This document shows, piece after piece, positions 1 to 64,000 of a DNA stretch of 64,000 nucleotides (the first letter of the stretch is position 1; every line of letters starts with the position of its first letter). Position numbers and translations under genes: made by a program. Source of the stretch: Hexactinellida sp. DTS-2022 (taxonomy: Eukaryota > Porifera > Hexactinellida); assembly GCA_028753945.1 (NCBI GenBank), contig JAPNXP010000002.1:8742001-8806000 (forward strand). The letters run 5' to 3'. The notes below the pieces were generated by a model that searched no databases, was not told the DNA's origin, and worked only from the letters and a program-made list of their open reading frames with translations.

Positions 1-1
1 G

Positions 2-82
2 TGGGTGGGAAAGGGAGAAGGAGGATGTGGAGGTGGAGTAGTTGAAGCTGGTGGTGGTGGAGAAAGACGGCCCCAATCCCAG
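2..82 (+). other. candidate 3' end of a Gly-rich exon with splice donor
   Basis: From base 2 one frame is open for 27 codons and rich in glycine, with runs of GGGV and GGGGE. It ends at CCCAG followed by GTGAAC, a good splice donor at 83-84. The GC content falls sharply after the donor, as expected at an exon-intron border. The exon start lies outside the window. A chance open purine-rich stretch is a real alternative, and no family can be named. Confidence 0.22.
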
Positions 83-487
83 GTGAACGCTTGTACTAAT
101 TTCATAATGTTGCAATATAATATGATTTACAGTGTCTGAAAAGACATATAAAATATTCAAATTATACAGGGAACAATTTGTGAAATTTTCTAAAAAATCC
201 GATGAATTTTTTAAAATCCATATAAGGTGTCAAAATGTCATAAAATGTTTGATTGAAAGGTCAAAATTGAAAATTCAGCTGCCTGGAAGGAATTTATGCG
301 GATTTTTGTCATATTTATATATAAAGTTTTCCACGGCGAAAATCGTATTTTCAATTATTTACCATGCGTGGAAACCGTTATCGTGAAATATTAAGTTAAG
401 TCTAGTAAGAAGTAGACTTAAGATGCAATGAGAATATGTTAATTCTCCTAACAGATTTGACTTCCACATGGTTAAGTTAATTTAAGT
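83..487. other. unassigned AT-rich sequence
   Basis: No gene or repeat is recognised. The 84-codon open frame at 132-386 has no recognisable domain and AT-driven composition, so it is probably chance. Confidence 0.5.
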
Positions 488-840
488 CAGGGGACAGCAA
501 ACTCCGGCCTTTAGGCCGGATACGGCCTAGCATGTATTCCAGTCCGGCCAAACGTACGACTTCATTCAAGGTGTTGCATTGTTCTTCCACTACTCTCATA
601 CACTTCTACCGTCAGTTTTCTATGTTGTTGGCCCGTGCCAAGCGTGTGATAGCAATGTTTGGAAGCACTTACTCGTGCGAGCAGTTTTTCAACAAGATGA
701 AGTATTGTAAAAACAAGCTGCGCTCTCACCTCACTGACGATCACCTCAATGACATAAAGTTGCAGACCACCTCCTCATTGGAACCTGATATTGTATCTGT
801 CTCCAAGAAAATTCAACATCATGTTTCCCATTGATTGTAT
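488..840 (+). pseudogene. hAT transposase C-terminal remnant with 5' terminus
   Basis: The segment opens with CAGGGGACAGCAAACTCCGG, typical of hAT/Charlie-type termini. Only ~45 bp later comes an open frame (532-834) encoding the C-terminal hAT dimerisation region: FGSTYSCEQFFNKMKYCKNK, then LRSHLTDDHLNDI, as in GTF2IRD2-like hAT proteins. The catalytic core between terminus and tail is missing, so this is an internally deleted copy. The C-terminal motif should sit at the end of a ~600-residue protein. No partner 3' terminus or TSD was found. Confidence 0.75.
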
Positions 841-897
841 TGTATTCTTGAACAAAACAACACTTCCTAGGATCTTGTTTCTTCTGGGCTAGCGCGC

Positions 898-930
898 CTT
901 CTTAACAGCCAGTGGCTGTTTCCATCCCTG
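898..930. repeat. terminus of CTGTTAACAGC-type hAT-like element
   Basis: The sequence ends GGCTGTTTCCATCCCTG after a TTAACAGCC motif. The same terminus closes the CTGTTAACAGC array at 27281-27611. Only this end remains. Confidence 0.5.
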
Positions 931-1004
931 ATCATATGTACACAAATTAAGTTCTGCAGACCATATGAGGTTAAATTTATTCCCAAGTGCCTAATTCACT
1001 AATT

Positions 1005-1215
1005 TTCTCATACTTAGTTTGTGCTTAAACTATGCATAAACTTAATTTGTGCTTAGTTTGAACTAAGTTTAAGCACTAACTATGCACAAACTAACTCTGA
1101 AACTAAGTCGATATTCACGAAGCAAAACTAACTTCAAACTAAGTCTAAACTTAGTTTGAACTTAATTTGTGCTTAATTTTTGAGTTAAAACTTAGCTCAT
1201 GCTTAGTTTTGTGTT
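1005..1215. repeat. degenerate AAACTTAGTTTGTGC motif array
   Basis: About 210 bp made of imperfect direct and inverted copies of motifs such as AAACTTAGTTTGTGCTTAG. It resembles the bodies of the motif-array elements elsewhere in the window. No TIR or TSD was resolved. Confidence 0.5.
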
Positions 1216-1373
1216 GAAAGTATAACAAAGGTTAATGAACACAAATTAATTATTTTATCAGCTAATTATAGAAAGTAATTAATTTAAGGTCTCCATAAAA
1301 ATTATGAAATCAAAGATTTTGCTTTTTTAATCTACTTTACATATCATTTCATCTAAATATCCATTTTGTAGTA

Positions 1374-1883
1374 CAGTGGAACCCCGCGTATCGGGGCACC
1401 TCCGTCCAAGCGCTCAGCGCCCTGATACGAGGGAGTGTTCCGATACGCGGGGTTCTAAGAGAACTCCAATATGTTTGGTTAAACAATTAATTTAGCACCT
1501 ACGCTACAAATCATAAAACATATAGTCAAACCCTAGAGTTTAGGCTGATATTAAAGCAGTACTACACATTTGAATTTCACATTATACTTTACAAACACTA
1601 GGAGTCACAAATCTATAATATTCACGGAATTTATTTTTGAAAAACTCCACCAACTACCTCAGCACGAGTCTCTAGCGTGAGTGGGTGACGCCTAGCGGCC
1701 ATTACAAATAATACTAAGCTGCTCAAAAGTAAGAGCATGTTACTGAAGAGAAATAATCTTCGGTGGAGTGCCCCGATAAGTGAATGTCGCCCCGATACGC
1801 GGGGTTATTTTTAATGGAATAAAAACAATTTCCCAACCGACTGCCCCGATAAGAGGGGTGCCCCGATACGCGGGATTCCACTG
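1374..1883 (-). mobile_element. pogo/Tigger-like non-autonomous element, copy 1
   Basis: A 510-bp element bounded by CAGTGGAACCCCGCGTATCG and its inverted complement, with TA on both sides (1372-1373 and 1884-1885). CAGTG termini and a TA duplication are typical of pogo/Tigger in the Tc1/mariner superfamily. The interior contains, on the minus strand, a version of the short coding stretch better kept in copy 2 (8602-8682). By that stretch, this copy lies in the reverse orientation to copy 2. Confidence 0.85.
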
Positions 1884-1885
1884 TA

Positions 1886-2309
1886 TCTACTAATGTTAAT
1901 ATGCTCGTATAACCTCAGAAGTATGAATACAAATTATTGCTGTTCAGATACCTTTGGCCGGTTAGTGTATATGGAGCCTAATGGAGGTGTTAAAGTCATT
2001 AACTTTATATTTATCTAATTAATAGATAATTTCTGATCATCAAGATTGAATGATAATATATAAGTTCTGATTGCGGATTTGAATATCACATGGTTGAATT
2101 ACTCCATGTGCATAATTTCAAATCGATACGTTTAATTTATACTGAAATACAGCCAAATTCCAATTTGTGCCACTTGTGCCACAAGTGGCACGTGGCAGAT
2201 GAGTTATGCCACTTCATGGATATTGACTAAATGGCGTCAATTCAAAATAATTTCACTTTATAACTATAGCGAGATATTTATTGTCATTTCAGAGTAGTTT
2301 AAAGAGCCG
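1886..2309. other. unassigned sequence with GTGCCAC palindrome
   Basis: No gene is recognised. Around 2167-2191 there is a short GTGCCACTTG / CAAGTGGCAC inverted repeat. The motif TTTGGCCGGTTAGTGTA at 1952-1968 has a near copy at 3090-3106. Confidence 0.4.
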
Positions 2310-3035
2310 TTAAGGTTAAATTACCCCAGGTGAATGAAATTTCTTGTATCAATCTGTAAATGTGAGAAATATATCCCTGTACTATACAATGCAATAAACC
2401 GAAAAGAAAATGTCTCCATCCATATACTTTTTATTTTTTGTCGGTTTCAAAATTTGGCTTATACAAATCTCTCATAGGGCGATTTCCAAAAGTAGTGGTA
2501 GATATTATGCGGTGTTTTGGCAATGCGGCCATCAATGTTTGTTATCAGAATCAATATTGAAATATTATAAGCGTACGGAGTTGGTAGACGGTTTACATTT
2601 CAGAATTAGACTCCAAATTATTTTTTTCAAACATTTCATAAAATATCGCATATATAGGTGACATTTTATTCATTTTTTTGCCTACAAAAGGTCGCAATTT
2701 TTTTGAAATAGGTCAAATCAAAATTCTAAACCAGTCACCAACCGCCCATAACGATGATCTATGTGATACATAGCTCAGAATATGTCTATAACAAATATTG
2801 ATTCCCAAAACCACTTTTCTATCAAGTGGAGTCCTAAGAAATCCCCCTAGGGTACTTTTGTATTAGCATAAAACTGCACGGCCCATAAATTCGAGATTAT
2901 AGAAGATAATGTAATTTCGTCTTCAGATTGGATCTACCTATAATGTCTTCTAACATATATGTGAAAATCAAACACCTAACTTCAAAACGAAATTTATGTA
3001 TTTTTTTGCCCGAATCTGCCGTAAGTTAACCTTAA
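2310..3035. mobile_element. TTAA element family A, copy 1
   Basis: A 726-bp non-autonomous element. It starts TTAAGGTTAAATTACCCC and ends GTAAGTTAACCTTAA, with TTAA at both edges. Three other copies of almost identical length occur at 4678, 26553 and 33325, and partial copies at 39774 and 63138. TTAA duplications are produced by piggyBac- and Kolobok-type transposases. No coding capacity is visible. This is the most diverged full-length copy. Confidence 0.85.
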
Positions 3036-3271
3036 TACGTTACCAGACTACTATTGTGTTTGTATTAAAATTCCAATTGTTCAAATACTTTGGCTGGTTA
3101 GTGTACTTCAACAAAGCCCATATAGTATATAGCTATATAGCTCAGTCATATGCCGAAGAGGTGAAGGTGGTTCCAATGCACCTTCCTATAGCCAATTAGC
3201 ACCTGACCTGAGAACCATGTACTTGATATATCATCTGGTAGATCCAAAGAGGCATTCATACGAAATTAGGC
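3036..3271. other. spacer between TTAA elements
   Basis: 236 bp between two TTAA elements. No gene or repeat is recognised apart from the near copy of the 1952-1968 motif. Confidence 0.4.
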
Positions 3272-4681
3272 TTAACGCTGTTTCCGTCCATTTTCCGCTT
3301 GTAATTAGAAATGTTCAAAAATTTTCAATATTTTTACACACACTGCGGAAGGATGGTATCTATCGAGGGGACTTGGGTTTTCATCGATCCGATCATTATT
3401 TCCAGAGTTATGACTGTTTTAGTAGAGTAGCTTTTAATATTAAAACGCGGTTTTATAACTCCAAAGGTGTTGCCCACGTTAAAATAACTATTTATTGTAT
3501 TTACAACGTTTCAATATTCAGACATATGATAGTCTGACAAAATTTTTGCAAAACTCAACAAAAATTTTTAGATAAAAGTGGAAATTGCAAAAGTTATAGC
3601 CCTTCGGCGGTCTTCAGGGTACGGATTCTTAACTAATTTGTAACTCAGAGAGGAAAAGAGATAAATTCAAGTTATACTAGTGAAAAATGATCAGAACACA
3701 TGGTTTCCCATATGTGAATAATACATTTTGTGAGCCTAGGACGCACCGTTTTCGATATTGCCCTATATGGTAGTGTGAATGTGACCAAATTTGATGACAC
3801 ATGCAAATTTGTATCTCCTAAACGGGAGACTCTAGAGCTTAGCTCTAAATTGCTAATCACATTGATATATCATTTCTAAATCATTGCAAAGTCAAAAATC
3901 ACTCAAAACCAAATGGTTACCTTGCTAATAATCTCGAATGCCCATATAAGGAGTGTCATGTAATCATCAAAATTGAGAAAATCCAAATTCAAAAGCTAAC
4001 TGGAGCTTAGTTCTAACTTTCAGGCACTATCAGTGATTGAATTCCAGCAAGATGGCCGATTTTAATTCCTTCCCGAATCAATATTCTTCGCTGTAGACGT
4101 GTCGCAAATCCTCTCTGCCACTTGAAAACCACCGTAACTAATTATAGCATGCCACTATTTTCAAAGCTTAGTTTTGGGGAACTTTTTGAAGTTATATCGC
4201 TGAGATTTGGAATATAGCACCATAATATGTAAACTAAGACCTGTTTGAGTTCCGATTGTCCGATTTCGTACTTAATTAAATTCTAGACACCTTTGGGAGC
4301 AAAAATGTGGCTCAAATGTTGAAAAACCGTCCGTTTTTCCTAGAATCGACCAATTCCGATGAAAAATTTGACTTTTTGATATTAGCACCTTCCCAGAGGA
4401 CCTCAAGGACATCTGATAGAATGGATTAGACCGAATCACATTTTTGTAATCTTTATCAATTCTTCAAAAGTAAGCTTTTAGTACTATATTATTCTATATG
4501 GGAGCTTAAATATAGAATTTCAAAAAAAATCTGTACTTAGAAGCCTTATATTAGAGCACTAGTAGTCTTAAAATAGCTTACATATACACTCCTTATAGAA
4601 CTGAAAATATTGGCTTACTAGGATAAACGAGTAGTGTGTTGTATATACTCACTCCATCTCGATGGGCGGAAACAGCGTTAA
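3272..4681. mobile_element. TTAA element family C
   Basis: About 1.4 kb bounded by TTAA, with TIRs CGCTGTTTCCGTCCAT (left) and ATGGGCGGAAACAGCG (right), one mismatch between the arms. The interior is AT-rich and non-coding. Its right TTAA (4678-4681) is also the left TTAA of the next family A copy, so one element inserted into the other's target duplication. Only one copy is seen here, so the family assignment rests on TIR and TSD alone. Confidence 0.65.
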
Positions 4682-5403
4682 GGTTAAATTACCCCACGTG
4701 AATGAAAGTTCTTGTATTAATCTGTAATTGTGAGAAATATATACCTATACGATACAAATCAATAAACCAAAAAGAAAATGTCCCTATCTATTATACTTTT
4801 TATTTTTTGTCGGTTTCAAAATTTGGCTAATACAAATCTCCCATAGGGCGATTTCCAAAAGTGGTGGCAGATATTATGCGGTAATTTGGCAATGCGGCCA
4901 TCAATGTTTGTTATCAGAATCAATATTTAAAGATTATAAGCGTAAGGAGTTGGTAGACGGTTACATTTTTGAATTATGACTTGGAATTTTTTTTATCAAG
5001 CATTTAATCAAATTTCGCATAAAAAGATGACCTTTTTATTCATTTTTTGGTTTCAAAAGGTCGCAATATTTTTTATTTAGATCTTATCAAAATTCTAAAC
5101 CACTCACCAACCGCCCATAACGATGATCTATCTGATAGATCACACAGTAAAGGTCTTTAGAAAATAATGATCTTGCAGACCACACACTTATCAGGTGGAG
5201 TTTGAAAAAATCCCCCTATGGGACTTTTGTATTAGCATAATACTGCAAGCCAATAATTTCGAATTTATAGAAGATAATTAGATTTCGTTTTCAGTTTCGA
5301 TATAGCTATAATGTCTTCCATCATATATGTGAAATTCAAACTCCCACCTTCAAAACTAAATTCATGTGTTTTTTTGGGTGAATCTGCCGTAATTTAACCT
5401 TAA
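4678..5403. mobile_element. TTAA element family A, copy 2
   Basis: 726 bp with family A ends: TTAAGGTTAAATTACCCC at the left and GTAATTTAACCTTAA at the right. It is closely similar along its length to the copies at 26553 and 33325, and non-coding. It abuts family C through a shared TTAA. Confidence 0.9.
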
Positions 5404-5525
5404 TTTACAAAGGTCATGATCACTACGATCACTCTTTTCACCCTCTCTGCAGCTGCTACATGACAACAAGTTTCGCCCACCTTCACTCGATGTTTGTCAT
5501 CCAAGCACAAAAACATGCTACACTC

Positions 5526-6259
5526 CTTAATTAAAGTGATGGGGATAAGAAACCGCATTTATACTTTTGATAGAAACAAACTTCCAAATGTTATAATATG
5601 TAGACAAATGTTATAATTGGTAAACAAGCATTCTGTACAGGTATTTCGCATTTACAAATCTCTAATGTGAATATTTATTGTAGTTGTTTACACAAAGTAG
5701 GTAAACACATTAAGGAAAATTCTAAATTGAACTAGAATTTAGCTTTCGTCGGGTATTATAGGTAAACAAGTCTGCGAACACGAATTTCGCATATACAAAT
5801 TTATAATGTGAATATTTATTGTTGTTCTTTATACAAAATAGGTGAACAAACTACTGAAAATTCTAAATCAACCTAGAATTTTGCATTCAACGGGGATGAC
5901 AGGTAAACAAGTGTGCTGAACACGAATATCGCATTCAAAAATCTCTAATGTGAATCTTTGTTGTTGTAGTTTACAAAAATTGGTAACTATTTATTGAAAA
6001 TTCTAAATCAACTTAGAAGTTTGCTTTCAATATCTATAATAGGTGAACAAGTATGCTGCACAAGAGTTTCGCATTTATAAATTTATAAAATAAACTAAAT
6101 TGAAAACTATGGTAATCTTACAAATGGTTGTTTATCACGTACCTTTAGGTGATTTCTCATTGCAGAAAAGGTGAGGAGTAACGCCGCAAAGCGGATGTCA
6201 ATTTGAGGTGCTTAGCACCGATCTGTCGCAAAGCGACCGAGATCGAAGGGCTCGTATTA
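5526..6259 (+). mobile_element. Pearl/HINE-like element with core repeats, copy 1
   Basis: Homologous to the better-bounded element at 53097-53621, starting from TTAAAGTGATGGGG. It holds four to five imperfect core repeats of ~140-150 bp, each with AGGTAAACAAGT, a CACGAATTTCGCAT-like motif and a TTTACACAAAATAGG-like motif. The 3' end carries the hairpin GTCGCAAAGCGAC followed by GAAGGGCTCGTAT. Core repeats plus a 3' hairpin match molluscan Pearl elements, usually classed as non-autonomous Helentrons. The 5' end is truncated or diverged. Confidence 0.7.
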
Positions 6260-6780
6260 ATGAATTTACGATCTTGGAAAGTTAATGAAAATGTATACAA
6301 TTGCTTTATAATATTTATTTGCGTTATTTGAGAATTTCATTCGTTTGATATTCAGGGAATTATAGTCGTTATATGAAGTAACTATAATTAGTTTGTTCAT
6401 TTGAGTATCACTATTTAGAGCTCAAGTTTGTCAAACAGTAATTGTATATTCATAACTTGAGCAATTTTAGAAAATACAGCAAATTACGGATGATTGTAAA
6501 AACATTACAATTGATTAGATGAGAAACTCAATTTAGAGAATTAATCTATCGACTTCTGTTTATTTTCCATAATTCTAACAGAACAAATTTATGTTCCAAA
6601 TCCTTATGATTTTCTTTGTTTACAAACTCATGTTCAACGTGATCAATAGACATTATCAAAGAATTTGAACATTTGAAATGTTCTTCAGAATTATTCTACA
6701 TTTTCAAACAACTAAACTCTAATTTGATATAGTTTGGAAACAAAACATAAACACTAATATAATCGAATATAGGCATCACA
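6260..6780. other. unassigned AT-rich sequence
   Basis: No open frame, TIR or repeat is recognised here. Confidence 0.5.
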
Positions 6781-6861
6781 AGGCTCCGTAGCTTATGTCT
6801 TCCGGAGAGCGGACATTCTCTTTGATCTAAAGTCTCGTTAATTAATTCACTTTATTGACGG

Positions 6862-7866
6862 GTGTGTATGAGCAGTCAATCCATTGATAATATTTCGGAA
6901 AGAGAGTTCAAGATACCACGCAGAAGAAAAGACGTACCTACTGAAACTATTGCTTCAAAAAGGTTAAGTATAATAAATATAGTTTATTCCGGATCCATGA
7001 ACGCTTTATATATAAAGACGAAATACAATTCTTCTTATAAAGTTTGCAAGAGGTCTACGATTTATCGGGTGATCATATTGTTGTTCTTGCTGCAATAATT
7101 TCATCTATGTTTGAAGTTGCTTCGTGAAGAGAGTGCAAGGACGGGGTCATGGAACTATTTGAAATTGTTCTCATGACACTTGTGCTTCAAAGCTATTGTT
7201 CAGGTGCAGAACGTGCAGCAATGGAAGATTCTGTATAAATGTGGGTGAAATTAAGTCTCGTAAGAACCGAAACAAAAGACTCGAACTTTCATGTGTACTA
7301 GGTGCGCGTATTCTTGGTATGAAATCCGAGAATTTTATACTTTTAATACATATATGAACCTTCCACCTGCACCGACTCAGTATGAATTCATAAGATTAAC
7401 ACGGTATTACTTGCTGCAGCTGAGGAAACGACACGAGCATGGAAAGGGCGGCGATGGAGTTAAAATTTCAGAACGACATTGATCCCACTACAAATCGCGT
7501 ACATGGACCTGGTTCTATAGACGGTGCATATAATTCTTCGGCCTCTATCCTTCTATTGTAGCCATGAAAACAGGCAAAGCACTTCCATACAAAGTAGCCG
7601 CCAATAATTGTCGCACATGTTCTGAAAATATAAATCTCGCATATGATGACAAAGCAACAAACGATGCGCGCGAGAAGCGGGATTTCACAAGTCTTTCCTT
7701 GGATATTCTCAGATCCAAAACTTCCTCCGCTGTAGCTAATGCCGCATTCAAACTACAGCAGTGCCTTCTCCCTATGTTGTTTGACAAATGTAATCCTCCT
7801 TCTTCGCCGCTCGAAATTGGATCTAGTCTTGGAAGCGCGAGAACATTGCGATTTAAATCAATTTAA
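6862..7866 (+). other. region with three short unrecognised open frames
   Basis: Open frames of 78, 63 and 100 codons occur at 6862-7098, 7291-7482 and 7564-7866. The third is less AT-biased than its surroundings and has a CRTC motif, but no known domain. They could be decayed exons or chance frames. The antisense frame at 7545-7787 is also open. No splice sites could be assigned with confidence, and no function is proposed. Confidence 0.25.
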
Positions 7867-7979
7867 TTATCGCAAGTTGAATCAATAGAGTAAGATTTAA
7901 TTAACAAGTTAAATCAATATAATTATTACAAGTTGAAACAATGGAATTAGATTTTACAGTTTTATTGAAACTGAAGTGC

Positions 7980-8300
7980 GAGTAAACAAAGGAATTTCAA
8001 CCCCCATTTATGGCAGAAATTAAACCAATTTTAACAAATTTTCTTCTCCCATCAGACGCAGAATTTTATGGTGAATCCAAATGTGAAATAAAATTTTGGG
8101 GTTTAGTAAAACATTTTTTGAGTTATGGACCAGACAAATTTTGAAAGGTGTTAAAGATGTGTCAAAAATTTGTTAATACAAAATCGTAACCCCAGGTGCA
8201 AATTAGACGTCGACTCCGAATCTACATTCTAAGTTTCAGCCCTCTATGTATATAGATGTGCCCAGGGCACCGTCTACGGAGAAAGAATAATAATAATATA
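7980..8300 (+). other. possible retroelement 3' tail
   Basis: Non-coding sequence ending in an (AAT)n-like tail (GAATAATAATAATA) after a relatively GC-rich block, CCCAGGGCACCGTCTACGG. A short trinucleotide tail is typical of some non-LTR retroelements, but no reverse transcriptase or second copy is present, so this is weak. Confidence 0.2.
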
Positions 8301-8328
8301 CAATAAAGGCAGTAAGATTAGAACTGGG

Positions 8329-8351
8329 CCACTATACTATAGTATAGTCGG
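8329..8351. repeat. near-perfect palindrome around ACTATAGTATAGT
   Basis: A 23-bp palindrome-like block built from CCACTATACTAT and its complement, with one extra base. It is followed by GCACA. An exact 22-bp version followed by CACAT occurs at 18649-18670. Confidence 0.5.
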
Positions 8352-8405
8352 CACAGTAAAAGTATAATTATATACAGAGACCTAAATTTGTAGTGATTGT
8401 TATTA

Positions 8406-8928
8406 CAGTGGAACACCGCGTATCGGGGCACTCGCGTATCGGGTCACCCCTCGTATCGGGTCAGTCGGTTGGGAATTTGTTTTTTTCCCATTAAAAATAA
8501 TCCCGCGTATCGGGGCGCCATTCACTTATCGGGGCACTCCACCGAAGATTATTTCTCTTGAGTAACATGCTTTACTTTTGAGCAGCTTAGTATTCTTTGT
8601 AATGGCCGCAAAGCGTCACCCACTCACGCTAGAGACTCGTGCTGAGGCAATCGGGGGAGTTTTTAAAAAAAGAAATTCGTGAATATCATAGATTTGTGAC
8701 TCCTAGTGTAGGTAAAGTATAATGTGAAATTGTAATGTGTAGTACTGCTTAAATATCAGCCTTAACTCTATGTCTTGACTATATTTGTATGATTTGTTGT
8801 GTATGTGCCAACTTAATTGTTTTAACCAAACATATTGGAGTTTTCTTAGAACCCCGCGTATCGGGGCACTCCCTCGTATTGGGCGTGAGCGCTTGGACGG
8901 AGGTGCCCCGATACGCGGGGTTCCACTG
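8406..8928 (+). mobile_element. pogo/Tigger-like non-autonomous element, copy 2
   Basis: A 523-bp element with CAGTGGAAC at the left and GGGGTTCCACTG at the right, flanked by TA (8404-8405 and 8929-8930). The CGCGTATCGGGG motif is repeated within the ends. It is the same family as 1374-1883 in the opposite orientation. The interior keeps the first codons of what was probably the transposase gene. Confidence 0.85.
8602..8682 (+). pseudogene. N-terminal stub of pogo/CENP-B-type transposase
   Basis: An ATG opens a 26-codon frame, MAAKRHPLTLETRAEAIGGV then FKKRNS, stopped by TGA. A basic KR pair, then LTLE and a helix, match the start of the CENP-B/pogo N-terminal helix-turn-helix (family knowledge: KRxxLTLExK). 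The stub sits inside a TIR-bounded element of the pogo type, which supports the reading. The rest of the transposase is deleted. No DDE motif remains. Confidence 0.6.
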
Positions 8929-9096
8929 TATTGTTTACTGAAGCCTAAATATATGTAATTATAATTATTATCTTATCTTATTAGCTAATATACACCATCA
9001 TAATTATTTACATATTACCTAAAACTATATACAATCAATAATTTCAATTACTATACAAAATACAGTATACTATATGAAATTTGCAACTAACTTCAT

Positions 9097-9280
9097 CAGT
9101 GTTTTTTTAAGGATTTGTTTAGAGGGCCCTGCCAACAATTAGAGGCCCTCGCCCCAACAATTAGAGGCCCTCACTCTACATTTCATTATATTGGGTACTT
9201 AGCACGTTAAAAATTAGAGGCCCATGGAGAAAAATAAGAAGTCTATTTTGGGCCTCTAATTTGCCTTAAAAAAAACACTG
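9097..9280. mobile_element. hAT-type MITE, TSD AACTTCAT
   Basis: 184 bp with TIR CAGTGTTTTTTTAAGG and its complement CCTTAAAAAAAACACTG, flanked by perfect 8-bp duplications AACTTCAT (9089-9096 and 9281-9288). The body repeats AATTAGAGGCCC three to four times. CAGTG ends with 8-bp TSD indicate hAT mobilisation. Confidence 0.9.
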
Positions 9281-9390
9281 AACTTCATACTATAATGGTT
9301 TGACAATAAGCAATATTGAGTTCATATAATGCTTCAGCATTGTTGTGGGTAGAGACACGTGGATAGTTGAAATCTATTTCATTTCAAGGA

Positions 9391-9464
9391 TTAGAGCAAT
9401 GAACAAGCATAATTTTTGAGAAAGTGTTGATTTACCCAAAAATTATCCTTGGTCATTGCTCTAA
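9391..9464. repeat. short stem-loop TTAGAGCAATGA
   Basis: A 74-bp inverted repeat. TTAGAGCAATGAACAAG and AATTTTTG in the left arm pair with CAAAAATT and CTTGGTCATTGCTCTAA in the right arm. It may be a tiny MITE or a structured RNA. Flanking duplication is not clear. Confidence 0.5.
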
Positions 9465-9796
9465 CATATAAATGAAAGTTGTAATCAACTATACAAATTC
9501 AGGTGACCCTACTCAAATGCTGATGCATGCTCTATATTCAAATAATTTTAATAAAGTTAAATAAACCTGACAACTAATAAGAAGTTTATTATAATATAAC
9601 ATAAAACATGACTAATTGTTTCCGTACACATTCCGGTGGAATGTAATGTAACTAAGTTGTAGAATTAGGTTCAGCTTCTTCAAAACATACATACAAATAC
9701 TAAAAAAAGTTTAAAATTATTGCAATAAAGGTTGAGATATTTTAGATTGTATAACAAATAATAACTATTAAACATACAAATAAAAAGTTTTAGTTA
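9465..9796. other. unassigned AT-rich sequence
   Basis: No gene, TIR or repeat is recognised. It follows the 3' end of the minus-strand Mutator-like gene. Confidence 0.4.
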
Positions 9797-11146
9797 CTAA
9801 CAACAATTACATTGGGGGCATATCCACAATCATCTTCTCCGACACAAACAGTTAAAATATTCATATTCTCAAATAATGATTATGATACCAGCCATCACAT
9901 ATATCACAACATAACCAGGCCACTCTTACACTAATATATTTACCATTACTACTACCCGCCTTGTCTAATATCCCACTGTCTTCGCTCCCTCCACATATTG
10001 TACATTTCAAGTCCATATCCCGTGGCACGCTTGTTATTTGGGAATTTTCCCCGCTCTTATAAGTAGATCCACGTTTCCGGGTGCGCTTTAACTGTTTAGG
10101 GACCATCTACGCTTTGTATTATTTATATCTCTTACACTATTTACAATTCTTTAATTATCAAACTCTTTACTAATCCATCTATTGAAATATAGCCGTTCAA
10201 TCCTAAACTATCGATTATATTTTGATCTCCAGCCACCCCTCAGTTGAAACGAATGATACCTAAACTGCAACCTAATTTCATCAAACACAATTCCATTAAC
10301 TTGGTTTTTCTGATACAACTCCTAATCATCCCATGAAGGTACTCATTTAGATTAGAGGTATTACCTCCCGAAACCTTTTCCAAAAATGACACTGCATAGT
10401 AAGGTGCTAAAATCACTAAAACACCATCCCTACAGGCTAAACTGATGCACCTGGGATGTTTTGGAATTGTATCTCCCGCAACTACTGCTTTCTGATACAT
10501 GCAAAATGAATCAGCACCCTTCTCACAATATTAATGCATTTCATGAGAATTATTATTATTAGCAGGTACGTATATGATAAACAATACCCAACAATGCTTC
10601 ACGTATTTCCATTAGATCACCACTACTTTTTACAACAAAGCCATTTAGAGATGTTATTGCATCAATTATATTATCAGGTAAAATATTTATTTCATTAGAT
10701 ATATCTACTAATTCTTCACTATCATCCCAATTATCTCTTACTTTTTTCAAATCCCTAAGCGTAGATGGCCGATATAAATTCCTAATGAGTTTTTTTCTGC
10801 GCTTCAGTTTTACATTGTCCCAATTCGTGTTGCAATAATGTTTTTTGTGAAGCAATAAACTCTTTTAGTTTTTCAACTAGATGCATTCGTATGCGCTTCT
10901 GAACATGACTCAGACATTCCTCCCGCCTTATCGTTATATTAAATTCTCCATAAATATTATTTTCAGCTAATATATTTACACTTTTATCATCACCATCCGC
11001 AATCACAGTGGAGTAGATTAATTTCTGTTAAATAGACTTTCGAAAAATAACTGGGGCTAGCGAAACTGAACGATACTTGCCATATTCTTTAAGGGAAAGC
11101 GTAAGTGAATTTTCAACATTCGAATTTTAGAAAGTTGAAATAGCCA
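9797..11146 (-). pseudogene. Mutator-like transposase copy 1, C-terminal half
   Basis: Minus-strand remains in several frames. In order they encode a segment upstream of the second catalytic Asp (YSTVIADGDDKS), then REECLSHVQKRI (the family KKEECxxHVxKR motif), an NLNEYLHGMI stretch equivalent to NANESLHNMI of copy 2, and a C-terminal PHD-like finger: CTICGG, WLCCDICDGWYHNHYL, then WICPQCNCC before a TAG at 9797-9799. This matches the metazoan Mutator-like transposase family found as repeats in cnidarians and arthropods. Several frameshifts separate the segments. Copy 2 at 56518-58858 aligns throughout. The upstream edge is cut by a foldback element. Confidence 0.75.
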
Positions 11147-11860
11147 TTAGGCTAAGTATCCCCTGGAAATCTAAAGTATACTTGGGCACGTTAGTCTGTC
11201 TCATAATACCCCTTCCAATTATCTATTGTTTAAGACAAAGTTTGACTCTCTAGCTTATATACCTCCCGAGATACAGCAAGGTATGTGGATATGGAACTAA
11301 AGGACAAATAATTGACCATAACATTAATTGAAATTTTTCTATAAACAGAGTCAGATCTGAAATTTGGGTAGTTATCAATGCGATGTTAATGCCTATATAG
11401 TTAGTACTAACTACTAGCACGGGGGCGACAGAGAGCTTTAAGCAATTACGTGATTGATTAAAAATATTTCTCGAGTGACTAATCATAATTTTCAGAATGA
11501 TGAAACATTCCAGAAAATTATGATTAGTCACTCGAGAAATATTTTTAATCAATCACGTAATTGCTTAAAGCTCTCTGTCGCCCCCGTGCTAGTAGTTAGT
11601 ACTAACTATATAGGCATTAACATCGCATTGATAACTACCCAAATTTCAGATCTGACTCTGTTTATAGAAAAATTTCAATTAATGTTATGGTCAATTATTT
11701 GTCCTTTAGTTCCATATCCACATACCTTGCTGTATCTCGGGAGGTATATAAGCTAGAGAGTCAAACTTTGTCTTAAACAATAGATAATTGGAAGGGATAT
11801 TATGAGACAGACTAACGTGCCCAAGTACAATTTACATTTCCAGGGGATACTTAACCTTAA
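11147..11860. mobile_element. 714-bp TTAA foldback element
   Basis: A near-perfect giant palindrome. Arms of ~345 bp (about 11147-11496 and 11509-11860) surround a centre of ~12 bp, so mirror-image 100-codon open frames occur on both strands. The right end reads GGGGATACTTAACCTTAA and the left CATTAGGCTAAGTATCCCC; the target is TTAA on the right and decayed to TTAG on the left. The ends resemble family A (GGTTAAATTACCCC) and the length is close to its 726 bp. It interrupts Mutator-like copy 1. No protein is expected from the mirrored frames. Confidence 0.8.
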
Positions 11861-12138
11861 TTTGCTCTATAACTATCTAGTAAATATCCATAATATCAGA
11901 AGTTGCGAATTCATATATCCTCGGTTATAGCTTAATCAAATTTCTATACTATACTGATCCATACTAGCCAAGAAAAGTGAATTCACTATCTAAAACTATT
12001 TTTTCGAATAGTAACCTCAATTATAAAATATTCTTTACTCTATTTAGCTGTGTTTGTGTCGTAGGGAATTTTGATTTTAGGATTACAATTTTCTAAAAAT
12101 CATTTTTGGAAATTATGTTCAAAAATATTCATATTTTC
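11861..12138. other. unassigned sequence inside Mutator-like copy 1
   Basis: About 280 AT-rich bases between the foldback and the next MITE. No homology to the interrupted transposase could be seen in any frame, so it may belong to a further unrecognised insertion. Confidence 0.35.
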
Positions 12139-12537
12139 CAAGGTTGAAACCGAATAGTTGACCGAATAGTTACTTGCCGATTAGCTAAGATTCGGTCGCT
12201 TACCCAAATTCAGGTTTATTGGTTTTAAATGAACCCTGATGTATTTAGGTCATCAACAAAAATTATTTGGCATACCTGATGATAATATTTTGCTGATCTG
12301 ATAGTAGTATTCGGTTGACTAAATAGTATTATTCGGTTGACCGAATAGTACAATTTGTCAACCGAATACTAACATATATTCAACAAAATATCATTATCAG
12401 GTGAAGCAAATACTTGTATTTGTAGACATGGATATATATGCGGTCCAAAATGACAAATAATACTGGGTTTCTGTGAGCGATCGATTCTTAGCTAATCGGC
12501 AAGCAAGTATTCGGTCAACTATTCGGTTGCAACCTTG
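12139..12537. mobile_element. hAT-like MITE with TTCGGTTGACCGAATA repeats
   Basis: 399 bp with long inverted ends. CAAGGTTGAAACCGAATAG at the left pairs with its complement at the right, followed inward by TTGCCGATTAGCTAAGA on both sides. Flanks are ATATTTTC and ATATTTCC, an 8-bp TSD with one mismatch. The centre repeats the palindromic motif TTCGGTTGACCGAATA, so the body is made of copies of its own subterminal motif. Confidence 0.8.
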
Positions 12538-12660
12538 ATATTTCCTCATCTAAAAAATTAATTGCTCAATAAAACATAAAAACATTTGAAATTCCATACG
12601 ACATAAACACAAGTACTTGTAATTATCGATGTTTTTTATATTGAATGTACGGTTCAAAAA

Positions 12661-12840
12661 ATGAAATTTTTCCCCCTTATCACTTTTGGCGCAGTGTATT
12701 TTTTCAAAATTTTACTTTTTTGTTAGTTTTTTCAATAAATTCATAATAGTAATAAATAACAACATTTGTGGCATAAAAAAAATTTAATTTTTTTTTTTTA
12801 ATTTCCTACCAAAAGTGACCTCAAAGGTGAAATTTTCGGT
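12661..12840. repeat. imperfect inverted repeat, possible MITE
   Basis: GAAATTTTTCCCCC with TCACTTTTGG on the left is mirrored by CCAAAAGTGAC and GGTGAAATTTTC on the right, enclosing poly(A/T)-rich sequence. No TSD was resolved. Confidence 0.35.
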
Positions 12841-12944
12841 ATTTTTTTCAGATTCGTCATCTTGCTATATTTTCGTACAATATATATCAAATATGGCCAT
12901 TAAAATTATTTTTCCTTTAAAATCAATTTGCAACTTTGATCACT

Positions 12945-13681
12945 TGCGCTTTCTTTAACCTGGCAACTAGATTCATGCAATTCTTTCCATATCATATATT
13001 CAGCTAAATCTAATTGTTTCTCCCTGAGAGCTTGCTGCTTCTCAATACACATTTTGCAACTAATACATGCAATTTCATAATTTCATACTTTCCCAGTTTC
13101 CACAGATGTAGCACAAGCAACGCAGTATCTAGAAAATCCACCCCCCGATTTGCCCCCCCCATTATTAATATGCACCGTCATATGATACTGTGACCTCTAA
13201 AAATTCTGAATCGTCCGTGTTGTGTATTTTTCTCAGCTCTACGGCTGCCCGCATGCAGCTTGCTTGTGCTACATCCTTGGAAACCTTAGATAAATAATCC
13301 TGTGCTTTGTAAAATTCCCTATTAGATAACGTGGATGGTAAACCAATGAAAGTATTTATGTAAAAGAGTCCTGATTTTCCAATGCCAGCTAATCTACCTC
13401 CTAAAATTTGTAAAATGTTATTGCCAAACTTTGTAGTATTAACTGGGTCGGAATGGGCACTATTCTGAGGGAGAGTATAGAGAGGGACAGCTGTAAAACA
13501 TTGATCACAGACAATATAATAATGCAAGGCCAGTCCATGATTATACGACTTTCGATAGAAAGATAGCCGACCTTTACCACAAAACTTACACACATAAATA
13601 TCCGCTAAAGCACTCTCTAAAATTCCTACATCCATAATTCAATTGCCCACGACCTTACATAAATTTTGTTTTTCACCCCTA
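12945..13681 (-). pseudogene. Mutator-like transposase copy 1, middle part
   Basis: The minus-strand frame 13635-13165 (156 codons) encodes MDVGILESALADIYVC, a CxxC pair (CKFC then CDQC), GGRLAGIGKSGLFYINTFIG and ends VTVSYDGAY, where YDG holds the first catalytic Asp of this family. After a frame break, decayed sequence down to about 12945 continues with RYCVACATSVETGKV and YEIACISCKMC, equivalent to the ISTSTKKVLDYEI segment of copy 2. This copy keeps the first Asp that copy 2 lacks. The ATG at 13635 lies inside the homologous region, so the true N-terminus is further upstream. Confidence 0.75.
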
Positions 13682-13689
13682 GATTTACC

Positions 13690-14287
13690 GGTACAATTTC
13701 ACAATCTTACCTCACCTAGATATTTTAATGTTTTGTTAGAGGTTATTTTTTTATCCGATAGAGCTTTGAAAATAATGAGTGTTGGTCGAAACAGGGAGAA
13801 ATCGGATCAAAATTGACTTAGTTAGGCCAAATTTTGTGTTATAAGCCAAAATCTATCGGAAACTTAAAATATTGCAAGATTATTTGGAATATCGAATTTT
13901 GTGGTTAAACGCTTCCTTTTGATGAATGCCTATAGTTTTAGTTTCATTTTTTTATTTTTCAATAAATAAATATAAAATTTTAATTTTAATTTTTTTTTTA
14001 ATTTTTTTAAAAAATTTTAATTTTAATTTTTTTTTAAATTACGATAGGCATTCATCAAAAGGAAGCGTTTAACCACAAAATTCGATATTCCAAATAATCT
14101 TGCTATATTTTAAGTTTCCGATAGATTTTGGCTTATAACACAAAATTTGGCCTAACTAAGTCAATTTTGATCCGATTTCTCCCTGTTTCGACCAACACTC
14201 ATTATTTTCAAAGCTCTATCGGATAAAAAAATAACCTCTAACAAAACATTAAAATATCTAGGTGAGGTAAGATTGTGAAATTGTACC
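13690..14287. mobile_element. 598-bp foldback element, TSD GATTTACC
   Basis: Inverted arms of ~250 bp start GGTACAATTTCACAATC and end with the complement; a ~100-bp poly(T/A)-rich spacer lies at about 13940-14041. Perfect 8-bp duplications GATTTACC flank it (13682-13689 and 14288-14295). It interrupts Mutator-like copy 1. The 8-bp TSD suggests a hAT-class or similar transposase; the GGTAC end is not a standard hAT CAG end. The arms are nearly identical, so insertion or arm conversion is fairly recent. Confidence 0.85.
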
Positions 14288-14295
14288 GATTTACC

Positions 14296-14828
14296 GACCA
14301 TAAAAATTTCCATTTCCCTAAAGGATGGTTATCAACGATGCCCCGAGTGATTTTTCTTTGGGCAGTTGCAAGCTTAGGCTGATCCTTCTGTAACGGAGTT
14401 TCTTGATGTTCTTGGCTATCCAAAAATGGTATAATATCGTTTTGGGTCTCCTCAGAAACTCTGGGGACCTTAGCGGATAGCTCAAGAACATCAAGTGACT
14501 CCGTTACACCTCTTTGGCTACTAGCCGTTGGAACGGGAGAGTACTCAGGAGCTAAGGCCACCATTTCGCGCTTTATGTGTCCACGGAATTAATTTGGACG
14601 ATTTTTAGAGCTAACAAGAACTCTACGTTTTTCCTTTTTTAGAGTGGGAGTTATGGGAGCTGCAAAAACATATTTTCCTTCCGATGTTTCTCCAAGATCA
14701 AAGCCTTTCGGCTCTACAATATCCTCATCAGAACTGGAACTAAATCCTTTCGAGGAGGTCCTGGGATTACTTCTACACCACCAACAATCAATAACATTAT
14801 AATAACAACAGCAACTATAAGTGTCGAT
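14296..14828 (-). pseudogene. Mutator-like transposase copy 1, N-terminal part
   Basis: Two minus-strand open stretches (14843-14589 and 14564-14296) encode a low-complexity acidic and Ser/Pro-rich region (KGFSSSSDEDIVEPKG; EYSPVPTASSQ) ending in RKITRG and NHPLGKWKF. Copy 2 also has a long Ser/Pro/Thr-rich N-terminus followed by a basic segment. Assignment rests mainly on position and composition, since this part of the family is poorly conserved. An in-frame TAA separates the stretches. The upstream end is cut by the hAT element at 14829. Confidence 0.5.
14756..14782 (-). other. degenerate 2A-like motif
   Basis: On the minus strand one frame reads GGVEVIPGP followed by P, after a hydrophobic run (MLLIV). 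The 2A ribosome-skipping consensus is D-V/I-E-x-N-P-G-P. Here Gly stands for Asp and Ile for Asn, each one base change away. The motif lies near the predicted N-terminus of Mutator-like copy 1, where 2A motifs occur in some non-LTR and other element proteins. It is in a different frame from the Ser-rich segment, so a frameshift must be assumed. Confidence 0.35.
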
Positions 14829-14875
14829 CAGGGTTGGGTTCAATTATAATTGTAGTTAATTCAATTACAATTAAT

Positions 14876-15090
14876 TACGTGTTTGACATAATTGTAATTG
14901 TAATTGTAATTGAAAAACACAAATCTCTATAATTGTAATTGTAATTGTAATTGAAAAACTCAAATCCCTATAATTGTAATTGTAATTGTAATTGAAAAAC
15001 ACAAATCCCTATAATTGTAATTGTAATTGTCATTGAAAACACAAATCCCTATAATTGTAATTGTAATTGTAATTGAAAAGCACTAATCCA
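14876..15090 (+). repeat. 5' subterminal array of ~41-bp repeats
   Basis: Five copies of a ~41-bp unit, AATTGTAATTGTAATTG with a spacer GAAAAACACAAATCCCTAT, starting near 14888, 14929, 14970, 15011 and 15051. A shorter version of the same motif lies at the other end (17452-17625). In hAT elements such arrays are usually binding sites for the BED finger of the transposase; here this is inference. Confidence 0.85.
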
Positions 15091-15256
15091 TATTGGCAAT
15101 TTTAAATGGAATAATTTGTTCTTAATACAGACGAAAATTTTTCGATTATACGTTTCTAGTGTTCGTTATAAATATAATATTATTAGAACACCAGTTATGG
15201 CTTTGGATTGACATTTTTGCGCAACTTCTAGTAAGCTGTTGATTTTACAATAACAA

Positions 15257-17250
15257 ATGGCTTCTCTTTGTTATAATGAGAGTATACGTATATATATTGA
15301 GCATTCAGTACTAGGCTATCTACCGACTCAATCTTGTGAAATGACTCCTCCGATATTCAATCACTTCGATGAACCTGCTGGTAACATTACCGGTCAGTTC
15401 AAAATTAATTGCAAGCACTGTAAGAAACCAGTCTCAGGTTCCTATGCAGCATCATCCAACTTTCACACGCACATGAAGCTAAGATTAAGAAAAACACACT
15501 TTGAGAATTTTGGTTATACAATTTATCCCAATCTGTCTTTCTCTTAGCGACATCCCCCAGAAATACACATAGAACATAGCTCAACTAGTAATTCAACTTT
15601 ATCTAGACAAGGGCCTATAACTAACTTTATGGCTGTTAGTGGAACTCCAGTTTTATGGAAGGCAACAAATCCCAACCAAATTGAAATGACAGACTACTTA
15701 GTTAAATATATCTGTAATTCTTTGAAGCCACTCTGCGAGGTAGAAAACCCTGATTTTTGTGCGCTATTGAAGAAAGCTCAGCCTCCTTACAACATTCCTT
15801 CTCGTAAATATTTGAGTACCAAGATCCTCCCGCGAAAACTTCAAATCTTCACATCAACATCTGTAAACAACTTTCGAAAATCAAAACAATCTGCCTCACA
15901 GTAGATATATGGACAAATAGGACTATGCGTGCCTACATTGGTATCACTGGACACTTCACAGAAGATTTTAAACTGCAAAGTGTCATGCTAGCGTGTTGAA
16001 GTTTTGAGGGATCACATACTGCAGAGAATGTGTTATCCAATTACCAGAACATCATCGAACAGTTCAATTTAGATGGTAAGGTTGGATATATCACAGACAA
16101 TGCTGCTAATATGCTCAAGGCTTTTGTCAAGTTTCCTGGAGTGGAAGCGGACAGCGGAGACAGTGAAAGTGATGAAAATGACGATGAATATGAGGATTTG
16201 TACATGTCTGTCGATTCACAAGATGTGTTGGACTATCTGCCTAAGCATATCTCATGTTTCATACACACTCTACAGTTAGTAGTACATGATGGAATCAAAC
16301 AAATTGGAGCTGTATCGTCAATAATCAACAAAGTATCTAAGATAGTTAGCTATGTTCGTCACTCCAGCCAAGCTACTTCTCTCTTTGAAGGTGGTCATAA
16401 ATTCAGGCAAAAAATCACACAAGATGGAACAGTACGAATAAGATGCTCAAATCACTTTTGGATGCAGATCCCGCCATAGTTGAGCAACTTAATTATTCAG
16501 CTAAGTTAACAAAATATAAAATGAAAGTAATTAGTGAGATAACAGCGGTTCTCACGCCATTTGAGCTAGCTACTATGCAATGTCAAGCTCAGAAGTTCGT
16601 AACATCCAGTTTAGTGATTCCTTGCATCCGTGGACTCAGAGCTGAGGTGAAAGAATTGTCCAAAACATATAAGTCAAAGATGGTTACTACACTAATATCA
16701 TCTATTGAGAGACGATTGGTTAAATATGAAGAACTAGAATTTTTTCAACTGGCTGCTGCATTAGATCCGAGATGGAAACTTGACTGGTGCTATAATAGTG
16801 AGGCCAACCATATAAAAGAGCTGCTATCTAAGAGAGTTTCTGAATTGAATGCGCAATTCCAAGTTGATGAAAGTCAAGTTACCACAGAACCTGATTCGGT
16901 ATCACCTCCAAATAAAAGATGCAAGCTTTTTAGATTCATGAGTGAAGCCCCTGATAAACAATATGAAAAGAATATATCTCCAGCCTCACTGCAAATTGAA
17001 AATTACCTTGTCAACCAAACATCCCAGAGGACACAGATCCACTTCAGTAAAGGAAACAGAACCAATACATCATGCGTGAACTCACCACTTTGGCTATCCA
17101 TTACTTCGCCATCCCAGCATCATCTGCTCCAGTTGAGCGTTTGTTTTCAAACGCTGGGAAAATTTTCGACCGGACAGATGTAGGCTATCTGACAAACGAT
17201 TCGAGGAGCTGATGTTTATAAGTGGAAACAAACACTTAGATTGAAATTAC
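15257..17250 (+). pseudogene. hAT transposase (ZBED/Ac type), decayed
   Basis: Frames joined by a few shifts give a nearly full hAT transposase. A BED zinc finger (CKHCKKPVSG, then HTHMK) is at 15400-15475. Then come MTDYLVKYICNSLKPL and YNIPSRKYLS, typical of the pre-catalytic region. VDIWTNRTMRAYIGITGHF (~15900) holds the first catalytic Asp and GYITDNAANMLKAF (~16085) the second. SCFIHTLQLVVHDGIKQ follows, then ALDPRWKLDW, and the dimerisation tail PASSAPVERLFSNAGKIF (17116-17170, frame-shifted). Defects: a TGA after VMLAC (~15996), shifts near 15547, 15904, 16460 and 17150, and an apparent loss around the TRWNS motif. Not functional as it stands. Confidence 0.85.
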
Positions 17251-17331
17251 TAGATATATTTTAGATTCCAGTGAGTAGAAATTGTTCCTTTATGATAAAA
17301 CTGGTACGCATGATTTTTCAGGATTTGCCTT

Positions 17332-17448
17332 CAGACGCGGATCCAGAGACAAATCCGAGGGGGGCAGTATAGGGTGTTACTAGTGAACTAGGGGGGCAGG
17401 TTATAATTCAGGGGCCACGTGCCCCCACACCCCTTGGATCCGCCACTG
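17332..17448. mobile_element. 117-bp hAT-type MITE inside the hAT element
   Basis: CAGACGCGGATCCAGAG at the left and CTTGGATCCGCCACTG at the right form inverted ends around a G-rich/C-rich core. It lies just after the transposase tail. Flanking octamers (TTTGCCTT / GTTGAGTT) match poorly. Confidence 0.6.
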
Positions 17449-17637
17449 GTTGAGTTCAATTGTAATTGGAAAATTAAAATACCTGTAATTAATTAATTAA
17501 TTGTAATTGTAATTGTAATAGGAAAACACAAATCCTTATAATTGTTATTGTAATTGTAGTTGAAATTTCTAAAGATAGCGTAATTGTAATTGTAATTATA
17601 ATTGAAAATTATAATTGAACCCAACCCTGGTGTGGAT

Positions 17638-17813
17638 ATGCCCCACAAAATATCCAATGTCTGCCCGAGCGAAATATCCATCTTCGGGGCACTAATAATC
17701 TTGGAAGAGCCTGCCCAGCTACCAATTCTGCCTCTCCAGGCTTCTAGAGAAATTATAGAAAAATTTGTTGAATTGAAACAATTCAGAGAAAAATAGAAAT
17801 AAATATCAAGCAA
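17638..17813 (-). pseudogene. possible first coding part of Mutator-like copy 1
   Basis: An open minus-strand frame ends SLGQTLDILWGIST exactly at the hAT insertion. If the hAT element and one TSD copy are removed, the frame runs on into the hydrophobic run before the 2A-like motif at 14756-14782. That continuity is the only evidence; no homology is recognised. A chance open frame is possible. Confidence 0.3.
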
Positions 17814-18240
17814 TAGGAACTAAGAAGTTTTGAATAACAATTTGAGTTTAGTGAAAGTATTTATATATTATAGATACACAGTAGTGCTATAATGTCATAA
17901 CGGATATGCGGGTGGTCTTATTCGTTACAAATATAGATGCACCTATTGCGTCTGAGTGATAAGAATAGAATCATTATGACATAATGAAATCTGGGCATGC
18001 GCATATTTCAAAATAATAAACAGTGCATCAAAGTTGCCAAACAGCTTGAAAGGAACCATTATTATTGTAAGTAGTTCACATCGAAAATTAGCTATTAAAG
18101 GGATAAATTTACCAGATGAAGGAACACCCACGAAAGTATATTATTCTATATGCATAAAAATTAGTTACTTGTTATTACGTATAAATAGATTCAATTAATG
18201 AATAACAGCAGTTTATTCGAATTTTATATACGTATAATTT
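17814..18240. other. unassigned sequence
   Basis: No element or gene is recognised. The end of the Mutator-like element probably lies here, but no TIR was found. Confidence 0.35.
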
Positions 18241-18260
18241 TTCAAGCATTATTTTGAAGA

Positions 18261-18530
18261 ATGACCAATTCCATAAGATTTGACACATGTTGGATGAGAA
18301 GTCTCCTGAGGAGGGCACCTTCGGCAATGACCATGAATTGCCTCCAGCAAAATCTCGACAAGCTGGAGAAAGAGAAGCGCAGGAGCATTGTGAGTACGCG
18401 CGCGGCCATCAAGGCGGCAAGGAGGGCCTTGAGAGTAATTAGGCGCAAGGTTCCAAAAATGAAGAGAGTGACTCTTGATGGCCTCAGGATTGATGAGGCC
18501 TATAGGATGGGCATGGTAGTGACCAACTGA
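18261..18530 (+). CDS. unknown short basic protein, 89 aa
   Basis: An intact frame with ATG and TGA in a stretch much richer in GC than its surroundings. The predicted protein has a helical segment LQQNLDKLEKEKRRSI followed by a strongly basic run (RAAIKAARRALRVIRRKVPK), with no Cys cluster, signal peptide or membrane segment. It could be a nucleic-acid-binding peptide or one exon of a larger gene. The antisense frame 18249-18533 is also open, so the coding strand is not certain. No family is recognised. Confidence 0.35.
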   Translation: MTNSIRFDTCWMRSLLRRAPSAMTMNCLQQNLDKLEKEKRRSIVSTRAAIKAARRALRVIRRKVPKMKRVTLDGLRIDEAYRMGMVVTN

Positions 18531-18648
18531 CAATTGATACGGCCATGGAGCACTACTACTATCTAAGAGCAGTAAAGTAAATAATTATAGTTCTAATTCT
18601 AGTATAAGTAATAATAGTAATATATGTTTGAGAAATAAAAATAATAGT

Positions 18649-18670
18649 CCACTATACTATAGTATAGTGG
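18649..18670. repeat. perfect 22-bp palindrome
   Basis: CCACTATACTA and its complement, centred on TATA. It shares sequence and the following GCACA/CACAT context with 8329-8351. Confidence 0.6.
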
Positions 18671-18840
18671 CACATGAATAATAAGATCAATTATATGATT
18701 TATATGAAGTCACAATAAAGGAGTTTTCCAATTGAGGCAAAATCTATTATATTTTTGTTGTCATAAGTTTCTGAGTTTCCAATTTGAAAAGAAATTGTCA
18801 TTAAGGATTGTGTTTGACTACGTATGTGTTGTAGCCTAAA

Positions 18841-19190
18841 TTGTTTAATACGTCTTTTATTGTCTACGTATTACGTTTAATACGTATAATGTAATACGTA
18901 TTATACGTATACCTTACTTATAATATCGAGCTCATGGAATTTGATTTGAATAACCTTTGGTTTAATCGTTATTCTTTTATTGTTAATCGACTCGTAGTAT
19001 AGTTTGTATAGTACAAATATGATTATTTGTTAGATGTTCTTTTTACAACAAGAATTAGAAATATTATATTGAATTTACTTCAAAGATATCCCTGGTTGAT
19101 CATAGATTTAACGTATAATACGTACTGGTGGATAGCGTATCATGTATAATACGTATAATACGTATTATACGCAATACTCGTATTAAGGAT
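18841..19190. repeat. TACGTATTATACGTATAATACG motif blocks
   Basis: Two blocks (about 18841-18912 and 19108-19190) of repeated TAATACGTATAATACG, self-complementary, separated by ~195 unique bases. It may be a motif-array element with degenerate ends; no TSD was identified. Confidence 0.5.
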
Positions 19191-19850
19191 GCTTAAGGTG
19201 AAAAATGTATTAGCGATATGGGTGGTTTTAGTGTCTTTGAGGATATTGAAGTGTAATTCTCCAATCTGCTCTGTAATTGCATAACTAAGCTTAAGATTTA
19301 TACAGCATATCTGAGTCACAACTATTTTTCGAGTAGCATTAAATTCTTTATGAAATGCCTCCCCATAGGAGTAATACAGTTTTATTAGATTTCACTGAAT
19401 TAAATCTTTTAAAGTATATTCGATAAAGCTCCAAAAATTTGGAAGATTGATCAGTACTATTAGCAATACATTTGCTTAGCCCACCAGGCGCCTATTCCAA
19501 GTTTAATCAATTCTTATCTTGCGAATCCTAAATTCGTCAAAAAAGAGGCCAGAAAGTGGTATTTTTGCTCCTTGCTTGGTCTCCACTCATACACTGATAG
19601 TTAGATTGCTTCAATGAGCTTGCAAAATGATCTTTATACTATTATGAACTATATCTGAATTTTTGAAAGCAATCCCTTGTGAACTTTATTGGATAAAATT
19701 CGGGATATGTCAAAAAAACAATAATTGAGTAATTGAAGCCTGAAGTTTTTTGATAGTGAAACGCATATGTGCTATTAAATTTGGCCGTATTACACCCGGA
19801 TTTAGTTTCAATATACTAAATAATTTTCATACAATATATACTAAATATGT
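19191..19850. other. unassigned AT-rich sequence
   Basis: No open frame above chance, TIR or repeat is recognised. Confidence 0.45.
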
Positions 19851-19858
19851 ATTGAAAC

Positions 19859-20589
19859 CAGGCTTGTCAAAAGGTCAGGTCATGACCTGACCTGACCTGA
19901 CCTGACCTTTGAGTGACCTGAACCTATTTTCTGAAAGCCTTGACCTGACCTGACCTGACCTGAACCTAATCTTGCATGATTTTGACCTGACCTGACCTGA
20001 CCTGACCTGACCTGACCTGAACTTTTTTGACCTGAATTGACCTGAAAATGACCTGAAATTGACATGAAATTGACCTGAAATTACCTGAAATTGACCTAAA
20101 ATTGACCTGAAATTGACCTGAAATTCAGGGATTTTCATTTGATTGACTCGATGACTCGCGAGTCACCACGAGTCATCGAGTCAGACTAGAATCACTGAAT
20201 TTTGTCACGAGTCAGATTTCTCGGTGACGCGAGTCAGTTGACTCGGTGACTCATGAAAGCCCTGCTGAAATTGACCTGAAATTACCTGAAAATTACCTGA
20301 AATTGACCTGAAATGACCTGAAATTGACCTGAAATTGACCTGAAATGACCTGAAATGGACCTGAAATGACCTGAAATTGACCTGAAATTGACATGAAATG
20401 ACCTGGAAATGACCTGAAAATGACCTGAAATTGACCTGAGAATGTGAAAGACCTGACCTGACCTGACCTGTATGAATTTTTTTCCACCAAGACCTGACCT
20501 GACCTGACCTGACCGTAAATATTGTATATAAGACCTGACCTGACCTGACCTGACCTGACCTGACAATGCGGGACCTTTTGACAAGCCAG
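19859..20589. mobile_element. 731-bp element made of ACCTG arrays, TSD ATTGAAAC
   Basis: Ends CAGGCTTGTCAAAAGGTC and GACCTTTTGACAAGCCAG, with perfect 8-bp TSD ATTGAAAC (19851-19858 and 20590-20597). Nearly the whole body is (ACCTG)n-type repeats, outside as GACCTGACCTG and inside as GACCTGAAATT. Open frames across it (80-160 codons) are repeat translations (RSGQVRSGQV), not genes. hAT-like by ends and TSD. A second element is nested at 20126. Confidence 0.9.
20126..20263. mobile_element. 138-bp nested MITE of GACTCG repeats, TSD CTGAAATT
   Basis: CAGGGATTTTCAT at the left and ATGAAAGCCCTG at the right, flanked by CTGAAATT (20118-20125 and 20264-20271), which is itself part of the host array. 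The body is copies of GACTCG/CGAGTCA. hAT-like. Confidence 0.85.
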
Positions 20590-20738
20590 ATTGAAACATT
20601 TTGGTAAACAAACGACTTGATTAAATCGAAATTTATGCAAGTTTCTGGCATATTAATGGAGTCCGATTTCTTTTGGGACATCATTATCAGCCATTAAATC
20701 ATGGCTAACGTAGTGATTAATGCTCTAATATGTATAAT

Positions 20739-20880
20739 ATGTGTATGTTGCAGTGCATATGCACTTTTGGTGCACATGCATGTACACTGATAAGTTGGTG
20801 TACATGCATGTACCCCGGTGTATATGCACTTAATGAACTATATTGCCTACAAGTGTATATACACCGGTGTGTACGCACTT
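20739..20880. repeat. TGCATGTAC-type alternating purine-pyrimidine array
   Basis: Inverted and direct copies of GTGTACATGCATGTAC and GTGTATATACACCGG-like motifs over ~140 bp. No TIR or TSD could be fixed. Confidence 0.5.
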
Positions 20881-21062
20881 TTATCCATTTTTATGCAAAT
20901 GGGTGCTTATGAATTTAAACTAGTATATTGTGAATTCCTGTGTATCTATCTAGTTATGATTCAGTTGAAACAGATTTTTCTAATCCCAGTTTTTCGTTGG
21001 TAATCGTTTTCTATTTGTTCTAAATGTGTAAGAAATTCCAATTTTGTTTTATCTTCAATCGG

Positions 21063-21212
21063 CAGGGGTGGTGAATCTGCTGTTAACAGCCATTTTGACT
21101 GTTTGCTGTTAACAGCTAAAAATTTGCTGTTAACAGCTAAATTCGTCCCCAATTCCTTAACGAATTTAAGTCGCCTTTAAGCTGTTAACAGCTAATGAGA
21201 GCTGTTAATTAA
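21063..21212 (+). mobile_element. CTGTTAACAGC-array element, 5' end
   Basis: Begins CAGGGGTGGTGAATCTG and holds four to five copies of GCTGTTAACAGC in ~150 bp. The matching opposite end type (CTGTTTCCATCCCTG) is at 27611 and 930. No right end or TSD was seen, so it is truncated. Confidence 0.6.
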
Positions 21213-21265
21213 ACAACTTAGGTTGTAGCTAGTCAATTACGATAACTTTGTTTGAACTTTGTCTA

Positions 21266-21606
21266 CAGTGTTCGATAGTACACTGCATGAAGAGTTGTGA
21301 CAAAAGAGTCTGTATTTTGAAATATAATTTGTATTTACCTAGCAATTTCGTAAGAGTGCACAGAGGTAAACATAGACTCCGAAAATGCAATACAAGCAAA
21401 ATTGATTAGGTTTTACATTTTTCGAATTTTTTCAGTATTCGATCGTGTACTGTAACATGAAGTGATGGTAACATAAGAGTCCATAACTTGAAATTTAATT
21501 TATATTTCGCCTTGAAATTTAGTTAGAGTGATCAGAAGTAACCATAGATGTCGGAAATGCAACAAAATCAAAATTGATTAGGGTTGACATTTTTCGAATT
21601 TTTTCA
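21266..21606 (+). repeat. two-copy tandem duplication, ~170 bp
   Basis: Two adjacent diverged copies, each starting ACAGT(G/A)TTCGAT and ending TTTTTCGAATTTTTTCAG. Shared features include an AATGCAA motif and CAAAATTGATTAGG. No coding. Confidence 0.6.
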
Positions 21607-24025
21607 GAGGTGACGAATAAATTCTGATTTTCATTTGGCTAATTTTATAGATTTTCCTCATTTTAACCAATTTTTCGCTGATTTTTGTACTAATCGAACT
21701 ATAAACTTACACCACCTGAGTTCAATTTGGAAATTTAAAATTCGGCTTCACAACAGTGTTCAATTAAACTATATAAATCTGTGCAAAATTTTTAAGTTTG
21801 AGTATTATTTATAACCTCCCTGGTAACTTTAACAGTTCGCCATTTTGGCCGGTTTGCAACATACAACTTTCAATTTCAAGTAACCTATTGAGGGAAAGTA
21901 TATATTAGTGAATTTAAATACCTGCGATTCGAATACGCTTGGTATACAATAATGATAAACTCTGTCGAAAAAGTTGAATTGTTGTACTTTCCAACGGTAT
22001 TGATCAATGGGTATAATGTATTATCATGTATTATCCGTAACTAAATAGCAGAACTGCCTAACTGTCCTTCAGACTGTCCCTCCCAACTCGGTGAGGTAAA
22101 ACTAGTGTATTAGGACCCTGAGTTCATAAAATATGTATGTAACATATATATATTTTCAAAACTAAACCAAAGATTAATGTATAAATACAATTAAACATTA
22201 ACTGTACAGTTAGGAATATGATTATAACATAATAATGTTATAAACTCTAACCTTGTAGACCCTCAAGGTGAGCATCCGCTTCTGAAGCTGCGCAACAATG
22301 TTCAGCACTGAAGACCATTTCATGTGATAGAATGTCATCGCTTCTTCACTCTAATTTCTTCATCACTCTTATTCAGGGAATGTTAGGTTATTTTTAATTC
22401 TGTTCCTCTTATAGCTAGTCATTTAAGTTTGTAATAATGGAATGACAAATTATTGGTGCGTCTCAGACGCCCCATTAAATCGTTGTAAACCTCTTTCTAG
22501 TATCCACCCTCTAATCGATTTCTATTTACCATACTATCAATCTTATAGCATTCAAGAAATTTGAAGGATGTAGATCTAACTTTAAATAAATATAATTAAA
22601 ATCAATTATTATACCGATTAGGAGTACACCCAATTTCAAATTGCTCTTCTTGTTCTTTCTTTAGACTTAAATGTATACGACGACCAATTGCGGTAGAGTA
22701 CAGCCAACTACAAATAGTAAGTCGACATTTTTTTCATCATTTATTTTACTCTAGTCTTACTCTGTTCGTGCTTGGAAGTAATTACATCTTGAGCATTTTA
22801 ATTATAATTACAATTACATATCCCTTATTCCACGCCAAATCTTCCAGTTGCTTCACTTATTGGGATTTAAGTTTCATAGGTTATTTAAGAGGTTGTCTCC
22901 ATTTTACAACTGAAATGTTGCTTACTTGAGTTACCGTTTTTCAAACTATTATTCTTGTGAAAGACTGCCCAGATTATTTTACGAACCAGTATTTGTAGAG
23001 CGTTGTTAAGACTAAGTCGATGAATAACTGGTAAACACCTTTCAAATCCAATATATACACAACAAATTTGTACACTTGTAAATTGCTGAAAATATCTTAG
23101 TTTTCGCTGATTACCAACGTGTCGATTAAAAATCATTTGGCTGGTTATCGAGTGGTAGGCTGTTTAGAACTCCTAAAGTTGATCAGTCTAGAATTGGATT
23201 AGCGTTGAGAGTAATTTGGGGTTTATGGTTTATCTTTTGCGAATATCGTGAAACACGGTCTACAGAAAACGAGTATTATATAATTTTTAACTAAGTAAAA
23301 TACAGAAAAGTCATTCTAGTTGCAAAGATATGTTTTGAATTTTAAAATAACAGTGATTGCTATATCCAAGTTTATAATTGTGAAAATTGATTCTGCTGAC
23401 TAAAACAGCCATAACTACTAACAAGAGTAAGGGCCTCAACCTTCTCCTAAACTTGCGCACGCATTACCCGGCATATACAATTTGTATATCAATACTAATG
23501 TTTGAATCGATTTATCCACATAATCTGCGAAAATTATTTCAGAACAACAAGAAAATCCAAGAGTCATTCCGTCTAAGAAGTTAAAAGTGATTACGGGATA
23601 ATTCCTTATCTCTCTACATTTGACTAAAGCAAGAAACCCTTCTTGCATGATATTTAATCTCAAATTAGTTCCTTGTATGCGAAACACACTATCTGACCAT
23701 AGCTTATGTGTTCATAGAAGGTATTCAATCATTTGGATTCTTGTGCTTGTCTTCTTACTTACTTATCCTATAGGAGAAGATTATATGTTACTATGTGTGA
23801 TGTTTAACTATATGATACCTCTATAAACTGTATTCCGGGCAGTGACTCTTTATAACACTTGTAGTATTTGTGGTTCTATTTATCCGAAAATTTATTGTAA
23901 AATGGCTGGAATCGGTTTCAAATACTATATACTACACCTCGATTATAATAATGACTCTGTGTGCATTTTCTCATGGTGATGTCATTTTTCAATGAGTAAG
24001 CATATTCGTGATTTTGGGTGGGGGA

Positions 24026-24179
24026 CAGGGTTTCTTTTAAGGGTCTTCTTGGTGGCAAAAAGCCTCCAAGATTTTTGGGAGTTACACCATGATTCTGTTA
24101 TGCCGCGGCCGCTGCAGTGTTGAGTTCCACCACGGCCACTCCTGAATTACACCACGGTCTCAACCTTAAAAAAACCCTG
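24026..24179. mobile_element. 154-bp hAT-type MITE, TSD GTGGGGGA
   Basis: CAGGGTTTCTTTTAAGG and CCTTAAAAAAACCCTG ends, with perfect TSD GTGGGGGA (24018-24025 and 24180-24187). It is absent from unit B, which has a different element in exactly the same octamer. The interior has CACGG / CCGTG repeats. Confidence 0.9.
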
Positions 24180-24842
24180 GTGGGGGATATGTTGATACAA
24201 TAAATATGCATATTATATTTTACTTTCTCTTATAGCGTGTGAGTTATGATTAATTGGGTCGATTTCCACATTTTGAAAATGTGACAATTACGTAATTAGG
24301 TGTTAATTTTTGTTCAAAACTCGTACTTATCCGAGCCAGACCCAAAATACACTGTTGCCCTTGATATATATTTCTATGAAGAGTAATTGTGTTTAATTTA
24401 TTTTATAGATTTGATTTATTTTTTGAAATTGTATGTCTGTATACAGTGTATTGTTATTTACCAACAGGTATTCAAATCTATTGTCAGATTTACACAATCT
24501 GGTTCTCGTAGTTATTCAATTGCAACAACAATTATTTAGTACTTAAAGGACCTCGCCTAATTAGAGATTCATTGCCTATCTATTTGAGAGATTCAAAATT
24601 AGCTTCCAATGCCTACCATAGATTATAATTTCAGAATGCTAGCCACTTTTAACATTCTCGCTACTACGTCTTTGCTCTTCTATTAACCTTTTGAACGTTT
24701 TGTAGTTCACAGTACATTTCCTCCTGCACTTATTCAATTCGAAAGCGCTCAAAGGCAAGGTACATCGAACCTTGTTGGGGACCTCTGCTCGTGGTTATAC
24801 AGCCTACGCAATCCCTATCGTGGTGAGCCCAGATAATGGTAA

Positions 24843-24989
24843 CGCGAACTGCAACGGCACATCCCCAGTGGAGAATTATTACGTAACACTCCAACCAACA
24901 CTCCTCCAACTAAAGTGCATTGCGGAAAGGCAACGCAACTGACGAGTCCAGGCCGGGACGAAACACAAGGATTGGAATTCAATACAGGT
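24843..24989 (+). other. candidate exon end conserved in three unit copies (A)
   Basis: One frame, open for 48 codons after a TAA, encodes LQRHIPSGELLRNTP and later TQLTSPGRDETQG, and ends AATACAG followed by GTGAGT, a consensus donor at 24988. The same frame stays open in units B (47711-47855, minus) and C (55282-55426, minus) despite several substitutions, while neighbouring frames carry stops in one or more copies. No ATG or acceptor was assigned. The product is unknown. Confidence 0.3.
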
Positions 24990-25347
24990 GAGTTTCTAGC
25001 TAATTTATTGGCTAAATTACGTTGGATTATTATTGTAGTGCTGTCTGTATAAGGGGCGTAGATTCCGGGAGTGGATTTGTATACCCATTTTTATTTGGGT
25101 TTGTAGATTGATTGGGACGTTTAAGCTTGTTAGGCCAACCTTCAATGTGATTGTTGGTTCTTGGACTGTTGGAGTTTATTTCATATAAATTCCATAAACC
25201 GAGAGAAAATTACCCACCAGCCATGTTTCCTCAGAGTAGGTTATGAATTCATCAACTCTGTGTAGATTTGGGGCTGTTGCTTTTACCTCTTGCCAGGCTA
25301 AGCGTCCATTTCGAACAAGTTTTTGCACTTGAGAACATAAACATGTT

Positions 25348-25515
25348 GTTAAACAATGCATTACATTGAGCAGGCAAAACCACACAAATATTAATATCAT
25401 AAAAATGTGTTAAACAATGCATTCCATTGAGTAGGCGAAATGGCACTATTATACAATTAGTAGGCAAAATGGGAGTAGGTGAAATGGGAGTAGGCGAAAT
25501 GGCACTAACCCATAT
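25348..25515 (+). repeat. 60-bp and short GGAGTAGGCGAAAT repeats
   Basis: TGTTAAACAATGCATT-ATTGAG-AGGC blocks recur at 25348 and 25408 (60-bp spacing), followed by three to four copies of GTAGGCGAAATGG. Probably a local tandem duplication. Confidence 0.5.
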
Positions 25516-25875
25516 ACACTACTCACTTTATTAAACCAGCTTTTTCTCATTCTTATACGTTAATCGCACATTCCATAGGTTTTTGCTAGGATCCTTCAAA
25601 CACATACTTATCCCTCCGGCCTTTTATCCCTCCGAACTTTTCCATCTAAATATAACCTACTTCACGCTTCAAAGGTCAGGTTTTTACAACATTACATTGT
25701 ACTATTCCTAAACATTGGTGGCTGTGGTTCTTATCTATATCCAGAAGAAGTATTTCGTTGCTAGGGTTTTTGTAATAATATATTCCATACTGCTGTACTA
25801 AGCTAGATTTTTGTTATATACAATACTACTCACTATATTACACCAGTTTTTTCTCATTCTTATGCGTTAAACATT
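25511..25875 (+). repeat. dispersed pair of TACTCACT...TTCTCATTCTTA blocks
   Basis: Two ~55-bp similar blocks (25511-25565 and 25818-25870), ~307 bp apart, both containing TTTTTTCTCATTCTTAT-like sequence. No gene is recognised between them. Confidence 0.4.
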
Positions 25876-26337
25876 TAAACAGACACTAAAGCATTCAATT
25901 ATGCTAATTGAATGCTATCTGCTAATCAATACTGGGACAACCCTCGAATTTAATTGTCTAAAGGTTTTGACACATTTTGAGTGGACGATGTGAATATTTT
26001 TTAAGATATTGAAATTGTTTGTACATACAGTGTTTCCTACCCCCTGCCAAATCTCATGTCTGTAGCTTTTCCCAGTTCCTCAATCAATTCTGAACAAACA
26101 CACAAACAAACAAACACAAAAACTTAGCGATTTATATATAAGATAGACTAAATATAGCACTTGTAAACTTGAGTAGTATTCTGTGAATCTACTGAAAAGT
26201 TGAGTAGATTAGGAATTTATTGAACAACTTGAGCATTTTTGGAATTATCCCGTGTAATTATTGATGAAATAAATGAAAGATTTTTGAGTTATTTAGTATG
26301 AAATTCGCTGAGTTTCTTGCTAGTCGGGAGGTCAGTT

Positions 26338-26552
26338 TAAATGTATACGACAACCACTTGCGGTAAGTACAACAACTGCAAATAGTAAGTCGAAATATAT
26401 TTCATCAATTATTTTACTCTTGTCTTACTCTGTTCCTGCTTGGAAGCATGTACATGTTGAGCATTTTAATTATAATAGCATTTGCATATCCCTTATTCCA
26501 CGCCAAATCTTCCAATTGCTTCACTTATTGAGATTTAAGTTTCATAAGTTAT
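26338..26552 (-). repeat. fragment of the large repeat unit
   Basis: 215 bp homologous to 22670-22885 of copy A, in the same orientation, starting AATGTATACGAC and including CCACGCCAAATCTTCCA. It stops at the TTAA where family A copy 3 inserted. Confidence 0.7.
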
Positions 26553-27280
26553 TTAAGGTTAAATTACCCCATGTGAATGAAAGTTCTTGTATTAATCTGT
26601 AATTGTGAGAAATATATACCTATACGATACAAATCAATAAACCAAAAAGAAAATGTCCCTATCAATTATACTTTTTATTTTTTGTCGGTTTCAAAATTTG
26701 GCTAATACAAATCTCCCATAGGGCGATTTCCAAAAGTGGTGGTAGATATTATGCGGTAATTTGGCAATGCGGCCATCAATGTTTGTTATCAGAATCAATA
26801 TTCAAAGATTATAAGCGTAAGGAGTTGGTAGACGGTTTACATTTTTGAATTATGACTTGGAATTTTTTTTATCAAGCATTTTATCAAATTTCGCATGAAA
26901 AGATGACCTTTTATTCATTTTTTAGTCTCAAAAGGTCGCAATATTTTCTATTTAGATCTTATCAAAATTCTAAACCGCCCACCAACCGCCCATAACGATG
27001 ATCTATCTGATAGACCACACAGTACAGGTCTTTAGCAAATAATGATCTTGCAAAAAACACATTTATCAGGTGGAGTCTGAAAAAATCCCCCTATAGGGAC
27101 TTGTGTATTAGCATGATACTGCAGGCCAAATATTTTCGAATTTATAGAAGATAATTAGATTTTGTTTTCAGTTTCGATATGGCTATAATGTCTTCCATCA
27201 TATATGTGAAATTCAAACTCCCACCTTCAAAACTAAATTCATGTGTTTTTTTGGGTGAATCTGCCTTAATTTAACCTTAA
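26553..27280. mobile_element. TTAA element family A, copy 3
   Basis: 728 bp with TTAAGGTTAAATTACCCC at the left and TTAATTTAACCTTAA at the right. It is highly similar to copy 2. It sits between the large-unit fragment and a CTGTTAACAGC array. Non-coding. Confidence 0.9.
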
Positions 27281-27611
27281 CGCCAATTTAAGCTGTCAAC
27301 AGCCAATGTGAGCTGTTAACAGCCCAATTTAAGCTGTTAACAGCCAATTCAAGCTGTTAACAGCCAATGTGACCTGTTAACAGCCAATTCAATAATTGTA
27401 TTAGTAAAATTAAGGAAAATGGACAAGCAAAGAAAATTATACTAAAAAATGTTTAAATTCGAATTGTATATCGTATTTAAATAACAGTGAAATTTGAAAC
27501 TAAATGATTATACGGTATAATAATATTTCAATTATTGCATTGGTCAGCATCTAGCTGTTAAACAGTTTCGATTTTCCTTTGCTGTTAACAGCTTGGCTGT
27601 TTCCATCCCTG
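27281..27611. mobile_element. CTGTTAACAGC-array element, 3' part
   Basis: Repeated AAGCTGTTAACAGCC motifs (six or more), a unique AT-rich part, and the end GGCTGTTTCCATCCCTG. hAT-like terminus. The left end is lost at the TTAA insertion. Confidence 0.65.
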
Positions 27612-27915
27612 AACACAGCACGTTCGGTATGATCCAGTGACTGTAGAAAGTCGAGACTGGTACCAAAATTGTGCCATGTTTATAAAACTGTGACCTGAAA
27701 AACAGCATACTCCACTTAAAAGATCCACCGGACGAAAAAAAAATGTTAAACTAGACATCTATTCCCGTAAATTTTCTAACGGAACACATTACATTATGTC
27801 TATTTTCTGTTATACAATGCACATTCGAAGAATATATATAATCTTTTCAGTGGGGTAGAATTGGGGCAATCAAATGCAAGATATCTTAACATTCTAAAAT
27901 AATATCAAGAATCAA

Positions 27916-28130
27916 CCCGGACCAAATATTTCTGATATATTTGGTCCGGCCGGACCGAAAAATAGCCCGGACCAAAAACATCTGAAATATTTAGTCCGGC
28001 CGGACATTTTGCAAACCCGGACCATAAATATCTGAAATATTCGGTCCGGGGTAAATTTGGTCCGGCCGGACTAAATATATCAGAAATATTTGGTCCGGCC
28101 GGACCAAATTTACCCCGGACCGAATATTTC
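27916..28130. repeat. GGTCCGGCCGGACC / AAATATTTC array
   Basis: About 215 bp of alternating GC-rich GGTCCGGCCGGACC palindromes and AATATTTC-type AT motifs, repeated about six times in direct and inverted orientation. The two halves are inverted copies of each other. It interrupts AT-rich sequence. No clean TIR or TSD was found. Confidence 0.6.
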
Positions 28131-28139
28131 GTGACACGT

Positions 28140-29160
28140 ATATTATACACCAAGATTATCCCTGAAAAACTCTTCTCTGGTCCACACAAAAAGTCGCCAT
28201 TTACACAAAGAACATTGCATACATATAATTATTGAAAAGGTTCCCTTAACTTTGGACAAAATATTCAACTCTTATTCAAATGCCCTATCGAAATATTTCT
28301 GAGGTTAGCAGGAAATTTGAACATTACATCCCATTGCTCGACAATTAATAGATAGAGAAGGGGTCGGCAAATATTTTGATTGCGGTCCACAAAGAATTTG
28401 TCATAGATGTGCGGGGCGCTAAGTAATGTTTTCAAAATTTCCACTGATTCTACTTTGTTAGATAATCGTTATTATTTCCAGTTTGTTCATGTCACGTAAC
28501 TAATCGGAAATTATTTGTTCAACGAATTAAATATGTCGCTATCGGACTAGAAAATATTTTGTGAGCATTTGCAGATCAATTTGTCAATTTATTGCTTAAA
28601 ATCACAAAATTGTTAACTTTTGGGGCAACGTCTTACATAAGTAATATATTTTGGTATCATTGAAAGGTTCTAACCAATATGTTAAGCTTTTCGAGTATAT
28701 ACGGTACTTTTTTATTCTAGGTATAGGTACTAAATCTACTAACTTGATTACCAATATAATGTATATTACTTCTAGTATTTGATGGACCCGTTTTCGTGGG
28801 GGGGCGACTATTGGAGGTTGGCGATTATTCGAGTATATACGGGGTGGTCAATAATACTCAATATATTACCCCTTAAATTGCCGGAAATTAATTGCTGCCC
28901 ACGAATTTTTACACCATATTGCTGGACCATTGGGTACTTTATAATTTGTTCTCAAACGAAGGGTGATAGTAAATTTGGAGCTTTGGCAACATTTAACTCT
29001 AATTAATTAGGAGTACACTGAGATCTTGCTATAACAAGTTATATTGATAAAGCAACTATTTGCATTGGATTCTATTTCCGAAATTCGTAGATTAGACGTT
29101 TCAAATTTCCAAATTGACATCTGCTAGGTATAGTATGTCCTTATCAATTTTTATGACTCA
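28140..29160. other. unassigned sequence with decayed element ends
   Basis: Contains a hAT-like AAGGGGTCGGCAAATATTTT block near 28360 and two TTCGAGTATATACGG motifs near 28697 and 28828 that recall the termini of the MITE at 31340. The 75-codon open frame at 28779-29006 has no recognisable domain. Confidence 0.3.
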
Positions 29161-29176
29161 GTTGTACTGTTGTAAG

Positions 29177-29335
29177 CAGGATTGTAAACGTACTTCATTT
29201 TTTATTCAAATCAAATTAATTATGATTTAAAATAATTTCAAAGCAAATAAGATACAATTACTGGCCAGTCAAAAACCCCTAATCAAATCAATTTAAATCA
29301 AATATTTGAAATATTTGATTCGATTTACAACCCTG
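29177..29335. mobile_element. 159-bp hAT-type MITE with AAATCAAAT repeats
   Basis: CAGGATTGTAAA at the left and TTTACAACCCTG at the right. Flanks GTTGTAAG (29169-29176) and GTTGTAGG (29336-29343) form an 8-bp TSD with one mismatch. The body is mostly AAATCAAAT-type motif. Confidence 0.8.
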
Positions 29336-29760
29336 GTTGTAGGTTGTTATACCTGTCTATTTCAACCTCAGTTCACCTTGAGAGAGGAAATTTCCTTTCT
29401 CACAATCCCTACTTTCTATCAATTGTGTAATCCTGCTGAATGAGTGATTTCCATCATTTGCACATCTAGAGGTTATAACATCTACTTAGCAATGAGACAT
29501 TTATTTATGGCCCCTATGCTAGCATTTTTGTTTCTATTCTATTATTAGTTTTACTCTCTTTTTTATACGTAGTTAATAGTGTTCTTTTTTCTCCTTGATC
29601 AGTCTTACCAATCAATATTAACCTTGAAGCAGATTTTTCAAACATTTGTTATATTCCAGAACTGCTTACATACCTGTTATGGATCCTTCTTTTACTGTCA
29701 ACTGTTAATCACTTGGTATTGAAGTTCTAGTAAGGAATTATGTTTGACTCGGCGACTTTT

Positions 29761-29811
29761 TTCCGTTATCGTTACCGTTACTCTGTTACTGAGTAACGGA
29801 GCACATCACTG
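29761..29811. mobile_element. terminus GCACATCACTG of a hAT-like element
   Basis: GTTAC/GTAAC inverted motifs end in GGAGCACATCACTG. The same terminus is found at 55839-55877 in the large repeat array. The other end was not found. Confidence 0.5.
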
Positions 29812-29841
29812 CTAGAGACTAGCTTCCTAATTTTTATATAG

Positions 29842-30050
29842 GTAAACAAGTATACTTATGCTGATTCCAAATTTAGTATATACGAATTTCTAATATGAAT
29901 AATATTGTTATTGTTTATAAAATAAGTAAACAAATCGGTGAAATTTTATTAATATATTTAATATATATACTATGTATATGTATATGATATGATATATATG
30001 ATATGATATATATGATATGATATATATGATAATATGATATCTACAGTATT
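29842..30050 (+). repeat. Helentron-type core repeat followed by ATATGATAT microsatellite
   Basis: 29842-29960 is one diverged copy of the AGGTAAACAAGTAT...AATAAGTAAACAAA core repeat seen in the elements at 5526 and 53097. It is followed by a (ATATGATAT)n microsatellite. Its place upstream of the Helentron genes suggests it is that element's 5' region. Confidence 0.5.
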
Positions 30051-30312
30051 ATATAAGTTATATAATTTACACTCACAGTAACTTCAGTTATAACCGTTAT
30101 AAGTTGGATATAAATAAATAATCACTTATAGTAAAGTTGTTATTTTCCCCTGGAGTATCAAATGCATTTATTTTCCTCCGCTTAAAACAAATATCATGTT
30201 AGAACGAATGAAAGAGTATACAAGTCGCTTGGATTTCGTTATAACGGAAGTTGACTGTATTTGGGTATTAATAGACATATTCTTTATTGACTTAATCTCG
30301 TAGGCGTTCAGT

Positions 30313-30936
30313 ATGCAATCAAATAAGCCACAATACATCTGCAAAAATTGCAATATGAATATTAAAGCTGGCAAAACACCAAAGATAGCTCTCTGTCGTG
30401 GCCTGAACTTTCCAGAGATTCCTTTCCCACTTCTGAATATTACTACTGTTGAGCAAAGACTAATCTCTCCCAATCATGATTTATTTATATACGATCTCTA
30501 GGCAGAGAGAGACAGCATGGTTTACATGGTATGATAGTAAATGTCACCATTGATGTGGAGAAGACTGTGAATAAGTTACCGAGAACATTCGAGCAGTCTC
30601 AAACTATTCAATTACAATTATTCCGCAAAATGTCCTACAAGAAACCATATTTATATGCAACAATTCGGCCTCAGAATGTATTAGCAGCTGCACAGTACTT
30701 ATTATCCACACAATTATTCAGAGAAGAAGGAATTGAACTGTCTGAGAATTGGACACATGATATTGGTGTTTAGAGGAGAGGAAGTTACTGAATTTATAGT
30801 TAATCTTTGTGATAGACCGGGGGATTTGATAGTTGATACTGGCAATAATAATAATCACCATGATGGAATAACAGTTGAACTACCAAATGAAACTGAAACA
30901 ATACTGAATGAAATTGATGACTTACTGCAGGAATAA
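30313..30936 (+). pseudogene. Helentron N-terminal region
   Basis: Three overlapping frames (30313-30501, 30531-30773, 30733-30936). The first holds YICKNCNMNIKAGKTPKIAL and FPEIPFPLLNITTVEQRLIS, which match the Cys-containing N-terminal domain that precedes Rep in Helitron proteins (CxxC, then GKxPxxA, then LTxxEQxLI). The next two carry NVTIDVEKTVNKLPRTF, YKKPYLYATIRPQNVLAAA and an acidic tail, which fit the conserved linker before Rep. Frames are broken near 30501 and 30770. The start at 30313 is the first ATG but may not be original. Confidence 0.75.
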
Positions 30937-31231
30937 AATTAATGGGATGAAACAAAAAATGACTTACCAATTATTCCCGGCGCATTAGATTCGCTCCTTC
31001 TTCCAACCGAAAATATATTATGTACTAAAATAAGCTCCAGGAGAAGGAAGTAAACCTATAATACACACTAGATAAGTACGTTGAGGAGCTAGCTTATCCG
31101 TGTGTTTTCGGGGGTGAAAAGCGACACATTCCAGAGGATATTTCTCTAGGCAAGTGAGCTAAATCAGATATTATGAGGTAATAATATTAATTATAAATTA
31201 TTGTCCAAACGAATTATTAAGTTTAATTAGT

Positions 31232-31339
31232 ATGATTTTACTTTTTAGATACGATCGGAGATGTAGCACCAATATTCCTTTGCTGTATTCTAGTACAAAC
31301 TTGTGGAAACAGATTGTATCAACAGTTCAATTAATATAC
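31232..31339 (+). pseudogene. Helentron linker segment before Rep
   Basis: The frame encodes LFRYDRRCSTNIPLLYSSTN then LWKQIVSTVQ, similar to the Helitron segment with DxRFSTNxxLLY before Rep. It stops at the MITE inserted at 31340 and resumes after it. Confidence 0.55.
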
Positions 31340-31596
31340 CGTATTTATTCGAATAGTAGCCTCTATTCGAATAATCGCCTACCTCCAATAATCGCCCCCC
31401 TAAAGAAGCAAATAAAAATTTATTACTGCTACCCGAAGTAAACATTTATATATAATATAACTCACAATACGATTATCAACCGATTATCATAAATAAATTG
31501 TAATAAAATGTGATATTCTAGAAAATTGCTAAAATTATTGGTCCAAAAATGGAGTAAAAAACATTAATCGCCTAGGCTACTATTCGAGTAAATACG
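31340..31596. mobile_element. MITE with CGTATTTATTCGAATAGTAG ends
   Basis: 257 bp. CGTATTTATTCGAATAGTAG at the left pairs with CTACTATTCGAGTAAATACG at the right. Inner AATAATCGCC repeats are present. It splits the Helentron gene between the linker and Rep. The TSD is not clear; ATA-rich flanks allow several readings. Confidence 0.7.
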
Positions 31597-32449
31597 ATAT
31601 GTATGAAGCAGACTAAATCTGGAAAAACAAAACCTCCAACTGTGTCAGATGTTCTAGATGATGACAATCTGCAAAAGATGATTGAAAATGATAGCGCTTT
31701 CAAATTCTTGAAAACAATACGCTCAACTCCAGCTTTCTGGCAACAAAAGCAGAAAGAATTGATGAGTATGATGCGACAACTAGGCTGCCCTACATTCTTC
31801 CTGACACTGTCTGCAGCTGAAACTAAGTGGCCTGAATTGCTCAAAATACTAAAGGAGATCCTGGATGGTATACAATTATCAGTTGATGATATAATAGATT
31901 TGCAGTGGAGTGAGAGAGCAGACCACATAAGGAGAGATCCTGTCACCTGTGACAGGTATTTCGATCATAGGGAGTTCTTTAAGGTTCTCAAGGCGACGGT
32001 TAGTCCCCTTGGTGTATTAACTGACTTTTATTTGGGAATAGAATTCCAACATAGAGGGTCTCCACATGTACATTCATTACTTTGGACCCAAAATGCACCA
32101 AAATATGGGCTAGCTAGTAATAGTGAAATTATAAATTTTATCAATGCTGCAATTACATGCAATTTATCGAGCGATGACAGTAGTCAGAATGATATCCAAT
32201 TACAGATGCATAAACACACACATACAATGCTATAAGAAAAAAGGAATTAGACGTTGTCGATTTGGTATACCTTATCCTCCTATGGCTCAACTCAAATTTT
32301 GGAGCCATTTAAATTTATTGAAGAACTAATTAGCAAGGAGGATAAATTGTTAATTGATTCCCATAAACAGGCTAGTAAAAATATACAAGTTGATTGACGA
32401 AGTTGATAAGATAGATAATGATTTAAACATTAACTCATTCACTGACTTT
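31597..32449 (+). pseudogene. Helentron Rep (HUH endonuclease) domain
   Basis: The frame from 31603 carries the family landmarks: LKTIRSTPAFWQQKQKEL, MMRQLGCPTFFLTLSAAETK (the conserved FxTxSxAE block), WSERADHIRRDPV, then LGIEFQHRGSPHVHSLLW, whose HVH is the two-His metal site of HUH Rep nucleases. A short frame follows with the start of the KK...CRFGIPYPP block (32230-32290). The catalytic Tyr segment expected further on is cut by frameshifts and by the hAT element at 32458. In active elements this nuclease nicks and transfers single strands. Confidence 0.85.
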
Positions 32450-32457
32450 CTTAGTAC

Positions 32458-34603
32458 CAGTGGCGTAGCCAGACCTTGAGCCCAACCTGGGCACACTTGG
32501 GGCACTCACCCACGGCGTAGCGAGAAGAAAATCTAGGGGGTCAAAGGTAAATTCAGCGAGCGTAGCGAGCGATCTAAATGGGGCTTGGGGGTGCAACCCC
32601 ACAGATTTTTCACATACTTTTCACAGAGTGTATGTGAATAACCAGGGCATTATTGTTTTTGATGGAACTAGTCATACAATCATTCATGATAATAATAATA
32701 ATATTAATATTAATAACAGGGTATAGGGCATCCCATACAACTAAGTAATTTTAGCTATAATATGCTATAATATTATATAATACTAGCGCACTACGCTTTC
32801 TCGGTCGCTTCGACACCTGTAATATCCACAGAACCGCTTCGCAGTTGTTGTGTTGTACTAATCTCAACAACTCTCATAAATTTGTGTGCAGTTGTTCCAG
32901 ATACAATAATTACCTTCCATTATTAAGCACAATCTCTTACAGGCTCGTAGCAAGCCAATTCATATTGGTACGGCGAAGTGACGTAGAGTTTTTGAATCTC
33001 AGTGTGAATTAAAATGGTACCCGAATATTGATGCGGCTAGCTAAATATTGTTGCGTTCAAGGCCGCACCTGCTCTTGCGGGCCTGTCATATATACTATGT
33101 GAATATTTTTACATTTTGTAATATTTTTGTCTATGATTACCAAAACAAATTTAACATTCTCTTCCATGTATTTTTCTTTATAATCTACCCCACCAAACTA
33201 GTCGTACACATAACTTCTGCATTGAAATTAATGGACAATAATATAATCAATAACCCTGGTGAGTGAGTCAATGAATAGTAATATTGTATTACAACTAATC
33301 GTATTACAATAATAGAAAAAGCTATTAAGGTTAAATTACCCCACGTGAATGAAAGTTCTTGTATTAATCTGTAATTGTGAGAAATATACACCTATACGAT
33401 ACAAATCAATAAACCAAAAAGAAAATGTCCCTATCTATTATACTTTGTATTTTTTGTCGGTTTCAAAATTTGGCTAATACAAATCTCCCATAGGGCGATT
33501 TCCAAAAGTGTTGGTCGATATTATGGGGTAATTTGGCAATGCGGGCATCAATGTTTGTTATCAGAATCAATATTTCAAGATTATAAGCGTGCGGAGTTGG
33601 TAGACGGTTTACATTTTTGAATTATGACTTGGAATTATTTTTTTCAAACATTTTCTCAAATTTCTCATAAAATGATGACCTTTATATCCATTTTTTGGTT
33701 TCAAAAGGTCGCAATATTTTTTATATACATTTTATGAAAATTCTAAACCACTCACCAACCGCCCATAACGATGATCTCTATGTTAGATCACACAAAATAT
33801 GTCTTTAAGTAATATTGATCTTGCAATCCCCACAGTTATCTGGTTGAGTCTGAACAAATCCCCCTATGGGACTTTTGTATTACAATAAAACTGCATTCCC
33901 CATAAAATAAAATTTATAAAATATAATCAGATTTCGTTTTCAGTTTCGATATAGCTATAGTGTCTTCTATCATATATGTGAGAATCAAACACCTAACTTC
34001 AAAACGAAATATATGTGTTTTTTTGCATGAATCTGCCGTAATTTAACCTTAAGATTTCCATTCGCTCTCTATCTCTCTACTGTATTTTTGTGAAAGATAG
34101 AGAACTCATGTTATCCATAATCATTCCATAGTGCGCAGCCTTTAGTTAATTGCACGAGTTAATTCGACATCAAATCTATTTTGCATGAATTTAGACATCA
34201 TTGCGAATAATTAATTTAGATATATAATTTTTCGGCGGCGTACGAATACTTTGGAAGGGCACTATATAGTTCGGATAATAGAGATTGCACACATTTGAAA
34301 AAAAAAAAGCTCGAGAAAGTATGAGAGTATTTAGATTTTGAACGAGAGTATTTAGTTTGAACAATAATAGGACAGTAAAGTAGCGGTATCCATAAAGAAT
34401 ATGTTGCACCCCATCCTTGTGCTGGATGCGCCCTTGTAGCAGGCCCTAACTATGTGTTTCAGCAGGGTCCGCAGAGTTGAAATACTGAGCCGGTGGGGCC
34501 CCAATCTTGGTGCGACAACCGGGGCCTCAGCCTCGCTAACCTGGGCCTGAGCTCCTCTAACCGGGGCCTGGCCCCGGCTGGCCCCCCCTTGGCTACGCCA
34601 CTG
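32458..34603. mobile_element. hAT element CAGTGGCGTAGCCA, TSD CTTAGTAC
   Basis: Starts CAGTGGCGTAGCCAGA and ends TTGGCTACGCCACTG, with perfect TSD CTTAGTAC (32450-32457 and 34604-34611). Removing it restores the Helentron frame from FLST into LQLTEEQYLL. Ends are rich in GGGGCC-type sequence, and a GCGAGCGTAGCGAGC motif is present at 32555-32572. No transposase is recognised, so it is non-autonomous. A TTAA family A copy is nested at 33325. Confidence 0.9.
33325..34052. mobile_element. TTAA element family A, copy 4
   Basis: 728 bp with TTAAGGTTAAATTACCCC and GTAATTTAACCTTAA ends, nested in the hAT element, which is nested in the Helentron: three layers. Non-coding. Confidence 0.9.
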
Positions 34604-37239
34604 CTTAGTACATTACAATTGACTGAGGAGCAATACTTGTTAGCTCTTAGAGCTTCAATTATTAGACCAACTGTATTTCTTAAGCGAAATGTTAATGAAC
34701 TGAGAATCAATGCATATAATGAATCTGTATTACATCTGTGGAAAGCTAACATGGATCTACAATATATATTAGATCCTTATGCATGTGTTGTGTACATTAT
34801 ATCATACATTGGAAAATCACAACGGGGTATGTCTAAACTATTGAAAGACGCACTCCTTCAGTTAAAATCCGGTAATGCAACCGTAAAAGAACGCTTAAGA
34901 AGTATAGCTCATAAATTCCAGAACTGTAGTGAAGTATCTGCCCAAGAAGTATCATACCACTTACTTAGTTTGCCTTTATCTCAGTGTAGTAGAGCTAATG
35001 TGTATATCAATAGGCTAATCCTCCTGAACTACGTACCAGAATGCTTAAGCCAAAACGTATACTGAAAGATATGGAAGTAGATTCCGAGGATATTCTACAA
35101 GAAGGCCTTATTGAACATTATACTAATAGACCAGATGCGTTGAACGATACATGTTTAGCTTCATTTTCCGCTTGGTATGACTATTCAGTCTGCTATGAAA
35201 AAGAGAGATACTTTGAATGACTTCGAAGTTTATGAAAATATAGACAATTTCGATGAGTCTAATATCAGAATTCTACAAATATTATCTTTGAAATGCAAAG
35301 GGTATATTAGGATGCGGCGTAAAGCTAAGGTAATTAGATTCAGGCGGTATAATATAGTACAAGATGAGATAACTTCTATAGAGAACAAATTATGCTCTAC
35401 CTACCATGGACAAATGAATGTAAAGACGTGTTGAACATAAATTTACAAATGTGCTATAAGAAAAATTATGCAATGATCATGAAAAACAGATTAGAATTTG
35501 AGAGCAATGATCAAGAAGAATAGACGAAGAGTTACTTGTCCTTGCTGATATTGATCCAGATGACACAAATTTTGATTATGTCGCTATTGAAGAAATTTTA
35601 GACAATGAAGGAATTAATGTAATTGAAGATTCAGACTATCAAATAGACTATCCAGGAGATATGGTATCCACTGATCCAAATACTGCTCCAAAAGAGGATC
35701 CTGCAAAGTATTATAATATTCCCAATTTGCGTACTGAAGAGGAATATCTATCAATGTGTCGCTGTTTAAATAACAAACAACTGTCGATATTTTTTCATGT
35801 ACTGCACTTTTTCAAAACAAACAAGCAAATTGCCAATGTATCTATATATTGCAGGAGGTGCTGGTGTTGGAAAAAGTTTACTTATTCGAGTTATATACGA
35901 AGGGTTAGTGAGCTATTTGCATTCTAAAGTGGCTATAAATCCTGACTTTGTAAAGGTGTTATTGACTGCTCCAACTGGTAAAGCAGCATTTAATATACTG
36001 GGCATGGCCCTTCATTAAGCTTTTTCCCTGCCAGTGACTGAAATTGGTGGAGAAATGCCAAAACTTTTATGTGACGTATGCAATACACTTAGAGCCCACC
36101 TCCTCGATTTGAGACTGATAATTATTGATGAGATATCCATGGTCGGGATATGATCTAGAGTTAATACTCGTCGCAAGCAAATATTTGACACTCCTATTGA
36201 TTTTGGTGGCATGTCAATCATCTCTGTAGGTGACTTTCACCAATTACGACCAGTCAAAGATTCCTATGTATTTCAGGTACCCTCAAGTGGCAAATAATCT
36301 TATGAACAACTAGTTGGCCCCTATTTATGGGATAAATTTCCTTTTGTCGAATTGACTGGAATAATGCGACAAAAGGAAGATAAGGAATTTGCTCGCGCAC
36401 TTAACAATTTGGCTAATGGAATTCTAACTGGAGATGATTGTGATTTATTTAAAAGCCGCCAAATTAAGAAGGAGAATTTGGATAATGTTGTTACGAAAAA
36501 TGCTATTCATTTAGTTTGCACTAATGCCTCAGTTGATTCTCATAATATTATAGTATTAGATTCCCTTTCAACTTAATTTATTAAATCAATTGCTCTTGAT
36601 AATCTAGTAGGAGATCATACAGGGAAGATGACAGAAAGTCTCAGCAACACAATAAGGTATTTAAAGATATCAGAAACACAAGGTTTACCTTATGAATTGT
36701 ATTTACGTGTCTCAGCAAGATATCTAGTAACGTTGAACATTAATACTCCTGATGGGTTAGTTAATGGTCCTACTGGCATACTAAATAGAATTGATATTGG
36801 AAAGAGGCAGGACACATCGTAAATTATACCCATTAGGGTTTGGATCTACTTTGATGACCCAAGCGTGGGTGCGGAACATCGTCTCAAATTCAAACATTTG
36901 ATAGTGAGAAATAAACAAATCATGAGCACCTGGACACCAATAACATTAGAAAATAAAAGATTTCAACGTGGCAAAGGAGCTAGTTCATACAGTATTGTTA
37001 GAAAACAGTTTCCTATTGTTCCTGCTGAAGCTATAACTATACACAAGAGCCCGGGAGATACCTATGAGTGTGTAGTTGCACATATCGAGCTTAGAATGGG
37101 TAGAAATGGTCTTTATACAGCTCTTAGTAGAGCCAAGACTGCTAGTGGTTTATATATTGTTGGAAACTTGAGATTCCTTGGTCAATTATCTGAGAAAGAC
37201 CCTGTGTCTCGAGAACTTAGAAGACTGAGAGAAAAGTGA
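34604..37239 (+). pseudogene. Helentron PIF1-type helicase region
   Basis: Decayed frames give the Helitron central region (ILDPYACVVYIISYIGKSQR, then LSLPLSQCSRANVYIN) and a SF1B PIF1-like helicase. Walker A is YIAGGAGVGKSLL (~35850), then LLTAPTGKAAFNI, Walker B LIIIDEISMVG (~36115-36150), and SVGDFHQLRPVKD (~36220). Then come TGIMRQKEDKEFARALN (~36350), AITIHKSPGD (~37030) and motif VI GLYTALSRAKTASGLYIVGN (~37110-37170). All main helicase motifs can be seen. Stops and shifts (for example near 35065, 35434, 35860, 36018, 36290, 36576 and 36822) mean no intact enzyme. Confidence 0.9.
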
Positions 37240-37262
37240 GCTTTTACGTGGTCTATTCCTAC

Positions 37263-37945
37263 CTCTAGTCCAGACATTTGTCTGTTTAACATTCGATCAT
37301 TGAATAAACACTGGAGAGATATAGCTAGCGATCCCCTATTAAATCAATGTCCTATCTTAATATTACAAGAAACAATGACAGTTGAATCTGACGCTATCAA
37401 CATTGCAGGTTACTCTCTAATTGCCAGAATTGATGCTAATCAACGCATACCAGGTAGTGGCTCCCATATTTGCTGTACAAACCAATCATGCTGTGTGTTT
37501 TTAAATCAATCGAATTGTTATTCAAAAGGCAGATTAGAATATATTGGGATTCGTTATACAGATCCACAATCAGGAAAAATTATTGAAATATTATCTATTT
37601 ATCGTTCTCCTCAGTTAGAAATACACCAATTTACTAGCGATATATCAAAAGATTTCAGCAATTTCCCGGATATTTATATAATATTTGGGGATTTCAATGT
37701 TAATCTACTAAGAGAACCTGATAATAGTACATTAATCATCATCATGATGATTAATGCAATTTATGTACAGTCAGTGTTACCACTCAATGCTTAATAATTA
37801 TCACAATCACTACTGATCACTTATCACAACTTGATTGTGTATTTGCCAAATTAGAATGGAAATTATATACCAACGCCTATGAATCATACTTCAGTGACCA
37901 TAAACCGATATTCATATCTTTTAATAATAATGCCTCTAATCAATG
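37263..37945 (+). pseudogene. Helentron AP-endonuclease-like (EEP) domain
   Basis: Directly after the helicase, FNIRSLNKHWRDI, PILILQETMTVES (catalytic Glu), IRYTDPQSG, LSIYRSP and IIFGDFNVNLL (catalytic Asp and Asn) match the endonuclease/exonuclease/phosphatase fold. After a frame break at ~37795 the sequence encodes TTDHLSQLDCVFA and FSDHKPIFISF, the SDH catalytic His motif. Every expected catalytic motif is therefore present, though split over frames. The domain type and its place C-terminal to the helicase identify the element as a Helentron. Confidence 0.85.
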
Positions 37946-37954
37946 CATAGATAG

Positions 37955-38280
37955 CTCGGTACGTGGTATACCGATGGTTTATATAATTAGGTATGATTAA
38001 TTATACCAAATTATGAATTGTTCGGTACAACATTCTAAACTTCCATTACACATTTAATATACCTACATCTATAATACCTTAAATACTAGAAATATACGTG
38101 GTATATTGTTGTATAATATTGGTACAATCTAGGTGTAATCTTGGTGTAATCTAGGTGTAATCTAGGTGTAATCTAGATAAAATTAATAAATATTAAGCAT
38201 AAGGTAGTATACCGAAACTATACACTAATTTGGTATAATTGGTTATACCTCATTATACCATCGGTATACCACGTACCGTG
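37955..38280. mobile_element. MITE CGGTACGTGGTATACC, TSD ATAGATAG
   Basis: 326 bp; CTCGGTACGTGGTATACCG at the left, CGGTATACCACGTACCGTG at the right, with perfect TSD ATAGATAG (37947-37954 and 38281-38288). It includes a run of GTGTAATCTAG repeats near 38127-38178 and TATACC motifs. It inserted between the Helentron endonuclease and OTU parts. Confidence 0.9.
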
Positions 38281-38288
38281 ATAGATAG

Positions 38289-39066
38289 CCTAAATATATA
38301 GCTCTAAAGTATGCGAAGATATCAAAAATGATGGAAGAGATAATGTAATTTCTTATTCTAACAGCGATAATGCAATGGACGTTGACACATTCATAAATAT
38401 TAGTTCAATTAAAGATAAAGTTGCATCAGTTTCAGGTTTGAGTATTGAACAAGTTATAACTTCTACTCCACAAGGCAGTAATCCTATTAGTACGAATAAT
38501 AATACATTTGTAAATGAAATGCGTCGGTTATTAGCAGAGAGCATCAATATGATAACAACATCAATTAGAAATAGAACCAGTACATATCAGACACATCTGA
38601 GGCACTATTATTCTATAATTAACAATAGTTTGAGAGTTCATTTCAATCTAAAAGCAGTACCAGTTATTCCAGATGGCAATTGCTTTTTTCGGTCATTGTC
38701 ACACATTATATTTGGAGATGAATGTGAGCAACATAATATACGGACTAAATTAATACACGCGTTTCAGAACAGTCCATATATTGGGCATTCTGCGGAATTC
38801 AAGGATATAATTAAGTAACTATACATCAACACTTAATGGGTATGCTTCCTAATAATACTTGGGGGACGATAAATGAGTTAGTGATGTTTGGAATTTTAGC
38901 TGGGATTAATGTGAGTTATATATGTGCTACTGACACAGATAGATGGCATCATAATGATGTGCAGCAGGTCTTGAGAAGATTAAGCTGTGAAAGAGCAAGA
39001 CAAGACATTTATCTTGAAATAATGGGTTCATTGGCAAGTGCAGACTATTTGAATTATAAACAATGA
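38289..39066 (+). pseudogene. Helentron OTU-type cysteine protease domain
   Basis: The frame 38375-38818 encodes VPVIPDGNCFFRSLSHIIFG then EQHNIRTKLI, the OTU motif with Asp and catalytic Cys (DGNCFFRS). After a stop near 38817, a second frame (38836-39066) carries WGTINELVMFGILAGINVSY and RWHHND, where the OTU His is expected. OTU domains occur in some Helitrons; their role in transposition is not known. An ~80-residue unrecognised segment precedes the domain. Confidence 0.85.
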
Positions 39067-39120
39067 TAAGTGCCCATTTAGTCGGATCTGTGTCAGTAGC
39101 ACATATATAACTCACATTAA
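38906..39120. repeat. 35-bp perfect inverted repeat at the 3' edge of the OTU gene
   Basis: 38906-38940, TTAATGTGAGTTATATATGT and onward, returns as an exact reverse complement at 39086-39120, with 145 bp between. The left arm is coding (INVSYICATDTD), so the right arm is a copied, inverted piece, perhaps from a repair event near the element end. Confidence 0.75.
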
Positions 39121-39397
39121 ATGTACACTATCCTGTCATCCACTGATTACATTAATAAGACTATTATCGATAAATAGCTAAAGAAATTGATAGGAATATA
39201 TATCTCATATTAGATATCCTGTATATACATATTTGAATGACTTATGAATTGCTGCAGCTAATATTATAAATTGGTGAAAGTCACCTAACACATGATTGAT
39301 ATCAGTTATGATTTATGTTAATGACAAATTACTGAAAGCGATTGAAGTTGTTTGAGTTGTTTGAGTTGTATGAATTGTCTCAGTGTGCATCAGAGAC
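39121..39397. other. unassigned AT-rich sequence
   Basis: No gene or TIR is recognised. The 3' end of the Helentron should lie at or before this stretch, but no terminal hairpin could be assigned. Confidence 0.4.
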
Positions 39398-39510
39398 AGG
39401 GTTGGGTTTTTCCTGTCCAAAACTGGTTTTGGACGGACAGTGGGAAAAACCCGGTTTTACCGGTTTTACCGGTAAAAACGGGTCAATACTGGTCAATACT
39501 ATATCCTTGA
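39398..39510. mobile_element. hAT-like terminus with ACCGGTTTT repeats
   Basis: CAGGGTTGGGTTTTTCC followed by AAACTGGTTTTGG and repeated CGGTTTTACCGG. This is the end type of hAT elements; the other end was not found. Confidence 0.55.
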
Positions 39511-39773
39511 ATACTAAGAATTAGTAGCTCATGAGCTTTGCGAATTATCTATCAATTTATTAATCTTACCGTAAAGTTCAGCAAGAATTGAAAGGATTAT
39601 GCTGAATAAATACCAGTTGAAAAGATATAGATGAAAAATATGACAGTAAATTGATGTTTAATTAACCTTTATTCTTGTTACCAATCTAATTCTTGACATC
39701 CTCTCAATTCTCTGTAACAAGCTACTAATTTGCTGGTTTTGTCGATTCCCAATCTGTTCCTTAGTTGGGTTTG

Positions 39774-40253
39774 AATTAAAGATTATAAGCGTACGGAGTT
39801 GGTAGACGGTTTACATTTTTGAATTATGACTTGGAATTTTTTTTATTAAGCATTTAATCAAATTTTGCATAAAAAGATGACCTTTTTATTCATTTTTTGG
39901 TTTCAAAAGGTCGCAATATTTTTTATTTAGATCTTATCAAAATTCTAAACCGCCCACCAACCGCCCATAACGATGATCTATCTGATAGATCATACAGTAC
40001 AGGTCTTTAGCAAATAATGATCTTGCAAACCACACACTTATCAGGTGGAGTCTGAAAAAATCCCCCTATGGGACTTTTGTATTAGCATAATACTGCAAGC
40101 CCAATAATTTCGAATTTATAGAAGATAATTAGATTCGTTTTCAGTTTCGATATAGCTATAATGTCTTCCATCATATATGTGAAATTCATACTCCCACCTT
40201 CAAAACTAAATTCAAGTGTTTTTTTGGGTGAATCTGCCGTAATTTAACCTTAA
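39774..40253. mobile_element. TTAA element family A, 5'-truncated copy
   Basis: Matches family A from GATTATAAGCGTACGGAG to the right end GTAATTTAACCTTAA. The first ~245 bp are absent. Confidence 0.85.
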
Positions 40254-40561
40254 GAAAAAAGTTGTTAGTGAATAAGGCCCCTGGTCTAGAAATAGACGGT
40301 CTAAATATAAGTTATTTCGTATTTTTAATTACTATTTCCCACATTTTTATATTTTATTTATATATTTATTATTTAGTATTTACTAAGTTCTACAATACCA
40401 ATAGAGAAGTATATCTTATGTTGTGATCACCAATACGAATCCATTTTCTCAATCATTATTGGAGCATATAACAACCGAAATAAACAAAAGATATTTGTAG
40501 TTGCTCAAGAAACAACAACGCTCACGCGATAGGAACTCTAAATTCTCTTCTCAATTCGGCT

Positions 40562-40571
40562 TATAAATAGT
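40562..40571 (+). promoter_or_regulatory. putative TATA box for the micro-ORF
   Basis: TATAAATAG lies ~160 bp upstream of the ATG at 40726, with a TC-rich 5' leader of ACTCCTCC repeats between. Position and sequence fit an RNA polymerase II core promoter. Confidence 0.4.
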
Positions 40572-40725
40572 GACTTTCCAATCTGGAGGGTAAGTGATAT
40601 ATATATATCTAAGAGAATATTCAAACTTATAACTATTCTTCTACATAACTTCTACTATAACTCTTCACTCCACTCCTCCACTATAACTCCTCCACTCACC
40701 TCCTCCACTCAACTCATCCACCACT

Positions 40726-40965
40726 ATGTCCATTGCGGCCCTCCTCCTAAAAGGCGAAACGGATAATAACAGGCTCGAGCGCTCGGAAATGAGGCAGGAG
40801 ATGTTCATCGTAAGATCAAAACTAGACAATTCGCAAAAAAGAATATTCGCCCACAGGACGCGAATATATTCACTCGAGCAAGAAACCAAAAAGCTCTGGC
40901 GAGTCATTTATATAATGGCGATATCTAATATTGTGACTTTATGTATCGTTATATGGTTATTATGA
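40726..40965 (+). CDS. unknown 79-aa protein, coiled coil plus C-terminal membrane segment
   Basis: An intact frame with ATG and TGA, distinctly richer in GC than the flanks. Residues ~10-58 are charged and heptad-like (RLERSEMRQEMF, then SKLDNSQKRI and SLEQETKKLW), suggesting a coiled coil. Residues ~60-79 (VIYIMAISNIVTLCIVIWLL) form a hydrophobic segment at the very C-terminus, as in tail-anchored membrane proteins. A TATA box lies upstream and AATAAA at 40973-40978. The antisense frame is also open. No family is recognised; it could be a small host gene, a captured viral gene or an exon. Confidence 0.5.
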   Translation: MSIAALLLKGETDNNRLERSEMRQEMFIVRSKLDNSQKRIFAHRTRIYSLEQETKKLWRVIYIMAISNIVTLCIVIWLL

Positions 40966-40972
40966 TTTAGTA

Positions 40973-40978
40973 AATAAA
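40973..40978 (+). terminator. poly(A) signal AATAAA
   Basis: A perfect AATAAA eight bases after the stop of the 79-aa frame. Confidence 0.4.
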
Positions 40979-40984
40979 AATAGA

Positions 40985-41499
40985 TAATATTTATCCTAGT
41001 GTTTCATACAAATTTAGTTCCTAAAGCTACTGGAATCATTAATTACTAGAATTAGTCGAGGAATAAACTCTCATCATCTCAATCCAAATGATCAATTTAG
41101 CGGTTTTGTTGATGACTCATAAGTTAAATATTTATTAAACTTACTGTCACGTGTGGTTGTTGATTCTACCAGATAGCTCAAATATATTTTGTATATTTCA
41201 GTTGCTATGTGCTCCAATAATGTTTGCAAAATGGAGCCGTAATGGTGATCACACCACAAGTTATACAACTCTGATATTATCAATTGTTATTGTAGAATAT
41301 ATAAAAAAATATATACAAATACAATTAAAAAATGTGGGAAATAACAAAAAATACAAAAAGGTGAATAGTATGATGATAAGTTAGGAAAAGGGAATTTTTC
41401 GACGACTTGGAAATTATCATATTTCAACGTTTTACTTCGTAGAGAATTTAAGGATTTGACAGTACATGTTTGTTACATAAAATCAATTTTAATTAGCTT
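40985..41499. other. unassigned AT-rich sequence
   Basis: No domain-bearing frame or TIR was seen. The 63- and 77-codon frames that overlap on opposite strands near 41092-41384 are unconvincing. Confidence 0.4.
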
Positions 41500-42236
41500 C
41501 ATTGTAATTAGACAAGCTATAGATGAATAAAAAAGTAAAAAATGTCAACAAAGTAGCGGATAACTTTAGGGAAAACAACGGAATAAGGGAAATCCTGACC
41601 AACGAGACAAACTACTAAAATTTCGTATAATAAGAACAAAATTAATTACAAATGTTATAAAGAATTACTGAGCGGAAAACAGTCTGTAGATATATCAAAA
41701 AGTTAAAAATGTCAACAAAGTAGCGGATAACTTCATGGAAACAACGGATGAAGTGCATTGGAGACCAACGAGACAACTTACTATAAATCTTCGTATAATA
41801 AGAACAAGATTACTACAATTGTTAGACCGAGTTACAAAGTGGAACACAGTCTATAGATATATAAAAGAGTCAAACATCTCAACAAAAAAGCAGAAAACTT
41901 CAGGGAAAACAAAGGACGAAGTGGATTGGAGACCAACGAGACAACTTACAATAAATTTCGAATAATAAGAACAAGATTAATACAAATGTTAGATCGAGTT
42001 ACTAAGTGGAACACATTCTGTAGATTTATCAAAGAGTTAAAAATGTCACAAAGTAGCAGATAACTTCAGGGAAAACTGCGGTATATGTAGCCATTCGAGC
42101 AACTAGAGAACTTACAATAAATTTTCAGAAAACGAGAACAATAATTTGTACAAGTTTTATAATGAGTTACTAACCAGGATACAGCCCGTAGATTTTTCAA
42201 AGAGTCAAACATGTCACATAGTAACAGATAATCTTC
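41500..42236 (+). repeat. satellite with ~167-bp monomers
   Basis: The block AATGTCAACAAAGTAGCGGA recurs at 41541, 41708, 41874, 42042 and 42209, giving spacings of 167, 166, 168 and 167 bp. Each monomer also has ACCAACGAGACAACTTAC, a TCGTATAATAAGAACAAGATT-like block and TGTAGATATATCAAA. The last monomer runs on as the start of the large repeat unit (equivalent to 49660-49795 in unit C). Confidence 0.9.
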
Positions 42237-42244
42237 TCCTATAG

Positions 42245-43021
42245 CAGGAGTGGGCAAACTTTTCAGGCCGCTGGCAAAAATGTATAAATGTCATAGTGTT
42301 GCGGGCCTGAGAGTGAACATTTTCTATTTAACACATTTTATATTTTATTTGCAGTAGCATTAATGGGAAATAAACTATGATACTGAGGAAGGATAAACTA
42401 ATTTAATGACAAATTAGGAAGTATAAAGAACTAGTGGGAGTTGTGCAATTGATCCTGCGTTTTTATTAGTTTATCAAAACTTGGTTCTCTGGCTGAAGTT
42501 GCAAACACACATAAGCTGATAAAGGAATTCATCTGTCAATACTGATCTTTACATATTTTTGATAAACTATATCATACCTGCCAATCGTACAAGGATCCCT
42601 GTACAGTAAAAGAATATTAACCATTTTGGCAATTCTGTAGAGGCGTACAGGAATTTAATCCATTTATATAGGGATTTTTAATATACTAATTATGAGTAAA
42701 TAATGCCTAAAATGTCTACAGATGTGATAGTATATTCTGTCATGCATTCTGCATTGACTACATAAAGGCACAACGTTGTTTCTATATGTATTCAAGTGTA
42801 TAGTAATTTCCTGGAGGAGCGAGCGCAGCGAGCGAGATATTTTTTGGGATGTGTACAGGGATTTTGGCCAATGTACAGGGGGAAATTGGAGCCCTGTACA
42901 GGGATATGATTCAAATAGGTTGGCAGGTATGCTTTATGTGGCCTAGACTACCAAAATATGGACTTCTGTATAGGTCAAGCGGGCCGATTCCGGCCCGCGG
43001 GCAGTAGTTTGCCCACCCCTG
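42245..43021. mobile_element. 777-bp hAT element, TSD TCCTATAG
   Basis: CAGGAGTGGGCAAACTTTT at the left and AGTTTGCCCACCCCTG at the right, with CGGGCC-rich subterminal parts typical of Charlie-like hATs. Perfect TSD TCCTATAG (42237-42244 and 43022-43029). Unit C has the empty site. It has the GCGAGCGCAGCGAGC motif at 42818-42836 and a nested element at 42575. Confidence 0.92.
42575..42929. mobile_element. nested element with CCTGCCAA ends
   Basis: TACCTGCCAATCGTACAAGG at the left, AGGTTGGCAGGTA at the right, with TA at both edges. Inner GTACAGGGAT motifs are repeated near both ends (CCCTGTACAG / CTGTACAGGG). Probably a TA-target MITE inside the hAT element; the superfamily is not certain. 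Confidence 0.6.
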
Positions 43022-43756
43022 TCCTATAGCATAAGTAAGTGAGAAGAAAAGCACAACAATCCAAATGATTGAATACCTTCTATGAACACATTAAGCTATG
43101 GTTAGATAGTGTGATTCGCATACAAGGAACTAATTTGAGATAAAATATCAAGCAAGCAGGGTGACTTACTTTAGTCTAATGTCGAGAGAAAAGGAATTTT
43201 ATAATTATATAACCCGTAATCACTTTTAACTACTTGGACGGAAAGTCTTTTGGATTTTCTTGTTGTTTTGTTTAATTTTCGCGGATTATGTGGATAAATC
43301 GAGTCATACATTAGCTTTGATATACAAATTGTATATGCGTGGTAATGGCGTGCGCAAGTTTAGGAGAAAGTTGAGGCCCTAATCTTGTTAGTAGATATGG
43401 CTGTTCGAGTTAGCAGAATCAATTTTCACAATTATAAACTTTGGATATTGCAATCACTGTTATTTTAAAAATTCAAAACATATTTTTGCAACTAGCATGA
43501 CTTTTCTGTATTATACTTTCTTTAAAAATAATATAATACTTGTTTGAGTAGACCGTGTTTCACGATATTTGCAAAAGATAAACCATAAATCCCAAATTAC
43601 TCTCAACTCTAGTCCAATTCTAGACTGACCAACTTTAGGAGCTCTAAACAGCCTACCACTCGATAACCAGCCAAATGATTTTTAATCCACATGCTGGTAA
43701 TCAGCGTTAAACTAAGATATTATCAGCATTACAAGTGTTCAAATTTGTTGTGTATA

Positions 43757-44126
43757 TGTTATGTCGATTGTGTCAAATGTCGATTTTACAAAATCAACAT
43801 GAATCAACGGAACTAAAACAAGTGTTCGATTTTATAAAATTAACATTTTTATTAGTTGATTTTGTAAAATCGACATTTCTAATAGTTGATTTTGTAAAAT
43901 CAACATTCTGAAATGTCGATTTTACAAAATCAACTAATAAAAAATGTTGATTTTGCAAAATCGACATTTGAAATATCGAGTTTACAAAATCAACAAATTA
44001 AAAATGTCGATTTTATAAAATCAACTATTTTACAAATTAAACTTAAGTTTGTATGTTGATTTTACAAAATCGACATTTTGGATGTTGATTTTGTAAATTC
44101 GACTATTTGACAAAATCGACATAACA
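43757..44126. mobile_element. 370-bp element of GTCGATTTTACAAAATCAAC repeats
   Basis: Starts TGTTATGTCGATT and ends AATCGACATAACA, flanked by TATA on both sides; unit C has a single TATA there. The body is about a dozen copies, in both orientations, of a ~20-bp near-palindrome of GTCGATTTT and AAAATCAAC type. No coding. Confidence 0.8.
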
Positions 44127-44130
44127 TATA

Positions 44131-44299
44131 CAGTAGAGCCTCTGAACAACGGACACTTTGGGACCGGAACCGTTGTCCGCTATTTAGAGGTTGCTATTCT
44201 ATTAGACATATGCTAAATAAATACATCCGTGCCACGAGGGTTGTCCGTTATTTAGAGGTTGTCCGCTATTTGGAGTGTCCGTTATGGGAGGCTCCACTG
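44131..44299. mobile_element. 169-bp pogo/Tigger-like MITE
   Basis: CAGTAGAGCCTCTGAACAAC at the left, GGGAGGCTCCACTG at the right, flanked by TA (44129-44130, 44300-44301). The body repeats TGTCCG(C/T)TATTTAGAGG. It directly follows the previous element and is absent from unit C. Confidence 0.85.
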
Positions 44300-46297
44300 T
44301 ATATTGGATTTGCAAGGTGTCTACCAGTTATTCATCGACCTAATCTTAACAACGCTCTCTAAATTCTGGTTCGTAAATAATCTGGACAGTCTATCGCAAG
44401 AATGATAGTTTGAAAAACGGTAACTCAAGTAAGCAACATTTTAGTTGTACAATGGAGCCAACATCTTAAATAAACTACGAAACTTAAATCCCAATAAGTG
44501 AAGCAACTGGAAGATTTGGCGTGGAATATGGGATAAGTAATGCAATTATAATTTAAATGCTCAAGATGTAATTACTTCCAAGCACGAATAGAGTAAGACT
44601 GGAGTAAAATAAATGATGGAATAAGTGTCGACTTACTATTTGCAGTTGGCTGTACTCCACCGCATTTGGTCGTCGTATACATTTAAGTCTAAAGAAAGAA
44701 TACGATGAACAATATGAAATTGAGTGTACTCCTCCTAATCGGTATAATAATTAATTTCAATGATATTTATATTAAGTTAGATCTACATACTTTAAATGTC
44801 TTGAAAGCTATAAGATTGACAGAATGGTAAATAGAAATCGATTAGAGGGTGGATACTGGAAAGAGGTTTACAAGGATTTATGGGGCGTCTGGGATGCTAC
44901 AATAATTTGTCATTCCAGTATTACAAACTTAAGTGACTTGCTATAAGAAGAACATAATTATAATTACCTAGCATCCGTTGCCTGAATAAGAGTGATGAAG
45001 AAATAAGAATGAAGAAGCGATAACATTCTATCACATGAAATGGTCTTCAGTGCTGAACATTGTTTACCAGCCTCAGAAGCGGATGCTCACCTTGAGGGTC
45101 TACAAAGTTAGAGTATATAACATTATTATGTTATAATCATATTCCTAACTGTACATTATGTGTTTAATATATATTTTATAACATTAATTTTTGTAATTTT
45201 TTGAATAATATGTATGTTTTATACATATTTTATCATCTCAGGTTCCAAATAAACTAGTTTTACCTCACCGAGTTGGGAGGGGCAGTCTGAAGGACAGTTA
45301 GGCAGTTTTAGTTACGGATAATACATGATAATACATTATACCCATTGATCAATACCGTTGGATTATACAACAATTGAACTTTTTCGACAGAGTTTATCAT
45401 TATTGTATACCAAGCGAATCGCAGATATTTAAATTCATTAATTTATACTTCCCTCAATAGGTTACTCTAGATTGAAAGTTGTATGATGTAAACAGGTGTT
45501 CATAAAAGCTAATCAGTAAGTGAAACCTCCATACATGTGACTATTATCCGGACTTTACCCGGACTCCGGGTTAAGTCCGGATAGTTCCGGAAAACTGCGG
45601 ATAGCTCTGGGCCTGCCGGAAATGTCCGGGTGGCGGGTGGTTTTACGCCTATGATACTTTGACAGAGACAATATGCTTACAAGGTTTCATTTTGGTGCGA
45701 AAATCTGGATTTCAATCTTCTTACTGGCGCTAAATTGAATCCATTTAGTTACACAAATTTTTTCAATTTAGGTCTGCAAAATTTAGGCGCTAAAAATTAG
45801 GCCGCTAGTTGGAACCTTTTGTAGAATCTTTGGTGTAACCAATAACTGATGATATTTCAATGAACGATAAATCTATATTCAGTTTACTATATTAAGAAAT
45901 ATTACTTTATTGTATTGCTGATTAGAAAAACACTTTTGAATATCTCCATCTTCCTAAATATATATGAATATAGTAATGTACTTAAGGTCAATTCAGATAG
46001 GTAATTCATATCATGGAATGTAAACTTACATATTTAGCTCCATTTTCAAATTGGAAAACAATCGCTAGTTCTCCAATCAATTCGTTGCTGGCGAATATCG
46101 AAATGACGTCACTTATCAATCTAGTGTAAAGGTCGGATATTTATTGTACCATGTATTCGTACTTATTTAAGGAACAGATCTAACTTACGTTACTGTAACT
46201 TTTGGCGGATTTGTATCTGCCAGAATAACAATAGTCGTGTCAGCTAAATATTGAAATTATAAATTACAACTTATAAATAAAACGTAGTATTGTTATA

Positions 46298-46456
46298 CAG
46301 TGGAGTTGCTTTATTAGCACTCCCCTATTAGCAATATATATTGCTTTATTAGCAACCGCTTTTCGGGTCCCAAGCGTGATAATACTGTTAATTTCATTCC
46401 CCTATTAGCAACCAGATTTAGTGGCAAACACGTATGCTATTAAGCGAACTCCACTG
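46298..46456. mobile_element. 159-bp pogo-like MITE in unit B
   Basis: CAGTGGAGTTGCTTTATTAGC at the left and GCGAACTCCACTG at the right, flanked by TA. The body repeats CCCCTATTAGCAA. The same element is at the same place in unit C, so it predates the duplication. Confidence 0.85.
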
Positions 46457-46799
46457 TATTTTCATTTAATTTTCTAAATTAAATTTACCTGGAAAAGAAT
46501 CTGTTGCATTCTCTATGCTATTTCCTTCAACTATTATATTTGTATTTCTATCAGCACTCACTTGAGTGATATTCACTACTAAATATAAAAATAAATAAAA
46601 TATTCCAACTAATATTATTAAACATTTTTCAGTCTAGTTACCTATGTATATCTAGGGAATGTTGAGCAGTAGAGTTATTCCTGTGTTGATACATTCGCTT
46701 TCAAAAACACTCTGTAATAACACTTCATTTTTCGTAGAATTGAAACCGATCCAGAAATGACACATATGCGATTTGACTATAGTAACTGTAACGTAAATA

Positions 46800-46860
46800 C
46801 AGTAGAAACTCGTTAATAGAATCATTAGGGGACCGTCAAATATGGTTCATATTATCCGGA
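46800..46860. mobile_element. single pogo-like end
   Basis: TA followed by CAGTAGAAACTCGTTAATAG. No matching right end is seen; it is truncated. Confidence 0.4.
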
Positions 46861-47710
46861 ATGATTTATGCCGTCATCACCTTACCATCGAATTGAAAGT
46901 TGATATCATCGTTAAAAAGTAATGACTCTATAGATGAAAGTATATACTAACTTGCTGTCAAGCCATATTGCTGAACTTTGGTGTGGACTGAGCAATTCAT
47001 TGACTTGCAGAAATTGAAATACTAATACATTTTAGTTCAAATTTACAAACAGTGCTATATTAAGGAAAGTACAAGGGGACGGGGTGGGAGTAGATTTCTC
47101 ATCGTCAGTGCATAGTTAATAACATTAAGCTAACCAAGAAGGTGCACTAGAAGCAATCGAAAACTGGATTCACCGTGGACATCTAGCCATAATTATATAA
47201 TTATATAATTATTAATAGAATAAGTGTAATACAAAGCCAAAATAGAACGCATGTGTTGTACGCTTGGGTAGCTTAATCCTCTCCATAAATAGATCCAACT
47301 CTCTAAGTGAACGATAATTGGCTTTGTGAGCTAAATCTTCTATGTGAAATGACCATAAGTAATGTACAAGACATATAATCTACAAAATAAGTTATATGTG
47401 GCCTCCTCCTCCCCTACAGCCACATTCCAGTCCTCTCCATTTATAAATGATCATACTGCACTGTTATGTTAACAGACCGCACTACGTAGGCTCCGGTTTG
47501 GTTGGTAGGGCCCTGGACATACCAATAATTTGTTGATTCTCTATTTAACCAATTGCAAATTGAAAATAATCACCCAAGACCCAAACAATCTACAAATCCA
47601 AATAAAAATGGGTATAAAAATCCACATCCGGAATCTACGCCCCCGTTATACAGACAGCACTACAATAATAATCCACCGTAATTTAGCCAATAAATTAGCT
47701 AGAAACTCAC

Positions 47711-47855
47711 CTGTATTGAATACCAATCCTTGTGTTTCGTCCCGGCCTGGACTCGTCAGTTGCGTTGCCGTTCCGCAATACACTTTAGATGGAGAAGTGT
47801 TGGTTGGAGTGTTACGTAATAATTCGCCACTGGGGATGTGCCGTTGCAGGTCGCG
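47711..47855 (-). other. candidate exon end conserved in three unit copies (B)
   Basis: Minus-strand counterpart of 24843-24989, with the same open frame and CAG-GTGAGT donor (47709-47710). The plus-strand frame 47530-47880 is also open and 96% identical to that of unit C, but it runs antisense to the donor, so the coding strand is not settled. Confidence 0.3.
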
Positions 47856-48516
47856 TTACCATTATCTGGGCTCACCATAATGGGGATTGCGTAGCCTGTA
47901 TAACCTCGAGCAGAGGTCCCCAACAAGGTTCGATGTACCTTGCCTTTGAGCGCTTTCGAATTGAATAAGTACTGGAGGAAATGTACTGTGAACTACAAAA
48001 CGTTCAAAAGGTAAATAGAAGAGCAAAGACATAGTAGCGAGAATGTTAAAAGTAGCTAGCATTCTGAAATTATAATCTATGGAAGGCATTGGAAGCTAAT
48101 TTTGAATCTCTCAAATAGATAGGCAATGAATCTCTAATTAGGCGAGGTCCTTTTAAGTACTAAATAATTGTTGTTGCCATTGATTAACTACGAGAACCAG
48201 ATTGCGTAAATCTGACAATAGATTCGAATACCTGTTGGTAAATTACTATACACTGTATACTTTACAGACATGCCATTTCAAAAAATACAATAAATTAAAC
48301 ACAAATAATCTTCATATAGTATATACGTACATAGCAAGGGCTACAGTGTATTTTGGGTCTGGCTCGGATAAGTTCGAGTTTTGAACAAAAATTAACACCT
48401 AAGACGTAATTGTAACATTTTCAAAATGTGGAAATCGACCCAATTAATCATAACTCACACGCTATAAGAGAAAGTAAATATAATATGCATATTTATTGTA
48501 TGAACATATCCCCCAC

Positions 48517-49547
48517 CATGCGCTGCGCCAGGATTTTCGAACTGGGGGGGCACAGGGGGGGCATCCAATTTTTCAGGGGGCATCATTTCCATCTATCAGA
48601 ATTTATCTTAAAACAATGGAGTTACCATGAACTTGTCATACTTTCAAACAATCCAGGGATATTGGACTACATAGAAATTCAAGTGACTTTTTTGAAATCA
48701 CTTACTATATATGTATGCATTGTATTACAAACATGGTTGCAAATCCAATCCAATCCAATCGAGCCATTTTTTGACAATCGGCAATCCAAATTTCGCCAAT
48801 TGATTATTCGGATAACAATCCAATCGAAATCGACAATCCAAAATATCATCGATTGTTTTTTCGATTTTCCGATTTTTTTGGATTGTTTTTTGGATTGTTT
48901 CAATTGTTTTTGTTTAGCGTTATACTTAGTGAAACACTATGTATACTATAGTTTATGGTCAAAAAGAAACATTCGATAAAAATCAATAAAAATTCTTCAA
49001 TTGCAATCCAATCGATAACAATGGAAGCAATCCAATCGACATTCCAATCGATGAAAAATGCAGCAATCAATCTACAATCCAATTGGTAAAATCGAAGCAA
49101 TCCAATTGACAATCCAATCGATGAAAAATGCAGCAATCCAATCGACAACACAATCGATAAAAATCGAAGCAATCCAATCGAAAATAAAATCGATGAAAAA
49201 TGCAGCATTCGGCAATCGATAATCTTCTCGATTGGAATGGATTGGCAACCCTGATTACAAATGATGTTATTTTGAAGAAAATATTATCACAAATACTGTT
49301 AATAAATTTTTATTAGCTACTTTTGGGTGCGGCGATGCTACTATACGAAATATACAATAATAATACTATGTATGTTTTTTGATGAAAATTGGGCAAGCGT
49401 AGCGAGCGAGCTAAAATTTTCAGACAATAGAGCCTCTAGAAATGTGTCCATGGGAATGAGCTTTGGGATTATCTTGGGCGAATTTGTCACATATAATTTT
49501 AACTTCAGAATACACTAAATCCTGCCCCCCCTCTGGCGCCGCGCTTG
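48517..49547. mobile_element. 1.03-kb hAT-like element, TSD TCCCCCAC
   Basis: CATGCGCTGCGCCAGG at the left and CTGGCGCCGCGCTTG at the right, with perfect TSD TCCCCCAC (48509-48516 and 49548-49555). It occupies the same octamer that holds a different MITE in copy A. It contains an AAGCGTAGCGAGCGAG motif (49395-49410) and a nested element at 48732. Confidence 0.88.
48732..49253. mobile_element. 522-bp nested element of AATCCAATCGA repeats, TSD ATTACAAA
   Basis: CATGGTTGCAAATCCAATCC at the left, GGATTGGCAACCCTG at the right, with perfect TSD ATTACAAA (48724-48731 and 49254-49261). The body is dominated by CAATCCAATCGA(T/C)AA motifs in direct array. Open frames across it are repeat artefacts. 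hAT-like. Confidence 0.9.
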
Positions 49548-51627
49548 TCCCCCACCCAAAATCACGAATATGCTTACTCATTGAAAAATGACATCACCAT
49601 GATAAAATGCACACAGAGTCATAATTATAATCGAGGTGTAGTTTATAGTATTTGAAACCGATTCCAGCCATTTTACAATAAATTTTCGGATAAATAGAAC
49701 CACAAATACTACAAGTGTTATAACGAGTCACTGCCCGGAATACAGTTTATAGATGTATCATAGAGTTCAAACATCACATATAGTAACATATAATCTTCTC
49801 CTATAGGATAAGTAAGTAAGAAGACAATCACAAGAATCCAAATGATTGAATACCTTCTATGAACACATAAGCTATGGTCAGATAGTGTGTTTCGCATACA
49901 AGGAACTAATATGAGTTCAAATATCATGCAAGAAGGGTGACTTACTTTAGTCAAATGTAGAGAGATAAGGAATTATCCCGTAATCACTTTTAACTTCTTG
50001 GAAGGAAAGTGTCTTGGATTTTCGTGTTGTTTTGTTTAATTTTCTCGGATAATGTGGATAAATCGAGTAAAAATTAGCTTTGATGTACAAATTATATATG
50101 CCGGGTGATGCGTGCGCAAGTTTAGGAGAAAGTTGGGGCCCTTACTCTTGTTAGTAGTTATGGCTGTTTTAGTTAGCAGAATCAATTTTCACAATTATAA
50201 ACTTTGGATTTTGCAATCACTATTATTTTAAAAATTCAAAACATATTTTTGCAACTAGCATGACTTTTCTATATTACACTTTCGTTAAAAACAATATAAT
50301 ACTCATTTGAGTAGACCGTGTTTCACGAAATTCGCAAAAGATAAACCATAATCCCCAAATTACTCTCAACGCTAATCCAATTCTAGACTGATAAACTTTA
50401 GGAGTTCTAAACAGCCTACCACTCGATAACCATCCAAATGATTTTTAATCGACATGCTTTTAATCAGCGTTAAACTAAGATATTATCAGCTTAACAAGAG
50501 TTCAAATTTGTTGTGTATATATTGGATTTGAAAGGTGTTTACCAGTTATTCATCGACTTAGTCTTAACAACGCTCTACAAGTACTGGTTCGTAAAATAAT
50601 CTCGGCAGTCTTTCACAAGAATAATAGTTTGAAAAACTGTAACTCAAGTAAGCAACATTTCAGTTGTAAAATGGAGACAACCTCTTAAATAACCTATGAA
50701 ACTTAAATCCCAATAAGTGTAGCTCTTGGAAGATTTGGCGTGGAATAAGGGATATGTAATTTTAATTTTAATTAAAATGCTCAAGATGTAATTACTACCA
50801 AGCACGAACAGAGTAAGACTAGAGTAAAATAAATGTTGAAATAAATGTCGACTTACTATTTGTTGTTGGCGTACTCCACCGCAATTGGTCGTCGTATACA
50901 TTTAAGTCAAAAGAAAGAATACGAAGAGCAATATGAAATTGAGTGTACTCCTAATCGGTAAATAATTGATTTCAATTATATTTATTTAAAGTTAGATCTA
51001 CATTCTTTAAATTTCTAGAATGCTATAAGATTGACAGTATGGTAAATAGAAATCGATTAGAGGGTGGATACTAGAAAGAGGTTTACAACGATTTAATGGG
51101 GCGTCTGGGACGCTCCAATAATTTTACATTCCAGTATTACAAACTTAAGTGACTTGCTAAAGGAGGAACATAATTAAAATTACCTACATTTCCCTGAATA
51201 AGAGTGAAGAAGAAATAAGAATGAAGAAGCGATGGCATTGTATTTCATGAAATGGTCTTCGGGCGGTTAACATTGTTGACCAGCTTCCTAAGCGGATGCT
51301 CACCTTGAGGGTCTACAAGGTTAGAGTTTATAACATTATTATGTAATAATCATTTTCCTAACTGAGTAACGTACAGTATATGTTGTATTTTTATTTTTTT
51401 ATTTTATTTTTGGTATATTTTTGACAAGATATATATGTTACATACATATTTTATGAACTTAGGGTCCAAATAAACTAGTTTTACCCTTCCGAGTTGGGAG
51501 GGGCAGTCTGAAGGACAGTTAGGCAGTTCTGCTATTTAGTTAGGGACTCTTGACTGATAATACATTATACCCTCTGATCAATGCCGTTGGGAAGTACAAC
51601 AATTGACTTTGTCGACAGAGTTTATCA

Positions 51628-52506
51628 TTAAGGTTCAGGTATACTCTAGAGCACTTCTACCAAATATATTTACCCGAATTAATCAAATTTTTTACAGCGG
51701 ATTACTTCATCTTCTAAATGGCAAAAATGCAATAATATTCGATCTAGGCAACTCAGTGAATTTTTTTTTTTTAAATCGTATTTTGCGGAACGGATAAGTA
51801 TATTCCTGTTAATTATTAAGAGTAGATTGTTGTTGCATTGCATGAAGAAACTTCTAAACTATCATATGAGTGCAAGAATTCTTTTAATCACTTATGAGTC
51901 AAATTTTTGATCAATAAATGTGGACATCACTTTTTTCATCATCAATAAATTAAATAAAAATAAAAAGAAAAGTTACAAATGAAATCGCTGCACTCATATG
52001 ATAGAACTAATTGAGAGCTGTCCAAAACCATTGAGATTTTGTTTCTAGGTAGTATATGAGTCATAATATGACTTCCGCAATGGCAATAATTGTGTTTGGA
52101 GATAGCGGGGTTTGAAAAAAAGTGTCCCCTATGGCAGTGGCTTAGGTGGAGGACACTAAAAAGTCTGTATCATTGAAAGTTTTCAATATTTTCCCATAGG
52201 ATTTGAAATTAAGATGCGATATATGCTGTTCTATCCAAAAATAAGATATAACCTAAATGTGGCAATGTCCCGAAATTATCAAGTTTCTATGGTATACTGC
52301 AACCGGCAACCAAAACCAAAACCCCAATATTTTTTTCAAAACTAGAAGTGAGTCAAACTGGTGAAATATTTGGGATTTTTCTTTGAAATTTCGTGAGAGT
52401 CCACATGGGTATCCTCACAATCAGAAAATGCAATAAAAACGAGATTTACCATAGTTTGGGATTTTATCGAAATTTTGGGATTTTGTAGAGGATACCTGAG
52501 CCTTAA
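51628..52506. mobile_element. TTAA element family B, copy 1
   Basis: 879 bp; TTAAGGTTCAGGTATACTCT at the left and GATACCTGAGCCTTAA at the right. Unit B has the empty TTAA-less site (TTATCATTATTGTATACC). Shares ACAGCGGATT and GCAATAATATTCG-like blocks with 60972-61678. Non-coding. Confidence 0.88.
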
Positions 52507-53096
52507 TGTATACCAAGAGGATCGCAGATTTGAAAATTCATTAATATATACTTTCCCTCAATAGGTAACTTGAAATAGAAAGTTGTATGTTGTAAACCGG
52601 TGTTCATAAAAGGTAATCAGAAAGTGGAAACTGGCAGATTCGATTAACGGTAACCCACCTCTATACATGTGTACTATTACCCGGACTTTTCACGGACTCC
52701 GGGTTAAGTCCGGATAGTTCCGGATAACTCTGGGCCATCCGGAATTGTCCGGGAGGCGAGTGATTTTACACCTATGATACTTTTGCAGAGACAATATGCT
52801 TACAAGGTTTCATTTGGTGCGAAAATCTAGATTTCATTCTTCCTACTGGCGCCAAATTGAATGCATTTAATTACACAAAATTGTCCATTTTGGTCTGCAA
52901 AATTTAGGCGCTAAAAATTAGGCCGCTATTTGGAAGTTGGAACCATTGTAGAACCTTTGGTGTAACCAATAACTGATGATATTTCAATGAACGATAAATC
53001 TATGTGCAGTTTACTATATTAGGAAATATTTACTTTATTGTTTTGTTGATTAGAAAAACACTTTGAATATCTCCATCTTCCTAAATATATGAATAT

Positions 53097-53621
53097 CTAT
53101 ATTATTAAATCTCGATTGTTGTGTGTGTGTGTGTGTGAGTTTGTTTGTTTGTTTGTCAGGATTGTATTAAAGTGATGGGGGAATAGAAACCGCATTTATA
53201 TATGAGATATAAACTAACTTTCAAATGTTATAATAGGTAAACAAGTATGCTGAACACGAATTTCGCATTTACAAATTTCTATTATGAATATATATTGTTG
53301 TTGTTTACACAAAATAGGTAAACAAATTAATTAAAATTCAAAATCAACCTAGAAGTTAGCTTTCAACGGATATTATAGGTAAACAATATGCTGAACACGA
53401 ATTTCGCATTTATATAATTCTAATATGAGTATTGTTGTGGTTGTTGTTGTTTATACAAATAGCCTGAAATGGGTAAACAAATTAATGAAAATTCAAAATC
53501 ATAATGTCCCTATCTACCATTTCCATGGTAGAAAATGTGAGGGGTAAGGCCGCATAGAGGCCGTTAACTTAAAGTGCGAAGCACCGATCTGTCGCAAAGC
53601 GACCGAGACCGAAGGGCTCGT
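53097..53621 (+). mobile_element. Pearl/HINE-like element, copy 2
   Basis: 525 bp. It starts CTATATTATTAAATCTCGAT, then (GT)n and (TTTG)n, TTAAAGTGATGGGG, two to three core repeats with AGGTAAACAA, and the 3' hairpin GTCGCAAAGCGAC before GAAGGGCTCG. Unit B gives the empty site. Flanks share TATATGAATAT (11 bp), which looks like a target duplication. Confidence 0.82.
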
Positions 53622-53824
53622 ATATGAATATAGTATAGTACTTAAAAGTCAATTCAGATAGATAATTCATATCATGGAATGTAAACTTACATATTTAGCT
53701 CCATTCTCAATTTGGAAAACAATCGCTAGTTCTACAATCAATTCGTTGCTGGCGAATATCGAAATGACGTCGTGTCACCTAATATTGAAATAATAACTTG
53801 GAACTTTAACGTACTATTGTTATA

Positions 53825-53983
53825 CAGTGGAGTTGCTTTATTAGCAACTCCCCCATTAGCAATAATATTCCTTTATTAGCAACCGCTTTTCGGGTCCCAA
53901 GCGTGATAATACTGTTAATTTCATTCCCCCATTAGCAACCAGATTTAGTGGCAAACACTTATGCTATCAAGCGAACTCCACTG
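53825..53983. mobile_element. 159-bp pogo-like MITE in unit C
   Basis: Ortholog within the array of 46298-46456, with the same ends and TA flanks. Confidence 0.85.
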
Positions 53984-55281
53984 TATTTTCATTTAAATTT
54001 CTATATTTATTTACCTGGAAAAGAATCTGTTGCAATCTCTATGCTATTTCCCTCAACTATTATAAATGTATTTCCATCAGCACTCACTTGCGTGATAATT
54101 ATATAACTATATAATCACATCTAGATACCAAATAAATAAAATATTACAACTAGTGTATTAAACATTTTTCAGTCTAGTTACCTATATCTAGGGAAATGTA
54201 GAGAAGTAGAGTTATTCCTATTGATACATTTACCTTCAAAAGAACACTCCGTAATATCACTTATTTTGTTTTGGAATTGAAACCTGTACAGAAATCAATT
54301 TTGTTCATGTAACCCGGAAATTCGTATTAACTGTAATCACTTGGATGCATTAGGATATCTAGGAGAATTAAACTGACATTTCGCCTTATCCGTGTTCACA
54401 ATAACGCGAGTCTACTGTCTATAAATGTGTTATTCACAATAATAATTTATGAAAAATTCATCACCTTACCATTGAATTGAAAGTAGATATCATCGTTAAA
54501 AAGAATTTACTCCAAAAGATGAAAGTATATATACAAGTTAACCTAACTTGATATGAGGCCATATTACTGAACTAAGGATTGGACTGAGCAATTCATTGAC
54601 TTGCAGAAATCAAAATACAAATATATTATAGTTCCAATTTTATAAACAGAACTATATTACGAAAAGTACAAGGGCTAGAGTCGATTTCCTTCCGTCAGCG
54701 CATAGTTAATACATTAAGTTAACATATAATGTGCACAAGAAGCAATCGAAAAACTGGATATGGATTCCCTTGGTAAATCTAGCTTTAATAGAATAAGTAT
54801 AATACAAAGCTAAGTTAGAACGCATGTGTTGTTTGCTTGGGTAGCTTAATCTTCTCCATATTTACATACAACTCTCTAAGTGAACGATAATTGGCTTCGT
54901 GAGCTAAATCTTCTATGTGAAATTCACATAAGTCATGTACAAGCATATAATCTAGAAACAAAATTAGTTATATGTGGCCTCCTCCTCCCCTACAGCCACA
55001 TTCCAGTCCTCTCCATTTATAAATGAACATACTGTTATGTTAACAGACCGCACTACGTAGGCTCCGGTTTGATTGGTAGGGCGCTGGATATACCAATAAT
55101 TTGTTGATTCTCTATTTAACCAATTGCAAATTGAAAATTGTCACCCAAGACCCAATCAATCTACAAATCCAAATAAAAATGGGTATAAAAATCCACATCC
55201 GGAATCTACGCCCCCGTTATACAGACAGCACTACAATAATAATCCACCGTAATTTAGCCAATAAATTAGCTAGAAACTCAC

Positions 55282-55426
55282 CTGTATTGAATTCCAATCC
55301 TTGTGTTTCGTCCCGGCCTGGACTCGTCAGTTGCGTTGCCGTTCCGCAATACACTTTAGATGGAGAAGTGTTGGTTGGAGTGTTACTTAATAATTCGCCA
55401 CTGGGGATGTGCCGTTGCAGGTCGCG
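55282..55426 (-). other. candidate exon end conserved in three unit copies (C)
   Basis: Third copy of the donor segment. The frame ending in TSPGRDETQG stays open; the alternative frame is stopped by a TAA here. Confidence 0.3.
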
Positions 55427-55838
55427 TTACCATTATCTGGGCTCACCATGATTGGGATTGCGTAGCCTGTATAACCTCGAGCAGAGGTCCCCAACAAGGT
55501 TAGATGTACCTTGCCTTTGAGCTCTTTCGAATTGAATAAGTACTGGAGGAAATGTACTGTGAACTACAAAACGTTCAAAAGGTTAATAGAAGAGCAAAGA
55601 CATAGTAGCGAGAATGTTAAAAGTAGCTAGCATTCTGAAATTATAATCTATGGAAGGCATTGGAAGCTAATTTTGAATCTCTTAAATAGATAGGCAATGA
55701 ATCTCTAAATAGGCGAGGTCCTTTTAAGAACTAAATAATTGTTGTTGCCATTGATTAACTTCGAGAACCAGATTGCGTAAATCTGACAATAGATTCGAAT
55801 ACCTGTTGGTAAATTACTATACACTGTATACTATACAG

Positions 55839-55998
55839 ACGGAGTAACGGAAGATTTAGTAACTGAGCACATCACTGTCCCACACCCAAAATCACGAATA
55901 TCCATTCTTATTGAAAAAATGACATCACTATGATAATGCACATAGTCTTTATTATAATCGAGGTGTAGTATATAGTATTTGAAACCGATTTCAGCCAA
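55839..55998 (+). repeat. hAT-like terminus fused to the start of a third unit
   Basis: 55839-55877 (GGAGTAACGG through GAGCACATCACTG) is the same terminus as at 29811. It abuts TCCCACAC (55878-55885), the third copy of the target octamer, followed by CCAAAATCACGAATATCC and onward homology to unit C up to about 55998. This shows that the array once continued. Confidence 0.75.
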
Positions 55999-56517
55999 TA
56001 ATGCAAAACCCTTGTATCACCAGCATTACGTCTCAGATCGTGATCCCGAGAACCTGGGTTTAAAAAACAATTCCCGAGACTAAAGATTAAAAACCCTACT
56101 TATTATCCCTACAACACCAACTACCATAATGATCCATCAACAATAAGGTATAATGAATCAATGATGCATCCAGAAACTCAAAGGAGGAAGGTTTTCAAAT
56201 AAATATTCTTCGACAGGATGGAGTTAATTCAAAAATCAAACAGAAAGATATCTTCAAAGAAGCATAAGTGGTATACAAGTGATTGACTTTATTAATTTTA
56301 AGTAAGAATACATATTGTTGTTGTTACAATACTAGTAACGGTGGTCGAATGAGGCCGGTACACCAAATACGAACAAACAAAGTCGGAAAACGGACCTTGT
56401 TAGGTGAACCCTCGCTAAGTGACCGAAACCGAAATAGTCGTACTAAATAGCTAAAATTCGAACCTATTTTGATTAATAAATGGATCGAGTATAGGTAAAA
56501 ATTGAACAACTCACATA
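55999..56517. other. unassigned; weak Helentron-like 3' motif
   Basis: No gene is recognised. At about 56340-56440 AGTGACCGAAACCGAAATAG recalls the GCGACCGAGACCGAAGG end of the Pearl/HINE-like elements, so a diverged copy may end here. Confidence 0.3.
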
Positions 56518-58858
56518 TTAAGAACACTTGTCACAGATGAAAGGTCCGGCTGAGACAATCTCGTATACTACATCAGCGCAGTAGCAGTGGATGCAGTCTG
56601 AGCATTCATCACAGCATACCCATAGCGACTCTATCTTCTTCCCGACTCGTCTGAGTGCTACTGGATCAGGCTCTCTCTTATCGCATATGGCACAAAGGGT
56701 TGTCGACTCGTCAGAACTACTAGAAGCATCACCAAAAGACTGACTAGAGACAGAAGGAGTACTACGCTCTTTGAGTTTTCTCTTCACGCCTGTAGAAACT
56801 CCTCTCGCCTGTCTACCCCGTCCTCGGGTCTGCCTACCTCTCTTCCTCTGCGTGCTCTCAGCTCCATAACGTCCTCCTCTATAGCTACCCCCGCCTTCTG
56901 ATTTCAGCAGTGCCTTCTCTCTGTACTGCTTGACCAGCTTCAGTCTTCTTCGTCGTCGCTAGAAATTAGACATAATCCTGGAAGTTCGGGAACTTTGCAA
57001 CTTATGAATTCGGTTGACTATTGACTGGTAGACCTGCCGAGATGGAGACAGTCCAAGGTCGTACATAATCCCGAAGAGTGACAGTTCTCCCTCATTGAAA
57101 CTCAGAACAGCGAAGGCAGTGCTAATCCTGATAGACTGAGGAGAAACGTGCTTGTTCCTGGGACAGAGACACCATATCATGTTGTGTAACGATTCATTCG
57201 CATTCTGAGTTAGACCCAGTGTCAGATGGCTGCAGAACTCAGTCGTGGCATAAGTGTTGAAGACCTCGCGTACCTTCTGGATTTCAATAGGTGTAAAGGT
57301 GGTCAAAGTGGGTGGTATTGTGGAACTAGAAGGTTTATTCCAACGACACCATGTGTTCTCTCCGGTAGGACAGCCAGAATGATTTCCTGCTGCGTGCTCG
57401 AGGAGAAGGCGTAGAGCTCGTGACAGCTTATCAGGTGTTGTCCCACGATTATGTAATATAACGGTAGAATAGTTCGCGGCGATATAGTCAGCTTTCCATT
57501 CGGAGAGTTTGTGTTGTATATAGGTTTTTGTCCTTGTATTTGGCTTCATTTTCTTTAGGTTCTTCTTCAGACGCTTGGCAGCATGTGTCAGACATTCTTC
57601 TTTTCGCACTTTCACAAGGGGATAAGGATCAAGAGTTGTTGCGTGCTGAAAGGCCTTAGAGTCTCCGTCACAAACAAACACGGAATACACCAGGCGGTTC
57701 TTCTCCAAGCTGCGACCCCAGATCCTCTCGGCAGCTTCCGGCTCCATTGCTTGGGAAGATCTTGTGTAATTCCTGTTGCAATTCGGCTTATGACGCTCTA
57801 GCCACTTCTCGTACTCGGACGGTTTGTCCTTCTGTTTGTCTTCTGTCCATATAGAGCACTTCTCGCATAGTCGACTCAAGATCTCGTAGTCCAGTACTTT
57901 CTTGGTGGAGGTAGATATGGCAGCACCGAAACCTATATTGGAGTAGAAACCCCTGGTCTTCTAGGAGCTGTCGAAAGATATCGGAACGTTGACATAACTT
58001 GACTTGGGGGTGGCATATCAAATACTGTAGCAATCTTGTGTAAATCACGCCTGAGATACCGGTTGAATGTGTGGTTAATACCGATCTCATCGTAACTTCA
58101 TTCATATCTTGGGGGGTAAAAGGTACATTGACACAAGTATGGTGGCTGGGCATGTCCAGAGAACGTGAGGATGGGAAAGTTGCGTGTTCTGAATGGCAAC
58201 TCTGGCACTTGACCCTAAAGAATGTCTGCCAACCGTATTTGCGTTTCTCTTCGTATAAGGCAAGGAGTGAATCATTGCATTTGTTGCATTGAAAGGTAGC
58301 GAATACTTCGGCTAAAATTCCTACATCAAGAATCCTCATACCAGTAGGTGTAGATGCAATCTTGTTAGAATCACCATGAGATGTTCCAAACTTCACTGAT
58401 CTAGGATAGGTATATAAAGGAATACGGTATTTAGAAGTATATCCTCGTAGAGGATGGGTTTTTGAGAACTTATGACTCCTGAATTTGCTTTTAATTTTGG
58501 GAATAGCTTCTAGTTGCTTGACTAAGGCATCTTCTATGGTGTCAACTTTGCCTAGAGTGTGCCTTCTGGCGTAGATTCGCTTGAAAGGGCGACCCCTACG
58601 TCTCCGACTTGTCAAACTGTCTGCATCCTGAGGCGCTATGTCAAGTTCGAAGAAGGACTCTGAGATCCCAGGTGTTGGTGGAGCGATTGATGTTTGGGAT
58701 GATGTCGTTTTAGGTGGAGGAGGTCCTTGAGAAGAGATGGTAGCAAGGGGAGACTGGGGATCGGAAGGAATACTGTCTGAATCTGTTGAATGAGCCGTCG
58801 GAACAAAATCATCAAACTCATTGAAAAGTTGAGCGTCGAAGCTTGACTCGCTTGACAT
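56518..58858 (-). pseudogene. Mutator-like transposase copy 2 with PHD-like finger
   Basis: GC-rich and well preserved. N-terminus (from ATG 58858): Ser/Pro/Thr-rich, basic RRRRGRPFKRIYARRHTLGK, then MRILDVGILAEVFATFQCNK and paired Cys motifs (CNKC, CQSC). After a shift near 58045 comes FDMPPPSQVMSTFRYL. A second shift near 57970 leads to RGFYSNIGFGAAISTSTKK, RLCEKC, AMEPEAAERIWGRSLEK, VFVCDGDSKAF (second catalytic Asp) and KEECLTHAAKRL, then HNRGTTPDKLSRAL and NANESLHNMIWC. One in-frame TAG (~56956) separates this from an RGG-rich stretch and a PHD-like finger (CAIC, WVCCDECSDCIHCYC, CDKC). About 45 residues with the first Asp (YDG in copy 1) are missing. Inactive as it stands. Confidence 0.85.
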
Positions 58859-59000
58859 TATTTTTATCTAATGTAGTTGAAAAAATAATTTGAAAATTAA
58901 ATCCATTACGAAAATCAAGATTTGTCTTATAACACCTCAAATAAATACCCCTACCCCATACCCATTGAATGATATGTTTGAACTTTGAATATACTCGTAA

Positions 59001-59469
59001 GGAGGGAGGAGGTGTTCCCGGCTTAGACGAAGGCGGGAGGGAGGTGTTCCCGGCTTAGACGAAGGCGGGAGGGAGGTGTCCCCGGCTTAGACGAAGGCGG
59101 GAGGGAGGAGGTGTCCCCGGCATAGACGAAGGCGGGAGGGAGGTGTCTCCAGTTTAGGTGAAGGCGGGAGGGAGGTGTCCCCGGCATAGACGAAGGCGAG
59201 AGGGAGGTGTCCCCGGCATAGACGAGGGCGGGAGGGAGGTGTCCCCGGCTTAGACGAAGGCGAGAGGTAGGTGTCCCCGGCTTAGACGAAGGCGGGAGGG
59301 AGGTGTCCCCGGCTTAGACGAAGGCGCGAGGGAGGACGTGTCCCCGGCATAGACGAAGGCGGGAGGGAGGTGTCCCCGGCTTAGACGAAGGCGGGAGGGA
59401 GGACGTGTCCCCGGCATAGACGAAGGCTGGAGGGAGGTGTCCCCGGCATAGGTGAAGGCGGGAGGGAGG
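59001..59469. repeat. 32-bp GC-rich minisatellite, ~14 copies
   Basis: Units of GGAGGGAGGTGTCCCCGGC then TTAGACGAAGGCG, mostly 32 bp, with three or four 35-bp variants (extra GAG or GAC). It lies ~140 bp upstream of the transposase ATG on the minus strand. Open frames through it are repeat translations (YAGDTSSLPPSSKPGTPPSR). Confidence 0.92.
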
Positions 59470-60971
59470 CCTGAGATATGTCCAATTCCCAATAAGTACG
59501 CACAATGAATGTCTGTACTTTTAAACAGCCCATAAATTACAATAAATATTTAGAAGAAATTTCGTACCATGGATTAATAAGATATTTGTACTTTGTTCAG
59601 CAATTTTATAACGTAATTTCAAATAACATGAACTTGAATACTTCAATGATTTATCCTACGCAATACACACTAGATAGAGCCTATTTCTAATACAAAACTA
59701 ATTGATAATACTGCACACTATCAGGCACAATTCATTACTTTGCAAAATATTACGAGTAATTTGTTATTTTTAATTTATTCTACGAAAATGCCGATAAATT
59801 GTACTTGATTAGGATACCTCTTAAAAAAATGATTATAGATACAAAAGTAGGTTGCTATTAGTCTACTTTGCAATTAACTAATGTCGATTGATGTTACAGC
59901 TATAAGATAAACAAATGTTACTCTATATACAGCTTATCTCCAAAGCAGGATAATTCGTAGAGTTACTTAGAAAATGTATTAAATCGACCGCCCATATTGA
60001 AAGTAAAAAGGTGTACAACTCAACTTCTAATTTAGACTATGATTCGATGTTGCATATTTAGTAATAATACGCCTATCCAGTCACGGGCTTGTTAAAAAAC
60101 AGTACATTAATAAGTAACTGAGATTTTTGTCTAGGAAGCTTATACAAAATAGAACGGAATGTCCTTAGTTACTCCTTAATGTGCTAATGCTGGAATTCAA
60201 ATTTGTATGTTATAAATATAGAATACAAAGAACTGCAGTCTATACTATTTCTGGAATATCAGCCGGGCAGTCTACGGTTAACGGTATCCGGATTGGTAAG
60301 TACACAAATTATAATGGTAAATTATTATTGCTTCATCATAACTACTTGTGATTCATAACAAGTATCTAGGAAGGCATTTCTACGAATATCTGCACTTTAA
60401 AAATACAAATTTCAAAATGTAAGGAAATATATTTAGAATTTCTAAAAATGGCTTCTAATTGACCGTAACATAGTCTAATAGGCTATAATCTTTTGTAGAA
60501 GCACTTCCCAACTTCTAACTAGTTGTTGTATAAGAAATTGAGTTACTTAGAAACCTATCCAACTTGCGATAACAATGAATTTACTTTTTTCTCGATTTTT
60601 TACAGTTTTCGATTCAAAGTCCACATTTCTTCAATTTATTGGGAAATTTCACACAATATGTTCCTATATTCAATCCCAAATAATAAATTACTCATTCTAC
60701 TTCCTATTTTTTAAAGATATACTTATGTTATTGAAAATGCATTTGAGTTTGTCACGATAACTCAATACATTTCATCAACACTAGGCTTCTAAATCAATTT
60801 TTATTATTCTTTGAACGAAGCTTTTGAAAATTACGTGTTTTTTAGTTCTAATGTCTCAATATAGTCACTTACTAACATTCCATTTCGATTCCAAAGTGTC
60901 TAATTCTTTCCCCGCAATATATTACTTCTAGAAAAAACTAGATAATCTCTACTCTTACTCTTACTCTACTC
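59470..60971. other. mostly unassigned AT-rich sequence
   Basis: No convincing gene. 60176-60275 resembles 62045-62150 (GTGCTAATGCTGGAATTCA-like, then CAGTC), apparently another remnant of the 3' part of the conserved gene at 62109. GGCAGTCTACGGTTAA at 60265 recurs at 63968. Confidence 0.4.
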
Positions 60972-61678
60972 TTAAGGTTCAGGTTTCCTCTAGAGTACTT
61001 CTACCATAAGTATTTACACGAATGAATTAATTTTTTTACAGCGGATTTACTTGATCCTCAGGATGCCAAAAATACAATAATATTGGCAAATAAACTAATA
61101 GAGGAAAAATGTTTTTTTTAATTTTACCATTTTTTGCGGGATTAATCAATCAGAAAAGATTAACAATACCAAGAATATTATTGATAAAATGTGTTTAGCT
61201 GGATGTAATATAACTTTTGAGTACAGGAATTGTGAATATCTACATTTTTCTGGAATACAAATACTTTTATGTGATGTCGTTTTTCAAATGAATATTTTCC
61301 TTATCCAAAATACAAAAACAGATGAACTATTCATATTAGGGTAAATCGCAGCACTGAAAAGTTGTATCTTTACGAGATCTCTCCGAAACCGTTGAGTTTT
61401 TGATTCTACTACCAAAATTGACAAAATGACTGCTTCCGCAATTCTGAAAATGTTAGTTTTGAGATAGCGGCTTTTGAAAAAAAAATTTACAGCAATTATT
61501 CCTAAATTGAGGTGACCAAAGTGTGTCAAACTGGAAAAATAATAGGAATTTTTCTTAGAAATCTCTTGAGAGTACTCATTGGTATCAATACAATCCCAAA
61601 ATGCAATAAAAGAGAAATGGACAATGATTTGGATTTTATAAAAATATTCGAAATTTGTAGAGTATACCTGAACCTTAA
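60972..61678. mobile_element. TTAA element family B, copy 2
   Basis: 707 bp; TTAAGGTTCAGGTTTCCTCT at the left and AGTATACCTGAACCTTAA at the right. Interior homology with 51628-52506 (ACAGCGGATT, AATACAATAATATT, TTTTGAGATAGCGGC-like). Confidence 0.88.
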
Positions 61679-62108
61679 ATTTTCATCGATATCGGCGAAA
61701 TTTGTAATTTTTACCATATATGGAGGTGTTGTAACGTCATATTGTGACACTTATGCATGACAAATTCAAAATTAAGATTTGAGGACAAATATTTATCTCA
61801 TTAAGTGTATGTTGAGAAAAAGAATATTCCGGTGGAATAAAAGAATTTGGTAATTTGACTTGTCCGGTTAAGATGTGTTTTTGGGTGAATTCACGAATAT
61901 TTTCCTGCCGGGAATACCGTTGAAACAAATGATTACTTAATAGGCAAGGGGGTAATATAGATTTGAACAATAGGTATGTGCCATCACTTTCTGTCAAAAT
62001 CCTTGATGAAACTTTTCCAAAAAATGGAGCATGATCATCAATTAATGTGCTCATGCTGGATTTCATATTACTATGTTCTAAATGTTAAATACAAAAAACT
62101 TAGTGTAT
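61679..62108. other. unassigned sequence downstream of decayed gene
   Basis: No element is recognised. It lies 3' of the minus-strand conserved gene remnant. Confidence 0.4.
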
Positions 62109-63129
62109 TCAATTTTCCGGGAAATCAGTCCTGCAGTCACAGGCAGAGCAGCATTTGACAGTATACTTAAGACAATTGCAATGATATTTCTCATATCTTT
62201 TTTTCTTTGCTTTTGCAATTGCAACATATAATATTTAGAAGATTAGGTGGAGCTATTGGATCTTTTGTTGGTACTGGATCAAACCTCCCATCTTTCTTAT
62301 ACCATCCATATATCAGGGGATGGAACGATTGCCTTTCTAGTGTTATAATTATTAAAATGAATTAACCAATCAAGATTTTGGAGATGCGCTGTGAGGATAT
62401 GCTCCATTTCTGCTCCATCAGTAGGCGTCAATTTCTCAGGGTTTATGATTCTTTTTGCAGCACATCTAGTAAAGTGTGGTACCTTGTAACATGCAGTGGA
62501 ATGTCCATTCTGCCACTATACATGTAACGTAAAACTTGATTACCGGAATTTGTGATTGAATCTTCACTAGACCGCAGATAGTTAAAGACTTTTGATGGTA
62601 TTTAAGAGAAATTGCTGCTGGTGAGTTTTTTAATATATTTATTTTTCCAAATCCATAAATTGATGATACGGTGTCACAACCTGTAAACTATAAAGGAATA
62701 CAAGGTCACTCTTCTGACGTTGGTTCAGTTCATTAATGATATCTTGTACCTTATATGTCCCAGAACCAGTAGCTAGGTATATTGGATTATGGTAATCCTT
62801 GCAATGGTGTACCAACAACACCAGGATGTTAGTATCTTCAGCTTTAACAGTGATTGTACCATTAACTGATTAGTCAAATGTGGTTCGATCTATCAGTGTG
62901 ACAGCATCATCCCTTGCTTGATGAAAGCAAATTCCATCTCCAAGAATGTTCGATACAAAAGATGTATTAACTCGGCCTTGTTATGGAGATTGTCGTCCAT
63001 TCGTTTAAAAAAAATGATGCTGGTCTTATCAGGACTTACCTCAACCCAATATGCCAAAATAACATTTGGAAACCGTCCACTTTCTTCAATCAACTCGTAA
63101 CAGACAAACAAATATATATATACACACAC
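62109..63129 (-). pseudogene. conserved repeat-associated gene, Cys-rich tail, decayed
   Basis: Minus-strand segments in changing frames give, in order: WVEVSPDKTSIIFFKRMDDN and NKAELIHLLYRTF; DDAVTLIDRTTF; EDTNILVLLVHHC; QKSDLVFLYS then TGCDTVSSIYGFGKINIL; GNQVLRYMYSG and LHVTRYHTLLDVLQKE; LTPTDGAEMEHILTAHLQNL; WYKKDGRFDPVPTKDPIAPP; and a Cys-rich end (ICCNCKS, YHCNCLKYTVKCCSACDCR) before TGA at 62109. I know this order (DTDxLVLLxHH, GCDTxSxxxGxGK, LPPTxxAxxxH, Cys-rich tail) from uncharacterised multicopy invertebrate proteins. The DTD and GCDT motifs recall PIN-type nucleases, but function is not established. At least five frame breaks; the N-terminus is missing beyond 63129. Confidence 0.7.
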
Positions 63130-63137
63130 CCAGCCTT

Positions 63138-63297
63138 GTGGTTTAATCTGTAATTGTGAGAAATAGATCTATATACGATAAAAAGCAATAAACCAAAAAA
63201 GACAACATCTTTATCTAATTTACTTGTGATTTTTGTGGGTTTCAAACTTTGCCCAATACAAATCACCCATAGGGGGATTTCTAAAAGTTGTGGTCGT
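63138..63297. mobile_element. TTAA element family A, short fragment
   Basis: 160 bp matching the family A interior from TAATCTGTAATTGTGAG to GATTTCTAAAAGTTGTGGTCG, well diverged. Both element ends are absent. Confidence 0.7.
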
Positions 63298-64000
63298 TAA
63301 CTGAATACTGCCGAAAGCTTTTTCATGAATATCTAATTCACTCAATTCTTTTGAATAAATAAAATGAACTTTTAATTCAAAAGACATCAAGACAGCCATA
63401 TTTTGTCAACCTAAAAAAACTTTTGAAAAATTTTGTCCATTATTTTGCCCCAAAAATAGTGACAAACAATTGTTCTTTGAAACGAAATATGCTAAGAATA
63501 AAGGAAGTTAGTCTTACTTTGAAAACTACATCATGTGGAGCCATAATATTCCATTTTGGAAACATATTTCAAACGACTCGAACGCATACAAATGAAGCTA
63601 GATCAATTTATTAAAACTAATAAAGTTTATTTTTTGAACCATGGATGACGGAAAAAATTAAGAAAATTGCTTTCATGTCTCACAACTCAATAAAAACACG
63701 AGTAAACATTCTAAAAATGGACTATGCATTGAATTCCATGAATAACATAGTTTGCACAGCCAAAGTTTAAATTTTAATATTTTAATTGAGGTGGCATTCA
63801 AGTGGCAGATGTCACCTTTATGCTATGATATCATCATTAAATTTCAAAAAAACTTTTCTTATGTTTGAAATCGATAGAGAATATTACAAAATGTTCAAAT
63901 CGGAAATCTTTTGAAATTTGAAGAATATTTACTACGTTTTTTGGCCCTGCCACATTGTGTGGCGATTAGGCAGTCTACGGTTAATAGGCGTAACTTTGGC
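63298..64000. other. unassigned AT-rich sequence
   Basis: No gene, TIR or repeat is recognised except GGCAGTCTACGGTTAA at 63968, shared with 60265. Confidence 0.45.

Follow-up and report, generated by a model that had tools for sequence, protein, structure and literature searches.

Insertions of three hAT-like transposon families at the same octamer in paralogous copies of a large repeat unit

Introduction

Repeated insertion of transposons at one and the same site has already been described for other transposons. In the Triticeae, independent insertions and losses of Stowaway MITEs affected a single site in intron 4 of the beta-amylase gene, and the same paper lists hobo in Drosophila and Pokey in Daphnia as further same-site examples, together with a maize r gene that two PIF elements entered six times (PMC1925063). 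Within the hAT superfamily, the target motifs GTNCGNAC and NTNNNNAN are given for hobo in PMC3276498, and hATx-6 is presented in PMC8721813 as a hAT transposase with low sequence bias. Our literature search turned up no case of three hAT families sharing a single octamer, a result that does not imply absence from print.

Here, we analyzed a 64,000-nucleotide stretch of the Hexactinellida sp. DTS-2022 assembly (C11:8742001-8806000; hereafter, the window), for which the original prediction had proposed that three different hAT-like elements entered the octamer TCCCCCAC in three paralogous repeat units. We read the site junctions from the assembled contigs, collected further copies of the site and of the three elements, and weighed target preference, chance, and local context as explanations.

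Results

The window holds several multi-kilobase copies of a repeat unit, namely, an inverted copy at ∼21.8 to 25.1 kb and a tandem pair at ∼42 to 56 kb. At site A, read on the reverse strand, a 154-bp hAT-like MITE with the ends CAGGGTTT and AAACCCTG (24026-24179) lies between exact octamer copies at 24018-24025 and 24180-24187, both of which read GTGGGGGA on the forward strand. At site B, on the forward strand, TCCCCCAC stands on both sides (48509-48516 and 49548-49555) of an unrelated, 1031-bp non-autonomous hAT-like element (48517-49547) with the ends CATGCGCTGCGCCA and TGGCGCCGCGCTTG. The left flank of site B (47580-48508, forward strand) is homologous to 25116-24188 at site A, and the right flank (49556-51630, forward strand) is homologous to 24017-21950. 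As assembled, the junctions of both elements are perfect, without footprint bases. At site C, also on the forward strand, the octamer copy TCCCACAC (55878-55885) follows directly after GAGCACATCACTG, the terminus of a third element, E3. Alignment of the unit arms delimits a remnant of ∼40 bp from the right end of E3, preceded by a few junction bases (55832-55877, forward strand): the left arm ends at 55831 (query position 44) and the right arm begins at 55878 (query position 296), and the left part of E3 is missing along with ∼250 bp of left flank. The one-ended third case of the window is a decayed E3 copy. These arrangements agree with the original prediction at all three sites, including the octamer-abutting terminus at 55878, whereas the homology of flanks that it had extended to all three units runs on for A and B and reaches only to 55997 for C.

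To place these sites among their relatives, we searched the 112.4-Mb assembly (18 contigs) with the empty site as the query and then read the junctions. At least 22 copies reach the octamer, a lower bound with 39 of 216 first-look candidates scored; three of them are empty, one carries A, one carries B, and 17 carry E3. All but three of the 22 (19/22) are located on C11. Both ends of E3 are visible in 13 of its 17 copies, and the other four display one end only, which is the left one in L027 and the right one in L072, L073, and copy C of the window. Two of the empty copies, L009 (C11:6710296-6710304) and L010 (C11:6789687-6789695), have a single octamer within an undivided site that reads CAACATA TCCCCCAC CCAAAATCACGAATATG, and the third, L013, has TCCACCAC and falls within C11:8206652-8207069. 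Since these undivided sister sites contain the octamer once, A (154 bp) and B (1031 bp) are insertions, each of which duplicated the same 8 bases. The empty copies and the complete E3 copies together support the view that members of three different hAT-like families inserted independently at this octamer. The opposite outcome, in which most copies would be empty and the filled ones would result from assembly joins, does not correspond to the 3 empty copies among the 22 found.

Element A begins with CAGGGTTT, B is a CATGCGC element, and E3 begins with CAGTGATGTGCTCCGTTACTA and ends in its complement, with a terminal inverted repeat (TIR) that is perfect over 21 bp. All three combine the short TIRs with CA start and TG end and the 8-bp target site duplications (TSDs) of the hAT superfamily. 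Exact 8-bp TSDs were found in 15 of 29 other copies of A, and for B the duplication could be read at both ends, with agreement, for 12 of the 23 octamers in the set; 8-bp copies accompany E3 at the unit sites, and elsewhere its right ends alone were read. Each family occurs on many contigs, with ∼40 further copies scored out of 472 candidates for A, 40 out of 404 for B, and 40 out of 254 for E3. The sole match between A and B spans 9 bp (E value of 0.97) and is at chance level, and the pairwise comparison of inserts revealed no similarity of E3 to either A or B among the matches listed. Judged by these comparisons, A, B, and E3 look like unrelated dispersed hAT-like families, and the idea that they might be rearranged parts of one element found no support among the matches listed. 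The assembly is also rich in hAT dimerization domains (150 scored, all above the cut-off). The distance between the unit arms at E3-filled sites ranges from 279 to ∼2980 bp, the variation being due to GTAACGG-type repeats inside the element and to insertions nested in it. Rfam, at gathering thresholds, gave no match within the window.

The right arms of A, B, L009, and L010 differ by 1.7 to 3.2% from one another and by 6.6 to 14.9% from all other compared copies, and they form a group with branch support of 84/91 in the right-arm tree. Given this closeness, A and B have empty sisters, the four-copy group consisting of two empty sites and two sites filled with different elements. E3 shows a short internal form in 13 of 14 rows from within units (L039 matched neither form, and the long form appeared in none of the 14), whereas the long form is present in 5 of 6 E3 copies elsewhere. 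This distribution suggests a single E3 insertion that was afterwards copied along with the host unit. Several separate E3 insertions had been considered in view of strongly differing bodies, and this candidate was rejected, as the common short form speaks against it. The right-arm tree is weak, being short and without a starred branch, and an E3 clade is neither shown nor rejected by it (p-AU of 0.31). Three separate insertions are required under a late gain of E3 as well as under an ancestral presence followed by loss. In the window, the B and C sites are successive versions of the site in the tandem pair; L009 (empty) and L015 (E3), ∼13 kb apart on the same strand of C11, are arranged likewise. 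The A/B version of the site thus appears to have arisen from the E3 version by tandem duplication.

The left arm of the empty copy L009 diverges by 0 to 0.3% from that of the E3-filled copy L014 over the nearest 1.2 kb, in contrast to 8.5% for the right arm, and the similarity switches within ∼40 bp of the octamer. Such a switch would be explained by a conversion tract halting at the E3 heterology, and break repair following E3 excision would be the more interesting alternative. This recombination boundary so close to the site is also the main support for a replacement scenario, according to which E3 came first, its excision left a break flanked by its own two octamers, and A or B, freshly excised from another place, was joined into this break, thereby inheriting the duplication of E3; that the octamer of A misfits the TSD preference of its own family would be in line with it. 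We nevertheless regard replacement as very improbable, given that the junctions of A and B are perfect and devoid of footprint bases and that L009 and L010, their closest relatives in the right arm, hold no insert and show one clean octamer each. Separate insertion of A and B is the reading retained below.

A strong target preference shared by the transposases had been put forward in the original prediction as a reason for the coincidence of sites. We derived TSD matrices from each family. The A matrix relies on 21 of 29 other copies, of which 15 are exact and 6, with a mismatch or a shift, were assigned by eye; the remaining 8 were dropped. The B matrix comprises 23 octamers, 11 of them from one end, out of 28 loci (L001 to L008 and L074 to L093), after removal of the site itself (L001), of L002 and L085 (the same sites as L004 and L080, respectively), and of L007 and L008, which have one end. 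The 19 octamers of the E3 matrix correspond to 18 of 20 right ends, two being dropped as likely duplicate sites, plus window positions 29812-29819. TSDs of the A family have TA at positions 4 and 5 in 18 of 21 cases, a TA-centered pattern that is a mark of the Buster group of hAT transposons. GTGGGGGA lacks TA there, and the score of TCCCCCAC is below those of all 21 usable A-family TSDs. The TSDs of B and E3 tend toward nTnnnnAn, one of whose two positions is matched by TCCCCCAC, a trait that favors a shared preference; 4 of 23 TSDs of B and 3 of 19 of E3 score lower than TCCCCCAC. The octamer is thus an ordinary acceptable target for B and E3. Within the L009 unit, 65%, 40%, and 25% of the octamers score as well as or better than TCCCCCAC for A, B, and E3, respectively, and six or more G/C, as in TCCCCCAC, occur in just 1 of the 63 family TSDs. 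The letters of the target consequently do not match the transposase preferences, and the proposal of a strong common preference is refuted at the octamer level, to the point that we give it almost no credence.

How often such a triple would arise by chance was estimated from other insertions in the unit. Pairwise comparison of unit copies yielded 13 other insertion candidates, with no exact coincidence of position by our reading; 11 of them are outside E3, and the two nested in E3 (L023, with TTAAG, and L026, with TAAGGTAA) overlap each other. Events were counted by reading, with omission of E3-internal repeats, 168-bp and other tandem repeats, and ambiguous alignment breaks. Under uniform placement of 15 to 25 events over 1.5 to 9 kb, 5.6e-6 to 1.0e-3 same-base triples are expected, figures that are optimistic because the case was picked after being seen, the true figure being higher. 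The earlier statement that the triple is unlikely by chance holds for this uniform expectation, but the post hoc choice weakens it. Coincidence is the main rival explanation. Plain coincidence would mean that abundant hAT-like elements met many repeat units and that the triple was noticed afterwards. Consistent with it are the numbers of first-look family candidates (472, 404, and 254) and of the 150 scored dimerization domains, the further 13 candidate insertions seen among the unit copies, and an octamer without special motif or conservation; the low expectation under uniform placement and the lack of a further exact same-base case among the 13 candidates speak against it. We take coincidence to be a serious possibility, somewhat short of an even chance. 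A hot spot set by context inside the unit is possible but unproven.

The octamer resides in a block of ∼250 bp that shares 69 to 76% identity with an arm of a foldback family dispersed in the assembly. A hairpin at the site was considered, since this family is an inverted repeat by eye, and was set aside: the unit matches one arm only, and no self-inverted match was detected in L009 or L013 by a weak test that also missed the known inverted repeat of L123. In all 15 further dispersed matches listed, family-like sequence stands directly upstream, unsplit at the octamer, and an exact, restrictive pattern without mismatches retrieved no TG end before the octamer in dispersed copies. The same sequence elsewhere is therefore not also hit among the dispersed matches listed, and if the unit site is favored, the block alone would not be the cause. 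A uniquely conserved motif at the octamer seemed likely from three alignments and was dropped with 13 arms, in which the 24-bp block holding the octamer has a mean identity of 0.82 and three other blocks reach 0.85 to 0.89. An exposed site, the other explanation offered in the original prediction, is conceivable, but neither the conservation of the block nor the dispersed copies read point to one. Likewise, a putative new insertion beside the octamer in L126 turned out to be a family variant, as the rearranged arm is also found in L148.

Homology of the unit extends from the octamer site into a Mutator-like transposase gene located downstream of site C on the reverse strand (56959-58858). The gene consists of two overlapping frames, with a PF20700 match at 56962-57879 (E value of 1.8e-31) and a weaker one at 57791-58858 (E value of 3.9e-4) that does not reach the family cut-off. 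Over 14 kb, a C11 copy and a C18 copy of the larger unit are 98.8% identical, their left side entering 168-bp arrays; unit termini in the form of long TIRs and 9- to 11-bp duplications were not found in those two copies. L018 (C11), L017 (C12), and L016 (C18) are identical over 3304 bp. Both levels of identity indicate that the unit sequence spread recently.

Discussion

Our preferred explanation, which we hold to be probable, is that three unrelated non-autonomous elements of the hAT superfamily inserted at separate times into TCCCCCAC, the same 8-bp target in different copies of a large repeat unit, at a spot locally favored by its context, E3 having entered once and then been copied. E3 most likely inserted in a unit lineage carrying the Mutator-like gene and would have traveled with the unit to at least 17 places, whereas A and B would have separately entered another version of the site, seemingly its tandem duplicate. 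What favors the spot would be its context, such as a bound protein, the shape of the DNA, or its accessibility, rather than the letters of the octamer. No positive cause was found for this last part of the explanation, the octamer block not being the most conserved one and the dispersed copies listed being unsplit. What remains is either a locally favored target without explanation or luck. A bolder reading, in which a base-pair-precise landing site set by context inside another mobile element is used by different hAT families regardless of their own motifs, is in our opinion tentative and rather doubtful. If it were true, one transposon would serve as a landing pad for several others.

When insertions agree in both site and duplication, common descent is often regarded as proven. 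Homoplasious sites and TSDs are possible even at a non-preferred octamer: three families share one here, and two of the insertions arose in sister copies. Should the spot be favored, its copies would offer a small, countable natural test of the cues that hAT integration uses besides the letters of the TSD. The case is real and modestly unusual, a clear instance of homoplasious transposon insertion in paralogous repeats.

As in hobo, PIF, and Pokey, in the cases enumerated in PMC1925063, class II elements have come repeatedly to exactly one site. The resemblance to hobo extends to the 8-bp TSDs and to the lean of the B and E3 families to nTnnnnAn, but TCCCCCAC fits poorly to the hobo motif as given in PMC3276498, and the TSDs of the A family are TA centered. 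The closest parallel is the Stowaway site of the Triticeae, where a tree, together with empty sites and the divergence of the elements, likewise led to the inference of independent insertions at the same nucleotide (PMC1925063). That case, as described there, concerns a single gene and a single superfamily, whose target is the two bases TA, whereas the present one involves three hAT-like families with 8-bp TSDs in paralogous repeats. Similarly, two distinct PIF elements recur in the maize r gene according to the same account (PMC1925063), compared with three unrelated families at the octamer reported here.

Distribution and flanking structure of the unit site

On C11, the contig that holds the window, lie 19 of the 22 site copies found (a lower bound on the total), and this contig accounts for 15.6 Mb out of 112.4 Mb. 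The left arms of the unit at L009, a locus with an empty site, and at L014, which is filled by E3, are almost identical; their right arms differ by 8.5%, with the change in similarity falling at the octamer. Arrays of an ~168-bp tandem repeat occur at the left side of the large unit (window 41517-42236; positions 1-2243 of the empty-site locus L010; and locus L118), and the A/B variant of the site is followed by a monomer of this repeat. A 137-bp piece of the unit (positions 97-233 of the empty-site query), bounded by TTAA, was also found at two unrelated places on C11 (L029 and L030, positions 1501-1637 in each).

The dispersed foldback family, one arm of which the octamer block resembles, has inverted arms longer than ~320 bp and yielded 713 first-look candidates; its members include L122-L126 and pairs on contigs C1, C3, C5, C13, C14, and C15. 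Positions 31603-32235 of the window additionally encode a Helitron-like N-terminal domain (PF14214, E 5.5e-24), and another Mutator-like fragment, the second in the window, lies at 13165-13635 (PF20700, E 1.1e-10).

E3 ends and nested insertions

Away from the unit site, another E3-family end is present at window 29770-29819, where the terminus GAGCACATCACTG (29799-29811) is followed by the octamer CTAGAGAC. Two E3 copies at unit sites themselves carry different nested elements (in unit orientation, 1984-2138 in L023, with target TTAAG, and 1976-2731 in L026, with target TAAGGTAA). These targets overlap, which constitutes a second near-coincidence, besides the shared octamer.
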